In this document: piece by piece, positions 1-64,000 of the stretch | Layout: every line of letters begins with the position of its first letter | Position numbering within the stretch: position 1 is the stretch's first letter | Assembly: GCA_037893245.1 (NCBI GenBank) | Contig: JBAIAA010000317.1 | Span: 124,001-188,000 of the forward strand | Length of the DNA: 64,000 nucleotides | Direction: 5' to 3' | Source of the DNA: Crossaster papposus | Taxonomy: Eukaryota > Echinodermata > Asteroidea > Velatida > Solasteridae | The notes under the pieces: model-generated | The model's input: only the letters and a program-made list of their open reading frames with translations | Told to the model about the DNA's origin: nothing | Database searches by the model: none | Position numbers and translations under genes: made by a program

Positions 1-205
1 AATCTAGCTTGGCAGCCTTTATTTGCAATCTTATCTGAATTTATAAAATATTATTTAACATGTGACCTTTGACCTCGGCCTGACCTTGACCTAGGTCACC
101 TAAGCCGGGCACCCTCCTCTAGAATTGTTCAGTGGGTCCTATAGAACAAGTGTGCCAAGTTTGGTGCTTTAATCCGGCGGGTCACGATTTTGCCAAAAAT
201 TGGCG
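1..205. other. 5' flank of the LINE, no gene
   Basis: No coding sequence is seen. Positions 63-75 read TGACCTTTGACCT, a direct repeat of the nuclear-receptor half-site with 1-bp spacing (DR1) on the minus strand. A stretch near 150-180 ('tgtgccaagtttggtgct') resembles the inverted repeats of element 2 (about 16700), so this may be a remnant of a related repeat. The retrotransposon begins somewhere between 195 and 240. Confidence 0.5.
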
Positions 206-2397
206 CTAAGCCACTGGACTATTGGAAAACACCAAAAATGAAAGGTCGTTCAATAAATTTTCGATGTCTAAAAAATATATACAGTGATGCATTTACGGAC
301 GATCTCCGTAATGCATCATGGCAAGATGTTTTTGGTTGTTATGATGTGGATAATGCATGGTCTATATGGTACTCCATATTTATGAGTATTATTAACCTCC
401 ATGCGCCAGTCAAAACCAAACGCATTCGGGGTGCCTCAGTGCCGTGGCTCGATAGCGAAATTCTTAAACTTATGCGGCAGCGCGATCGTGTACACAAAAT
501 TGCAAAGCACACAGGCTTACAAATTCATTGGGATTTATACAAAAACCTGCGGAACAATGTTACTAATAAAATCCGCAGTAAAAAGAGTAATTACTACACA
601 TCCGCCATAGAAGAAAATAAAAGCAACTCTTCTATGCTGTGGAAAACTCTGAAGGAGGTACTCCCTAAGAAACAAAAAACTGTACCAAATTCGATTACTT
701 CCCCAAATGGGGAAAATATTGACAATATCGCCGACATTGCTGATACATTAAATGAACACTTTTCAACAATCGGCAAGCGTACTGCTGGAAATTACCCTTT
801 GCGTGAACTTGAAATAGATGACAATACTGACGCCTCTATATTTGATTATGTTGATGAAGATTGCGTAGTACCTAACATTACAGAAGAGTTTGTTCGAAAG
901 CAAATATCATCCATGTCGGTTGGGAAAGCAACAGGTCCGGATGGAATTAGTGTTAAAATGATTAAAATTGCTTCACCTTATATCATTAAATCTTTAACTC
1001 ATATTGTTAACCTGTCTATAAGATGTGAGCGATACCCTAAAGATTGGAAACATGCTTTAGTAACACCAATTCACAAGGGAGGAGATAAATGTAGTACAGG
1101 TAACTATCGTCCAATTTCTATACTGCCAATTATCTCTAAGATTTTAGAAAGATGGGTGCACTCATCGGTATATAGATATCTTGATGAAAACAATCTGATT
1201 CCTAGTTGCCAGTCGGGATTTAGACCCCTGCACTCAACTGAAAGCACCCTACATGACTTAACAAACAAGTGTTTTGCGGCCATGGAGAATGGACAAGTTA
1301 CAGGCAGTGTGTTTATAGACCTCAGTAAAGCATTTGATTGTGTTGATCATGAAATCTTACTAAAGAAACTAGAAAGGATGAACATGTCATCTTCTGTAAT
1401 AAATTGGTTTAAGTCGTACCTAAGTGAACGTAGTCAGTCTGTGAATATTGGCGGCACCATATCAAAGGTCCTGTTCGTAAACACTGGTGTTCCACAGGGG
1501 TCGATACTAGGTCCACTTTTATTCATTGTTTATACTAGTGACCTTCCATTTTGTATTGCCCCAAACTGCAACTTATTTATGTATGCAGATGACTCCACAT
1601 TAACGTGTAGCTCCTCCAACATTAATATAATAGAAAGTAGCTTAAATACAGCTCTTACTAGTTTTTACAACTGGTGCGGAAGAAACAAGCTAGCTTTAAA
1701 TGCCACCAAAACCAAATGCATGCTTATTGGTACTAGGCAGAAAATATCTAATGTTAATTTAAATGTATGCATTGCTGGTAGTCGTATTGAAAATGTGAAG
1801 TCTTATAAATGTTTGGGTGTAATTATTGATGAAGCATTAAGTTGGGGCCCACATGTCGAATACGTAAGAACAAATGTGGTGTCTAAATTAGGTATACTAA
1901 GAAGAATCCGTGATTGTATTCCTCAGCACAGCTTGCACACACTATATGTAAGTCTAGTTATGCCAACATTAGAGTATTGTTGTACTGTGTGGGGAGGAAG
2001 GTACATATCTCACGATAATATGTTAAACAAATGTCTCAAAAGAGCCACGCGAATAATCCTTAAATGTACCTTCCTCACCCCTTCAGAGGATATGTTTGCT
2101 CGTCTTAATTTGACCCCTTTTTCAAAAAGAGTCAAGTCAAAAAAGGCTATTCTTGTCTTCAAAAGTATCAACAAAATGACTCCTTTGTACATGACAAATA
2201 ATTTCAAACCACTTACAGTAATTCGCGAAACAAGGCAATCAACCCACACGGCACTGAAAGTTCCTTTCGCCAAAAAAGAATGCTACGCCACAAGTTTCGC
2301 TGTGAGTGGTGCAAATATTTGGAATAATCTGCCCGAACAATTGCGAACATTGGACTCATTAAGCACATTTAAATCAGAGCTCCGACATGCCATCTGA
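190..2397 (+). CDS. LINE ORF2 fragment: reverse transcriptase, 5' truncated
   Basis: The protein fragment starts in the linker between endonuclease and reverse transcriptase (the region with HAPVK and a Trp before the RT). RT motifs are in order: a conserved basic stretch with the GPDG-type motif near residue 245, NYRPIS near 304, motif A FIDLSKAFD with Asp at about 377, GVPQGSILGPLLF near 437, and motif C YADD at about 465-468. The thumb and C-terminal part ends in the usual WNNLP motif near residue 715 and stops at 2395-2397. The frame opens at a TTG at 190, which is not a real start: the gene is a 5' truncation with no initiator. It would be reverse transcriptase of a target-primed element; without endonuclease it is not autonomous. 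The clade (CR1, L2, Rex1 or Jockey) is not settled. Confidence 0.85.
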   Translation: MPKIGAKPLDYWKTPKMKGRSINFRCLKNIYSDAFTDDLRNASWQDVFGCYDVDNAWSIWYSIFMSIINLHAPVKTKRIRGASVPWLDSEILKLMRQRDRVHKIAKHTGLQIHWDLYKNLRNNVTNKIRSKKSNYYTSAIEENKSNSSMLWKTLKEVLPKKQKTVPNSITSPNGENIDNIADIADTLNEHFSTIGKRTAGNYPLRELEIDDNTDASIFDYVDEDCVVPNITEEFVRKQISSMSVGKATGPDGISVKMIKIASPYIIKSLTHIVNLSIRCERYPKDWKHALVTPIHKGGDKCSTGNYRPISILPIISKILERWVHSSVYRYLDENNLIPSCQSGFRPLHSTESTLHDLTNKCFAAMENGQVTGSVFIDLSKAFDCVDHEILLKKLERMNMSSSVINWFKSYLSERSQSVNIGGTISKVLFVNTGVPQGSILGPLLFIVYTSDLPFCIAPNCNLFMYADDSTLTCSSSNINIIESSLNTALTSFYNWCGRNKLALNATKTKCMLIGTRQKISNVNLNVCIAGSRIENVKSYKCLGVIIDEALSWGPHVEYVRTNVVSKLGILRRIRDCIPQHSLHTLYVSLVMPTLEYCCTVWGGRYISHDNMLNKCLKRATRIILKCTFLTPSEDMFARLNLTPFSKRVKSKKAILVFKSINKMTPLYMTNNFKPLTVIRETRQSTHTALKVPFAKKECYATSFAVSGANIWNNLPEQLRTLDSLSTFKSELRHAI

Positions 2398-2699
2398 GTG
2401 TTAGATATTATGCCAATTGCGCTGATCTACGGAGTTAGAACTTGGTTGCCACTATAATGTGGAGCCGGATAGGAATTTCCCCTTCTTATTTTTGACCTAA
2501 AAGGTTTTTTTATTTGGCGGGTTTTCGCCTATCTCGTAAATCAGAATTAGTATTAATGTTTAGAATTCCTGTAATATCCTTGTATTTATAATATGTACTG
2601 TTGTTTTATTTGATGATGTATGCAGGGCCCCAATGAAAACCAGTTTTAAACTGTTTGGGCACACCCTGGGTAAAGAAATGGAATAAATAAATAAATAAA
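205..2699 (+). mobile_element. 5'-truncated non-LTR retrotransposon (Jockey/CR1/L2 group)
   Basis: The element carries the C-terminal part of a LINE ORF2 followed by about 300 bp of 3' UTR and ends in a short (AATA)n tail at 2684-2699 instead of long poly(A). The endonuclease domain and any ORF1 are absent, as expected after abortive target-primed reverse transcription. The open frame has no stop or frameshift over 735 codons, so this insertion is relatively young. No target-site duplication could be identified. The 5' edge is approximate because no full-length copy is available for comparison. Confidence 0.8.
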
Positions 2700-3082
2700 A
2701 GGGGTACGTACTACAGCCTGTTCGCCTTTTGGCGCGCTGTTTGCCTTTTTGGCGCGCTGTTTGCCTTTTTGTCGCGCTGTGTGTAGTTTATGTGACAAAT
2801 AAAACGTGTATCATACATTGTATGAAAGCAACAGAAAAACTGTGTCCAATGTACATTTTGTGTTGGTGTCCTTTTTAATAAACGGTAAAACATTTTTTTT
2901 TTTTTTTTCAATCAGATGTTTTAATATAAGTAGCATTCATAGTAAACAATCCAAAACATTAAACTGTGGGGGGACTTCAGACCGTAATGGGCTATATTTA
3001 CGAGTCGGCCATTAATAAATTGAAAGTGAGGTAAAATCTTCATTTTGGGAACATGCTGATAGAAATCACCTGAAGTTAATTA
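2700..3082. repeat. Short tandem repeat and AT-rich spacer
   Basis: Right after the LINE tail, 2717-2783 holds about three copies of a 22-bp unit, core 'tttgcctttttggcgcgctg', followed by a 17-nt T run at 2893-2909. No coding sequence is recognised in the rest. Confidence 0.6.
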
Positions 3083-3245
3083 GGTAATAACAGTGCGAGG
3101 ACCCGGTTATTACTGCGTGATAATGACCGGGTTGGGGATGACCGCTGGTAATGGATCGAGCCGAAGGCGAGGTCCATTACCAGCGGTCATCCCCAACCCG
3201 GTCATTATCACGCAGTAAACACCGGGTCCTCGCACTGTTATTACC
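3083..3245. repeat. Near-perfect palindromic MITE/foldback, 163 bp
   Basis: The left arm beginning GGTAATAACAGTGCGAGGAC and the right arm ending in its reverse complement are almost identical over about 72 bp each, separated by a loop of about 17 bp ('tcgagccgaaggcgagg'). The only obvious arm difference is a few bases around TTATT/AACA. Such a compact structure would form a cruciform or a long RNA hairpin if transcribed. Both flanks are T/A-rich (ttaat and tttaat), but no clean target duplication is defined. No coding capacity. Confidence 0.85.
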
Positions 3246-5100
3246 TTTAATAAATACCTTTTCAACGAGAACAATTGTCAAAATGTTCCAAATCTCGTGA
3301 CTTTTCTTTCAGCGATATTTCCAGCGTTTTGTGTTCATGTTTAGGGACCATGTTTTAGCTTATGCATGGTACCCTGTCTCTTCAATATGTGTTGTTATTA
3401 TAACCTATACTTTGAGACCAGACTAGCTGACCACTGATGCCCACCGTGTATAGCAACGCGCTAGCATTATCAGACGACACGCCCATTTTGAAAAATGCCG
3501 CGCGTATAGATACAAACGTTCTACGCGTACATTTTATAGCGCGCAGTATCAAGATTTGACGTGTCCTTGTTACAAGTTACCGTATAACTGTTGCATTCGG
3601 CCAATCATGGGCTTACATGATGCTTGATTAATGCTGGTTCAGGGAACATGTATTCGCTTCTTCTTGAAACCCATGATATTACTACCTGATAATCCACTCC
3701 ACGTGATCGAGTCTCGACCAATCAGAAGCCAGCAACTCTCCTAGGTATTTCTTAATTACAGATAAATACCAGTCTTCTCTGATGAATAAATTAAAGTGGT
3801 GATTAAACATACCTTAATGTTTCAAGCCACTTAAAAATTAAACAAAAGCGAGGTTTGAAGGCAAAAATAGTATGGCACCGTCCCATTCAGTAATTCACAA
3901 TTTATAAAATACATTTAGGGAACCCAACCAAAATGGTTTATTTAGGAATAAGTTCCATACCTCTTTAACCAGTTATATAGTCCCCACAGTCAATGCAAGC
4001 TGCACCCCGCTATAGGCCCAGTATTCAGACGGAATCCTAAGCTAAGCCCTAACTGCCAGCTTTCTGGCTATTGCTGCACATGTTTGCAGTTACTAATTGG
4101 ACGTTCTCATTCCCAGCAGACCGGTCAATTCCCACCCATCAGAAAGCTTGGCAGAACCCGACTGCAAATCAGGAATTATCTAAACTCCCCTCCATTCTAT
4201 ATCCTGCGCCTTTCATCGGTAACATATTATATTCCGATCCCAGGATTGGCTCAACAAAACACCGTCAGAAGAAACAGGACAAATACATATCTTTTTGACA
4301 GAAGTGGAACTCCGGATACGAAGCTGTTGACGTTTGGGGTTCAACAGCCTTTATCAGACTAGTGTTTTTCCCTTTGTGAGGTGTATTTTTGTATCAGAAA
4401 GGAGGGTTATAGCAAGTATGTAACGAAGATCAATATTGGATCCACTTAATTAATATAAATTATTACACCGGCAAAACAATATTTCAACACGATACTTTAC
4501 ACCGTATACTGCGTAGTTTATGATAACTTACAGAACGGCCGTTTTTTGTACAATGGTTCACGAGAAAAGTGACAGAATTGCACAGAAATGTTTCGTTGTC
4601 TGCCACTGTTTTGTTGATAGTTGGTCCCCGCTGCATGCAATGAAAATGTTGCTATTGATAACCAGCGAATCGACAATTGGGAGCGACCTCGCAAATAGTC
4701 GACTAGACTAGTCCAACCATCGTCGACTACCGTGAGTTCGATCAGTTACTTGAACTATGGCTGTAGTTCTTGATTAAAAATGCTCTAGACTGCCCTATTT
4801 TCAAATGTTCCCGGCGGTATCCGATTCGTAAGTGACCACGTCATAAACGCTTTAACAACATGTTTGTCTTGGTTTTCCAGCATCTTTATAGCTTTAAACA
4901 GGTCAGCGTCACATTTATATAAAAATGATCCCTAACACATCCATTCTCAAAACTTACAGCAAGTCTCTTGTGACATGTTTTTCAAAACATGATGCATTAC
5001 AATCATGTAGGTCTTATAAGCTGCAAACAACGATTATAGTAGTTTTTTCATTAATCGAATGCTTGAAAATGGAAAATGTTTAAAGGTATCGTTTAAATAT
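3246..5100. other. AT-rich spacer without recognised gene
   Basis: No open frame with recognisable protein similarity was found on either strand. Segment 4850-4930 (lysine-poor, 'ttggttttccagcatctttatagc') resembles stretches near 5575-5665 and 53240-53335, so part of it is a dispersed repeat. Otherwise I see nothing supportable. Confidence 0.45.
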
Positions 5101-5375
5101 ATCGAACATGTTTACTACAGACTTATTCAGAAAAATATTACTTTTTTGAAATAGATAATGATTGTAAGCATCCAGCAAAATGATTTCGCTGGTAATTGTT
5201 CCAAAATATTAAACTGATCAAAACAAACTCATAATAGCCGTACAGCGATCGCGAAAAAAACAAAACAACATACAACATACATACGAACAGCATACGAACA
5301 GCTAGCCGGTTAAAAACGAACGCTGTTTTTCTTGCTTTTCTCAGCAACCACAATTGTTAAACAATATTTACCTTT
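5100..5375 (-). repeat. Diverged TTAA-type MITE copy (reverse orientation)
   Basis: In reverse orientation this segment carries landmarks of the TTAA MITE family of 29304-29690: the stretch coding for 'gaaaaGCAAGAAAAACAGCGTTCG', the GATCGC block and the 'ggatgctTACAATCATTATC' block before the right end. The copy is diverged and its ends do not show a clean TTAA duplication, though 'acctttaaa' is present near 5371-5379. Confidence 0.5.
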
Positions 5376-7433
5376 AAAGGAAATAATTATACAACATTTG
5401 CAAACATACAAAACTACTAAATTATTATGAATTGCCTTACTGGACTGTAGTGAACAAATATGGCACTTGGTGTGCCGTCATTTTAAAGAAAAGAGGATTG
5501 TTTATGTCAATATCCCCTGACCGTAAAATTCCCCGACTTGTATAAATTGCTCAGTTTTCATCAAGTGGCGTCTGGAAACCAGACTACAAGAACAATATTG
5601 TTTTCTTGGATTTTCGAGCATCTATGAACAAAAACTTTCAAACAAGTCAGTGTAATAATATTTGCTATACAATAACCTCCTAACCATTACACAAAAATTA
5701 CAGCAAATGCAAATAATGTATATTCCCGTTAAACAAATAAAAATACATGTACACAAACACAATGTAAAACAAATTATGAAAGGAATTGTTATCCTTCTTC
5801 AGAGTCGGCTAACATATCGCGTTAAATCCCCCATCCATGTTTTGCAAGGAACATTTCAATTGTATGTTTCAGACAGAAGTCACTTGCGAGTTGTCTGATA
5901 AAAGGGCTTGGCTTTGCTTGACATTGAGAAAGTAAACACTGAGGGTGAATCGTCTTTTTTGTAACACATCCCATGTCTATCTATACTTTCAAACATCTGA
6001 ATTTCGAGGGCTGATTGAGAAGCGTATAGACGAGATAAAAGCCCCATTGACAGGGACAAACAGATGTCATTTGAAAGGACAGACGAGTCTTCATAGCGTT
6101 CACTGGCCCTAACTGAACTCGAGTAATGAAAGCCCTTTTCTTGAAAAACAAAGCAAGCATGACATGGACGTGAAATTCGATTTCATTTTGTACGCAAGGC
6201 TTGACCTTCAACGTTGTAATGTCATGAGAAATGTATGATAGGTGCTATCTGGCATATGAGGGGAAATGCTTTAGACACTGGGTGTTAAACCCGTGACCTC
6301 CTCTTTCCAGAGTGCAGAGGATGGTGAAGTTACTCAAAGGTAATAATTATACGGCATTTGTTTTTGCTGTAATTTTCAGAAACTAGTGGAATGCTGTGCT
6401 TGGCGCGGCACCCGCTTGCTGGGTAGAGTTGTAAAGTTTGTGTGGTTTGCAGATTGGAAAATGTATCAGTGGAAAATGAAGAGGTGAATAAATTTTAAAA
6501 AAAAAGTGACGTAATACATTCATGTTTTAAAATATTAATATTGTACTATCAATGTACAATGAACCAAAGTTATAGGGCAAATTATTTTGGAATTCAAGAT
6601 GGCGGCCACACGTTTGATGGAAAAAATGTTACCAATACTTTTCTGAGAGCCGAGAGTCTACTCTAGCCAATGAAACCAACAAAAGCATCCTTAGCAAAAA
6701 ATAAATGCAAATTTACATAGCATCCTACACTATTGTTTAGCATTTGGCTGCACTGTTCAACCAGCGATCATGACGTTTAATCGCAAAAACTGAGATTCAT
6801 TCTCCTCCCGTCAACACAAATAAAATCACCAATCACAACACACACACAGTGCCTTTTGTCAATCGTTATTCCAAGCGCCTGGAACCGAGAATGTTGAGTT
6901 AGGCTCAGTACAATGTCCTGTCTTGTGGGATTCGCGCCACCTCAAGTGCCCGCCCAGCCCAATAATTGCCCCAGTTAAAACAAGTTTGCCTTCGGGCGGA
7001 CAAAATGTTTGTGATCAAGTGCCCTGCAAATGAAACTATAAGAAGCTCAGTTGACCAGGATTGACTTAAGACTCATTTTGTTTGATCGCATCACATTGTA
7101 TCCATGCCAAAACAATTATCCACGTAGTGGTAGTTTTTATGACGCCGAAATCATTTTTCCCGGCCCTTTGCTCGTTGCCAAACTTCACGCAAAATTGCCA
7201 AAGTCCTCTATCTGTAAACAGTTGTACACGTGTAGATATCGCGCCTGGAAACGTTGTCATGGTAACGGACGGTGAATGACCAACCAAAATGGCATGACAA
7301 CGGTATGCTGCTCTCGTTATTTACCTGCATGGTCGACGTCATCCGTTATCCATTTTACCTCAATACAGACTGTACGAAACATTAACAGTTTATTTCCATA
7401 TGCTTATCGCACTGTTTCAACATTTTGTTTATT
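5376..7433. other. AT-rich spacer, dispersed repeat fragments
   Basis: Positions 5575-5665 ('accagactacaagaacaata ... atctatgaacaaaa') recur near 53240-53335. Segment 6338-6390 ('aaggtaataattatacggca') resembles 5375-5400 and 19420-19445. At 6597-6613 the sequence caagatggcggccac matches the YY1-like motif found in the element 1-3 inverted repeats. No gene is recognised. Confidence 0.4.
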
Positions 7434-7660
7434 AGCTGTTTCGGCACTACAGCCGAAACAGCTATTGTATTCCTTCTGATTTTTTAGCTGTTTCGGCATT
7501 TCAGCCGAAACAGCTATTGTATTCGTTCTGATTTTTTTTTTTTTTTTTTTTTTTTTTAAGCTGTTTCGGCCTTTCAGCCGAAACAGCTTTTGTTTTCGTT
7601 AAAGTTTTTTTTTTTTTTTTTTTTTTTTAGCTGTTTCGGTTTTTCACCGAAACAGCTTTT
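7434..7660. repeat. Four tandem hairpins separated by T-tracts
   Basis: Four 29-30 bp perfect or near-perfect hairpins with stem AGCTGTTTCGGC / GCCGAAACAGCT lie at 7434-7463, 7486-7515, 7559-7588 and 7629-7657. Each is followed by 'attgtattcgttctgat' or 'ttgttttcgttaaag' and by T runs that grow to more than 20 nt. The same stem half (CCGAAACAGCT) recurs beside the hairpin TGTGTTTGTCCACAAACACA at 8383-8421, 9625-9660, 10640-10674 and 16910-16947, so these hairpins are one end of the composite repeat that follows. Confidence 0.8.
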
Positions 7661-8382
7661 GTTTTCGTTAAAGTTTTTTTTTTTCTTTTTTTTCCTTTTT
7701 TTTTTTTTTTCCACTTTCAGTGTTTTTACCCATAGGATTTACACACGTTTGTTCTGCCAATACACTTTGGCACTTTGGTAAATCGAATCGACTTGAGACT
7801 TGGTATACACTTAGACCTCCACCCACAGATGGTCCTAGAAGAAATTTGGCTCGATTGCGTCATTCAAGGTCACGTGACGTCACGTTAAAGGTTTAATTTT
7901 CCCCATAGGTTTTGTACACGTTTTTCTTCAGACTATTGACTTTGGCACTTCGGTAAATCCGACCGACTTGAAACTTGGCATACACTTAGAATACCACCCC
8001 CAAATGTTTTTGAAATAAATTTGGCACGATTGCGTCATTCAAGGTCACGTGACGTCACATTAAAGGTTCACATTTTTCTCCCATTGGTTTTGTACACGTT
8101 TTTCTTAAGACTATTGTCTTTGACACTTTGGTAAATCCGACCGACGTTAAACTTGGCATACACTTAGAACACCACCCCCAGATGTTCCTGAAAGAAATTC
8201 GGCACGATTGCGTCATTCAAGGTCACGTGACGTCACCTTAAAGATTTAATTTTTTCCCCATAGGTTTTGTACACGTTTTTCTTCAGACTATTGACTTTGA
8301 CACTTTCGTAAATTTGATCGACTTGAGACTTGGCACACACATAGACCACCACACACACATATTGAAAATAATGTAAGACACT

Positions 8383-8421
8383 CGAAACAGCTCTGTGTTT
8401 GTCCACAAACACATGTCTAGT
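8383..8421 (+). repeat. Helitron/Helentron-like 3' terminus motif
   Basis: The module is CGAAACAGCT, then the perfect hairpin TGTGTTTGTCCACAAACACA, then TGTCTAG followed by T. A stem of about 20 bp followed within a few bases by CTAG and a T matches the canonical Helitron 3' end (hairpin, CTRR, T). The CCGAAACAGCT upstream is inverted relative to the AGCTGTTTCGG hairpins at 7434-7657, which resembles the short asymmetric inverted repeats of Helentrons. No Rep/helicase gene is present, so the assignment is inference. Confidence 0.45.
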
Positions 8422-8434
8422 TTTTTTTCTTTTT

Positions 8435-8467
<33 letters not shown>

Positions 8468-9618
8468 GTCACTTTTTCCCATAGGATTTGTACACGTTTT
8501 TTCTGCCAATACACTTTGACACTTTGGTAAATCAGATCGACTTGAGACTTGGCATACATTTAGACAACCACCCAAGGACGGTCCTAGAAGAAATTCGTCG
8601 CGATTCCGTCATTCAAGGTCACGTGACGTCATGTTAAAGGTAACATTTTCCCCATAGGTTTTGTACACGTTTTTCTTCAAACTGTTGACTTTGACACTTT
8701 AATGAATTCGATCGACTTGAGACTTAGCATACACTTAGAACACCACTCACAGATAGTCCTGGACAAAATTCGGCACGATTGCGTCATTCAAGGTCACGTG
8801 ACGTGACGTTAAAGGTGTAATTTATTTCCCCATAGGGTTTGTACACGTTTGTCTTCAGACTATTGACTTTGACACTTTCGTACATTTGATTGACTCGAGA
8901 CTTAGCACACATCTCGACCAGCATCCCCAGGAGGGCCAAGGAAAAAATCGTCATAATGACGTCATCGTGGGTCATGTGACGTCACATTAAAGGTGTAGTT
9001 TTTAAGACTCTATATCTCTGGAAGTACAAGTCCAATTAGGGTCAAACTTGGTATTCGGGTATTCCGGGATGTGTTATAGACGAAAATTAAGTTGACGTCA
9101 TGATGACGTCATCAAGTGTCATGTGACGTCACATTAAAGGTGTAGTTTTTCCCATAGGTTTTGTGCACGTTTTCCTTCAGACTATTGATTTTGACACTTT
9201 GGTAAATACACTTGACTCCAGACTTAGCATACACTTGGAACACCACCCACAGATGGTTCTGGAGGAAATTTGGCACGATTGCGTAATTCAAGGTCACGTG
9301 ACACGACGTTAAAGGTTCAATTTTCCACCCATAGGTTTTGTACACGTTTTTCTTTTGACTATTGACTTTGACACTTTCGTAAATTTGATCGACTTGAGAC
9401 CTAGCACACACTTCGACCACCATCCCCAGGAGGGCCAAGAGAAAACTCGTGATGATGACGTCATCGTGGGTCATGTGACGTCACATCAAAGGTTCAGTTT
9501 TTTTAATAGCATTTTTACACGTTTTTTTCAAGCAATATATTTGGCACTTTGGTAAATCCGATCGATTTCAGACTTGATACACACTGGACCACCACCCACA
9601 TATTGAAAGTATTTTAGA

Positions 9619-9660
9619 CATCCGAAACAGCTCTGTGTTTGTCCACAAACACATGTCTAG
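9619..9660 (+). repeat. Second copy of the hairpin-CTAG module
   Basis: Same CCGAAACAGCT, 20-bp hairpin and TGTCTAG-T arrangement, directly followed by a T-tract and the start of the next satellite unit. Confidence 0.45.
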
Positions 9661-10633
9661 TTTTTTTTTTTTTTCTTTTTCAGACTTTTCTCCATAGGGT
9701 TTGTACACGTTTTTTGTTCTGCCAATACACTTTGACCTTTTGGTAAATCCGATCGACTTGAAACTTTGCATACACTTAGCACACCACCCACAGATGGTCC
9801 TAGAAGAAATTCGTCACGTTTACGACATTCATGGTCACGTGACGTCACGTTAAAGGTGCAATTTTGTCCCATAGGGTTTGTACACGTTTTTCTTCAGACT
9901 ATTGACTTTGACACTTTGGTAAATCCGATCGACTTGAGACTTGGCATACACTTAGACCACCATCCCTAGGAGGTCCAAGAGAAAAATTATCACAATGACG
10001 TCATCGTGGGTCATGTTACGTCACATTTAAGGTGTAGTTTTTAAGACCCTCTATCTCTGGTAGTACAAGTCCGATTGGGGTCAAACTTGGTATGCAAGTA
10101 TTCAAGGGTGTGTTATAGACACAAATTGAGATAACATCATGATTACGTCATCGTTGGTCATGTGACGTCTCATTAAAGGTTCAATTTTTCCCATTGGTTT
10201 TGTACACGTTTTTATTCAGACTATTGAATTTGACACTTTGGTAAATCCGAGAGACTCGAGACTTAGTACACACCTCGACCACCATCCCCAGGAGGGCCAA
10301 GAAAAACATCGTCAGGATGACGTCATCGTTGGACATGTGACGTCATATTAAAGGTGTAGTTCTTAAAACCCTCTATCTCTGGAAGTACAGGTCCGATTTG
10401 GGTCATACTTGGTATGCAAGTAATCAGGGATTGTTATAGACGAAAATTAAGATGAAGTAATTATGACGTCATCGTGGGTCACGGAACGTCATATTAAAGG
10501 TGTAGTTTTCCCCAAAGGATTTGTACACGTTTTTTGTCAACCAATATATCTTTGGCACTTGGGTAAATCAGATTGACTTCAGCTTTGCGACACACTTAGA
10601 CCACCACCCACTTATTACAAAACAAATTAGACA

Positions 10634-10674
10634 TCCGAAACAGCTCTGTGTTTGTCCACAAACACATTTCTAGT
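10634..10674 (+). repeat. Third copy of the hairpin-CTAG module
   Basis: Same module with one change after the stem (ACATTTCTAG in place of ACATGTCTAG), again followed by T-rich DNA. Confidence 0.45.
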
Positions 10675-11775
10675 TTGTTTTTTCTTTTTCTCCTTCAGAC
10701 TCTTCTCCATAGGGTTTGTACACGTTTTTTGTTCTGGCATAGCACTTTGGCACTTTGGTACATCCGATCGACTTGAGACTTGGCATACACTTAGACCACC
10801 ACCCACAGATGATCCTAGAAGAAATTTGACACGATTACGTCATTCGTAGTCACGTGACGTCACGTTAAAGGTGCAATTTTTCACCATAGGATTTGTACAC
10901 GTTTTTCTTCAGAATATTGAATTTGACACTTAGGTAGATCCGATCGACTTGAGACTTAAGACACACCTCGACCACCATCTCTAGGAGGGCCACAAGGATA
11001 ATCGTCATGATGACGTCATCGTGATTCATGTGACGTCACTTTAAAGGTGTAGTTTTTAAGACCCTCTATCTCTGGAAGTAAAGGTCAGATTGGGGTCAAA
11101 CTTGGTATGCAAGTATTCCAGGATGTGTTATAGACGGAAATTAAGATGACGCCATGACGACGTCATCGGGTGTCATGTGACATCACATTAAAGGTGCAGT
11201 TTTTCCCATAGGATTTGTACACGTTTTTATTCAGAATATTAAATTTTACACTTCTGTACATCCAATTGACTTGAGACTTAGCACAGACCTCGAACACCAT
11301 CCCCAGTAGGGCCAAGAAGAAAATCGTCATGATGACGTCATCAGGGGTCATGTGACATCACATTAAAGGTTCAGTTTTTAAGACCCTCTATCTCTAGAAA
11401 TACAGGTCCGATTGTGGTCAAACTTGGTATTCATGTATTCCAGGATGAGTTATATACGAAATTAGGATGACGTAATTATGACGTCATTGTTGGTCATGTG
11501 ACGTCACATTAAAGGTGCAGTTTTTGGGACCCTTTATCTCTGAAAGTACATGTCCGATTGGGGTCAAACTTGGTACATACAGGTATTCTGGGATGTGTTA
11601 TGGACGAAATGTAGGTGACGTCATGATGACAACATTGTGGAACATGTGACGTCGCCTTTAAGGAGCAGTTTTTGATGATGTCGTGATGACGTCACCGTGT
11701 GATTTGTATATGAAATGTTGTGTTTTGTGACCTTTAAGCCATAATTTTGGTGGCCTTGGAGGGACTACACAGAGT

Positions 11776-12450
11776 GTGAATATTGACATCAATATTTGCA
11801 ACAAATGTTACGACTTTTTCCAAAGTCGCGAATATTGACGTCAATATTGACGTCAAATGTTATGACTTTCCCCCAAAAGTTGCTAATATTGACGTCAATA
11901 TTGACGTCAAATGTTATGACTTTCCCCCAAAAGTTGCTAATATTGACGTCAATATTGACGTCAAATTTTACGACTTTCTCCAAAGTCGCGAATATTGACA
12001 TCAATATTGACACCAATATTGACATCAATATTGACGTCAAATTTTAAAAGTTTCTCCGAAAGTCGCGAATATTTACTTCAAATTTGACGTCGATATTCGC
12101 AACAAATTTTACGACTTGCTCCCAAAGTCTTGAATATCGTCGTAAATATTGACGTCAAATTTCACGACTTTCCCCAAGGTCGCGAACATTAACATCAATA
12201 TTGACGTCAAATTTCAAGAGTTTCCCAAAAAGTTGCAAATATTGACGTCAAATTTGACGGCGATACTCGCGACTAGTTTCCCCAAAGTCGCGAATATTGA
12301 CGTCAATATTGACGTCAAATTTCAAGAGTTTCCCAAAAAGTCGCGAATATTGACGTCAAATTTGACGTCGATATTTGCAACAAATTTCACGACTTGCCTC
12401 AAAAATCATAAATATCTACGTAAATATTGACATCCAATTTCACGACCGGT
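11776..12450. repeat. TTGACGTCAA tandem array, ~54-bp unit
   Basis: The best-preserved units (about 11830-11950) are 54 bp long: two 'attgacgtcaat' blocks, then 'aaatgttatgactttccccc' and 'aaagttgctaat'. The rest of the array is variants with 'aaagtcgcgaat' and 'tttcaagagtttccc'. Each unit holds one to three copies of the 8-bp palindrome TGACGTCA inside the larger palindrome TTGACGTCAA. Because the unit is a multiple of 3, three frames stay open for up to 93 codons; these translate to simple NIDVNIDVK repeats and are not genes. Confidence 0.9.
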
Positions 12451-13318
12451 CATACATTTTGACCTGATTTTTTTTCCAGCAAGCTAGGTTTTTGTTGTCG
12501 GTTATTATGCGCACGCGAAGAATAATTGGGCGTTTGTACTTGCAAACATCATGCGACCGCATGCACTGGTACTTATGCACGATGAACATTGTAGGATTTT
12601 GGTTGATTTCAGTCGTTTCTCGCAGTGTGCATATATAGTACCGGTATCCCTAACTTAAGGTTCATCTGTGAACAAATTTAAAAGAAGCTAATTTCAACTG
12701 ATTTGGGTAGGTATAAGTATGGACAACTACCAACAAAAAAGAAGGAGGGATAGGGGTTGGTGATTTTTTTTATTAGAGGTCAAAGGTCATTGACCCCTGC
12801 CCAAATCACTAAAAATTATATTTTAGCAACAAAATATGGTATATAGATGATCTTGGTGTCAAAATGCACAGAATTACAATAGAAGATGACATAAAATAAT
12901 TATTGACCCTTGGGACCAAATCCTGACCTCCGAAAATAAGGTCAAAGGTCACAAAACAATTTTATTACTAAAATGTCATATTTATAGCAACAAAATATAG
13001 TATATAGATGATATTGGTGTCAAAATGCACAGGATTATGAAAGAAGATGACATAGAATAACTACTGGCCCCTTACAGAAAAAGGTCAAAGGTCAAAAATA
13101 GACATATTACTAAAATGTCATATTAGTAAAATAACAGAAAAATTGCCATGAACAAAAACAAATCTAAGAGGCTAATTTCAACTTATTATGGCGGGTATGG
13201 GGGTTATTATTTATTCCAAGAGCAAAGAAGGAGGGGAAATTCCCTTTCTGAGGGTCAAAGGTCTTTGACCCTGCATTAAAACATTATAAATTGTATCTCA
13301 GCAGCAGTATGTTTTTCA
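12451..13318. repeat. Spacer with tandem ~165-190 bp unit carrying DR1 motifs
   Basis: Between about 12770 and 13140 a unit repeats twice: 'aggtcaaaggtca', 'agcaacaaaatatagtatat', 'agatgatattggtgtcaaaa', 'tgcacagaattac' and 'gaagatgacata'. AGGTCAAAGGTCA, a perfect DR1 direct repeat, occurs at 12777-12789, 12939-12951 and 13082-13094, and a related gggtcaaaggtc at 13253. No gene is recognised. Confidence 0.6.
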
Positions 13319-13321
13319 TAG

Positions 13322-13900
13322 TAGTCCAGCGGGTAAGTGCAAAAATGTGAAGGTTTCGTGCACTTTGTGGTAAAAGCATGAAACTTGGCACACATGTACT
13401 TTGTACCAAAACATGAAATTTTTGATATAGTGCCATCTTTGAATTGACCTGTGGTGGCCTTGGCGGCCATTTTCCAAAATGGCCGCCATTTCTGATATAA
13501 AACTACATAACTCGGAAAGTAAGAGGCCTAGAATCTTCATTCCAGTGGCTATGTATATGTTTTCCCTGTCCAACAGTTCAAAAAATGCATTATTGAGTGT
13601 GTCAGACGATTGGGTCCGCCATTTTCAAAATGGCGTTCTCATTTTCCAAAATGGCCGCCATTTCTGATATAAAACTACATAACTCGGAAAAGTAAGAGGC
13701 CTAGAATCTTCATTCCAGTGGCTATGTATATGTTTTCCGTGTCCAACAGTTCAAAAAATGCCTTATTGAGTGTGTCAGACGATTGGGTCCGCCATTTTCA
13801 AAATGGCGTCCTTATTCTTCAAAATGGCCGGCGTCCTTATTCTTCAAAATGGCAGTTCTGCAGCCCAAAATACTGTATTAAAGAACTCAACGGCATTCAT
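13322..13900 (+). repeat. Element 2 left inverted repeat
   Basis: Arm starts TAGTCCAGCGGGTAAG and contains two tandem subunits (about 13478-13648 and 13650-13830) beginning 'atggccgccatttctgatat' and including 'aagaggcctagaatcttcat' and 'ccaacagttcaaaaaatgc'. The inner end at about 13880-13900 ('aactcaacggcattcatg') also matches the right arm, which fixes the arm length at about 580 bp. Confidence 0.85.
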
Positions 13901-14936
13901 GGTGAACAAAATTAGGTTATAAGGGTCAGTCACTTTCACATAGGTACATGTACTAACAATACCTCCGGACCACAGTATCTGTCATTTTTAAAGATGGCGT
14001 CCTATCCCCTATGGTGGCCCTTCAAAAATGTAGAAACTATATAGCTGTAGCCTACACATATTGCAAGTTTGGAAATAATGGGATTATGCTAGATCTTAAA
14101 AAAACCAAATCGTGTTTATTGGGAAGCAGCGTAATCATACATGTTACTTACGTTTTTTTAAATTTTTAGAACGATTCTCGGTCACCTGGGAAGGACATTA
14201 ACGTGAAGGACGTGTAATACTGGGTTTTGTGGAATTTTCTTTATTTTTCTGTGAGACTATTAGGTTTTTTAATTCTAATGGAGTGCTTTTGCAAGAAGGT
14301 ATAGCACAGAGAAACCGGTTTATGCAGGCATACTTCAAGGAATGATCAGTTTATTTATTTTTATTTTTTTGGATCAATTCTAGAGTTAGCTGCAGTGAAT
14401 CAGAACTCATTCTATGTGGTAAGGGGAGGGTGTTTATGGGAGTTGTCACAAGTCAGAACTTTTTCTCCAGAGCGTAGTTCTTAACTCTTTTTTCCCTTTT
14501 TTGTGTAAGACACGCATCTGGGGGTCAGTTCTAGCCATATTATATCTGCTAGATGACAGTCCGTGGTTGGAGTTCGTGGACGGGCAAATGCATGTACATC
14601 AAACGTCTGCATGCCAATTGGGTTAGACATTCCCTAAAAGCGGGAGTTTCAAACCCTGTCTCTGGTTTTGGCAACGCGATCACTGGTTTGTGTATTGCAA
14701 CAGTGGTCCCTTTGTTTTTAGTTCACACAGTGATTGATTATTACCGGTGATAATATGCCGTCCCCTCTTTTTTCCCCTTTTTGGAAGGGGAGCAGGGCAT
14801 ATTTTCTGTGCTATATCATGCACGTCATCAGTCACCTTCTTATATAGTTCATTTTCCTTTCCTTGTTTTTATTTGTGTGTCGGTTGATATGACACGTGGC
14901 AAGGACAAAGGGGGGGGGTGACTTATTTATTTTGTT
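13901..14936. other. Element 2 interior, no recognised gene
   Basis: AT-rich DNA with T-tracts and no frame of recognisable similarity. It may include 3' UTR of the minus-strand Penelope-like unit, whose coding part ends at 14937. A run of nine G lies at 14911-14919. Confidence 0.4.
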
Positions 14937-15905
14937 TTAGTCTTGAGATCCATTTCTTTGATCATTGTTTTGTTCTTTCAATAGTTCCAATAGAATTTGA
15001 AGATTCTCCTCATCAAGATTTTGTTCCTCTTGGTTGGATTGTGGAGATGCTTTAGTCCTAGATCGAACAAGTTCATCTGTTATGTTTTTGTGCCGTTTGT
15101 ATGCCAGGATGGGTTGGGTATCAAATATCCTATTCAGATATTCGTTTTCGCTAATCAAGGGCCAGTGTTTGAGGATAGCCCGTTTGAGGGCTGGGTGCGC
15201 GACATGTGGGTAGTATGGTAGGACGAACACCAGTGGGATATTGTTTTTGTTTTTTTCACGCTTAGGGTCCGCGGGAGTCTTGCCTCTTTGAGAAAGGAGG
15301 GCTAGGTCTTTGTTTGTGTATCCGCGCTTTTGAAGTTTGTCTTTGAATAATTCAACCCTCTCCTCAAAGTCTTTTAAATGGGTACATATACGTTTGTATC
15401 TGGTCACTTCGCCCTTGATTAATTCGCCAAATACCGACTTAGGGTGTGCTGAATCTCGAGCTATAGGTACTGAAATGTATCATTTTTTTTGGTAGCGACT
15501 CGAGTATCCAATATCTCTTCATATATGAAGATAATAAGGTCGAGAAAAGTGACTTGGCGGTGCGAGATCTCAGACGTGAACTTCAGCGTAGGATGACTTT
15601 TATTAAGTGATTGCACTAGGTCAGCAGCCTGCTTTTCATTTCCGTTAAAGATTATAAGAACATCGTCTCTATATCTCATGTAGCTCACAATTGAGGGATT
15701 GTGAGGGAGGATTTTGTCTTGTTCGTATTTGAATAGGGTTATATGTCACAAATCTCCGGACTGCATTCGCTGCCCATGGCCACGCCAATTTTTTTTCTAA
15801 AAAACTTGCCATTGAATTTAAACGTGTTTCGACGCATAATGAGTTCAAGGAGACTTTGCACGTGGTCTGTCGTGGGCTTGGGTATTGCGTATGAGTCCGT
15901 CCTGA
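14937..15905 (-). pseudogene. Penelope-like element reverse transcriptase, truncated and frameshifted
   Basis: Read on the minus strand, three segments in different frames make up a Penelope-type RT C-terminal half. Segment one, to 15739, has the GVAMGS.CSP motif. Segment two, 15688-15461, has the catalytic box YRDD (RYRDDVLIIF) and 'HPTLKFTSE ... VTFLDL'. Segment three, 15407-14937, begins just after an HPKSVFGELI-type motif and carries LVRSRTK near its end. Frame changes near 15740 and 15460 break it. The N-terminal RT motifs, including the first catalytic Asp, are missing at about 15905, where the CXC fossil of element 2 begins. No GIY-YIG endonuclease follows the RT, so it is either an endonuclease-lacking lineage or 3' truncated. 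Not functional as it stands. Confidence 0.8.
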
Positions 15906-15915
15906 GGCAAGCAAA

Positions 15916-16040
15916 GTGTGCAGAGAACTTTTGCGCTGTGGCTGCACCAAGGGATGTCGAGCTAATTGCAAGTGCATGAAAGCTGCACTGACATGCACAG
16001 CCCTCGGTGTAAATGTGGAGGCTCTTTTTCTTGCTAGTGT
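15916..16040 (+). pseudogene. Fossil CXC domain of the element 2 transposase
   Basis: Plus-strand translation from 15916 gives RCGCTKGCRANCKCMKAALT then CTAL, after which the frame shifts and the next frame supplies C-K-C-GG. The spacing C-x-C-x3-C-x3-C-x-C-x6-C-x3-C-x-C is identical to the C-terminus of the intact element 1 protein (41126-41221). It lies about 170 bp before the right inverted repeat, as in element 1 (about 185 bp). The rest of the transposase is gone, replaced on the left by the Penelope-like RT. Confidence 0.8.
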
Positions 16041-16206
16041 GACGGATTTCCAAGTTTGTTCTTTGGGTGGTTTTTTTTGTTGGGGGGGGGGGGGCTTTTT
16101 TGTTTGCTCAATTAAAACAGGTGAGCAATATTGTGATATCCACTATGTGCAGAGTAGCCAATTAGTCTTTATTCAAGCCTTTGATCCTAAAAATCACCAT
16201 GTGTCA

Positions 16207-16765
16207 CCAGAATAAAGGCTTCATGCCGTTGAGTGCTTTATAGATATGGAATTTATGGCCATGAAGACCACCATTTTGAAGAATAAGGACGCCATTTTCA
16301 AAATGGCGGACCTAATCGTCTGACACAGTCAATAATGCATTTTTTGAACTGTTGGACACGGAAAACATATACATAGCCACTGGAATGAAGATTCTAGGCC
16401 TCTTACTTTCCGAGTTATGTAGTTGTATATCAGAAATGGCGGCCATTTTGGAAAATGAGGACGCCATTTTGAAAATGGCGGACCCAGTCTTCTGACACAC
16501 TCAATAATGCATTTTTTGAACTGTTGGACACGGAAAACATATACATAGCCACTGGAATGAAGATTCTAGGCCTCTTACTTTCCGAGTTATGTAGTTTTGT
16601 ATCAGAAATGGCGGCCATTTTGGAAAATGGCCGCCAAGGCCACCACAGGCAAATTCAGAGATGGCACTATATCTAAAATTTCATGTTTTGGTATAAAGTA
16701 CATGTGTGCCAAGTTTCATGCTTTTACCACAAAGTGCACAACATTTCCTCTTATCCGCTGGACTA
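16207..16765 (-). repeat. Element 2 right inverted repeat
   Basis: Reverse complement of 13322-13900 with the same two subunits and the same terminal TAGTCCAGCGG. A run of 14 G at 16083-16096 lies about 110 bp before the arm. Confidence 0.85.
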
Positions 16766-16768
16766 TAG

Positions 16769-16947
16769 GTCTAAGGTACAATTTTCCCCATAGGATTTGT
16801 ACACGTTTTGTTCAACTAATATATCTTTGGCACTTGTGTAAATCCAATCGACTTCAGACTTGGCACACACATAGACCACCACACACACATATTGAAAGTA
16901 AGACAATCGAAACAGCTCTATGTTTGTCCACAAACACATGTCTAGTT
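16769..16947 (+). repeat. Fourth hairpin-CTAG satellite unit
   Basis: 'ccataggatttgtacacgtt', 'aatcgacttcagacttggca' and the hairpin ending TGTCTAG repeat the last unit type of the 7.7-11.7 kb block. This places element 2 next to, or inserted in, the same repeat territory. Confidence 0.7.
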
Positions 16948-17384
16948 GTTACTATATTCAGTTCGTATTTAAAGACTGAAATTTGAAAAAGAAGTTTTCG
17001 AAACAATCTCTGTTGTTTGTATTTCTCAGTTAAAATGAAGCCAGACAAAATTAAGACCTAGAGCTATCCTTAAATACTAACGTCGATTAAAACAAAACAT
17101 ATTAAAAGGTGTTAGGATTGGGACTTGTAATATGTTCTAACTTCTGATACGGATTTTTACTGAGGGCGGCACAGAATTTTAAAAGGGGCCCCCGCGGAGG
17201 AATAAAGTAAGCATTGCTTGACTTCAGAGTCATAATCCTATTAGTCTTAAAGGAAGTACAACATATACATTTGCACGGGGTCAACCTGATGTTCCCAGTC
17301 CAAATGTTCCCCAATCCCTATGTTCCTATAGTCCTCAATCCTTAGCTCACGGGTTCGGGTTTGGGACCGTGGAGCATAGGGACG
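16948..17384. other. Spacer without recognised gene
   Basis: No gene, tandem structure or inverted repeat was recognised in this AT-rich stretch. Confidence 0.4.
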
Positions 17385-17686
17385 GGGAACATAGCGATTT
17401 GGGGACATATAATGACTGAGGAATACAGAGACTGGGGAACATGGGGACGGGGAAACATAGGCATTGGAGAACGTAACGATTAGGGAACATAGGGATTGGG
17501 GAATATAACGACTAGTGAATATAGGTAGTGGGGAACATATAGATTGGAGAACATAGGGATTTGGAAACATAGGGATTGGGGAACATAGGGACGGGAAAAC
17601 ATAGGCATTTGATGGAGAACATAGGGATTGGGGAACATAGAGATGGGAAAGCAGAGGCATTGAAGAACATATAGATTGGGGAACAT
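17385..17686. repeat. Minisatellite 'ggggaacatagggattg'
   Basis: About 18 imperfect copies of a 15-18 bp unit (GGGGAACATAGRGATTG and variants) run from 17385 to the edge of the next MITE. Minus-strand frames stay open across it and read SLCSPIPMFPNPYV-type repeats; these are repeat artefacts. Confidence 0.85.
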
Positions 17687-17687
17687 A

Positions 17688-17917
17688 CACCCTAAAAAGA
17701 CAATGGTTGAAATAACCAACTGATTGGTAGATCTGTGTCTAACCGATGATATTGGTAAATGTTAACCAAATGGTTATCGAAATAGCCAATGATAATGGTT
17801 ATCTTAACAAAAGGTATTAATCAAAATATCAAATATTTTGGTTAAAATTGTTCAATATATTGGTTTGACATTATCTACCAATCAGTTGGTTATTTCAATC
17901 AATCTGTTTTTAGGGTG
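17688..17917. mobile_element. CACCCTAAAA MITE, copy 1 (230 bp)
   Basis: Termini CACCCTAAAA and TTTTTAGGGTG with arms of about 45 bp ('tggttgaaataaccaactga', 'ttggtaga'). Flanked by TA on both sides (17686-17687 and 17918-17919). No coding capacity. Confidence 0.8.
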
Positions 17918-18068
17918 TAGGATATGGGAGAGTATGTTTTCTATATTTATAGAGCAAATTAAACCCATCACATATTGTTTTCACCAATTCAATTTTTTGT
18001 TTATATTCGCAATGTAATATAAAATTGTATCCTAACAAATAGGAATACCCGTTTGTATTAACTATTTA

Positions 18069-18450
18069 CTCATCACAAAAGTACAGAGACACTTAAAAAT
18101 GAGCCAATAATTAACGGCCCGAAAGGGTATGGATTAACCGAAGCAAATAACCCAGTTCAATTTTTGTTGTTCTGCGTATTTTCGACACCTCGATTGTTGA
18201 GATACGATGTTGCGGAGCGAAGTTATTCTAATTTCAATGGTCGTAGGTCCAGTTTTAAAAGTGACAATCATCCCTATATAAACAGGTTTGCATTATTTTT
18301 TTGAATGATCAGGTCCTGCTTCTGCTTCTGCTTCTATAGGGACGATTGTCACTTTTGAAACTGGACATATACGACCATTGGAATGACAATAACTTTCGGG
18401 CCGTTCATTTTTGGCTCATTTGTTAGTGTCTCGGTACTTTTTGTGATGAG
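18069..18450. mobile_element. MITE with CTCATCACAAAA termini (382 bp)
   Basis: Left arm 18069-18290 and right arm 18335-18450 are inverted repeats beginning CTCATCACAAAA. The flank TTTA occurs on both sides (18065-18068, 18451-18454), a likely target duplication. The left arm holds about 95 bp with no partner in the right arm, between 'cggcccgaaag' and 'ttattctaattt', a secondary insertion in the left arm or a deletion in the right. Confidence 0.8.
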
Positions 18451-18454
18451 TTTA

Positions 18455-20230
18455 TATTGTCCCAAGACTATTCGATATTTTAGGACAAAATACAAATGTT
18501 TGTGTAAAGGGTAGAATGTCATCTGTCCAAAAGTATTTAGGTTTATTATGTCATTGCCATGGATGACTTAACAAACAAGACAGTTATTAAATACACTGGA
18601 ATTGGGACTGTGGCAATTTGGGATTATAAGGCGGGCAGAGACGAAGATGCCAGATATTCATTAACATGAATGGTGGCCATGTGAAGGGCACATCCCGTTA
18701 AATTTGTCAGGCAATTGTACCACAAAAAGAAAGGGATCAGACAAATTGATTTATCAACCCTGTCATCACTTTTCCAATGTTTTCAAACATCAAAATAATT
18801 TGTTCTTAAAACACCTGCCTGAGCTTTGTCACTAAAGTGAACAAATTATCAGTGCTGATTTCAGCACCTTTCAAACTCTTGTTTGTTCAGTCACCCGTGG
18901 CAACAAGGGGAACATTATATCCTTTCCACGGATAATTATTTGTTTCTAAAATATTCAGTAGTTTTGCAATAATATGAATGTTTAAATGTACAAATCTGGC
19001 CAAACCCTGTAAACAATAATGTGAGGATGTTAGACCTATATGTGACGCCCTCTCATGTAATACTTCTGCATCAGATCAAATGTTCAGCCCACGAGGAACC
19101 GGCGTCGGGAAAATGTTCTTCGAAACCCTCAATGTGCATTGTGCGCACTCCCCCCTGAGCAACGCGAATGTGTGCAGAATCTGGTTTCAGCAAACACTCC
19201 GGGCTTGTATGGCTTAATTTCCATTTTTAATAACGATCCCGCCACCCTTAGATCGAGTAGTAGAGGGTTTAAATGAAAGTTCTCAACATAAATGGTCTCT
19301 TCTTGAATGGAGCTCGTGCAAATAACGCAATGTATTTGAATTGTTGATCTCCAAGTTGATTGAATATGTAAATATTCTCCCGAAGGTGAACTTAGATCTT
19401 CAATGTCTTCAAAGTTAAAGGTAGTTACACCATTTGCATTCGCTGTAATTTTCAAAAAAATGATGGTTGGGGAGGGGCGGGGGCGGGGTGTTGTATTTAT
19501 AGTAAATATTGTAACGCTGACCTATTTTTCAAGTTTTGTGTTTTTATGCTCGGAAACAATACAAGAAATGTAATGCTGCTTTTGTAGTCTGGTTCCTTGA
19601 CTTCCTCCAGACAAAACGGAGCAATTTATAGACATCCGGAGAATTAGGTTTGGAGAATCGTGAGGAATTTGGGTTAGGTAACAATAGCATGGGGGTACTA
19701 AAGGGGAGTCCCTCGGTCTCATATCATGCTGGGTATAACTGTATCGGTAGGCCTACCAACATGATCGAAACGTTTTCTCGATCAAATTCGTAAAATTCGT
19801 AAAATTCGTTGTTGAATGAATGTATTCAAGCAAATTGTTGTCATGTTGCAATTGTTCTGCGGTTCTTTTTCACTTTCAGGGCATTCAGTTTCGTTTAGAG
19901 ACATTTAATTTCGTTTGAAATGTAAAATTGTTTGCAAATCTGAATGTTGCTTTAGTTCACTTGAGTTACTTTAGAAGGTTTTTTTTTTTATCGCATGGTC
20001 CAGAAAACGAAATTAAATGATGATTTTGGAGCAGCATTCCATTTTGCGCGAAACCGAACGGCGATTAAACTGGACGCTTATTTGTCGAAATTAACAGAGA
20101 AAACTTCAGGACCTGTTGACAAAAAAAGTATACACTTGTGTGAAAAGCTGCATGCTTCTTATACTTTTGTTAAATGATACAAATCTTATAACAGATTGTA
20201 GAAAATTAGGCTACCAAGTGTGTAAACCTA
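18455..20230. other. Spacer without recognised gene
   Basis: Short open frames on both strands (for example 19129-19455 minus, 19995-20177 plus) have no recognisable domain. No tandem or inverted structure stands out. Confidence 0.4.
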
Positions 20231-21252
20231 AGGGAGTGTCTCAAAAGTCAGAAACGTTCCCGTCAAAACGGAACGTTCCCATTTAAACGTTTTTCAGTGG
20301 ATCGCGTCCGCATGCCCGTTGGGACACGGCGTCATGATGTTTTGACCATTCCCGTGGGAACGTTCCAACGGGAACGATCTGCCTGAACGTCCAATTGGGA
20401 ACATTTGCACATTGTCTGCTTTGTGCCCGGATTGCGTGCATGTTTGTGTTTGCGCTCCATTGCCGGAGTTGTGTTGACTTCAAAGCGTAAACAAAGAACA
20501 ACAGACGACAAGGTAGGTGCATAAATAGATGTTTTTAACCAGTCTGAAACAATTCGACTACTTTTTAATATGCTGTCAATTTTGTAATAATAATAAAGTG
20601 TATAATGTTCCGTTACGTGACTCACGCTCGACGCTAAATCCTCACATCAAGACTACCTTCAATGGACGTTATTTCATAGTACAATGGAGGATAATTATAG
20701 TTTTTGTAATTTCCACATTTCATAGATGTAGTGTCATTTTAAACTGCAGTTAAGTGGTGACCAATGACTGAGATTTTTTTTTATTTGTTCATAAGTCTGG
20801 ATAATCGTGCTTTTTAAGTCTGGGTAATCAGAAATTTTAGTAGTTCCGGCAAATCGTTACCTTCCATCCTACCGACGGTCGTACACCTGGGATACGTCGA
20901 AACACTTGCATTTTTTTAAAACATTTTTATTCAACATTTTAATTGAACACATTTTCATAGGTGGTCTTTATATGAATCACCAGCGACGTCCTAGGGTATC
21001 GAGACGCCATTTTGTTAGAAATTACAAGTTTGCATACAGGCCTATTTCCCAAATGGGTAAAACCGTGCATCCGTCCAAATGGGAATGCGTAGATTTCTTG
21101 CCTTGGAACAAGCAGGAACGGCGCCCGCGGTGGAACGTCCAAATGGAGATAATTATGCCCGCGATCCAGCGGGGACACAGAGTATGCCCGGCGGAACGGT
21201 GATGTGTTCTCATTTGGACGTTCCAAGCGTTCCGACTTTTGAGACGCTCCCT
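20231..21252. mobile_element. Foldback/MITE with AGGGAG termini (1.02 kb)
   Basis: Termini AGGGAGTGTCTCAAAAGTC at 20231 and its inverted copy ending at 21252. Subterminal DNA on both sides is rich in GGAACGTTCC-like palindromes ('gaaacgttcccgt', 'ggaacgtccaaat'), suggesting transposase-binding repeats. The interior is AT-rich and non-coding. The element abuts the next foldback cluster directly at 21252/21253. Target duplication not identified. Confidence 0.7.
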
Positions 21253-22423
21253 AATGGCCCTGTCACACCAGACCATTTTAGGCCAACGCGTGAGTAACGT
21301 GTTGTAATTTTGGCAACACGCTGGCAAACGCTGACCAACGCTAGGCCAGCGTTAGCAACACGCTGAGCGCGTTACTCACGAGCTGAGACATGCTGTCACA
21401 CGCTAAGGAAAACATTTTTTTTTTCAACATACATACAATTTCCAGCGTTTGCCAGCGTGTGATTGTACACGCTGGCGGAGCGTTGGAGGTTTGTTACTCA
21501 CGCGTCGAACACGCTAGACGATCGTTATCAACCCGCTACTCACACGCTGGCGCACGCTGGTGTACGCTGGCGTACTCTGGCGACACGATGGTTATGGCCC
21601 TGTCACTCCAGAACGTTTTAGGCCAATGCATGAGTAGCGCGTTAAAAATAGTTGATACGCTGGCAATCGCTGAACTTTCACAGAGAAAGACAAGTGCAAC
21701 CTTGATTTCAGCGTGTCTATACAGGTTGATAACGGGTTCATAGCGTATGCCAGCGCGTGAGTATCGTGTGAGGAACGCGCTCATCGTGTGAGGAACGTAT
21801 CACTGATTTAAAGTAAAAAATACGACAGCGGGTCGCCAGCGTGTGAGAAGTGGGTTAGTAACGATCGTCTAGCGCGTTCGACGCATGATTAACGACCACC
21901 CTGCGCGCCGCCAGCGTGTGCAGGCACACGCTGGCAAACGCTGACACTTTTAGGTATGTTGAAAAATGTATTTTTGCCTCAGCGTGTGACAGCGTGTTCC
22001 AGCGTGTGGGTAACGCGCTTAGCGTGTTGCGAACGCTTGCCTAGCGTTGGTCAACGTTTACCCGCGTGTTACCGAAATTCCAACACGTTGGTCTAAAACG
22101 TTCTGGTGTGACAGGGCCATTAGTGTAGTAGCGCGTCGGCTTTTTATACAACTAACCATGTGGTCGTTGCAGTACGCTGGCGCGCGTTGGAACGCGCTAC
22201 TCACGCGCTGGGCAGTCGTTCATCAGTCGTCGAGCGCGTTACTAACGCGTTTCTCACCCGCTGGCGAACGCATTGAACCCGTTAACAACGCGTTATGGAC
22301 ACGCTGAAATCACGGTTCCACTTGACTTTTTCTGTGGAAGTTCAGCGTTTGCCAGCGTATCAACTATTTTTAACGCGCTACTCACGCGTTGGCCTAAAAC
22401 GTTATAGTGTGACAGGGCCATTA
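21253..22423. mobile_element. Interleaved foldback cluster, AATGGCCCTGTCAC termini
   Basis: Four terminal blocks share 'aatggccctgtcaca' and 'gttttaggccaacgcg'. Blocks A (21253-21592) and B (21593-about 21795) point right; A' (about 21796-22122) and B' (about 22123-22423) point left. Beyond the first 50 bp, A matches only A' (for example 'tagacgatcgtta') and B matches only B' ('taaaaatagttgatacgctg'). The order is therefore A-B-A'-B', not nested. The whole is full of ACGCTGGC and ACGCGTT subterminal repeats. Open frames here follow the repeats and are not genes. Confidence 0.75.
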
Positions 22424-22429
22424 TGATGG

Positions 22430-22925
22430 TTTATAACAAGACAGTCTCTATTGTGCGTATGTACGGCCACGCACACAGAACAACATGTAATGTTTGAATA
22501 AAATCAGAACCTCAAGTTGCAGTCATGCTGCCCCTCGTTATCCCCAAAATGTTACAAGAAATTATTGGCGATCCACGTCTCATTTCTTTACTAAAACCCG
22601 ATACAAACTGCTTGTGTTTTGATCCTAGACACTCCCTCTTCCATGTTTATACACTCGCTGCCTAATTACACACATGTAAGCTCCTATTTTGCATACTAGT
22701 ATTTGCTTCCAAGGTAGCCCTGACCCAACCATGAACAATGACTAGTAAATATTCCAAATCTGAAACATTTACTCATTTATTTATTCACATAACAAATGCT
22801 AATGTTATAGTAATTATTATTCATACAGATGCTAGTAAATGCTTTAAAACTGGTAGTAAAAGCAAATGCTAGTTTTATTCATACTTTCTTGCTTTCTCTC
22901 TTCAATATTTCCATGCCGTCCATCT
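22430..22925 (+). repeat. Dispersed repeat R1, uninterrupted copy
   Basis: From 'ttgtgcgtatgtacggccac' to 'cttgctttctctcttcaata' this matches 30893-31650 almost throughout, except that the second copy has a LINE fragment inserted after 'tgtttgaata'. The internal part repeats 'gctagtaaatgctttaaaac' and 'aaatgctagttttattcat'. Confidence 0.8.
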
Positions 22926-23198
22926 GTTTAGTCAAAGACTGCATTTTTAGATGAGTTTCGGCATGTTATAGGGATGCCTCTCGTCACTTTTAAACACCCA
23001 CTGGCCTGCGTTTGAGCCCCTTGTCTTTTGGGGCACTTTTCCAAAGTGGTGTTCAAAGAAAGATGATATACATGGTAATTTAGGAAATGTGCCGCGTGAT
23101 CAAATTTTAGGTAGTTTTTCCTAAAGGCGGCTGGTCTCTGAAAAGTAGAAGGAATACTGCAAGGTTGTAGTATAGGCCTATTACAAAAAATATCGGCT
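22926..23198. other. Spacer between repeat R1 and a MITE
   Basis: No gene or structured repeat recognised. Confidence 0.4.
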
Positions 23199-23437
23199 AC
23201 ACCCTAATAACAGATTGGTTGAAAACTGATAATCAATTGATTGGTACATATGCGTCCAATCAATACATGGGTCAATTGTAATCAAAATATTTGTTATTTT
23301 GACCAGTATTCTTTGTTAAAATTACCAATATCATTGGTTGTTTCGACTACTATTTTTGGTTAACATTTACCAATATCATTGGCTGGACATTATCTACCAA
23401 TCAATAGGTTATTTCAACCATTCTGTTTTTAGGATGT
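23199..23437. mobile_element. CACCCTAAAA MITE, copy 2 (diverged)
   Basis: Ends ACACCCTAATAACAG and TTTTTAGGATGT with the same arms as 17688-17917 ('tggttgaaa', 'tgattggta', 'accaatatcattgg'). The copy is more diverged and internally rearranged; flanks show no clear duplication. Confidence 0.75.
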
Positions 23438-25608
23438 GGATTTCAATTCAATACTATCCAAATTTGCAAACTAGAACATATACCAACTATACTGATCTTG
23501 TTCGAGGTATTCATCAGGAGTTCTGGCAAAAGGAGACGGAACTGGGCAGATGTTGAAATGAGGCTTCTCTGGTATTATTTAGAAAAGGGGATAACATTCT
23601 CCCTACATTGCTGTCTCTTGAATTTCAATAGGACTTTCCAAGAACAAGTTGTGGCTGTTTAAAATTTGCCTTTATCAACATGTCGCAAAGTAAGAAAAAG
23701 GCCTTTCTGAAGTTTGAAATTGTATCCGATGGAAAATGTCCATTGTTTTTTCCTTTAAAACACTGTTATTATACTACTTCCTTAATATTTCTCAACAAAA
23801 TGGTATAGGCATACCAAAGATTACATATATCTATAAATCAATAAGAAGAAAAACAATCAACCTTTTATACATTTCGCAGTTTTCTGCACTATGCCCTGTG
23901 CCCTGTGCCCTGTTCCGTCTCATTTTGCCAGAACGCTTTACAAAATGTGTTGTGTCCAAGCAAACCGCTTCTAACCAAATTGCATTACTTATACCGAGCT
24001 GGGCACCAAATTGACCTATAGTTCATCATCGGGCCGCCGGCGACCACGCTCTAATTGGCTCAACTTTCTCGAATAAAATATGTACCTAAATAACCCCCTT
24101 AAGCTCAACGTATTCAAAAGCGGTTCCTTTTGTATCTTTAAAGTGAGCAGACCCCAGGCTAAATAAATTTTAAATGGGTCATCCCTGAGTATTATATGTA
24201 AATCTGTCTCGTTTCTCACTGTTGTCTTTTTTTGTTAGTCGGTGTGATTCATTGGCAAGTTTAACGTTCAATTACAGTGAGCGCGCGCGTATGGGTACAA
24301 ATGCCTCACCTCGGAAACACAGGCTTCAGATTAGCGTTATCTACACTGAGCACAGTGTTAAGACGTTATGTTGTTGTCACCTACAAACTCACACCCGTGG
24401 GTGTCATTTGCAATTTACGCCAAATCAAATGAAAGGATTGTTACATGGTTGTCTTGTTTTCTTTGTATTTGTGACGTCACACATGGAAGGGTTAGTCAGC
24501 TTCTCAGAGCTATCAGCATGGCTCGACTACATGTGCAATGTGTTCCAATACTGGAGTTGATTAAGGCTAGGAAATGGTGTATATGTGTGACTCATTCCAC
24601 AAAAAGGTGTATTATGTCACAAACAAGTTATATACAATGTTGGAAAGCCCACAACGTAAGATTTTATTTGGTAGATAATAAACCTTTATAGCCCCTCCCA
24701 CATTAGAGATATGATGTAAATGTAGAAAATTGATTGGGCCTACTTCCTTATAGTTCAAATTACCCAACTTTGAAATAGCCGGTTCTGTTGTAGAAAACGA
24801 CAGAACAATGCACACACAATTATGGTTGTTCACTTTATTCATCAAAATCAACATTTCTTCAAAGAGACCTAAAACTGTAGGTATTAAAGATCATTCATGA
24901 CCACAAATGTAAATCACATTTGATTTTGTTTGTACACTCTCTTGTTGAGTGGGTCATTACACGATAATGCACAGCGTGACTTAATCCTTTTTGTTGTAGA
25001 GCCAGTCACATAATCTAGAAATGTTAAATGGAATAACAAGTGTACTTTCAGGCAAATTAATTAGCAAAATAGTATACTGAGGATGTCGCGTTCTGATTAC
25101 GTCATGTACATGTACTGTTTACCACAGTGCATTTATACAGGAACGGGTATAGATAGAATCGTATATGATTGGTTTTTGGTTGGTTTATTTTGTACATATA
25201 TGATTATAATAATACTACATGTATCACATTCCATTCTAATGTTTGTGTCGCCTAAACAAATGATGAAACTTGAAAGCAGTGACCCTTGGTTGGGTAGACA
25301 CATTTATTTAACGAATTAATGAGGTCAAAGGTTGTTTAGGGGTCATTACAGGCCATTGTTCAAATATGCTAAATATTCAATGTTTCTTTGTCTACAGAAT
25401 CTGATGATTTTGATGTAACTTGGTTGAGTGATGTAGGGGTTAATCACAACTCTTTTGAAATACATGTAGGTCAAATGTCATCTTGGGGTCGTTTGAGGTC
25501 ACCCTTTTAAAACGCACACTTTTTTAAGAAGACAAAACATATCGCATCGAACGTGGGAAAAGGCGACACCCGCGATCTGCGGATCGACTCTTTGGCTCCC
25601 AAAGACAA
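23438..25608. other. AT-rich spacer without recognised gene
   Basis: Open frames up to 112 codons (24222-24560) have no recognisable motif. A GC microrepeat 'ccctgtg' occurs three times at 23892-23911. The sequence gaggtcaaaggttg at 25320-25333 is a near DR1. Confidence 0.4.
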
Positions 25609-25859
25609 TTAGACTAGGCACAAAAATGATAAATTATAATGTAAGCGGCAAATTATGCTCAAAGTTGGCAACACACATTTTTAGGGTAATTCCACCCTGA
25701 TGATTACGAAAATTGCTGTTGCCAACACAAAAAATGATCAGAAAGCTCAAATTCAAGATGGCCGACAAAATGGCTGCCAAAAACTGGTAAAATCACATTC
25801 GAAGAACTATTTAGGCTAAATATACAATTCAAATGCATCAATTATGGTGTTAGTAGTTG

Positions 25860-26935
25860 ATGCTCCCGGATAAGTTTGATGGGGTTGCGTCCTGGTCGGA
25901 CTACTTGATCCATTTGGAGTGAGTCCGAGAAGGCAATGTACCTGGCGGCTCACCTGAAGGGCACAGGTCTGGAAGCACTGGTGGACATGGCGCCCGAGGC
26001 ACGGAGGGAATACTCCTCTATCTTGGAGATCTTTGAGCAACGATTCGGCGGGGCGGCACAGGTTCCACTACATCGGGCCCAGTTGTCTATGCGGACGAGG
26101 GGCCGCGACGATTCCCTCAGCAGCCTGGGACAATCCATTCGGCGGCTGGTGTTGAAAAGCTACCCAAGATTGCCTGTGCAGGCCCGGGGTGACTTGGGAG
26201 TGGAGGCTTTCCGGAAGGCCCTGTGGGAGGAGCAGCTGTAGCGTCACCTTTTCTCCAAGAAGGCGGCGACCCTGACCGAAGCCATCACGCTGGTGATGGA
26301 GATGGAAGCGTTCATGGAGTCCCAGGAGTACAAACGGAAAGGGAAGGCCAGAACCAGCGGCGTAATGTCGGTAGACCAGTTTACTCCAGTTCCTGCTAGA
26401 GAGTATCTGTATCTGTATCATATAGTCGGCAAAGCATCCATAGGAAACATCACACCAACTTTTTTTAGTTTTGCGCATTGCGTGGGGGGATGACATCGAT
26501 TCCAAGTATTCCAGTATAAGCCAGTTCCAAGGGTGAAGTATACACCAGACGTGCTGACTCAAGTGGAGTGCTACTGGTGTCATGGTTGGGACACACCGGA
26601 GAGACTGCCCTCGCCGGAAGCGTAAGGCCGCCCCTGACGGGCAGGGTGAGGCGGGCGCGGAACCGGGTCTGGGGCTTGGCGAGCCCGATCCGGGGTGCGA
26701 CCGGCCACTCTCTCCACCGACGGAGCCAGGCCCCGAGAGGTACATTTGCGCCAGCCAGAAGCTAGCCGGTATTGTCTTGCAATAACCGAACCTTCCTCTT
26801 CTCCCCCCCCCCCCCGGAGGAGGGTTCCCGTGATGTACCCCCACTGTGGGAAGGCGTTCACCCGTAGCACCCACCGCCGTAGGCACGTGCGCACCGCGTG
26901 CGATCAGCTCCACCCGGAGCGCCCGTACGTGTAAA
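25860..26935 (+). pseudogene. LTR-retrotransposon gag remnant (Ty3/gypsy-like)
   Basis: The translation has the gag features KFDG ... W..Y at 25870-25910, then YLAAHLKG..LEAL and 'ILEIFEQRFGG' (25936-26090), typical of retrotransposon gag capsid. A zinc knuckle lies at 26565-26620: CYWCHG and THRRDC are in different frames. Near 26830-26930 a C2H-type finger-like stretch (HCGKAF ... RRRHVRTAC) is followed by a stop. Lesions: an in-frame TGA at 25918, a frame change before 25936, TAG at 26239-26241, a 127-bp insertion at 26394-26520 and a frame break in the zinc knuckle. No protease, RT, RNase H or integrase is present, and the 5' end is missing. Non-functional. Confidence 0.7.
26394..26520. 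mobile_element. 127-bp insertion in gag with 8-bp direct repeats
   Basis: An AT-rich segment inside GC-rich gag is flanked by CCAGTTCC at 26386-26393 and 26521-26528. The reading frame on the left resumes in register on the right after one copy of the repeat, showing that this is an insertion. Eight base pairs is the duplication size of hAT and some other DNA transposons; no clear terminal inverted repeat is visible. Confidence 0.7.
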
Positions 26936-28050
26936 GGGGCTGCGGGCTGCGCGGGAGTTCTACCGGGAGGATATTAGGAGCCGTCACTATCGGTTCTGCC
27001 AGGAAGGTTTGGTGGGAGCTCGAGAGGGAGCTCGTCAATCCCGCCGGCCGAGGGCCTTCTCCGCCTCGCCTCTTCCGGCAAAGGAGCCCAGACCTCCCCC
27101 ACGGCGGACGGGACCACCCTGCAGCGGCCCGGCCTTTGTTGCCGCCTCCGCCCAAAAGACGACTGGGCCCAGTTTCGGCGGGGGAGCCGGGGAACCACCC
27201 CCACTTCAAGCGGTCCTCCCGGCATCCCCGTTCGGAGCGGGACGAGTCGGCCAGCCAGCCAAGCCAAGGCCAGAAAGGGCGGATCCGCCGCGCCTACCGG
27301 GGCGCCAGGGATACGGCCGCGGACGCTGCTCCAGCCGGCCGAAGGAAGACAGCCCGGCCAACCCATCCCCGCCAGTGTAAGCTCTGATGTATGTTGTATG
27401 CGGGCGGAAAGCGGGACTCAGACGGACGCCCCCCGGACGCCGACGCTTTGGTGGCGTGGACAGCCCAGGGTCTAATTGCCGGCCGGGTCCCAGGTGGAGC
27501 TGCCGGACGGGACCTGGATGCAGTTGGAGGTGGACGGCGGCCGCCCCGCATGAGGTAAGCGGCAACCCACATGCAGGTTCCCTTGTGTGAACACCCCCGC
27601 GCTACCCCGACGACGTCCCACCGGAGTTCTGGAAGCAGCTGTTTAGGCAGACATAGTTCCAGCGCCGGCCACCTCCCACCTACGAGACGAGAACTTTGAC
27701 TCTCATTTTCCTTTTGTTGTTGTTGTATTGTTGTTGGCGTCGTGCGCCTTCCGGTCCGGGTCTTCCGGGTGCGCGGCGGCAGATGTCCGCCGTCCTGTTT
27801 GGCCGATAGAGAGCACCAGAGCGATTACACGGTGGAATCGCCTAGTGGAGCCCTGCCAGTACGCAACCCGTTCCGGATAGCGCATTCGCCGGACTGTTTT
27901 TAGTGCCGCGTTGGAACGGTAACTTCATGTCACTTGTTTGACCAAGAAGTAGTTTGAATAAACGGCCTAAGAACCACCGAAACCAGTGAATACCTGTCTT
28001 GAGTCTTCTTCCTGTGTGTGTGTCGACCCCAGCAAACGGTCAACGTTACA
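26936..28050 (+). mobile_element. GC-rich LTR-retroelement remainder with LTR-like 3' end
   Basis: The GC-rich stretch continues with proline/arginine-rich open frames on both strands (26898-27380, 27206-27572) that have no recognisable domain and are probably low-complexity remnants. An AATAAA at 27957-27962 is followed about 90 bp later by CAACGTTACA at 28041-28050, a plausible LTR 3' edge. The LTR start is unresolved and no second LTR was found. Confidence 0.5.
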
Positions 28051-28640
28051 ATATGCTATCGGTCCAATACCGGATACATCTGCTACCAATGCCGTAGAAG
28101 GCCTGAGCATCAAGTTCTAAAGATTCGTGCAGGTGAACTACTTGTCTGGGATAACGAGATCAAGTATAAAGACAAAAATAACGGGTCAACTGGGAAAGGT
28201 TTTACACCTGGATACAATTCTGTTCATTTCCTGCATCTCATATAGGCATAGCTGTACTTTATCGTGGTTGCATTTGCTCTGGCGCAGTTAAGGTGTGCTT
28301 TCATGGCGACACAGCTTCTAAGTTACAGTAGAACCCTTCTAACCCAGACTGCTAAACAATTCTTATTTGGCCTTCAAACATGGCCCCCAAAACGCCTAAT
28401 TACGAACTGCACATAGGACTGCTGCCGAGCAAGATGGCTACACAGTTATACGTCTGCTACTGGAATAGAGGGCGCTAAATACAAACTCTACAAAATAAAA
28501 CAAATTTGGCCTCAACATTGACTTACAAATACATTTAGCTGCTTGTTATAATAATTATGATGTCCCAAGCACGTTTTTATTTTGTTGGCTATCCGAATAA
28601 CTATCTTTTGCGCTAGTAATAGGACATGCGTCATGGTTGT
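28051..28640. other. Element 3 interior right of the gag island
   Basis: A short open frame (28018-28245) has no recognised domain. No other structure was identified. Confidence 0.4.
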
Positions 28641-28829
28641 TCCTGTTTTAGCGGCCATTTTAGCCGCCATCTTGAATTTGGGCTTTCGGTTGATTTGTTT
28701 TTTTGGCAACAGGCATTTTCATAATCAGCAGGGTCAAATTACCATTAAAATAAGTGTTGCCCACTTTGAGCATGATTTGCTGCTTACATTGCTTTCCAGA
28801 TAACTTTTCACCTTTGTGTGCCTAGTCTA

Positions 28830-29303
28830 AATTACAGTAATGCACAATAATCATAATTTGCAGTCGTCGGACGTGTTATCTTCCACCACTGACAGGGGTA
28901 AGACTGCACACTTCTTTGAACACTGTCTTTTGGTAAAATAAAACAGTAGCATGTTGACATGTTCATGTAAAAGTACGATGAGCATCCAGCGATGTTAACA
29001 TTGGGCGAAGTCATCAATACATAGTCTGTTAGGCTGAAATATCAGAGTTCTGTTGGATAATTAACTTGAAAAACTGTTAGTAGTGTACTTCCCATGAAAT
29101 ATAAGGTTTATAGACATGTATACAAGAGGAGTCACTTAATAATCACATAACAGTGTGTAAGTGTAACCAGTAAGTGTAACCAGTGCGCCCCTTCGGCTTC
29201 GCCGGCGAGGCATACAAACACATGAATAGTATTGCGAAATGCGAAATATCTTTTTGATAAAACGAAAAAGCTCAGTGAGGTTTGCCGAAAATTTGGCAAG
29301 AAC
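28830..29303. other. Spacer without recognised gene
   Basis: A 12-bp direct duplication 'gtgtaaccagta' occurs near 29160-29180. Nothing else stands out. Confidence 0.4.
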
Positions 29304-29690
29304 TTAAAGGTAGGATACACCATTGGTAATTGCTTGAATTATCATGAATGTGTGGATTTGGGGGGTTATATTTTATAGTAAATATCGTTTAACTGACCGG
29401 TTCTGAAGTTTTACAATCATGGATGCCGAGAAAAGCCAGACAAGCGGCGTTCGTTTTTAACAGGCGTCGTTCAGTGGTTCGTGAGTTGTTCTTGTTTTTT
29501 GTGATCGCCGTCCGGCAATCGTAATTTCTTTTTAAATAAAATTCAATTTTCAGAACAATTATAGGATATCTGGCGCAATCATTTTGCTGGATGCCTACAA
29601 TCATTATTTACTTTCAAATAAGTAGGACATTTCTTAATAATTCGGTGGAATTCTTCTTAGATATCTGCAAATGGTGTATCCTACCTTTAA
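29304..29690 (+). mobile_element. TTAA-targeted MITE, reference copy (387 bp)
   Basis: Starts TTAA-AGGTAGGATACACCATT and ends in the inverted copy ATGGTGTATCCTACCT-TTAA; TTAA at both ends is the target duplication used by piggyBac- and Kolobok-type transposases. Internal landmarks are 'acaatcatggatgccgag', 'ggcgttcgtttttaac' and 'gctggatgcctacaatc'. Other copies: 51373-52057 (broken), 55610-55888 (reverse), 58755-59172, a truncated one at 42504-42835 and a diverged one at 5100-5375. Confidence 0.85.
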
Positions 29691-30892
29691 AGGTAGAGTC
29701 GTTATAAATATCTAACAAAATAAACACGATGCACTAACAATGACAATACATTGTTGCTTGGCACTAAATCCATTGTTGCAGTTCAGTGCAATTGAAAGTT
29801 AACACTGTGAATGGAAATGGGAAATGTAATGAAAATACTTTCACGGGGGAGGCTGAGAAACACCAATGACATATGCCCTTCCACTAAATTTCTAAACGCA
29901 ACCGTCCAGTATGAGGTATAACGTCATTGGTGTAACGCCCCCCCCCCCCCCCCCCCCCCCCTCCGGTGACGGTGACTTCTATATTTTTTTTATATTGAAT
30001 TGCTCAAAAACAATAATCACTTGCCTTCAGTTTATACTTTTGAGTAAATTTCAAATGCCTCCAGAAGATGAATCGTTTCGTTCGAGTTTCGTTCAAGTTT
30101 TGCAGTGCTTTTTGGTTCCAGTTTTCCAGCGCCACTAGTGTCACATAGTTTCCACATTCACTAACACATATATTACACCGTCTTTTCCTAATCTTCAGAC
30201 GGCTATTTGTAAACAACCAACTCGTAAAACCAAATCTCGTATCACCTGGCGATGTTATCAAAGTTTCGTACAAACAGAGTTTTGCTTCGTAATCTACCCA
30301 AAGGCGCATCCAATTTCTTGTCATCCCCTTTCCCCCTTTCCTCGAGTAAAAGGAACCAAATTGACTTACCCTGACTCCTCTACACTCCGAGTATAAGTTC
30401 CCACTTACTCCGTCTTACAGGACAAGAGAATCAACGTCATTACCCCGTCTCCTCCTAGACACCTGGACAAACTGATCCCCTCTCTGCCCCGCCACAAGAA
30501 GGATAGAGGAAGTGAAAACAAGAGAGACTCATCAATACGTCAAACTGCGTTTCATGAGCACCTTATCAGCCGATTCCTGCCACGTATAGCAGATTGCATT
30601 CAGTCGGGCTCTTGTTAGCACACTATCGTCAACTCGTCGTATGTCTGGATCCCTAGACGGCTGTACCATTTCAAGAGCAGGGTGGATCAACTGCATGTTT
30701 GAATAATAACAAGTACAGGAAAAAGTAAAAGCATTTACTTCGGAGTAAAAGCACTATAAAGAAAAGCAAATGCTTCCGTTCGCATGAATACAGTTTTACT
30801 GTTCAGCATTTGCTAACTGAAGAACAAGTAAAATGCTTAATACTTGCAGTTGATTACATAGCCTACAGTAATGGTTATAAAAATAAAGTCTA
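29691..30892. other. Spacer with a poly(C) tract
   Basis: A run of about 23 C lies at 29939-29961 after 'gtaacgcc'. The open frame 30004-30324 (minus) has no recognised domain. Confidence 0.4.
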
Positions 30893-31650
30893 TATATTGT
30901 GCGTATGTACGGCCACGCACACGGAACAACCTGTAATGTTTGAATATACGCCCCTGGTCCCCGTACCAATACCCGTTACGGTGATCGTGCTGTTGCTGTT
31001 GCAGCCCCTAAATTATGGAATAATTTGCCAATAGTATCCGTCAATCCCCATATGTAGAGTCGTTTAAGGAAAGTCTGAATTACTTTTGTTTAATAGTAAT
31101 TAATGGGGCAGTTTTGTTTAAAGTAAGTTGCTAATTATCTGTTATTTGTATTATTAGAATTATGTATTATTATTGCTGTATGTTTACTTTAGGTTGTATC
31201 TTGTTTTGTTAAGCATGTTTGTTTTAGAAACATTGTATTAAGCGCTTTATAAATGTAATTTATTATTATTATTAAATCAGAGCTTCAAGCTTTTGCAGTC
31301 ATGCTGCTTCTTGTAAGGAATGATCGGCCATCCACGTCTCATTTCTTTCCTAAAACCTGGCACGAATGTTTGTATTTTGATTCTGACACTATACCTTTTT
31401 CATGTTTATACATTTACTACCTTATCACACATAATGTAAGCTCCTATTTTGCGTATTGTGTTCAAGGTTGCCCCGACCCAACTGTGAAATATGACTAGTA
31501 AATATTCCAAAAGCATTTACTTATTTACAGAGCAAATGCTAATATTATAGTATATTATTCATACAGACGGTAGTAAATGCTTTAACACTGGTAGTAAAAG
31601 TAAATGCTAGTTTTATTCATACGTTCTTGCTTTCTCTCTCCAATGTTTTC
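30893..31650 (+). repeat. Dispersed repeat R1, copy split by a LINE fragment
   Basis: Segments 30893-30946 and 31274-31650 together match 22430-22925. The 327-bp block between them has no counterpart in the other copy, so the uninterrupted copy serves as an empty-site reference. Confidence 0.8.
30947..31273 (+). mobile_element. LINE 3' end inserted in repeat R1
   Basis: In one frame (30977-31050) the sequence encodes the conserved LINE ORF2 tail DRAVAVAAPKLWNNLP, interrupted by a stop at about 31054. A 3' UTR follows with 'attgtattaagcgctttata' and an (ATT)n tail at 31260-31273, typical of L2/CR1-like elements. Comparison with the uninterrupted R1 copy gives exact edges, with no evident target duplication, as is usual in some of these clades. 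Confidence 0.75.
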
Positions 31651-32841
31651 ATCGCGCATTGACGAGCCAGCGCCTTTAAGTCAGAAACAGACAACATCAC
31701 AACAAATCAAGATGCTTATTAAATTCTAAAATACGTCTGCAACAACTGCAATCCACCTTCATTGTCAAGGCAGAGCCAGATATGAAATGCGGAGAGATGG
31801 TGAATGATGCGCAAGCTTCCTTCAGGGAAAAACGCCTAAAATGTGATCAAGCGGCGCAAGAAGTCAAATTTCAGTGGAGAACGTGTACATATACACGCTG
31901 CAGAAGTTCCCTTGATTGTTGCGCTTGACGTGTTTACACGTCAGACGGTAGTGGAACACGTTGCGGTACGAACACGTTGCGGTACACGTGTATAGACGCC
32001 TGACATTACTGGCATACCCACGGTGGACGTGTATACACGCTAATATTTCCCGTAATGCCGTGTTAACTCGGTGGGTGTGTATACACGCTAAATGTTGACT
32101 AGTAAGAAAGGCAGCTGCAGCTGGCATGTGTAAACTTGATCCACAGGTTTTGAATATTCAAATATTTGGTCAAGTGCGTTGTCGAATAATCGAATACTAC
32201 ATTATTCCAAAATGAACAGCCCTAGCTGAGACAGCTTTATATGCCGTTATTGCTTATTTTAATGTAGTGTGGGGGAAAAGGAATGAAATTATTGTGATGG
32301 TAATAATTCTAAAATTCGAAAATTGAATAATGAGTAATCGTTGCTGATTTTGTTGCATCAGAAAAGTCCCATTCAACTGACAAATTTTACGGGGGAAAAA
32401 TCAATCGTAATTGTGTTACATTTTGCAGAATTGAACGCGTTAGCATTATCATAAGTGTTTTGAGTAAAGGGCAGTACCAAATGACATAGGCCTATAATGC
32501 CAGGCATTATCTTTAATAGGCCATTTATATTAAGTTTTAAGGCGCCATCAGTTTTCTTACTGGTGTTTCTTTATGATTGGTAATTATAATATAATTATAA
32601 ATTATAATATAATTATAAATTGTTTGAGCCTGCAAGTTGAAATTGTCCGAAGGTCAAAATTGCAAGGTCAATGTATTTTCGTTCACTTTTCGTGTAGATT
32701 TGATAAACTATACATTTTTTGAAACGTTATGATATACTTAACATGAAAACCAATGTTTAAATTTGCTTTCAGGTTCTTTATGGCGGTCATCTTGGAGTAT
32801 ATGTCTATAAACCCAATTAACATATTACAACAATATTTTTT
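31651..32841. other. Spacer with GTGTATACAC palindromes
   Basis: Between 31880 and 32100 the motif gtgtatacacgc or its variants recurs ('gacgtgtatacacgctaata', 'ggtgtgtatacacgctaaat', 'gacgtgtttacacgtc'). At 32206-32225 'tgaacagccctagc' resembles a hAT terminus, but no partner end was found. No gene is recognised. Confidence 0.45.
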
Positions 32842-33109
32842 TGGGCTGTAACTACGAAAGCTGTTTATCTGTATACGAGTGTAGCATATAGACGTGGATA
32901 AATCCAAGTTACACGCGTCTTCCTAAACACCTGAATTAAACAGCTCTTACTAAATATCTTAAATGGTTGTTTAGTTGTTTATTGACCGTGGACCCTATTG
33001 TTAATTACATTGTAATATAGAGGATTGCGCAACGATATTAACATACGATAGGCCTCAGTAGATACATCTTCAGCAGGTCTTTACTTAGATACTTTACAGC
33101 CTGAGCCAT

Positions 33110-33320
33110 ATGGCTGATACCAAAAGGCAACGCAGTGACAGTTTCACTGCTGACGAAAGGATGGCTCTCGTTGAGACCATGAGAAACTTTAATTTAATTA
33201 TTGCTGACAAACGATGTGACACTAAAGCCAACCAGAAAAAAAGCTGATGCCTGGAAAGCAACACTTCAGAAATGTCCATCTCGTTTCCTGACCGTAAAGG
33301 CCGATCTGCTATAAGGACAA
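33110..33320 (+). pseudogene. Myb/SANT-like DNA-binding protein fragment (Harbinger ORF1)
   Basis: An ATG at 33110 opens 45 codons with the pattern RSDSFTADERMALVETMR, as in Myb/SANT-like domains (FT..E...LV). The frame hits TGA at 33245-33247 at a run of seven A; shifting one base gives KKADAWKATLQK, the expected K..AW element. So this is a frameshifted first half of the Harbinger-associated Myb-like protein, which in known systems helps the transposase bind the termini and enter the nucleus. Confidence 0.65.
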
Positions 33321-33544
33321 CAAAGAATTGGGTGTTCTAAATACAATCCGATAAGTCCAAGTAAATCGTTCAACGTGTCTTTGCTAACTCTGAAACGTCT
33401 GATGAAATATTCCTCGTCATACTCGTCTAAGGGATTCACCTTGTCCCTAAAAACTCTTGGTGCACGTTGGTGTTGGCGACCATGACGATGTTCTTGTTAG
33501 TTGGCCTCCTCTTTTGCAGTAAAGAAGATTTGAAGCGCATCCAT
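33310..33544 (-). pseudogene. HARBI1-like transposase, N-terminal fragment
   Basis: From the complement of an ATG at 33542-33544 the minus strand reads MDALQIFFT ... then, after one in-frame TAA at residue 16, RVFRDKVNPLDEYDEEYF and IRRFRVSKDTLNDLLGLI, the recognisable N-terminal helix region of HARBI1-type transposases. The DDE catalytic domain is absent, deleted up to the Myb fragment. The stop could arise from one C-to-T change in a CAA codon. Confidence 0.75.
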
Positions 33545-33962
33545 CCTGTCCACCTTTCTACCTTTCTGTGTACATATCTGGCTTCTAAATGGCTCAGAAT
33601 ACTCACTAAACAACCCCCGTACCATGTTTAAGAATTGCTATTGTTTGTTATAAACACATGTTTAACTCCAATGGTCATTTAGACGCGGCTAACGTAAAAC
33701 AAGCTTCGTAGTACTTGTTTGAAGTTAGACACCAGGTTTAAACAGTGACTACTAATGTATACGCATCTAATGGCTTAAACAGCTTTCGTAGTTACAGCCC
33801 ATTATGTTCTGTTGATGAAATATGGCCTAAAGGTCCAAAAATGAAACAACATTATAACAAATTACACGATGACGTCATCGTGATGTCACTTCAATGTTTA
33901 TTTATAACACATCCCGCCATACCTGCATACCAAGATTGAACCCACACTCTTAAAAATCCCGG

Positions 33963-34395
33963 GTCAGATTTAACCCGGAAAGGGTCAGATCTGACCCGGA
34001 TTCCGGTTCCCAGGGGGCCTGACCCATTCCGGGTCAGCGTGACCCGGAGTTCCGGGTCAGAATTTCCTGACCCGGAAAAGGGTTGCTTTTAAATGACCCG
34101 GAAATAGGGTTTCCGGGTTAAATAATACTCACCCGGATTACCGGGTCAAAGGTTTTGTGACCCAAAATCTGGGTTTCCGGGTCAATATTTTCTGACCCGG
34201 GACCCGGGTCACTCACAATGACCCAGAAACCGGGTCGAAATCCAAAATATCCGGGTAAAAAATTAGCCCGTTCCGGGTCGTGTTTTTGACCCGGAACTGG
34301 TCAAATATGACCCATTCCGGGTTAAAACTGACCCGGAATCTGAGGCTCAGGGTTGGATTAACCCGGAGAACAGGGTTGGATCGACCCGGAAATTG
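33963..34395. repeat. Left GACCCGG subterminal array
   Basis: About 25 copies of GACCCGG, AACCCGG or CCGGGT(C/T) at spacings of 8-25 bp with AT-rich linkers, in both orientations. Probable transposase-binding repeats. Confidence 0.85.
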
Positions 34396-34707
34396 TATTC
34401 AGATTGCTGTGACTTATTCTATTGTTCTAGACTTGTCATACTGGTATTACCGACGTGCACCTGGCATCTTAAGTCAGATCAATTTCAGAAGTAATATACA
34501 TGTACATACATTCAGTGTATGCATGTCTTGTCCGTCCAATTTCATGAAGAGATGTAATTTTTTTCTCCACAACATGGATGCTTATCTTATTTAAGACCTG
34601 CTTTCTTCAAGATGAAGAGCAATAAGGACAAAAGAGAAACTACAATTTTGTGTTACGTACATGCCAGTTAAATATCACATTTTATTCATCTAGGGCAAAA
34701 ATAACAA

Positions 34708-34871
34708 TTTTGGGGCAGCTTAACCAACATATTTATAACAATTGTGCATTTTATGATAAAAGCATAAAATTTGGCACACATGTACACACTTATATTTTAA
34801 ACAGATTTGGATATTGAGCCATCTCAGATTTGACCCCTGACAGCCACGGCGGCCATTTTCCAAAATGGCTG
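34708..34871 (+). repeat. Element 1 left inverted repeat
   Basis: Pairs with 41413-41565: 'ggggcagcttaaccaa', 'tgtgcatttt', 'ataaaagcat', 'gagccatct' and 'cggccattttccaaaatggc' are shared in order, with small indels. Confidence 0.85.
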
Positions 34872-35009
34872 ACTGTGGTTACTGGTATTTTACTTTCCTG
34901 CTCAGCTGCAGAGTACTTCAGCTTGGCATTTGGATTTTGTTCACCTGTAAAGGTTCAGGAAAGCTCAGGGAAGGATCAATACTTGAATTTGTACAATAAA
35001 AAGCAGTAT

Positions 35010-35052
35010 AATTAGACTAATTAACATAACAATTAACATAATTAGTCTAATT
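35010..35052. repeat. Short hairpin AATTAGACTAATT
   Basis: Inverted repeat AATTAGACTAATT / AATTAGTCTAATT with a loop of about 17 bp in the leader region of element 1. Confidence 0.6.
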
Positions 35053-35223
35053 GGGAACCGTAATTTCACTCGATCCTAGGTAAATCATTTGTTTTGCAAG
35101 CGAGTTCCCCAACAATTAGTTTTTCTCGGTTTATTTATTATTGTGACCAGACACTTTTAGTGTACATATATACCATTCCTTTAAGTCTACTGCCCTCAGT
35201 GGTCTGGAAGTCTGGTCTTACTG

Positions 35224-35236
35224 GTTACCTAGCAAC
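35224..35236. promoter_or_regulatory. RFX X-box-like site
   Basis: GTTACCTAGCAAC fits the RFX consensus GTNRCC-N-RGYAAC exactly. It lies about 170 bp before the proposed 5' splice donor of the element 1 gene, so it could sit in its promoter, but a chance match cannot be excluded. Confidence 0.3.
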
Positions 35237-35404
35237 AACCTTGTGCAGAGTCTTGGTCCTGTCTTGGTTCTTTTGTCTTTGTGTGTGGTCAGACTAACCT
35301 AGAAGTCATTCCACTGGTAACTTCCCTTGTGTGAACATCTTGTGATCAGAATTGTGAGCCTGCAGTATATTTTTGGAGGATTCATCTTAACCCATCCTTG
35401 CACT

Positions 35405-36560
35405 GTGAGTACCTAATTTCTTTCTTATTTCCCAGAGTATTAATTGCTTGACATTTATAAGGAGGTTATAGGATTGCATTATTTTGATAATAATTAGTAC
35501 TACAAAAAGTAAAATGTACTAATAGTTTTTGCTAATTGAGAATTGTTGAAACTGATGATCCGTTTTATGGAAGTTTTGCCAAAGGAACCTACAGTTTTAA
35601 TAGTTTTCTGGGACTTAAATGTACGTCAGGAGTTCCATATATTTGTTGGGAAACTTCAAGTTCATTGAAGATTTAATATTTTGTTATAATTTCCTAATTC
35701 AGTATAATTATTTTCTGTTTTAGTTCAGTTTGTGTTTGACAAAGTTTAGGGTTAATCTAAGTTACTTTTTCTTGTGATATATTCACTGACGCGACGATTT
35801 TATTCTGTTAATTACAGGATATAATGCATCCACCTAGTATCTTTGGGTTTAGTGTTTTCCCCAAACTATTTTATGTACATAATATAGCTGTACCTGTACA
35901 CTGATACTTAGCCCACTTAAGATTTCCAGCGCCATACAGGACAGTTCATTGTCTTTGCCTTGAAACACAGTAGGTAATGGTTATACCAGATGTTGAGACC
36001 TCTCCAGGGTCATAGCTGAGTGCGGAAACAGGGTAGTGTGATATTGATAAACAGCTTAGCTATAGTATATCACACAGCACTGTACTGTCATATCGATATT
36101 GTGTTGCTTGTGGCAGCTGTGTGGAGTGGTTGTGTACAGATAATTGATATGTGATCACTGCATCACCAGTCTACATAGCCTGTGTGGATTGTTTATGTTT
36201 CTAGCTGGCCAAGTTGCAGGCAAGGTCAATCTGTGGCTCATTAGTATGTATTTGTCTTTATGTAGTATTGTATAGGATTGACTAGGGAAAAGTTTTTGTG
36301 ATTTTGCGCAAGCAGGGAGACCAAAGTGCCCTAGTGAATATTTAATTAGGTGCAGGTAAAAACGGCTATCCTTGTTAAAGGGATTTAATAATGTTTCTTT
36401 ATTTGAAGAGTTTATTTTGCTTTGACAAGGTAACTTGTTTTCTTTAACGAAGGAATCCAAGAAGTGTTCTAAGTGATTTATTTGTTTAATTGTTTTATTG
36501 ATTATACCTATGATGTGTACTTATGATTGTTTCTTTTTCTCTTTCTTTCTTTTCATATAG
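35405..36560 (+). other. Candidate 5'-leader intron of the element 1 gene
   Basis: A donor CACT|GTGAGT at 35405 and an acceptor at 36559-36560 (a pyrimidine tract of about 30 nt ending 'tttcatatag') would remove 1,156 bp. That joins an upstream leader to an exon starting 96 bp before the ATG at 36656. The region has no open frame of interest. This is inference from splice-site consensus; no transcript evidence is available. Confidence 0.4.
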
Positions 36561-36655
36561 TCTTATACGCCAACCTTTTGGTGATGGTTGCTGATGGTGA
36601 TGGTTGCTGATGAAGAGATACTGTTTCTAGACTAGGTGTGTTCAGTAATCCAATC

Positions 36656-39600
36656 ATGTCCAGAAGCTTCAAATTGGTTGGCCCTGGTCAACCTGTACCA
36701 TCAACATCCACACACCAAACTAAGACTAACTGGAAGCTGTGTATTATTTGCCAAGAGGACAAGGCAGAGGTACTGACATGTCCTTCACAGTCCAAGCGAA
36801 AAGACATAGGGAGTGGATACAGTTCACTCGCAGAAAACTTGATAAAATTCAACGAACTTGGACAGATTCCTGAAATGCTGGACCGACTCGATGAAGGCCA
36901 TGGCATTGAAGCAGCCATGGTTGCACACAATGCTCAGTATCATCACACATGCAGGCTCAAATACAACAAAACAAAACTACAAAGAGCAGAAAAGAGAGCA
37001 CTCAAGACAGAAGATGAGAGCCATGACATACCAGCAGTATGCAAACGGACCAGGTCATCAAGTACAGAGACACAGGTCCAGGAAGCTTGTTTCTTCTGTG
37101 ATCAACCTGCCGGAACCGATGGGCTTCACGATGCAGCAACCTTTCAACTGGACAAACGGGTTCGGTCTTGTGCCACTCTTCTTGAAGACACAGAGCTGCT
37201 GGGCCGACTCAGTGCTGGGGACATGGTGGCTGTGGAAGCCAAATATCATACCAAGTGCTTGGTGGGGCTGTACAACCGTGCCAGAAAGGCCCAGTCTGAA
37301 GGACATAGTAACACAGAGAAGGAGCGAGAAGTTTCTGGAATCGTCTTTGCCGAGCTGGTCCTGTACATTGACGAGACAAGGCAAGATGAAGAGATGGCAC
37401 CAGTGTTTAAGTTGGCTGATCTTGTCCAGCTCTACCAGTCTAGAATGGAACAGCTAGGAGTCAAACTCGACACAAGGGTCCACTCCACACGATTGAAGCA
37501 GAGACTCTTGGCCCAGTTTCCTGACATGCGGGCACACAGCAAAGGGAGAGACATCCTGATGGCATTTGAAGAAGATGTCGGTGCTGCGCTCACCAAAGCC
37601 TGTGAGCTGGACAGTGACACTGATGCCGTCCATCTTGCACGTGCTGCACAAATTTTGCGTCGCAACATGTTTGGAGAGGCCAAGCCCTTTAATGGATTCC
37701 CCGAAGGATGCCAAGAGGAATCTGTGCCATCACTGCTGCTTGTTTTGGTGAGGATGGTCCTAGAGGGTCCCAGCATTAAGGACCAGATAGCAGACACATC
37801 CCCTGCAGCACTTGCCATTGCCCAAATGCTGAAGTTCAACAGCATCAAACACAAGAGGTCTCATGGTACTACACCACACCAAACTGTCAGGCACAGCACT
37901 ACACAGGAGACACCAGTTCCCATGTATGTTGGGATGATGCTTCATGCTCACACGCGCAAGAGGGAATTGGTAGAAAGGTTGTCGCACCTGGGCATGAGTA
38001 TCTCATATGACCGCGTTCTTCAGCTCTCAGCTCAGATGGGAAACAGTGTCTGTCAACAGTTTCACAGAGAGCAAGTGGTTTGTCCTCCCAAGATGCGTGG
38101 CAAAGTATTCACAACCGCTGCTGTGGATAACATAGACCACAACCCCAGTGCAACAACATCAAAGGAGTCCTTCCATGGCACTGCTATATCCCTCCTTCAG
38201 CATCCCTCCTACCCTGATGAAGGAGTGGATCGAAGCATTGTCATTGGTTCAGAATCTGGTGATGCAAGATCCAGCACTATTGCTCACTTGCCACACTACT
38301 ACACTGACGTGCCCCCTGTCACTGGCAGCATCAAAAGGCTGCCTCTCCCAGCTGCTAGAGTTGCGTCGTTGACCAGAGACAACTTCAGACAGCACACTGA
38401 GGAGGAATATCAGTGGCTACATCACACAAAGTGGGCCCTGGAGGACAAGACTGAGACAGAAGATAACACTTCTTGGGCAGCATTTCATGCCAACCGGCAG
38501 CATCCACCAACTCGAGTCATCTGCCCCACTGCTCTGCTTCCACTTTTCCTAGACAGTGCCCATACAGTGGCTATGATCCGACACTCAATGGATGTCATAA
38601 AAAATGCTGTCCAGCACCTGAATCCAGGGCAGACACCAGTGATTACCTGTGATCAACCACTCTTTGCCTTGGCCAAGCAAATTCAGTGGAAGTGGCCGGA
38701 GAGCTATGGTGAAGACAAGATGGTGGTGATGTTTGGTGGGCTACACATTGAGATGGCAGCACTGAAGACTCTGGGGGACTGGCTGCAAGGGAGCGGCTGG
38801 GTGCAAGCCTTGGTGCAAGCTGAGATAGCGACGTCAGGGACGGCTGACTCCTTCCTACGGGCAGCTCATGTTGCCCGCACAAGGAGAGCTCACCAAATCA
38901 CCGCAGCAGCACTGTATATCCTGCAACACCGTGCATATGACCGCAACTGTCTGAGCAAAGCCGAGCATGCAGAAGATCTCCCAGAGTTTGATGACTGGTG
39001 CCACCAGAAAGAAGACATCCCACAGTTTCAATACTGGGCAACAGTGCTAGAACTTGAGATGTTGGTACTGGTGTATGTGCGTTCTCTGCGGCAGGCATCA
39101 CTGACAATGTACCTTGATGCCCTGACAGAACTGGCCTCTTGGTTCCATGCCCTAGACCACACTAACTATGCCAGGTGGATCCCTGTCCATCTGAAAGACA
39201 TGGCTGAACTCCCCACAAAGCACCCAGACGTAGCCCGGGAATTCAGGGCTGGCAGTTTCACTGTACAGAAGACAAAGAAGGTGTTCTCTTCAATCCCGAT
39301 TGACCAGGCCCATGAACAGAATAATGCCTGCATCAAAGGAGACGGCGGAGCAGTTGGCCTCACTGACAACCCCAATGCTCTGCTGCGTTGGATGGTTGCT
39401 GGACCAGAAGTTGCCAGGGCCATAGAAGAGTTCCAAGAATGCCACCAGCATTTTGGCAGGCAAACAAACACACGTCATCATGACCAGACACCAAGCGTGC
39501 AAATCTCATTTGCTAAAGATGTTCGCTCCCTTGTCAGTGTGATAGAAGACCTTGGCAACCCATTTGAAGAAGAGAGCATGGATCTGGTTGTCCTTGACAC

Positions 39601-41227
39601 AAAGGAAATTGCGGGCCCTGCTGCAGTTGAGACTGTCCGGAATGTCAAGAGGATCGGCCAAGAGCAGTTCCAGGCTTTCACCAAAGAATGCCTGCTGGAA
39701 AGAACGAAGCCCATTGATGATGCTATTCATCGAAACAAACTGAAGGTGTTCAGTACTTCCACCACTAGAAGTGTGAGTAAAGGAAAGCAGCAGCTGTCCT
39801 CTCTCAAGAATAACATGGAGCTCTTTTCAAGGCTTTACATTGGTTGCCAGACGAGGGAAGGAAACCTTGAGGAGTTCTTTCGTCATGAGAATCAAGCATG
39901 CCCTCCAGCACTCTCTGATGGAGGAAGCCTCCGCTTAGGTACAAAAAGTGACCTCCTCACATGCTTGGAAGACCTGTCTGATGCCAAATTACAGGCTCCA
40001 ACCACTACCAGTGTAGTTCTTGATGGAGCAGTCATCGTACAGATGCTGAAGCCAGCTACAGCAAAGAACTTTGGCAAGTATGCTGAAGATATATTCATCC
40101 CATACATTTCCACAAAGCTTCAAACTGCAAAACGACTGGATCTTGTGTGGGACAGCTATTTTGCTGATTCACTGAAAGGCACTGCAAGAGCAAAGCGTGG
40201 ACAGGGAGTGCGCAGGCGTGTGATGGCTGGGGTAGCAATACCAGGAAACTGGCAGAACTTCCTCAGAGTGGACAGCAACAAGACACAGCTGTTCACATTT
40301 CTATCTGAAGCTCTTCTCAAGTGGTTTGAACAGGAAGACAAACAGCTTGTGATCACTGATGGAGAGGCAGTCCAAAGCAAGCCACCACTGCAGGATACTA
40401 CATCCCTCACCCCATGCAGCCATGAAGAGGCAGACAGTCGCATGTTGCTGCATGCATACCATGCAGCCCAGCATGGCCACCACACGATCATGATCCGAAC
40501 TGTTGACACTGATGTTGTGGTATTGGCTGTATCAGTAGCGCAGCGGCTGCAACCAGAAGATGAACTGTGGCTAGCATTCGGAACTGCCAAGGGTTTCCGT
40601 TACCTGGCAGCCCATGAGCTAGCAGCTGGCCTGGGACCGGAGAAGGCACGAGCACTGCCAATGTTCCATGCTCTGACTGGGTGTGACACTGTGTCCAGTT
40701 TTGCAGGGCATGGTAAGAAGACTGCATGGGCAATCTGGACTGTGATGCCAGAACTAACAGAAGCTCTGCTGAAACTGTCCTCTGCACCAAATGACATACC
40801 AACAGAAGTAATGCAAACCATTGAGCGGTTTGTCATCCTACTGTATGACAGAACAAGCAAGTGCAAGGACATCAACAAGGCGAGAAAGAAACTATTTGCA
40901 AATAAGCACAATGTGCAGCTGATCCCGCCAACCAAGGCAGCACTGGAGCAACACATCAAGAGGGCAGCCTACCAGGGAGGCCATGTGTGGGGCCAAGTAC
41001 TGCTTCCAGCACCAGAACTGCCTTCACCCACCAGCTGGGGATGGGCAAAGAATGATGATGGGTTGTATGAACCACACTGGACAACTCTACCCGAAGCAGC
41101 CAACACCTGCTATGAACTAGTGTCCTGCAAGTGCAAAAAGGCTTGTGTGGGGCGTTGCAAATGCAAAAAGGCTGGACTGGAATGCACAGCTCTGTGTGTG
41201 TGTGAAGGCGACTGCTCACAGAAATGA
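36656..41227 (+). CDS. Academ-like transposase with XPG-type nuclease and CXC domain, 1,523 aa
   Basis: Start chosen at the ATG 36656 (A at -3); the open frame extends six codons upstream to a GTG, not expected to initiate. Domains by residue: two N-terminal zinc modules of form C-x2-C ... H-x2-C (C29/C32 with H96/C99; C145/C148 with H198/C201). A conserved core follows at about 485-930 with VDNIDHN (D491, D494), TCDQPL (D666), GLHIEMA (697), LDHTNYARW (834) and IDQAHEQNNACIKGDGG (883-897). D491 or D494, D666 and E887 are my candidates for the DDE triad. A PIN/XPG-like domain spans about 1115-1420: LDG (D1123), WD.Y (D1166), HEEADSR (E1257, E1258, D1260), TVDTDVVVL (D1284, D1286) and LTGCDTVSSF (D1344). 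A CXC domain lies at 1491-1520. It probably excises and inserts element 1 in the nucleus, zinc and CXC modules binding the termini. No stop, frameshift or intron occurs in the coding part. Academ assignment is from memory of the family and moderately sure. Confidence 0.8.
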   Translation: MSRSFKLVGPGQPVPSTSTHQTKTNWKLCIICQEDKAEVLTCPSQSKRKDIGSGYSSLAENLIKFNELGQIPEMLDRLDEGHGIEAAMVAHNAQYHHTCRLKYNKTKLQRAEKRALKTEDESHDIPAVCKRTRSSSTETQVQEACFFCDQPAGTDGLHDAATFQLDKRVRSCATLLEDTELLGRLSAGDMVAVEAKYHTKCLVGLYNRARKAQSEGHSNTEKEREVSGIVFAELVLYIDETRQDEEMAPVFKLADLVQLYQSRMEQLGVKLDTRVHSTRLKQRLLAQFPDMRAHSKGRDILMAFEEDVGAALTKACELDSDTDAVHLARAAQILRRNMFGEAKPFNGFPEGCQEESVPSLLLVLVRMVLEGPSIKDQIADTSPAALAIAQMLKFNSIKHKRSHGTTPHQTVRHSTTQETPVPMYVGMMLHAHTRKRELVERLSHLGMSISYDRVLQLSAQMGNSVCQQFHREQVVCPPKMRGKVFTTAAVDNIDHNPSATTSKESFHGTAISLLQHPSYPDEGVDRSIVIGSESGDARSSTIAHLPHYYTDVPPVTGSIKRLPLPAARVASLTRDNFRQHTEEEYQWLHHTKWALEDKTETEDNTSWAAFHANRQHPPTRVICPTALLPLFLDSAHTVAMIRHSMDVIKNAVQHLNPGQTPVITCDQPLFALAKQIQWKWPESYGEDKMVVMFGGLHIEMAALKTLGDWLQGSGWVQALVQAEIATSGTADSFLRAAHVARTRRAHQITAAALYILQHRAYDRNCLSKAEHAEDLPEFDDWCHQKEDIPQFQYWATVLELEMLVLVYVRSLRQASLTMYLDALTELASWFHALDHTNYARWIPVHLKDMAELPTKHPDVAREFRAGSFTVQKTKKVFSSIPIDQAHEQNNACIKGDGGAVGLTDNPNALLRWMVAGPEVARAIEEFQECHQHFGRQTNTRHHDQTPSVQISFAKDVRSLVSVIEDLGNPFEEESMDLVVLDTKEIAGPAAVETVRNVKRIGQEQFQAFTKECLLERTKPIDDAIHRNKLKVFSTSTTRSVSKGKQQLSSLKNNMELFSRLYIGCQTREGNLEEFFRHENQACPPALSDGGSLRLGTKSDLLTCLEDLSDAKLQAPTTTSVVLDGAVIVQMLKPATAKNFGKYAEDIFIPYISTKLQTAKRLDLVWDSYFADSLKGTARAKRGQGVRRRVMAGVAIPGNWQNFLRVDSNKTQLFTFLSEALLKWFEQEDKQLVITDGEAVQSKPPLQDTTSLTPCSHEEADSRMLLHAYHAAQHGHHTIMIRTVDTDVVVLAVSVAQRLQPEDELWLAFGTAKGFRYLAAHELAAGLGPEKARALPMFHALTGCDTVSSFAGHGKKTAWAIWTVMPELTEALLKLSSAPNDIPTEVMQTIERFVILLYDRTSKCKDINKARKKLFANKHNVQLIPPTKAALEQHIKRAAYQGGHVWGQVLLPAPELPSPTSWGWAKNDDGLYEPHWTTLPEAANTCYELVSCKCKKACVGRCKCKKAGLECTALCVCEGDCSQK
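41126..41215 (+). other. CXC domain of the element 1 transposase
   Basis: Nine cysteines at residues 1491, 1493, 1497, 1501, 1503, 1510, 1514, 1516 and 1520 in the pattern C-x-C-x3-C-x3-C-x-C-x6-C-x3-C-x-C-x3-C. This resembles one half of a tesmin/TSO1-type CXC domain, which binds DNA through a zinc cluster. Confidence 0.8.
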
Positions 41228-41412
41228 CTTTCTTACCACAATTTTAGGCAGATTTTGAGCGCCACCTTGAAGCAATTCAAAATATTGACCTCGGAGGATA
41301 TTGTTACCATAAAAATTGGCTTTGGCACCTCCAAATCTATATAAATAGACACCAAGAACATCAATATTGATCAACTGTGTGTAATTCTATGCTCAAATCA
41401 ATTTCACATAAC

Positions 41413-41565
41413 GCGATTGGCGGCCATCTTGGAAAATGGCCGTCCAAGACCAAATTTGGGATGGCTCAATATCTATATCTGCTTACTATCTATCCATCTA
41501 CACCTCTGCCAATTTTGGTGCTTTTATCACAAAATGCACAATAGTTTGGTTAAGCTGCCCCACTA
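41413..41565 (-). repeat. Element 1 right inverted repeat
   Basis: Inverted partner of 34708-34871, beginning about 185 bp after the transposase stop. No canonical AATAAA was seen between the stop and this arm. Confidence 0.85.
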
Positions 41566-41744
41566 ATGTATATATACTGTTACTCTCAAACAAACAAAAC
41601 TAAAAAAAATGTACAGTAAAAACGAAACAGCTGCAGTGTGTTCACATTATAATGCAGATTTAGTGGATATTTCTGCTTTGATACTGAACCATACAAAGCT
41701 GCATTAGGGACATGGCAAAAATAATTAATTTCTCTCACTTCAGC

Positions 41745-42237
41745 TAACTCGTACGTAGGACTTGCATGTCCAACGTAGAACTCGCATGTCGTACGTAGGA
41801 CTCGCATGTCCCACGTACGACTCGCATGTCCCACGTACGACTCGCATGTCCCACGCACGACTCGCATGTCCCACGCACGACTCGCATGTCCCACGCACGA
41901 CTCGCATGTCCCACGCACGACTCGCATGTCCCACGCACGACTCGCATGTCCCACGCACGACATGCAAGTCCCACGCACGACATGCAAGTCCCACGCACGA
42001 CATGCAAGTCCCACGCACGACATGCAAGTCCCACGCACGACATGCAAGTCCCACGTACGACATGCAAGTCCCACGTACGACATGCAAGTCCAACGTACGA
42101 CATGCAAGTCCAACGTACGACATGCAAGTCCTACGTACGACATGCAAGTCCTACGTACGACATGCAAGACCTACGTACGACATGCAAGTCCTACGTACGA
42201 CATGCAAGTCCAACGTACGACATGCAAGTCCTACGTG
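41745..42237. repeat. 20-bp minisatellite, about 24 units
   Basis: A strict 20-bp period runs from 41745 to 42237. Left units read ACTCGCATGTCCCACGCACG; right units read ACATGCAAGTCCTACGTACG, with intermediates in order between. Because 20 is not a multiple of 3 but no frame of the unit contains a stop, several overlapping frames on both strands remain open for 127-193 codons (MHVVRGTCMSCVGLACRAWD type). I regard these as non-genic. Confidence 0.95.
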
Positions 42238-42503
42238 AGCATGTTTTGTTTATGATATGCAGATGAGTTGAAAAAATGATACCTTCTTGGTCTGTCAAGT
42301 TTGTAGTCATTCTATGATTATAATAAAAGAAAGAGTAATTTGTTTTTAAAATGCAAGGCAAAGAATTTACAAAAAAAGGGAAAAAAATTAAATAAAAAGT
42401 TAACTTTAAGATGACGTCATCATAACATGTGTAAATAGACACAAAGTACTGTAATACTAATTTCAGAGTCAGTTGGAGTATGTGCAAACTGCAAAGTTTC
42501 ATG

Positions 42504-42835
42504 AAAGGTAGGATACACCATTATACAGTTGTTGACTGCTGTGGTGTGGGATGCGTTTTGAACACCCGAGATATGCATAAGCAACCCGAGGGTGTTCAAA
42601 ACGTCATATCCCACATCACAGCAGTCGACAATTGTTTTGTTATACCTATGCCTTGAAACTCAGCAGACATTTATGAGGATTAAAGATACATTGTACGAAA
42701 CGTTTTATAAAAAAATATTTTACTGTAGTATTCACGCAAGTATTCACTTAAAAAGTTTACTACCGAATTATTAAGAAATATCTTATTTGAAAGTAAAATA
42801 ATGAGTCTAAACATCCAGCAGAATAATGTTATCAC
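42504..42835 (+). mobile_element. TTAA MITE copy, right end lost
   Basis: Begins with 'aaaggtaggatacaccatt' at 42504 as in 29304-29690 and keeps a diverged 'aagtaaaataatg ... catccagcagaat' block near 42790-42830. It is interrupted at 42526-42639 by a hairpin MITE. Confidence 0.65.
42526..42639. mobile_element. Hairpin MITE with TTATA duplication
   Basis: Arms of about 50 bp ('gttgactgctgtggtgtggg', 'gttttgaacacccg' and inverted copies) fold into a hairpin. TTATA flanks both sides (42521-42525, 42640-42644). It was inserted in the older TTAA MITE copy. Confidence 0.85.
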
Positions 42836-44465
42836 TGGTTTTCAGACTTTTGGGAGCCAAGAAATGCCCTGAGTGACCAAACACACGCAGAGGTCGATTG
42901 TCTCCCTTTCCCCTCCCCGAGGCCATACACTCCCAATGAAACACTGCCAAGGGAAGGAGATATCTAGTACAAAACAGTTTAAAGCAAACATTGCCTGTCT
43001 TTCAACAAATACCATTATCTGCTCCGGCTTGAGTTGCTCACCAATGATCAGTACAAAAGGCTGTTTGAGTGTTAGCGTGTCAAGGTAGGCCTACTCTGGG
43101 ATGTTCGTATACGTACCAATCTACATTCAGGGTAAACATAAAGATACACATTTGAATGTACGGTACACATGATGTATGCATATAAACCACAAAATTGAAC
43201 ACAATCTTCATCTTCACCCGAGACACTTCTTCATATTTATATTAATTTCATCTTGCAAAAGTGATCTTTAAACATTACATGTATGGTGCAGTAAAAGTAT
43301 TTTGACAGTTATCCAAACCCCAGTTTCGGCTCGGGTTCCATCACCATTGCCAACTGCATGAACGAAGTTCAATCGGAGACAAATCTGTGGTTTGGAAAAC
43401 GCCTATGGTCGTTTTGAAAAACCACAGCTGTGTTTCTGATGGGCTTCGTTAATGCAGTTTAGCAATGTTGATGGAGCCGAACTGGAGTTTGGAAAAACGG
43501 TCACGAGTTAAATAAACAGAGTTTGGCTACACTGTTCCTTGCTCTATGGCTACACTTACTTCGTCATGCTCGACTGAAATTAAATTTTAAATAGGGCCTC
43601 AGCATTTCTCGAAAATTGTAAGGTAAGACTAGTACTATAGTACAGGCTTTTTACAGCATAATAAAAGCGAGTGATTGATAGATTATAGAACATAGGATTA
43701 GGAGTAAAATTAAAAACTAGTACAGTTCCTTGGACAGCTGCCTGCGGAAATACAAAAATGGTGGCCTGTCCTGTAGCGCGCATGTGGGCATGGCGGGGGC
43801 AATGTGGCGAGGTACTCCATGTACAACAGAGTACGGAGTTTACACTGAAATGTTTAAGCTTCATCGTCGTACGCCTATCGTATGTAAACAAAGTGATGCG
43901 TTCGACAAAACCATGACAAAACTAACATAAACTCTTATCTCGCTCTATCTTACCTTCAAATGTATCAGAGTACCGTTCCAATCCCCATTCTTTTAACTGT
44001 TCAAGTTGAACAAATTCGGACATTGTCATTAGTGATCGTTGACTGTTTGACGGTTTGGTTGCGCTCGCTTCAATTTCCGCGCAGTGAGGTCACATGATCG
44101 ACCTCGTCCAATCATTTAAGTTAATGCTGCAGCTCAACTGGTACCCTTGCCACGTTACGGTCATGGCTACTGACAAAATGCATGTGGACCAATCATGTAA
44201 TTTGCATGTTTTAGAACAGGCCGGGTCTGGATCTTTTTGTCTATACGGCCTCTGAGAAAGTTTCACTTTCGATTGATCCTCGAAATCTGCCAATCTCTTA
44301 CTTCCATGGTGGTCTGGTTAAATAAATTCTGACCTGATCTTGAAGATTCACTGACGACTCTTGATAAATCTTAGGTCAGTTATACGAAAAAAATGAAATG
44401 GAATACACATTTATTTTACCACTGACATGCATTTGAAATTATTTTTAGAAAAATATAATATAGGG
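42836..44465. other. Spacer inside the CACT-ended element, one hairpin
   Basis: A hairpin lies at 43313-43492 (arms 'ccaaaccccagtttcggctc' / inverted with 'gagccgaactggagtttgg', loop near 43400). No gene is recognised elsewhere. Confidence 0.45.
43313..43492. repeat. Inverted repeat / hairpin MITE
   Basis: Arms of about 80 bp are diverged (roughly 80% by eye) and share 'ccatcaacattgc', 'aactgcattaacgaag' and 'gtggttt'. Exact ends and target duplication are not defined. Confidence 0.65.
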
Positions 44466-45240
44466 GTATTTGTAATGCTTAATCCCAGGCTAATTTTAAC
44501 ATGATGGGCAGTTTATCCAAACTAACCAGGTAAACATGATGGGTTAACAATGAGCTGGCATAATGACCTATATTACCCGGTAAAATTATACCCGGGAAAG
44601 GGTTAACGGTGACCCCGCATAATGACACGGTACCTTCCTGGTCAAAATCAACCTGGAAACGTGATGACCTAACATGAAATGACCCAGTATTCCTCGATCT
44701 GGGTCAAAACCCGGAAACATGTTAACATAGCTAATCCGGCATCTCCGAGTCTGGGTCAAATTTAATCCGGAAACGGGTTAACTATGACATTGCATGAAAT
44801 GACCCGGCACCTCCGGGTCAAAATTAACTTGGAAACGGGTTAACTATGGCTGATCCGGCATCTCTAGTCAAATAAACTGGAAATGTGTTAAGGATGATAA
44901 ATGATTTCATGGATGACCCGGCACCACCGCGTCAAAATTAACCCGAACACGGGTTAAGTAGGGCTGACCCGGCATCTCTCGGTCAAATTTAACCCGGAAA
45001 TGTGTTAACGATGATATTTCATTAAATGACCCGGCACCACCGGGTCAAACTTAACCCGGAAACGGGTTAACTATATGGCTGACCCGGCTTTTCCGGGTCA
45101 ATTTTAACCAGGAAAAGGTTTACCGAAGGCTGACCCGGCACCGGGTCAAGCACAATGACCCTTTTCCGGGTCGTGTTCGCCCGGAATGGGTCAAAAACAA
45201 TTGACCCGGAGTCCGGGTCAAAATTCTGACCCGGAACTTT
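44466..45240. repeat. Right GACCCGG subterminal array
   Basis: Diverged to the left (44466-44700), denser towards 45240. A secondary period of about 130 bp is visible, with 'aacccggaaacgggttaact' and 'tgacccggca(t/c)ctccgggtc' alternating. Partner of the left array. Confidence 0.85.
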
Positions 45241-45300
45241 TAAGAGTGCAGTCGGACTTATACTTCCAGAGATATAGGGCATTGGGAAAAAACGGACCTT

Positions 45301-45942
45301 TATACTTTGAAGCAATTGAAATGTAAAACAAAATTATCTTGGTTCTTTGCTGCAGCCAAAAACAGCCCTTTATTTGACCAAAACAACTTCTTCAAACAAA
45401 TTCAAACACATATATATATATGTCAGTGACCCCACCATGGTATAGCTGCGGGCGGCTCACCAGCGTGATGCCCGACTTTTACTTGGACCTACAGGGTCTC
45501 TTTTTTGGGTTCATCTCAGTGACCCCACTATGGTATACATGCGGGCTACTCACCAGCGTGATGCCCGACTTTTAAATAGACCGACAGGGTCTCTTTTTTG
45601 GGTTCATCTCAGTGACCCCACTTGGACCGACAGGGTCTCTTTTGTGGGTTCATCTCAGTGACCCCACTTGGACCGACAGGGTCTCTTTTTGAGGTTCATC
45701 TCAGTGACCCCACTTGGACCGACAGGGTATCTTTTTACATTTAACTATTATGATTTAACTTCAATGTGATCTTAACACAGATGTGCTGTTCAATCGTCGT
45801 ACGGCTGGATCGAACAATATAATCTCTCGGGGAACAGCAGGAGAGATTGCAAGTCTGTGTAATTTAATATACATACTACCTTTGACTACAAAAGTTTTAC
45901 AAAAACAAACTACTGGCTGTCTGAATCCCGCAATTTAGTTTA
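45301..45942 (+). repeat. Large direct repeat D, copy 1, with ~46-bp minisatellite
   Basis: From 'ttatactttgaagcaattga' to 'gaatcccgcaatttag'. It contains (TA)n, then 'gggcggctcaccagcgtgat' and a few units of 'cagtgaccccacttggaccg acagggtctc'. Matches 46452-47344. Confidence 0.85.
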
Positions 45943-46297
45943 GGCAGACAGCCACTCAGGCCATTTAAGGCGGAATGAAAGGGGAGGAGGTGGGATAACA
46001 AAAGTTTAAACAGTTTTGGTCAACAATTTTTTCTGAGTTGCTGATAGCTGCAACCAAATTGGCGGCCCGAATGCCTCGTGTTCTGGGTTAAATACCAAAA
46101 CTCTTCGGACTGTCTTTTCTTCTCATTGGTCAAGGTAGGATATCTTAAGTTCTACATTGGTCAATCTTACCTATTAATTTGCATATCTACCAGATATAAC
46201 CTTATATGGTAAGGAATTTATTTCCCCCCTTCTTCTTGCGCAACTTTCTAAACGACCAAGCTACGTTTCTTAAAAGTTAAAATATACCCGTCCGAAG

Positions 46298-46328
<31 letters not shown>

Positions 46329-46451
46329 TATTATTGCTGGTTGTGCAATTGTTCAGAACGACCTTAGAAACGTTTTGCCTACGACGCCAAAAGGAGTTTA
46401 GGCTTTATGTGCCCCAAGTATAACGTATTTTATCTTTTATGGATAACATTA
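45943..46451. other. Spacer between direct repeats with poly(G)
   Basis: A run of 27 G or so lies at 46301-46327. No gene recognised. Confidence 0.5.
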
Positions 46452-47344
46452 ATTATACTTGGAAGCAATTGAAATGTAAAACAAACATATCTTGGTTCTT
46501 TGCTGCAGCCAAAAGCAGCCCTTTATTTGACCAAAACAACTTCTTCAAACAAATTCAAACATATATATATATATATATATATATATGAAGGTTCATCTCA
46601 GTGAACCCACCATGGTATAGCTGCGGGCGGCTCACCAGCGTGATGCCCGACTTTTACTTGGACCGACAGGGTCTCTTTTTTGGGTTCATCTCAGTGACCC
46701 CACTATGGTATACATGCGGGCTACTCACCAGCGTGATGCCCGACTTTTAAATGGACCGACAGGGTCTCTTTTTGGGGTTCATCTCAGTGACCCCACTTGG
46801 ACCGACAGGGTATCTTTTTTGGGTTCATCTCAGTGACTCCACTTGGACCGACAGGGTCTCTTTTTTGGGTTCATCTCAGTGACCCCACTTGGACCGACAT
46901 GGTCTCTTTTTTGGGTTTATCTCAGTGACCCCACTTGGACCGACGGGGTCTCTTTTTTGGGTTCATCTCAGTGACCCCACTTGGACCGACAGGGTCTCTT
47001 TCTGGGGTTCATCTCAGTGACCCTACTTGGACCGACAGGGTCTCTTTTGGGGGTTCATCTCAGTGACCCCACTTGGACCGACAGGGTCTCTTTTTTGGGT
47101 TCATCTCAGTGACCCCACTTGGACCGACAGGGTCTCTGTTTACATTTAACTGTTATGATTTAACTTCAATGTGATCTTAACACAGATGTGCTGTTCAATT
47201 GTCGTACGGCTGGATCGAACAATATAATATCTCGGGGAACAGCAGGAGAGATTGCAAGTCTGTGTAATTTAATATACATACTACCTTTGACTACACAAGT
47301 TTTACAAAAACAAACTACTGGCTGTCTGAATCCCGCAATTTAGG
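46452..47344 (+). repeat. Large direct repeat D, copy 2, expanded
   Basis: Same edges as copy 1 ('ttatacttggaagcaattga' ... 'gaatcccgcaatttag'), but the ~46-bp minisatellite has about nine units, against four in copy 1. Sequence diverges immediately outside both edges. Reading these as LTRs was considered and rejected. Confidence 0.85.
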
Positions 47345-48593
47345 CCAAACGCATAGCGTCCCAAGGGAAAGACAGCCCCCAAAACATCACACAACACTCT
47401 ATATTTAGTAGATGTGCGATTATCGCTAGGCGCTATTGTAACTAATTAAGTTCGAACATATGTACATTATAAAAAGGCCGAAATGGCTTGGCACAGGTTA
47501 TCACGGAATATGCGATATCCTAACGTTTCCAAAAATGTATAGTTTAGCAAATATACACAAAAGTGAACGAAACTTTCAATATGTACATTATGAACCTGAC
47601 TATAAGTTCAATTGTCGTTTATAGTTTAGTGGAGCTTTGCCATTAACTGTCTTGTCCCTTCCCAGTATACAAATTCTCATTATAAAATCTGCATCAGCCA
47701 TTTCGATTGATACAAACATACACTTTACTTAAAAATAACAGCATGGAAGGTTTCACAATTCTACAGAATGCTTGGGACTATTATTATTCTCTTACAGCCA
47801 AGTAAGGTTTGTTTTTAATAACCAGAAGAAGGGCACTCTGATAGAGCGCAGGACCTATATATTCATAACAGCCTGCTAAGCCTATAGTTAGCTGCTAAAA
47901 TGGCATCTAGTTTGGATTTCATTACTTTGGATAACATGGTTCTTGTAATACAATTTGAGTTTTGAAAGCCTATTTTTGTTTAGTTCTTTCAATGTTCTAT
48001 TGGATGTGGGGAATCTAGCCCTATGCTTTCCAAGCATCTTTCTTCTTGCGATTGGTCTTTCAATTCATCAATCTTGTCCGCTATAAATAAGTTGTTTTCC
48101 ATCACTATCATTAGCGTTACGTTTCTTCCCTTTACCATGTTTACCTTTAACATCGCCATGCTTGTGTATATTTCAACGCACACATAGGCCTCATGTATCA
48201 AATTTACTGCTGTTCCCTAAATAATATAGCTGCCAACTAGCTGGCAACATTCTTAGCAACGTTTTATGAATACGAAATTAGTTGGTAACCACGGAGCAGC
48301 AAACTACGGATTTAGCGGGCTGCTAAGACCTAGTTGGCTGCTATAAGTTAGCAGGCTTTTGTGAATATCGGCCCAGATATCTGCCCCAATTGCAAAAACA
48401 CGCCCTAACGTTACCAGTTGTCTGGTACATACATCACCCTTAAATAGTAATTAACCCCCAACGGCAACAAAATGTGTTTACAAAAACCTTAAAGTGTTTA
48501 ATTTGAAAATGTAATACAATTGTCTTTACCCAAAGGCTATAATTGTACTATAGTCAACCCACCAAGTTTCGTTATAATCTCTCCAGTACGCAG
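47345..48593. other. Spacer holding a probable MITE
   Basis: At 47850-48374 an inverted pair ('atattcataacagcctgcta' / inverted 'atattcacaaaagcctgcta') suggests a MITE of about 520 bp rich in GCTGCTAAG-type repeats. The rest is featureless. Confidence 0.5.
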
Positions 48594-49007
48594 TAGGGCT
48601 GTGCATCGAAACCGGGTATACCCGAGTACCCGACTGTTGGTGTTAGGAACCGATTCCAGATTATGGAATCAATAGGCAACTTTACAAACATTTGTATCCG
48701 TCAGACGATGAAAGCAAATTGAAAGCAAGTTCTGAATGTCAGTGGTTGGGGAATTTCTAAATAAAACAGGCACAACAGAAACCTCTTTCTTTTTTCTCAA
48801 ATTGATGACGCTCGCGAATTTTCAGTTTACCCCACAAAGTAAAGCTCATTGCAAACAATTGTATCTTGCTGTATTAACTTACTGATGTGGCAGTATTATA
48901 GTTCTATTTAAATTGTGGGTTAGGTTCTTTAACGGGTATCCGGGTACCCTGTTTTTTTGTAATTGGGTACCTGGTTTCCAAAATACCCGTAAATGCACAC
49001 TCCTATA
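48594..49007. mobile_element. hAT-like MITE (414 bp)
   Basis: Left terminus TAGGGCTGTGCATCG, right terminus inverted TAGGAGTGTGCA, with GGGTAC-rich subterminal repeats on both sides. Flanks GTACGCAG (48586-48593) and GTACTCAG (49008-49015) form an 8-bp duplication with one mismatch, as expected for hAT. Confidence 0.65.
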
Positions 49008-49015
49008 GTACTCAG

Positions 49016-50285
49016 TAGTTTTCCTATAATCCTGCTAACAAACAAACAAACACCCCAACACCCCAACAAATGCCATCAAAAACCTATATTCATTGGCGGA
49101 GGTAATAATTATGTATAGTTGGTTTATGTTGTATATTAATTGTAAGCAAATAATGCGTCCCAGAAAATAGATTTTTCAATACAGGCTCTAACCTATATAA
49201 AAAAAACACACCCGGCTCACGTTGAAATATATTAGCAAGGAATCATTGTATTGCAAGGAGTTTTAAATGTCCAAACGGGATCTGCTCTTCAGCAGGCCAA
49301 GATGGTCGGTCAATACTGGTTCTTGACACAGCATCGGCGTGAAATTGTCAAGGGTCTCGTTGCAGTCTCGTATCCCCCCCCCCCCCCCCCCCCCCAGCCT
49401 CCCCCACCCCCCCCCCCCCCCCCCCCCCATATTTCCAGCTTAGATGAGGGATGGGGAGGGAATGTTTGGGTGGAAACAGTTACACAACTAAAGACATTTG
49501 GCGTCGACGAAAACCTCGGTCCTAATTCAATATCGTATCGATTGCTTAGTGACTTCTACTAAAATCCCTCTTGTGGGACGGACACCATGCACTCGATAAG
49601 TACACTCGGTGCATTCCGTCCACACGAAATATTAATTTATTTGCGAGCTAGCATCGAAATCCTTTATTAAATTGCTCTGGTCTCCAATAAAATGTAGATA
49701 GATCTTTACCGAAAAAAATATAATATGTATAAGATTAAAACTGCTACAAACTTCTTAGTGGCTAGAATGTCCTGAAATAATTATGTTGGATAACAGAAAC
49801 ATTGATGTAAATAAACAACACTTTGTTGGTGTTGCTGTATATTTACACAAGTATGCTGTATTTTGACAAAGTGTTCTTGTAAATATATATATTTTTGCAA
49901 CAATTAACCTTAACACATGAACACTACGGACGCGTGATATTTTCAAGGCACACTACCGTAATTCTACGTCCAGGTTCCGTTAAACAAAAAATACGGCGAT
50001 TGTTTAGTATATAATTAAAGATAGACACAACATGCCAAATCCATAAACGGTGATCTTCCCTTGATCACGATAAACTAGGCTAAACTGTGTATACACAGTT
50101 GATGATCATACGTACAATTCTAGGCCCAAATTCATAAAGAGTGCTTAGATCAGCTGCTGTTTATCAAACGTACATGGTTATTGACATACGTATACTGTTT
50201 CAGCACCAATCTTTTTGTTTTCTCTAAATCGTGTATCAAGGCTGCCAGCGCTCCTTAGCAAGCGCATTAAAACGAATTTGTCACT
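49016..50285. other. Spacer with poly(C) tracts
   Basis: Two long C runs at about 49374-49395 and 49406-49428 flank 'agcctccca'. The open frame 49251-49562 reads through them as polyproline and is not taken as a gene. No other feature. Confidence 0.4.
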
Positions 50286-50475
50286 GTCAAATGTTACTGT
50301 AACATGTATTCACTAACCAGAGTTTAAACATGTATTCACTTGTCAAAGTTTAAACATGTATTCGCTTGTCAAAGTTTAAACATTTACTTGTCAAAGTTTA
50401 TACATTTATTCACTTGTCAAAGTTTGAACATTTATTGACTTGTCAAAGTACATTTATTCACAAATTGTCAACGTT
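50286..50475. repeat. ~26-bp minisatellite 'acttgtcaaagtttaaacat'
   Basis: About six or seven units with variable 'gtattc' insertions. GTTTAAAC palindromes recur within it. Confidence 0.8.
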
Positions 50476-51372
50476 TTCTAAATTAACAAATCGAGCAATT
50501 TTGAAACTTTGGACCAATCAATACATGTCCAAGGCAGTTAGTGGAGCACGTGGTATGCCAAGTTAGACATCATTGACTACGAGACCATTCCACGTATTGT
50601 CCTGGTTTGTGGCTTGTCTGGGGCATAATAGGGCATAACACACCCAGGACACGTATCGTAAAAGAGAAGGAGCATGCTCCACTATTTCTGGATCGGCTGT
50701 ATAATGCGCCCTCTCTGACTATGTTTGGAGTATAGCCAATCAGGGAAGTAATAAACACTAATGATATGCAACTTTGGACCAATCAAGGCACAGCTATGTA
50801 TAGTCAGTGCTAGTTTTAGGTCGGAGAATGCACATGTATAATGTGTGTCTCACAGCAAATTGAGCAAGCTGGATACGTTTACCCGCTACAACCCCAACTC
50901 CTGCCCTACGTTTTGGCAAAGTCAAAGTCAAGATCATTTTCTTTCATTCGGCTTCATGTTTCTCGGCTCTGACAGAGTTTGGATTGGAGCAATAATTTGT
51001 CGTTCATTTAACTCTTGTGACATGTTTCGTCAGTGGCTTCAGTGGCGGAATGCATTTTAATAATGGCTTTCCACTCGGCGCAAATCACCCACTCTGAAAC
51101 TTAAACAGGGATGCCCATTTGGCTAATTATTTTGATTAGTCTCGCAGTTGAGCACCGCTAAGTTTGGTTACAATTAGTTGGTGCGATTTACGTAAGCACA
51201 TCGGCATCTGGTTGTTGTACACAACCTAATTGTACTGTGTCTGGCCCTGGGCAATTCCACTGAAAGTAAATGTAGCTGGAAATAAAAGAAAAAGTGGGCA
51301 GATTTATCCTACACATGTTTGAAATGTGCATTTATTGACATGTTACCAAAGTGAAATGCTAATGAAAATGCC
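50476..51372. other. Spacer without recognised gene
   Basis: No open frame with recognisable similarity and no repeat structure was seen. Confidence 0.4.
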
Positions 51373-52057
51373 TTAAAGGTAGGATACACCATTGGTAATT
51401 GTAGGAGTTGTATTTTTCGTAAATATCGTTTAAATGACCTGTCCGATGTTTTACAATCATGGACGTTGAGAAAAGCAAGACAGACGGCGTTCGTTTTCGA
51501 CCGGCGCCGGGCAGTTGTTCTTAAGTAAATATCTAGAGCAATAATTTTGCTGGATGCCTACAAACAAATCAATTTCTTAATAATTTGGTAGTACAATTTT
51601 TCGATATCTGCAAATGTTGTATCCTACAGTTTCGAGTTGTGTACACGTGATAAGGGAAAATGCAAATTTATTTTCTTTAAAAACGCTTTTATTCCACTAC
51701 AAAAACATGTTTTACTGCAAGTATTTTACTTTGTTACTTCAAACTGATTTTAGGCTCTGAATGTGTTAACTTTCGTAATGCTAGTGCTTTCAAGTATTCC
51801 TACTTTTTGTACTATTCCTACTTGTTTTTTGAAATCCCTACAATTTCCTACTTTTTCCGTCCCCCAACTCCGAAAGTCAGGTATTTCCAGCGCTTGCCGG
51901 CCGGCAATAATATTTTCAACGACTGTCGGCGGAAAATCGTTGGAAATTGATTCAAAATTCTGCTTTTCTTGAAAACCACGGCAGGTGCCGTGATTTCACA
52001 GGATGCTTGAAACTAGTTTTGTTTTAAAAGTTTGCAAATGGTGTATACTACCTTTAA
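51373..52057 (+). mobile_element. TTAA MITE copy, broken or composite
   Basis: Starts TTAA-AGGTAGGATACACCATTGG at 51373; a first right-end-like sequence 'gttgtatcctac' lies at 51616-51627 without TTAA, and a second 'atggtgtatactacct-TTAA' ends at 52057. Either the copy holds an insertion of about 400 bp or two copies merged. Confidence 0.65.
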
Positions 52058-55000
52058 TGCTTCTTGTCAGTTTTCTATTCGTTTAGAATGTTTGTTATTC
52101 TGGCACACACTAAGATTTCAAATGTGTTGAATTTGAATGTAATATGTAATACAAACACAATACTGTGATCAATTTATTTGTAATATTTGAATATGTTTCT
52201 GTATGCGCATAATGAAATTAGGTCACTAGTACATGTAACAATACAGTAAAAAAGTACCGGTATGTAGATCACATCTAAATATGCACAGTGATTATGATTA
52301 GGGAGCGAGACACAGGTGAATCTGCCCAGCATCTTTCAGCCAATCACAGTACTCCTTTGTCCAAAAGCTTTTCTTTTCATAAATTGTATTGGTCGCCTAG
52401 CGCCTATATACACCGGAAAGGCTGTTCCAACAACTCTTCACTGACCCCCACCTTTTCTCTGCTCTATACACAACACAACACTTCTGCTTGTTTGAAACAG
52501 AATAGACAAACTACTCTGTGACTTTGTGATGTTTGGAAATCTAACTTAATATACTTATTGGAATGAACTAAAACACCCCCTGTTGTAACCAGAGATTCAG
52601 AACCAAAAAAAAGACTTAGTTGTTGTGTGTCCTGGTTTAAACCTGCACCGAATCGTCCCAGTCTTTATTAAAGTCACGGACAGTCTGAGTTGGCATTCAA
52701 GGTGAAAACAGTCCAGGCAGTCTGATTGAGCTTGCCTATGAACGGTGTGCTTTTGAGTTTGTTGTGACTGTAATCGGATATTTAGGGGGGAGGGGGTTGA
52801 ATCTTGGACTCACTCGTATAAAAATGTACAGTTAGGAAAGGGCCAGGCTTTAAACCATCTGTATGGGATTGGAAGATTGTTCAAATCTTTATGGTGAATG
52901 ATCTCAAATATGTACACTGCACACATCAAAATATAAAGTGCAACTGGATTGGAAACAGTTGGGTTCGAATGTGTGCTGAGATTTAGTCAGCTTTATCTAA
53001 TGATTCTATAGTTTCATGATTAATTTTTGTTTTTGTTTTAGTGTTTTTGTTTTTCCAAATCAGACGTGCGGTGAGGTGCCACTGTGTCGCGTGTCTCAAT
53101 AGCCGCATGTACTGATGACATTGCGTGCTGTTTACCATTACGGGGAAAGGAGTCACTGCCACGGCTTGTATACGTACACTGTACGTACACTCATTTTATT
53201 CGAGAACATAATCTCTGTTTTGTCTGAAGAAGAGTCTAATAACCAGACTACAAAAACAGCAGTTGTTTTCTTTGTTTCTCCAGCACCTATGAACAAAACA
53301 AAATTAAGCAGGTCAGCGTAACAATAATTTGCTTTCAAATATTATTTTAACTCGTACATATTTTATGATCGAGAGCCTAAATAATACTGGTCCATTCACC
53401 ATCACGTGCCTGCCACCGTTGTTACCGTTTGGCAAGCACAAACGAACATTAAAGACAGGTGCTTATCAACTAACCCGATCAAGTTTACTCTCTGTGAATG
53501 ATGTATATTCCGAAAAAAAATATATTTCTAAGATCTCGATTTCAAGATTTGAATTACGTTCAGCTGATTGCAGCTACGCGCATACATCACGCACTGAACT
53601 GGTCAATAACAACGTCCATGTGCTTCTGTGCAACTTTCCAATGCTTCTGCGGGCACCATTCATGGTCTACAAACCAACTACTAACATACATTTCCAATAA
53701 TGCGTCCTGAGACACATCGTTAGAAATGTTAAAAAGTTTTAGTAACGTTAAAATCGAGTAAACCTTCCAACAGTTATTTGGTCGGTTACATTTTGGAAAG
53801 CTGCAAATGTTATACATACTCCGGCTTTAAACGTATTATGCTGAAAAACATGTACACACATTTTAGCTAACATTTCCCCATTTTTGCCAGTTGTAGTAAT
53901 ACAAGTTTTTCTAGGGTTTGAGAGAGCCAAATAGTCACACAAAAATATAAGAAAACTAGCTGTTTGTACGATACTTTCCGTCATGTATCTATTCCATCCA
54001 ACACATTCAACAACTAAGCCAGCCAATTCAAGCACGACACAAACGCCTCTCCGTTCTCAAAAAGACCCTCGTGTGTCCACTGACATGTGACAAATGACAC
54101 ATTTTAACGCCAATGACATACCGGACAGTTTTACCCCCTTTTCCTAATCAAATCATAATGATTCGGTTTTTTCCCTTGCTGTATTTGTTTTAATATGTCT
54201 AGCTAGCTCGTAGTTGGCCGCGCGTTGGCCACATTTTACAGTGTCTAATCCGCTTTACCCAGAGTTTTGTTTTTATATTTATAACTCCTCCAAAAGTAAT
54301 TATCCTCTCCCGCGAGTCACCGTGAATTGATTCACTAAGGTGCAATGTGCTTCATGTATATTTAAGCAAGATGATATAGTTCAGACGTACACAATATCTC
54401 TATGGCGACCACTTGCGGCGCAATATGTTTCTGAGAAGAAGAAAAAAATCAACAACACGTACTCGGCAATTTCACGCAAAAGCGGACATGGCTGCAAAGT
54501 GGACAATTTACAAAATATTCAAAGCTATATTTTAATAACAAATGTGGTGTCAAATGAGAGAGGACAGAGGGATATTTTATTTGGGTGATGTGCTAAAATC
54601 ATGGAATTTTGGAACCTTGTGTTAAAGGGCCACAAGGTCCTCAAATCCCCGAAACTTTATGTTTACTAATACATTTTTAAACATCTGGTTAAAAGGAAAC
54701 CAACCTAATTGTCTTACTGTTCCCGAATAATTACGAACAATAAACGATTGTTTACATCGGACACGACAATGTGTATCGTGCATTGAACGACATGAAAAAT
54801 GTATGCGTACTCTGCGAAGTACGCATACATTCTTCCTGTCGTTTACATCCGATGTACGATACACGTTGTGTGTATGTCCATAAATTACACACAGCACCAA
54901 ACGTGGTTTCTTGCACATCCGCAAAAGGCGAACACCTTTTCCGGCTGGAATCACGGCTACATCCAAACATGCAGCTCGAGTTTGTTGGGGTCAGAAAAAT

Positions 55001-55609
55001 GACCCCTGAAACTCGTTTTACACAAGAATAACACAACACGCTTAGTTTTCAAAGGATGGATGTGTGGATGTTTATATCATGCCCCTTCCAATTAACATCA
55101 TTTTGTTCGAAACGCGTGTTATAGCCCAATTGGGCAATTCCAGGACATATCGATAGTTTATCTTAAACATGCAACATGCTATCGTGAAGTTTTGGAGTTT
55201 AGTGAACTTAGCAACCTCCACAATATCCATAAATCAGTGTAAACTTTGAAGACAATTTAGGTATAATATTTCATTGGATTTTATGTGCTATTTATGCCGA
55301 CATTCGCGCTCTTGCCATCATGCTGTTACCATACGAAACATGTTCAGGTCGGTATCTGTGGGTAGCACACCCTGATATTTCCAGGCTCGGTCGCTCGCTG
55401 CGAGTGTTTATCCGTCATCCGTTTTGATACCGGAGAAAACGTTGCGTGTATACACGGCATCCGACGCAAACTACGAAAAGGGTTTGTTCTTGTATTGTAT
55501 TGACATGTCATTATAGTACATGTAGTAATAACCTTTAACAAAAATGTGTTTAATACAATAAACGTGTATGTTATTTGCACTTATAATATGAAATTCGTGT
55601 CCATTTAAG
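52058..55609. other. AT-rich spacer, one hairpin
   Basis: Positions 53240-53335 repeat the segment of 5575-5665. A hairpin with outer arms 'gtgtatcgt' and perfect core ATGTATGCGTACT / AGTACGCATACAT lies at about 54765-54870. No gene recognised. Confidence 0.4.
54765..54870. repeat. Hairpin with AGTACGCATACAT stem
   Basis: Core stem of 13-15 bp with a loop of about six bases, extended by imperfect arms of about 35 bp ('gtgtatcgtgcattgaacga' against 'gtgtatcgtacatcggatgt'). Confidence 0.7.
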
Positions 55610-55888
55610 TATCACGTTGTTTGCAAGGAATTCCCCAAACATGCATCTTTCAGACGCACATTTTGAAGACCTTCACCATTTGAACATTTACCATCGCCGG
55701 ACGATAAGAACCACCCCGACGACGGTTGAAAACGAACGCCGTTTTTTGTCTTGTTTGTTCTTAACATCCATGATTGTAAAACTTTGGACATGTCAGTTAA
55801 ACGATATTTACTATAAAATACAACCCTAAAACCCACCCATGCATGCTAATTCAAGCAATTACCAATATGTGTACTATCCTACCTTTAA
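55610..55888 (-). mobile_element. TTAA MITE copy in reverse orientation
   Basis: Right edge 'actatcctacct-TTAA' at 55888, with 'gcaattaccaatatg', 'aacatccatgattgtaaaac' and 'gaacgccgttttttg' in reverse. The distal end near 55610 is lost or diverged. Confidence 0.75.
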
Positions 55889-57043
55889 TTATTTACAGCA
55901 AATAATATTTTGAACAGTAATGTCCTTGGTTACTTTGTTTATACTTGCAAAAAGTATACGTCTGACTTTCCTTTTCAATAGTCTTCAAGCTGTGTAATTA
56001 CCAGTATTAAGAAACTTTCCAAAATGAGCCTGTAATGACAGAAACACATTATAATTCATTGTTTCATAGCGGTCTTTTCGGTTATCCACAGTTGATGCTT
56101 GTGTGACAAAAACATATTTATATGTATAGGTCATTAATGATGGCCAAGGGTGGGATTTGTCCAACGGAAGACAAGCAGAGTCCCGAAGCTTTATTATTTA
56201 TCATTGTCATATTTACATTGGAAATCCAAAGAAGGAATCAAGTTCAAGAGTCCATTTTTAGTGTTATCGGTGCACATAATGAATGTATCATGCTCGTTTG
56301 ACCAAAATTCACAAATGTATCTTCTTCACGGAACCTTTATATCTTATTATTGTATACAAGGGCAATTTGGGGTCGTATCGTATAGTCCGACGCCTCCTAA
56401 GTCCGACGGCCAATAAGTCAGACATTTTGAAATTACGAGGCGTCGGATTTATGAGACATCGGACTTAAAAGGATGGATTAGTGGATTAGTATGAATAGCA
56501 AATATTGTTGCGCTCGCCTGTTAAAAGTGTTGGTATTACCTTGTGTTTTTGTGATGCTTATAGTCTGAGAGTTTTAATTAATGTTCCACTGTTCAACCTT
56601 TTTAGAGTAAAGAAGGCGGCATATTTTACCTGTTGGTTCTTCTCTTAGGAAAACTCCCGTTCCTCCTTCTTTATTTAATTTGAAATGTATGTGCACAATG
56701 TGTTCAGCTGGGAGGTGAGTGTTCAGAAACTGCATTCCGTTGGGTACACTTGTCGGCCAGTCTCTTTTGTGCTCACTCAAAACTGCTCCTACTCTGAAAT
56801 TGTTGAAAACCACATGCTCCACGGTGAGATTTCTATATTGCCCGACGGGTTGAACAAACAAGTGTAAACAATACCATGAAAGGGAATAAATTGAGCCCTG
56901 GGCCTAACTGGTTGTTCGCGCAGCCTTGCCAACCAAACGCATTGATGTGTCTATGGCGATTTGTTTTAATAATTTATTTTCCCGAGATACTGGCGAATGA
57001 GCAAGAGCTGCCAGGAGGGTTCTAAGACAAAAAAGGGGCATAT
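55889..57043. other. Spacer without recognised gene
   Basis: A small cluster of 'aagtccgac' and inverted 'gtcggactt' motifs lies at 56380-56465. Nothing else recognised. Confidence 0.4.
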
Positions 57044-58136
57044 TAGTCCAGGAGCTAGCAGACTTTTATCGGTATTGTTGAGTACGAAAGGTTTGACACC
57101 TGAAATGAGTAGGACTATGTGTGGGAAGCCCGCTGGGGGCACTCTCAAAATGACCCCCCTAATTTTTGTTTCGGTATTGGTGGCGTACGAGGACTATTTT
57201 TTACGAGTGCAGTGCAGTGTAATATTGTAATTAATGTGTTTAGTATTGTGACAGTGTTACACGTAATTTTGATTTGATTTTTTAATTAAAGTTTATTTCA
57301 ATCAATATCTTCTGTCAAGTGCCCTCATATGTCACAAGAGCTCGTGCTTATATTTTCTAAGGTACAATGAACAATAGGGCATATATATAGTCCTAGACAC
57401 AGACACCTGGTTACTGTACTATCCAGCTTAATAATTGGATGCGAGCAATTCTTAAAATACACATTGAAAACTCCGAAAAGCTCTTAGTAAATTAAACTTA
57501 TGAAGAAGGCCTCCTTTTCATGAGGAATAACTCAATAATAGCTTAAACATGCTTTCATAAGCTGACCGATTTCTTATTCTTAAGCGGATTTGTGCATCAG
57601 ATGGACACTTAAGAACGAGTTTTTCGTATTCTGGGTTGCCAGATGAACATGTTGACATAAGGTTTGTGGACGTACTCGATCATACCGATACAATTATAAA
57701 CACGTGGTGGGTCAAAGGGGTACACTTGTTAGGCTTAATTGCATGTTTAAGCCATGAAAACACCAACAAAATACTACTTTAACAACTGGTCATTGTCCAC
57801 AATGTTTAGACCTTCACATTAAACCTTATTTCAATCCTATACCCCATGTGGTTCCGGAGAAATGGCATATGTGACCCGCTCCATCGTAATCAGGAATAAG
57901 TTGCTGAGGCCGTTTTACGCAATCGGTCGTTAAAGTGAATGCATGGGTGAAAATCGTGACCAAGTATTTGTGTGTGCTGTCCGTATGATTTTGGTCAATT
58001 TTGTTTATTTCAAAGCTGTTTTTCTCGGAATGTGGATTCGGCAAATAAATATACACCTGTCATAGTCCTACTCATTTCAGGTGTCAAACCTTTCGTACTC
58101 AACAATACCGATAAAAGTCTGCTAGCTCCTGGACTA
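57044..58136. mobile_element. Element 4: non-autonomous transposon with identical 76-bp termini
   Basis: Left arm 57044-57119 and right arm 58061-58136 are identical inverted repeats over 76 bp by my comparison. They start TAGTCCAGGAGC, similar to element 2 (TAGTCCAGCGG). TAT flanks both sides (57041-57043 and 58137-58139), a 3-bp target duplication. The interior of about 940 bp has no gene. The perfect arms point to recent mobility or gene conversion; the start and duplication length suggest mobilisation by the same kind of transposase as element 1, which is inference. Confidence 0.8.
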
Positions 58137-58139
58137 TAT

Positions 58140-58754
58140 TGATTGTGTCGCGAAGAGCTAAAACACGAATCTCCAGCTTGGAAAAAAATGTCATTCACTC
58201 ATTGTTGGGGAGGGGGTGTGGGTGGGCAGCTGGTTATAGAGCAAGCTTGGCGGATGTTTGCGGATCGTGGTGCAGAGCATCCAGTTGCTTTTCAAGCCCA
58301 TAACGCTTAAACAAAACTTAAATATTTCAATATTTACGTAGAAAATCACTTAGGCCGAACACTAGGGGAATTTTCTGTCAGCGGTGTATATTTTGGCCAG
58401 TGTTAGGACGTATGTGACATATTCATTTATTCATTTTCTAATAGTACTTATTGAATGTAAATCTCAAAACGTTTCAAATGTATGCACAATCTAACATGTG
58501 TGGGAATGTGGTGTAGAAACTGGTGACTGAAGTTATATACTGGCGAAAAGGGTGAATTAAAAATGTTAAAAATGAGAAAATATAAAACACCATCAATTTC
58601 AAGCAGTTTTTTCCACGCACATTGAAATGTTTTTGTCTAACATTGTGTTCAATAATTTTTAAACAACATAGTATAGGGTGTAAGATGTGTTTTGTATTCG
58701 GGATTATACCAATCAAACTGGAAAGTGGCCCAATACCTAGTTGGGTAACTATGG
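58140..58754. other. Spacer without recognised gene
   Basis: No gene or structured repeat recognised. Confidence 0.4.
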
Positions 58755-59172
58755 TTAAGGTATGATACACCATTGGTAATTGCTTGAATTATCATGAATG
58801 TATATATATATTTTTTTTTTATAATTTGTTTTATTAATATTTTTTTTTTTTTTTTGGGGGGGGGAATTTATTGTAAATATAGTTTCACTGACCTGTCCAA
58901 AGTTTTATAATCATGGATGCTAAGAAAAAGCAAGAAAAACGGCGTTCGTTTTTTAACCGACGTCGGAGAGTTGTTTTTATGTTGTTCTTGTTTTTTTCGC
59001 GATCGCCGTCCGGCGATTTTAAAAAAAATATTTCTTTTGGGAACAAATGAGAATATCTAGCGCAATAACTGGATGCCTACAATCAATATTTACTTTGGAA
59101 TAAGTAGGATATTTCTAAATAATTCCGTAGTAAAATATTTCGAAATCTGCAAATGATGTATTCTGCGTTTAA
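58755..59172 (+). mobile_element. TTAA MITE copy, nearly full length
   Basis: TTAA at 58755 and 59169; left end 'ggtatgatacaccattggta', internal 'ataatcatggatgctaag', 'ggcgttcgttttttaac' and 'actggatgcctacaatcaat'. The right end has decayed ('gatgtattctgcg'). Contains a T run followed by G(8) at 58840-58863. Confidence 0.8.
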
Positions 59173-62009
59173 TTGGGTACATGCATATCTCTGCATTGAC
59201 AAAACCAAATCAGATGAACAAATAATCATCTAAATGCTAAAATGATATTCTTTTCGTTTTTGAAAGCAATTTCCATAACTGTATGCTTAAACAAGATGCG
59301 TTCCACTCGCACCATGATGTAAGGGACACACCAAGTCTCATTCCAGTTGTCTTGTGGGAATTTAGAGTGTTTGTCACGTAGGTGTTCCATTTTAATAGTT
59401 CCTGCTGCTTTCCCAAACCGAATCCAGTACATTTTTGACCTGTATAGAAAGAAAAAAACTTCATCGCGCCAACTTAAACTAGAAATCTATATTTAATCAA
59501 TCTAACAAAATGATCAGTGCTCTTAAAGATTCTGGCACAAGATCGAATGGTTAAAACAAAATGAGAAATTCTCAGAGCCTAAAGTCCGAGACGGAAGCTG
59601 GTCACGTCAGCTAACAAGAAAGTCGACTACTCTCCGTCCGTCTCGTAAATTATGGAACGGAATCCTTGTGGCTTTTAACAGATGATGGCTCGGTACTTTA
59701 CTATAATCAGCCCGCCAGAATGTCAGCCGATACATCTTTGGCAGTACCTCCGAAAAGCTATCAATTTAAAGCGGAAAGTATTTCACAATTTTTTGTGTAG
59801 AATGAGTGATAATGAAAACGGGATGGTTATTGTTCAGGGGGCGGTGGTGGGAAATCGCTTTAACAGTGAAGGGATGTTGCGACCAATCAATTACACTTTG
59901 AGGTATGTAGTATAGGCTATACATAAATAATCCAGAAGTCGCTGGTTCAAGCCGCGCATCAGTCAATGAACCTACTCAGTTTACTTTTGTGGTTTAGTTC
60001 AAGGAAACCTCCCAAATTAAAGATTGTTGTTGCTTACAATAATCCTATCTACGTTAAAATGTATTTTGGGGATTTCCTTGAACTTGTTCAAGTCTCCCAT
60101 GTTAGGCAACCCTTTAACTACTTTTTAATTTATGGACACACCATTTTCCTCCAGTTTTTGTTTGCTGGGCTAATTATCACAACGCTATCATTGTGACTAT
60201 GATTTATAAGGTTTTAATATGATAACTGTGCCAGTAAGCAACTTGGTGAATTGGAAGCTCACCAATACTGACTACTTGATGATATCTGGAGACAGTGTAA
60301 TCTGCGCACATTTATAGGGTCACGAACTTGTCATTTTTGATAATTACTATGTTCTCAAAATTATTCAGTCACTTATATGATTTAGCAAATGTTATTGATG
60401 AATGGACATGTAAGTAGAATCACCAAAATAAACTTTTCAACAAATACACAATCGCGGCAGGGATTAACGATGTATGCAAATTAGTCATATTTCCACCACT
60501 TGGATTTGTGTAGACTTTTAGTATGTAATTCTAGGGACCTTATAGAAGTGAAGTGTGGTGAAAAACAAGTCAAAACTTATTTTTCCTCGACTACTCAGCA
60601 AAACGTTTATTATTATCAAGTGGGTAGCAAATTCAGTGGAATCCACCGGTCGCCATGGGGCCCAGTGAAGGGAAGACAATGGAAAGAAGACCCCAGAAGA
60701 ATTGTATATTCCGTGAAAAACCCACAGTCGGGCCGGGACTGAAATTGCAGACATATATTGGCCCAGGCGGGGTCACTGCAATTTCAATTAAATGTGTAGT
60801 TCACTTTACACAACCAGTCACCTTATTACAGAGAGAGAGCAATTTGTGTTGCCAATGATGGTCGGTACAAACATTCCCCCTTTTTAAACGACATCATACC
60901 ATGTAGATGACATGATTTGACACGCTTGAGACTAGTATTATTCATGACTTGGAGTCAAGAAAAGTATTATTCTAATAATTCGATATATTTTTGTATTACC
61001 TTTAACGTAGACCCCAGAACAGATATATGAAGAATTGCCATGCGATGTCTATTTGAGATATATAATTTTAGAAGCATTTCAACATAAAAATACATCATAC
61101 CTCATACCCTTAATAGCCCGGGTAGTAACGTGCCGCTCTAACTGGAGCGTATAATCACGGACAATGGAATGGCACACACACGTACAGATTTCGTTTTGCA
61201 CAACAACTGCGGATCAATCTGCAATCTGGTTGCATAATAGCCCAAGGTTTCAGGCAACCTCTACCCCAGTTCCCGATGCATAAGCTTTTTAGAAAGTTCA
61301 CCTCCCTGTGTACAATATGGGAGGGGGGGGGGCGAGATTACGCCTTTTTTTAGCTGTGTTTGGGGACATGATTACAAAAACGATAAGACAGTTAAAGTGC
61401 CGAGCAAGAAAAGCTGTTTTTGTTTCTATCACAAGTGTAGTGTAGACAGTAAAACACAAATCACAAATGTAGCGACTGTTTCCATAATTTATGACCGTAT
61501 ACCGTGAACGGGCCGTAAAATCACACGTTGATTCTGTAAGAGGGACCAAAACCTCGAAACATGAATAGTTTATACTTTAATCTTGTAGTTTAGAGGAATT
61601 CAGAATGATCATTGTTTTATTTAGTTTTGTGAAAACCATGGTTTTTTTTCTTGTTTTTTTCTTGGGGGGGGGGGGGGGGGGGGCAATCAGTTTAGAAATT
61701 CACATGAATCTAAAGAAGCTTACGAATTTCACATGAAAACATCACAAGTTGAGCCTCTTGTTTCGAATACATTGACCTCGTTAACTCATGTAAGTCTGCT
61801 ATCATTTTGAAGCTGGTGTTGTACTCACTAAAATCAAACTTAAAAAGTAAAAAAAAATACTTTACAGCTCCCTTTGGTGTATGGTTGCCGTCTTGTGAAA
61901 TAGTTTGCATCTGACCATCTGTCGAACAAGTTCGAGATTCCAAATTGCCCTTGCAAACCAGTCGCAAACCAGACCACACACCTACAAAATCATGCCACTA
62001 TAGGTCTGT
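59173..62009. other. AT-rich spacer without recognised gene
   Basis: At 59940-59966 'ctggttcaagccgcgc' resembles a tRNA-type B box, but no A box or SINE body was found. Poly(G) runs lie at 61321-61331 and 61664-61683. No gene recognised. Confidence 0.4.
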
Positions 62010-62014
62010 ATAAT

Positions 62015-62238
62015 CGATTTAATTATGCAACTATACTGGCTACCAATGAATTACCGGTTACTTTTCAAAATACTTGTGATTGTATTCACATCCCCACATG
62101 GCTCATCACCCTCCTATACAGACCTAGTCCACTTCGTTCGTACTCACCTGTTGGACCTACTTGTGATTAACCAGTTCACACAACAATTAAGAAGAAGAAA
62201 TACGTTTAACCACAGCATGACAGAAATATACCATTAAG
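62015..62238 (+). pseudogene. LINE ORF2 C-terminal fragment (degenerate)
   Basis: The frame opening at 62025 reads LYWLPMNYRLLFKILVIVF then SPSYTDL, matching the conserved L.WLP...R..FK.L ... PSY segment between thumb and C-terminus of CR1/L2-type LINE ORF2. The following RRRNTFNHSMT has drifted. No RT motifs precede it and no tail was defined, so it is a short old fragment. Confidence 0.6.
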
Positions 62239-64000
62239 TTGTCGATGACTTAAAGAATATAGTCGCCTTGGTGACTTGTTGGACAGTTTTTGTATGATTT
62301 CTGCCGGAATCAAATTGTTTCATGTCAATCCACAGTGGCCAACTCTGGGAGACCGTGTCTATAGTCTAATGGGAAAACTGTGAAAACAGGGTCAGTTCAA
62401 TCAAGGTTGTTTGTTGTGGCAAACACACACAACAAGCAGGCAATTCAAGATTGACTTGTGATAGCATAGAACCCCCAAACTCCTGTTCATTAATTGATTT
62501 ATTTTCTGCAAAGCTCCATGGGGCTAACGTTCAACCCAGAAGAAAAGGATGTCATTAAGTAGCCTCTGAAATGAAATTTAATGAAATACAAGTAACATGG
62601 TTGGCCGATGTGTCTATTTATTTGATTAAAGGAGTATTCCATCCCGAAAGCACCCTTTAACCTTGTTCTGTGGTTAAAATAACCCATTAGACAATTTGTC
62701 GAAAAAAGACAAACATTAACGATAGTCGGATTCGACCCACAAACCTTTCAAACCATAGTTCTCCTCTCTACCAACAATGCTATTGGCGAGTTGGTTCAAG
62801 AAGCCTTCTTTATAATTCTGTATATGTTTTTAATGTATACGAGTTGTCATTGCTCTTTCTCATGAATATACATTCACGAACCACTACATCGGTTAGTATT
62901 AGGTGTCTTCCATATTCACACCGTGCATACACAAATACTGAGACCAAAAGAGATATCGTTTGCGACGTCCGCGATTGATATTGTGGAAGTACAAACAAAC
63001 GAGTGACAATCAACAATTCATGGTGGAAGATCGATACACGCCACTGGTCAGTTTACTCAGCCCATTTTATCCGCGAAACTGTGCACACTTTGGACTACCA
63101 GTGCCAGCTATTTGTGTATTATAGCGCACGAGCTAAAGCGCGCAAATGTACAGCCAATATATTTCGAGAACAGATTATTCTAAGATCGCGATTTTGAACC
63201 AACTATGCACTAATGAAAATAATACACAAATCGTCTCTGAGACGCATTTTTGGACTTCTTTCATTGTTTTCTTATAAATGATAGCATGCCTGAGATTGAC
63301 TAAATTCACAGTAAGTTTAGAGTTATTAACGTCCTTACATCAAGTAAGCTGTTAAATAATAATTACATAATTTGGTTGGTTATTTATTGAATAGTTGCAA
63401 AAGGTATATTGATGCTTTAATTGTACATATTACTTTGTACAAAATCTACCCACAGTACACTACTCTTAATGCATAGTACATGCATATAAATCGGCCCTCC
63501 ACACCTTTCACACCATAAGTCGTCGCCATCCCATCCCCATTTCCCTTATTACAGAAAGCAGGACACGTTCCCGACGCTCGGTCAAGTTCCTGAACCGCGC
63601 CAATGGCGTTTAATGAGACGATTCCTATAGTTGTACACTCAAGCAACTCAAGTGTTTGCCCACTGACACCAATACGGGACTAATCGGAATATGCTTAGGA
63701 TCTGCGCAACGACCTCCTATACAGTGGCTATAATTACACATATCGAACTGGGCATAAACGTGTGTTGTCTTGTTTTCCACCCCCTATAGCTGTTTTATTC
63801 CTATATAGTTGTTAGTCTTGGTCAACAGAAACTTTCTGACTTTGTTTTTCTCGCTGCGGGGATTAAGGTTGTGTGGGTTTTTCTAACCTTTATTTTCAGG
63901 ATGTTCGTGGATTGATCGTTTAAACGGATTCCCATTTGTCCAATCACTCCGAATACAGATACCCTGATTTTATAGTGTGTTTATTTGTTATACTTAGCAA
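62239..64000. other. AT-rich spacer to window end, no recognised gene
   Basis: Short open frames on both strands have no recognisable motif; no tandem or inverted repeats were noticed. Confidence 0.4.

Follow-up and report, generated by a model that had tools for sequence, protein, structure and literature searches.

An unbroken frame of 1,523 codons set between inverted repeats, within the 64,000-nucleotide stretch of the Crossaster papposus genome analysed here (the window), raises the question of what kind of mobile element it represents and what a module resembling flap nucleases contributes to its transposase. We consider it very probable that the locus is a recently mobile transposon of the AcademX kind, in which zinc modules, a DDE-type core and a FEN1/XPG-like flap-trimming module are joined in one protein. 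The element is a large selfish DNA that has moved recently within the large genome of its eukaryotic host, and the one protein that it encodes appears to unite a transposase core with a flap nuclease. In the literature searched, outside which most subscription journals fall, we found no studies on the part played by the Academ nuclease in transposition.

Boundaries, copies and recent mobility

The window copy of the transposon spans 34711..41565 (+ strand, 6,855 bp), and an independent copy at 99.97% identity has the same boundaries. The first-pass annotation had given 34708..41565; its right boundary stands, but the left start had to be corrected, as the TTT at positions 34708-34710 belongs to the host flank. 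For L010, the sister copy, comparison with its empty site gives the termini of the full element as TAGTGGGG...CCCCACTA. The element starts with TAG in the sister copy and in a second family that is 68% identical, and a TA duplication with GTGGGG ends was ruled out by the L010 empty site and by this second family. In the window copy the left terminus is 3 bp short, the terminal TAG being gone and the right CTA present. Comparison with the target repeat in four unoccupied copies shows that the target, too, has lost about 42 bp beside the left end. Therefore, the description of the transposon as intact applies to its gene and right end, but not to its left end. The earlier suggestion that this copy may be autonomous calls for the same reservation, since the left TAG is missing.

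Inverted repeats of about 155 bp had been reported around the gene, and the inverted-repeat search recovered them as imperfect arms of about 150 bp in three pieces, pairing 34704-34733 with 41540-41569 (83%), 34737-34846 with 41437-41546 (75%), and 34850-34869 with 41423-41442 (95%). The left repeat (34711..34869, +), delimited by this search and by its sequence, starts with TGGGGCAGCTTAACC... and ends in a small CCATTTT/AAAATGG palindrome, and the reverse complement of the right repeat (41423..41565, -), delimited by the same search, opens with TAGTGGGGCAGC. Upstream of the ATG, and within the element boundaries, lies a 5' non-coding region (34870..36655, +) that, judged from its position alone, is probably the promoter and 5' leader.

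Rather than a single-copy, syntenic gene free of repeats, the search of the same genome revealed a multicopy element with shared ends in different flanks. At least 19 places, the window included, are 90-100% identical (40 places scored of 470 candidates), and internally deleted derivatives are found among the copies. The sister, a second full copy, sits in other flanks, in a target repeat different from that of the window copy, and differs from the latter at 2 of 6,855 bp; transposition must therefore have been recent. In the second family, whose termini likewise carry TAG, two copies with distinct flanks have ATG and TAC target duplications, their 5' parts being identical over 1,264 bp and their 3' parts 99.8% identical over 536 bp. 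At the protein level, the genome contains at least 39 places (of 2,707 candidates, 31 were scored), with relatives at 44-69% identity. The element is a DNA transposon that has been mobile recently.

Outside this genome, no relatives were found among phages, in viral contigs, or in bacterial and archaeal genomes, records near the source genome being possibly excluded. The scans of viral contigs and of bacterial and archaeal genomes were based on 2-6 short peptide patterns and hence miss distant relatives; a three-sequence alignment served as the query for the bacterial/archaeal scan and for one viral-contig scan. A plasmid gave one weak match (E 0.04, spanning 10% of the query), which we put down to chance.

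Target duplications and altered junctions

The empty site of the sister copy shows that a target TAG, 3 bp, was duplicated upon insertion. Perfect 3-bp duplications flank seven of the 13 insertions for which both ends were read, and the remaining six have altered termini and no target duplication. Excluded from these 13 for want of one end were L015, whose right part is replaced, L016/L018 (a single insertion) and L020, in both of which the right end was not found, and C694, whose left end was not found in the fetched stretch; L021 stands also for L022-L024 and L026, which have the same sequence adjoining the element. Empty sites resolved four junctions, of which three are altered at a single end (L009 left, L013 right, L017 right) and have lost terminal bases and the duplication. 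L011 gave no clear empty site and L019 none in the assembly, L012 lies within a tandem repeat and was read by eye only, and the empty-site searches left out L021, L025, L027, C193 and C855.

In the mechanism that we propose, the zinc modules would probably recognise the inverted repeats, and the DDE-type core would cut at the TAG/CTA ends and join these to the target strands at points separated by 3 bp. The FEN1/XPG-like module would then most likely trim the 5' flaps on the non-transferred strand, allowing the 3-bp gaps to be filled. The data show the mobility, the termini, the 3-bp duplication and the conservation of both modules under selection; both the catalytic roles and the order of the steps are what we infer.

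How the altered junctions arose may be explained in two ways. They may be scars of abortive excision, in which one end is cut and the host rejoins the DNA with a small loss, the nuclease of the element being uninvolved. We give this explanation close to an even chance; in its favour is the one-sided loss of terminal bases and duplication in three of the four resolved junctions. However, in L014 terminal bases are missing from both ends, the loss in L013 is exactly the terminal 3 bp plus one 3-bp duplication, and the window copy is so close to its sister (2/6,855 bp) that there has been little time for abortive excision. It is also possible that the altered junctions without duplication record flap trimming by the element itself. 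More specifically, and only as a tentative and somewhat doubtful proposal, the FEN1-like module would trim 5' flaps after strand transfer and sometimes overshoot, giving rise to a second class of insertions in which 1-3 terminal bases and the duplication are lost. Target losses in this class range from 0 to about 42 bp. If overshoot does occur, the trimmed insertions may be end-disabled, so that the nuclease would complete new copies and sometimes sterilise them.

The uneven insertion scars make the role of the nuclease testable. As the family offers a near-identical recent pair, defined termini and a defined duplication, and two kinds of natural insertions, it lends itself to direct tests of how core and nuclease share the work.

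Modules of the encoded protein

The transposase gene (36656..41227, +) is, as first annotated, a single open frame of 1,523 codons without lesions or internal stops, running from the ATG at 36656 to the stop codon at 41225-41227, and its start aligns with the ATG of the 68% family. The positions originally assigned to the zinc-like cysteines and histidines, the candidate catalytic residues, the set of C-terminal acids and the CXC tail were all confirmed, and every acid so named is identical in each of the 6 or 7 family rows that cover it. The two C2HC-like modules (36740..37258, +), which are predicted to bind zinc, consist of C29, C32, H96 and C99 and of C145, C148, H198 and C201, unchanged in all covering rows (3 to 7 each). 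The CXC-type cysteine-rich tail (41126..41215, +) extends from C1491 to C1520; C1491 to C1503 are the same in 7/7 rows and C1510 in 6/7, whereas for the last cysteines the number of covering rows in the conservation count drops to 5, 1 and 0. With E values as high as 1 allowed, Pfam returned no family for the window protein; PDB gave no match for the window sequence or the family profile, and NCBIfam insignificant matches at most. Single-sequence structure predictions of residues 1043-1523 and 471-920 had a pLDDT of 34, too low to be of use.

The putative DDE core (residues 471-920; 38066..39415, +) contains D491/D494, D666 and E887, as well as H495, H697, D883 and H886, and these residues are the same in 6/6 or 7/7 covering rows. 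Measured against the 68% family, with dS near saturation, the core has a dN/dS of 0.085 (bootstrap 0.049-0.135) and the nuclease module one of 0.12 (bootstrap 0.064-0.179); both are under purifying selection. The core has no more than a weak tie to any named family of transposases. DUF6589, which we take to be the Academ transposase, gave a weak match to one of 11 family sequences (the relative L032; 20.1 bits, below the cut-off of 27). When the core was compared by hhalign with two DUF6589 proteins of the genome, 3 and 4 of 100 shuffles attained the score, so that the match is not clearly better than chance.

The weak DUF6589 link and the lack of a Pfam match would also be expected of a transposase from a non-Academ superfamily, e.g., a separate CXC-tailed lineage, that acquired a FEN1-like nuclease independently. 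In keeping with such an origin, the DUF6589 matches listed for the genome (at least 112) lie away from the listed family places, shared contigs having been checked. We nevertheless regard this origin as unlikely, since the L032 match covers the stretch with the E887 equivalent, and since a DDE-like core, a nuclease and a 3-bp duplication form the combination stated for AcademX in the relevant passages of PMC10045372.

The XPG/FEN1-like module (residues 1111-1400; 39986..40855, +) was recognised by its conserved acids and by comparison with a FEN1/EXO1 profile. Members of the FEN1/XPG superfamily have ordered metal-binding acids and a helix-turn motif. The module contains D1123, D1166 followed by SLK..R.KR, E1257/E1258/D1260, D1284/D1286, and D1344 with G.GKKTA, and these acids are the same in 6/6 or 7/7 covering rows. 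Its score against the FEN1/EXO1 profile was 40.4, which none of 100 column shuffles reached (maximum 24.0), with a significant local match confined to the D1344 helix-turn region and a global alignment that misplaces the middle. Comparison with a template of four archaeal FEN1 alone was not significant (E 0.27), Pfam XPG, with E values as high as 5 admitted, matched none of the 11 family sequences, and all 13 places where XPG_I matches the genome lie away from those of the family. The acid cluster noted at the outset is therefore borne out by the acids, the motif order and one of the two profile comparisons, but not by Pfam or the archaeal FEN1 comparison, and the sequence evidence supports a FEN1/XPG-like C-terminal module.

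FEN1 has a free N-terminus and an E-x-E motif. In the module, which is internal, the first glutamate of that motif falls on H1256 when aligned by eye, which leaves one of the seven canonical acids out of exact register. Both features would suit a module that has lost its nuclease activity and retains only a binding or structural role. We think such a loss quite improbable, because the remaining acids do not vary and purifying selection is about as strong as in the rest of the protein. Despite the one long intact frame under purifying selection, the probability that this is a domesticated host gene flanked by repeats through chance is negligible, as there are many same-ended copies in different flanks, target duplications and internally deleted derivatives, and as the sister copy, of full length and seated in another target repeat, refutes it.

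Comparison with known systems

The element looks like a new member of AcademX, a known group of the Academ superfamily whose nuclease is XPG-type, and this is its best filing. Its mobility, its FEN1/XPG-like module and its 3-bp duplications are in favour of this assignment, whereas the missing Pfam match and the weak DUF6589 link are not. In the passages of PMC10045372 that describe the superfamily, AcademX has an accessory nuclease and target duplications of 3 or 4 bp, whereas AcademH encodes a helicase and has duplications of 9 or 10 bp. On that description, the nuclease and the 3-bp duplications set the element beside AcademX rather than AcademH, and the Pfam scan found no helicase family in the window protein. 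The same passages make no mention of two zinc modules, a CXC tail or trimmed junctions in known AcademX.

With FEN1, EXO1 and XPG (Rad2), the nuclease module appears to share the order of acid motifs, the basic SLK..R.KR after D1166 and the GCD...G.GKKTA helix-turn. In contrast to these enzymes, it lies inside a transposase, has no Pfam XPG match, and has a histidine for the first glutamate of E-x-E. KolobokE, KolobokD and KolobokP, as presented in part of PMC9587614, are likewise DDD/E transposons with various accessory nucleases, but these have other nuclease folds and belong to another transposase superfamily.

The job proposed for the nuclease module may be compared with that of MuA in phage Mu, where the ends of new insertions are cleared of 5' flaps, before gap repair, by an element-encoded activity (PMC3325207, in the section on that step). 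The Mu gaps are 5 bp and that section does not mention a FEN1-type domain. If the trimming idea is true, the element would represent a eukaryotic parallel to flap removal in phage Mu.

The window element and its copies

The transposase frame proposed in the first-pass annotation runs free of lesions from the ATG at 36656 to the stop codon at 41225-41227 (1,523 codons), and the residues singled out there occupy their assigned positions in the protein. The inverted repeats said to flank the gene are also present, but they are imperfect: an inverted-repeat search recovered them in three pieces, covering between them about 34711-34869 and 41423-41565. The element is inserted in a repeat (34561-34710 / 41563-41712), about 30 uninterrupted copies of which are among the matches listed. 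About 100 bp to its right, an array of 20-bp tandem units occupies 41666-42285, with successive registers 20 bp apart. Elsewhere in the window are an open frame of 735 aa containing a reverse transcriptase domain (190-2397; RVT_1, 2.3e-37) and, on the minus strand, a 281-aa frame with no Pfam match (26068-26913), around which lies a G+C-rich island (61.6% in 26001-28000).

When the 1.02-Gb genome, in which the window is part of contig C317, was searched with 193 bp of the element's left end, 40 of 470 candidates were scored; 19, including the window copy, had 90-100% identity, and the remaining 21, at 72-78%, are probably other families. The sister copy on contig C1156 (L010) lies in different flanking DNA and differs from the window copy (L009, 34711-41565) at 2 of 6,855 bp, by a silent change at codon 669 and a replacement, N1416K. 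The other 17 of the 19 fetched loci are internally deleted; their aligned pieces are about 91-99% identical, or 79% where one inverted repeat pairs with the other. A protein search of the genome, in which 31 of 2,707 candidates were scored, turned up 39 places at 44-100% identity. Full-length, stop-free frames are found in the window copy, the C1156 copy, and a 68%-identical family (C193 and C855), while a 45% relative on C684 is stop-free over residues 21-1518. At 15901-16330 the window probably preserves the remnant right end of a related element, since a translated match there to the protein's CXC tail (57%, 1.2e-8; residues 1479-1515) is followed by a palindrome, CCATTTT..AAAATGG, that by eye resembles the inner inverted repeat.

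The two modules of the protein

Our alignment has eleven protein sequences, most of them incomplete, drawn from the window and from six more loci in its genome. In the putative DDE core (residues 471-920), D491, D494, H495, D666, and H697 are unchanged in all six covering rows, and D883, H886, and E887 in all seven. The same holds in the nuclease module (residues 1111-1400) for D1123 and D1166 (6/6) and for E1257, E1258, D1260, D1284, D1286, and D1344 (7/7), with H1256 kept in six of seven rows. Approximate dN/dS values against the 68% family, with dS of about 2 and not every bootstrap sample usable, are 0.085 for the core and 0.12 for the nuclease module.

A Pfam scan of the window protein returned no family match. 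In one relative (L032), DUF6589, which we take to represent Academ transposases, reached 20.1 bits against a cut-off of 27, along a stretch that includes the E887 equivalent. The genome holds at least 112 DUF6589 matches over the cut-off, with some being parts of a single gene (102 scored of 334 candidates); those listed share no location with the listed places of the window protein's family. When the core was compared by profile with two DUF6589 proteins of the genome, the register was plausible but the score was not significant, as 3/100 and 4/100 shuffles reached it. At one DUF6589 locus (L061), the encoded protein has 1,042 aa, and PHD-like cysteine clusters can be recognized by eye inside the DUF6589 stretch. 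Single-sequence structure predictions for both modules were uninformative (mean pLDDT 34).

The nuclease module is likely, on sequence comparison, to be kin to FEN1/XPG. An alignment of four archaeal FEN1 proteins gave no significant profile match to it (E 0.27). Once human FEN1, yeast RAD27, and human EXO1 had joined that alignment, and with realignment switched off, a local score of 40.4 was obtained (pairwise P 7.8e-5), reached by none of 100 column shuffles (maximum 24.0). The significant stretch is residues ~1340-1393, comprising GCD...G.GKKTA and what follows. Global alignment pairs the module's VWD...SLK..R.KR with VFDG...LK...KR of FEN1 and misplaces the middle.

Termini and trimmed junctions

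The sister copy L010 lies within a repeat, of which four empty copies were aligned; three read CCAATAGCC-TAG-TTGG and one, a single base off, CCAATAGCA-TAG-TTGG. The filled site reads CCAATAGCC-TAG, TAGTGGGGCAG...CTGCCCCACTA, TAG-TTGG. Therefore, the target site duplication is 3 bp, and the element's terminal triplets are TAG on the left and CTA on the right. A start of TAGTGGGG is likewise seen in the 68% family, whose two copies differ in their flanks and are bordered by the duplications ATG and TAC.

Both ends could be read in 13 insertions: the two near-identical copies (L009, L010), nine further left-end loci (L011, L012, L013, L014, L017, L019, L021, L025, L027), and C193 and C855. Both the TAG and the CTA end are complete in six, all with a perfect 3-bp duplication (TAG, CAA, TAA, CCT, ATG, TAC). 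The terminal triplet is altered in the other seven, and six of these lack a duplication, the exception being L027 (right end ATA, duplication AAA). In tests made post hoc, with the pattern already seen, the alteration of 9/26 ends and 13/78 terminal bases had P of 1.3e-5 assuming 4% divergence and 0.009 assuming 8%, and the association of complete ends with duplication had a Fisher P of 0.005.

Empty sites account for four of the six duplication-less junctions. In the window copy (four empty loci), the left TAG and ~42 bp of adjoining target are gone and the right CTA is kept; because this copy is nearly identical to L010, the loss probably dates to insertion or soon after. L013 lacks the right CTA and the duplication with no loss of target (three empty loci). 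L017 lacks A or TA at its right end, ambiguous because one T is shared, together with 3 or 4 target bases (three empty loci); its target recurs in tandem at a spacing of roughly 120-126 bp, with 602 matches in one genome search (C504, C745, C1235, and others). L014 lacks TA on the left, A or TA on the right, and ~33 bp of target (two empty loci). Of the remaining two, L012 sits in a diverged tandem repeat, as read by eye, and the search for L011 gave no clear empty site.

A proposed mechanism and comparison with Academ

The element has defined termini, makes a 3-bp duplication, has moved recently, and carries both modules, conserved together, in one protein. In the mechanism that we consider most likely, the zinc modules would bind the inverted repeats, and the core would cut at TAG/CTA and connect the 3′ ends to the two target strands at positions 3 bp apart. 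Next, 5′ flaps of the non-transferred strand would be removed by the FEN1-like module, allowing the gaps to be closed by host polymerase and ligase. Junctions that lack both terminal bases and duplication could arise when trimming overshoots or filling fails; the loss at L013, exactly three terminal bases together with one 3-bp duplication, matches that expected from losing a 6-base single-stranded stretch. A serious competing explanation for these scars is abortive one-ended excision. Alternatively, the target repeats at L009 and L014 may already have lacked the missing bases before insertion, but the element's own terminal bases are missing there too, which counts against prior loss.

For flap trimming by the element's own nuclease, phage Mu offers a precedent, 5′ flap removal encoded by the element itself (PMC3325207). 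Bivalves are a well-documented source of Academ elements, with 100 of them, of mean length 5,565 bp, in one curated library (PMC10294476). According to another study, duplications are 3 or 4 bp in AcademX and 9 or 10 bp in AcademH, a length seemingly tied to the encoded helicase or nuclease (PMC10045372). The window element displays the AcademX features open to testing, a 3-bp duplication and a likely nuclease module. It is most likely an AcademX-type element, of a known kind, with a junction pattern that is unusual and testable.
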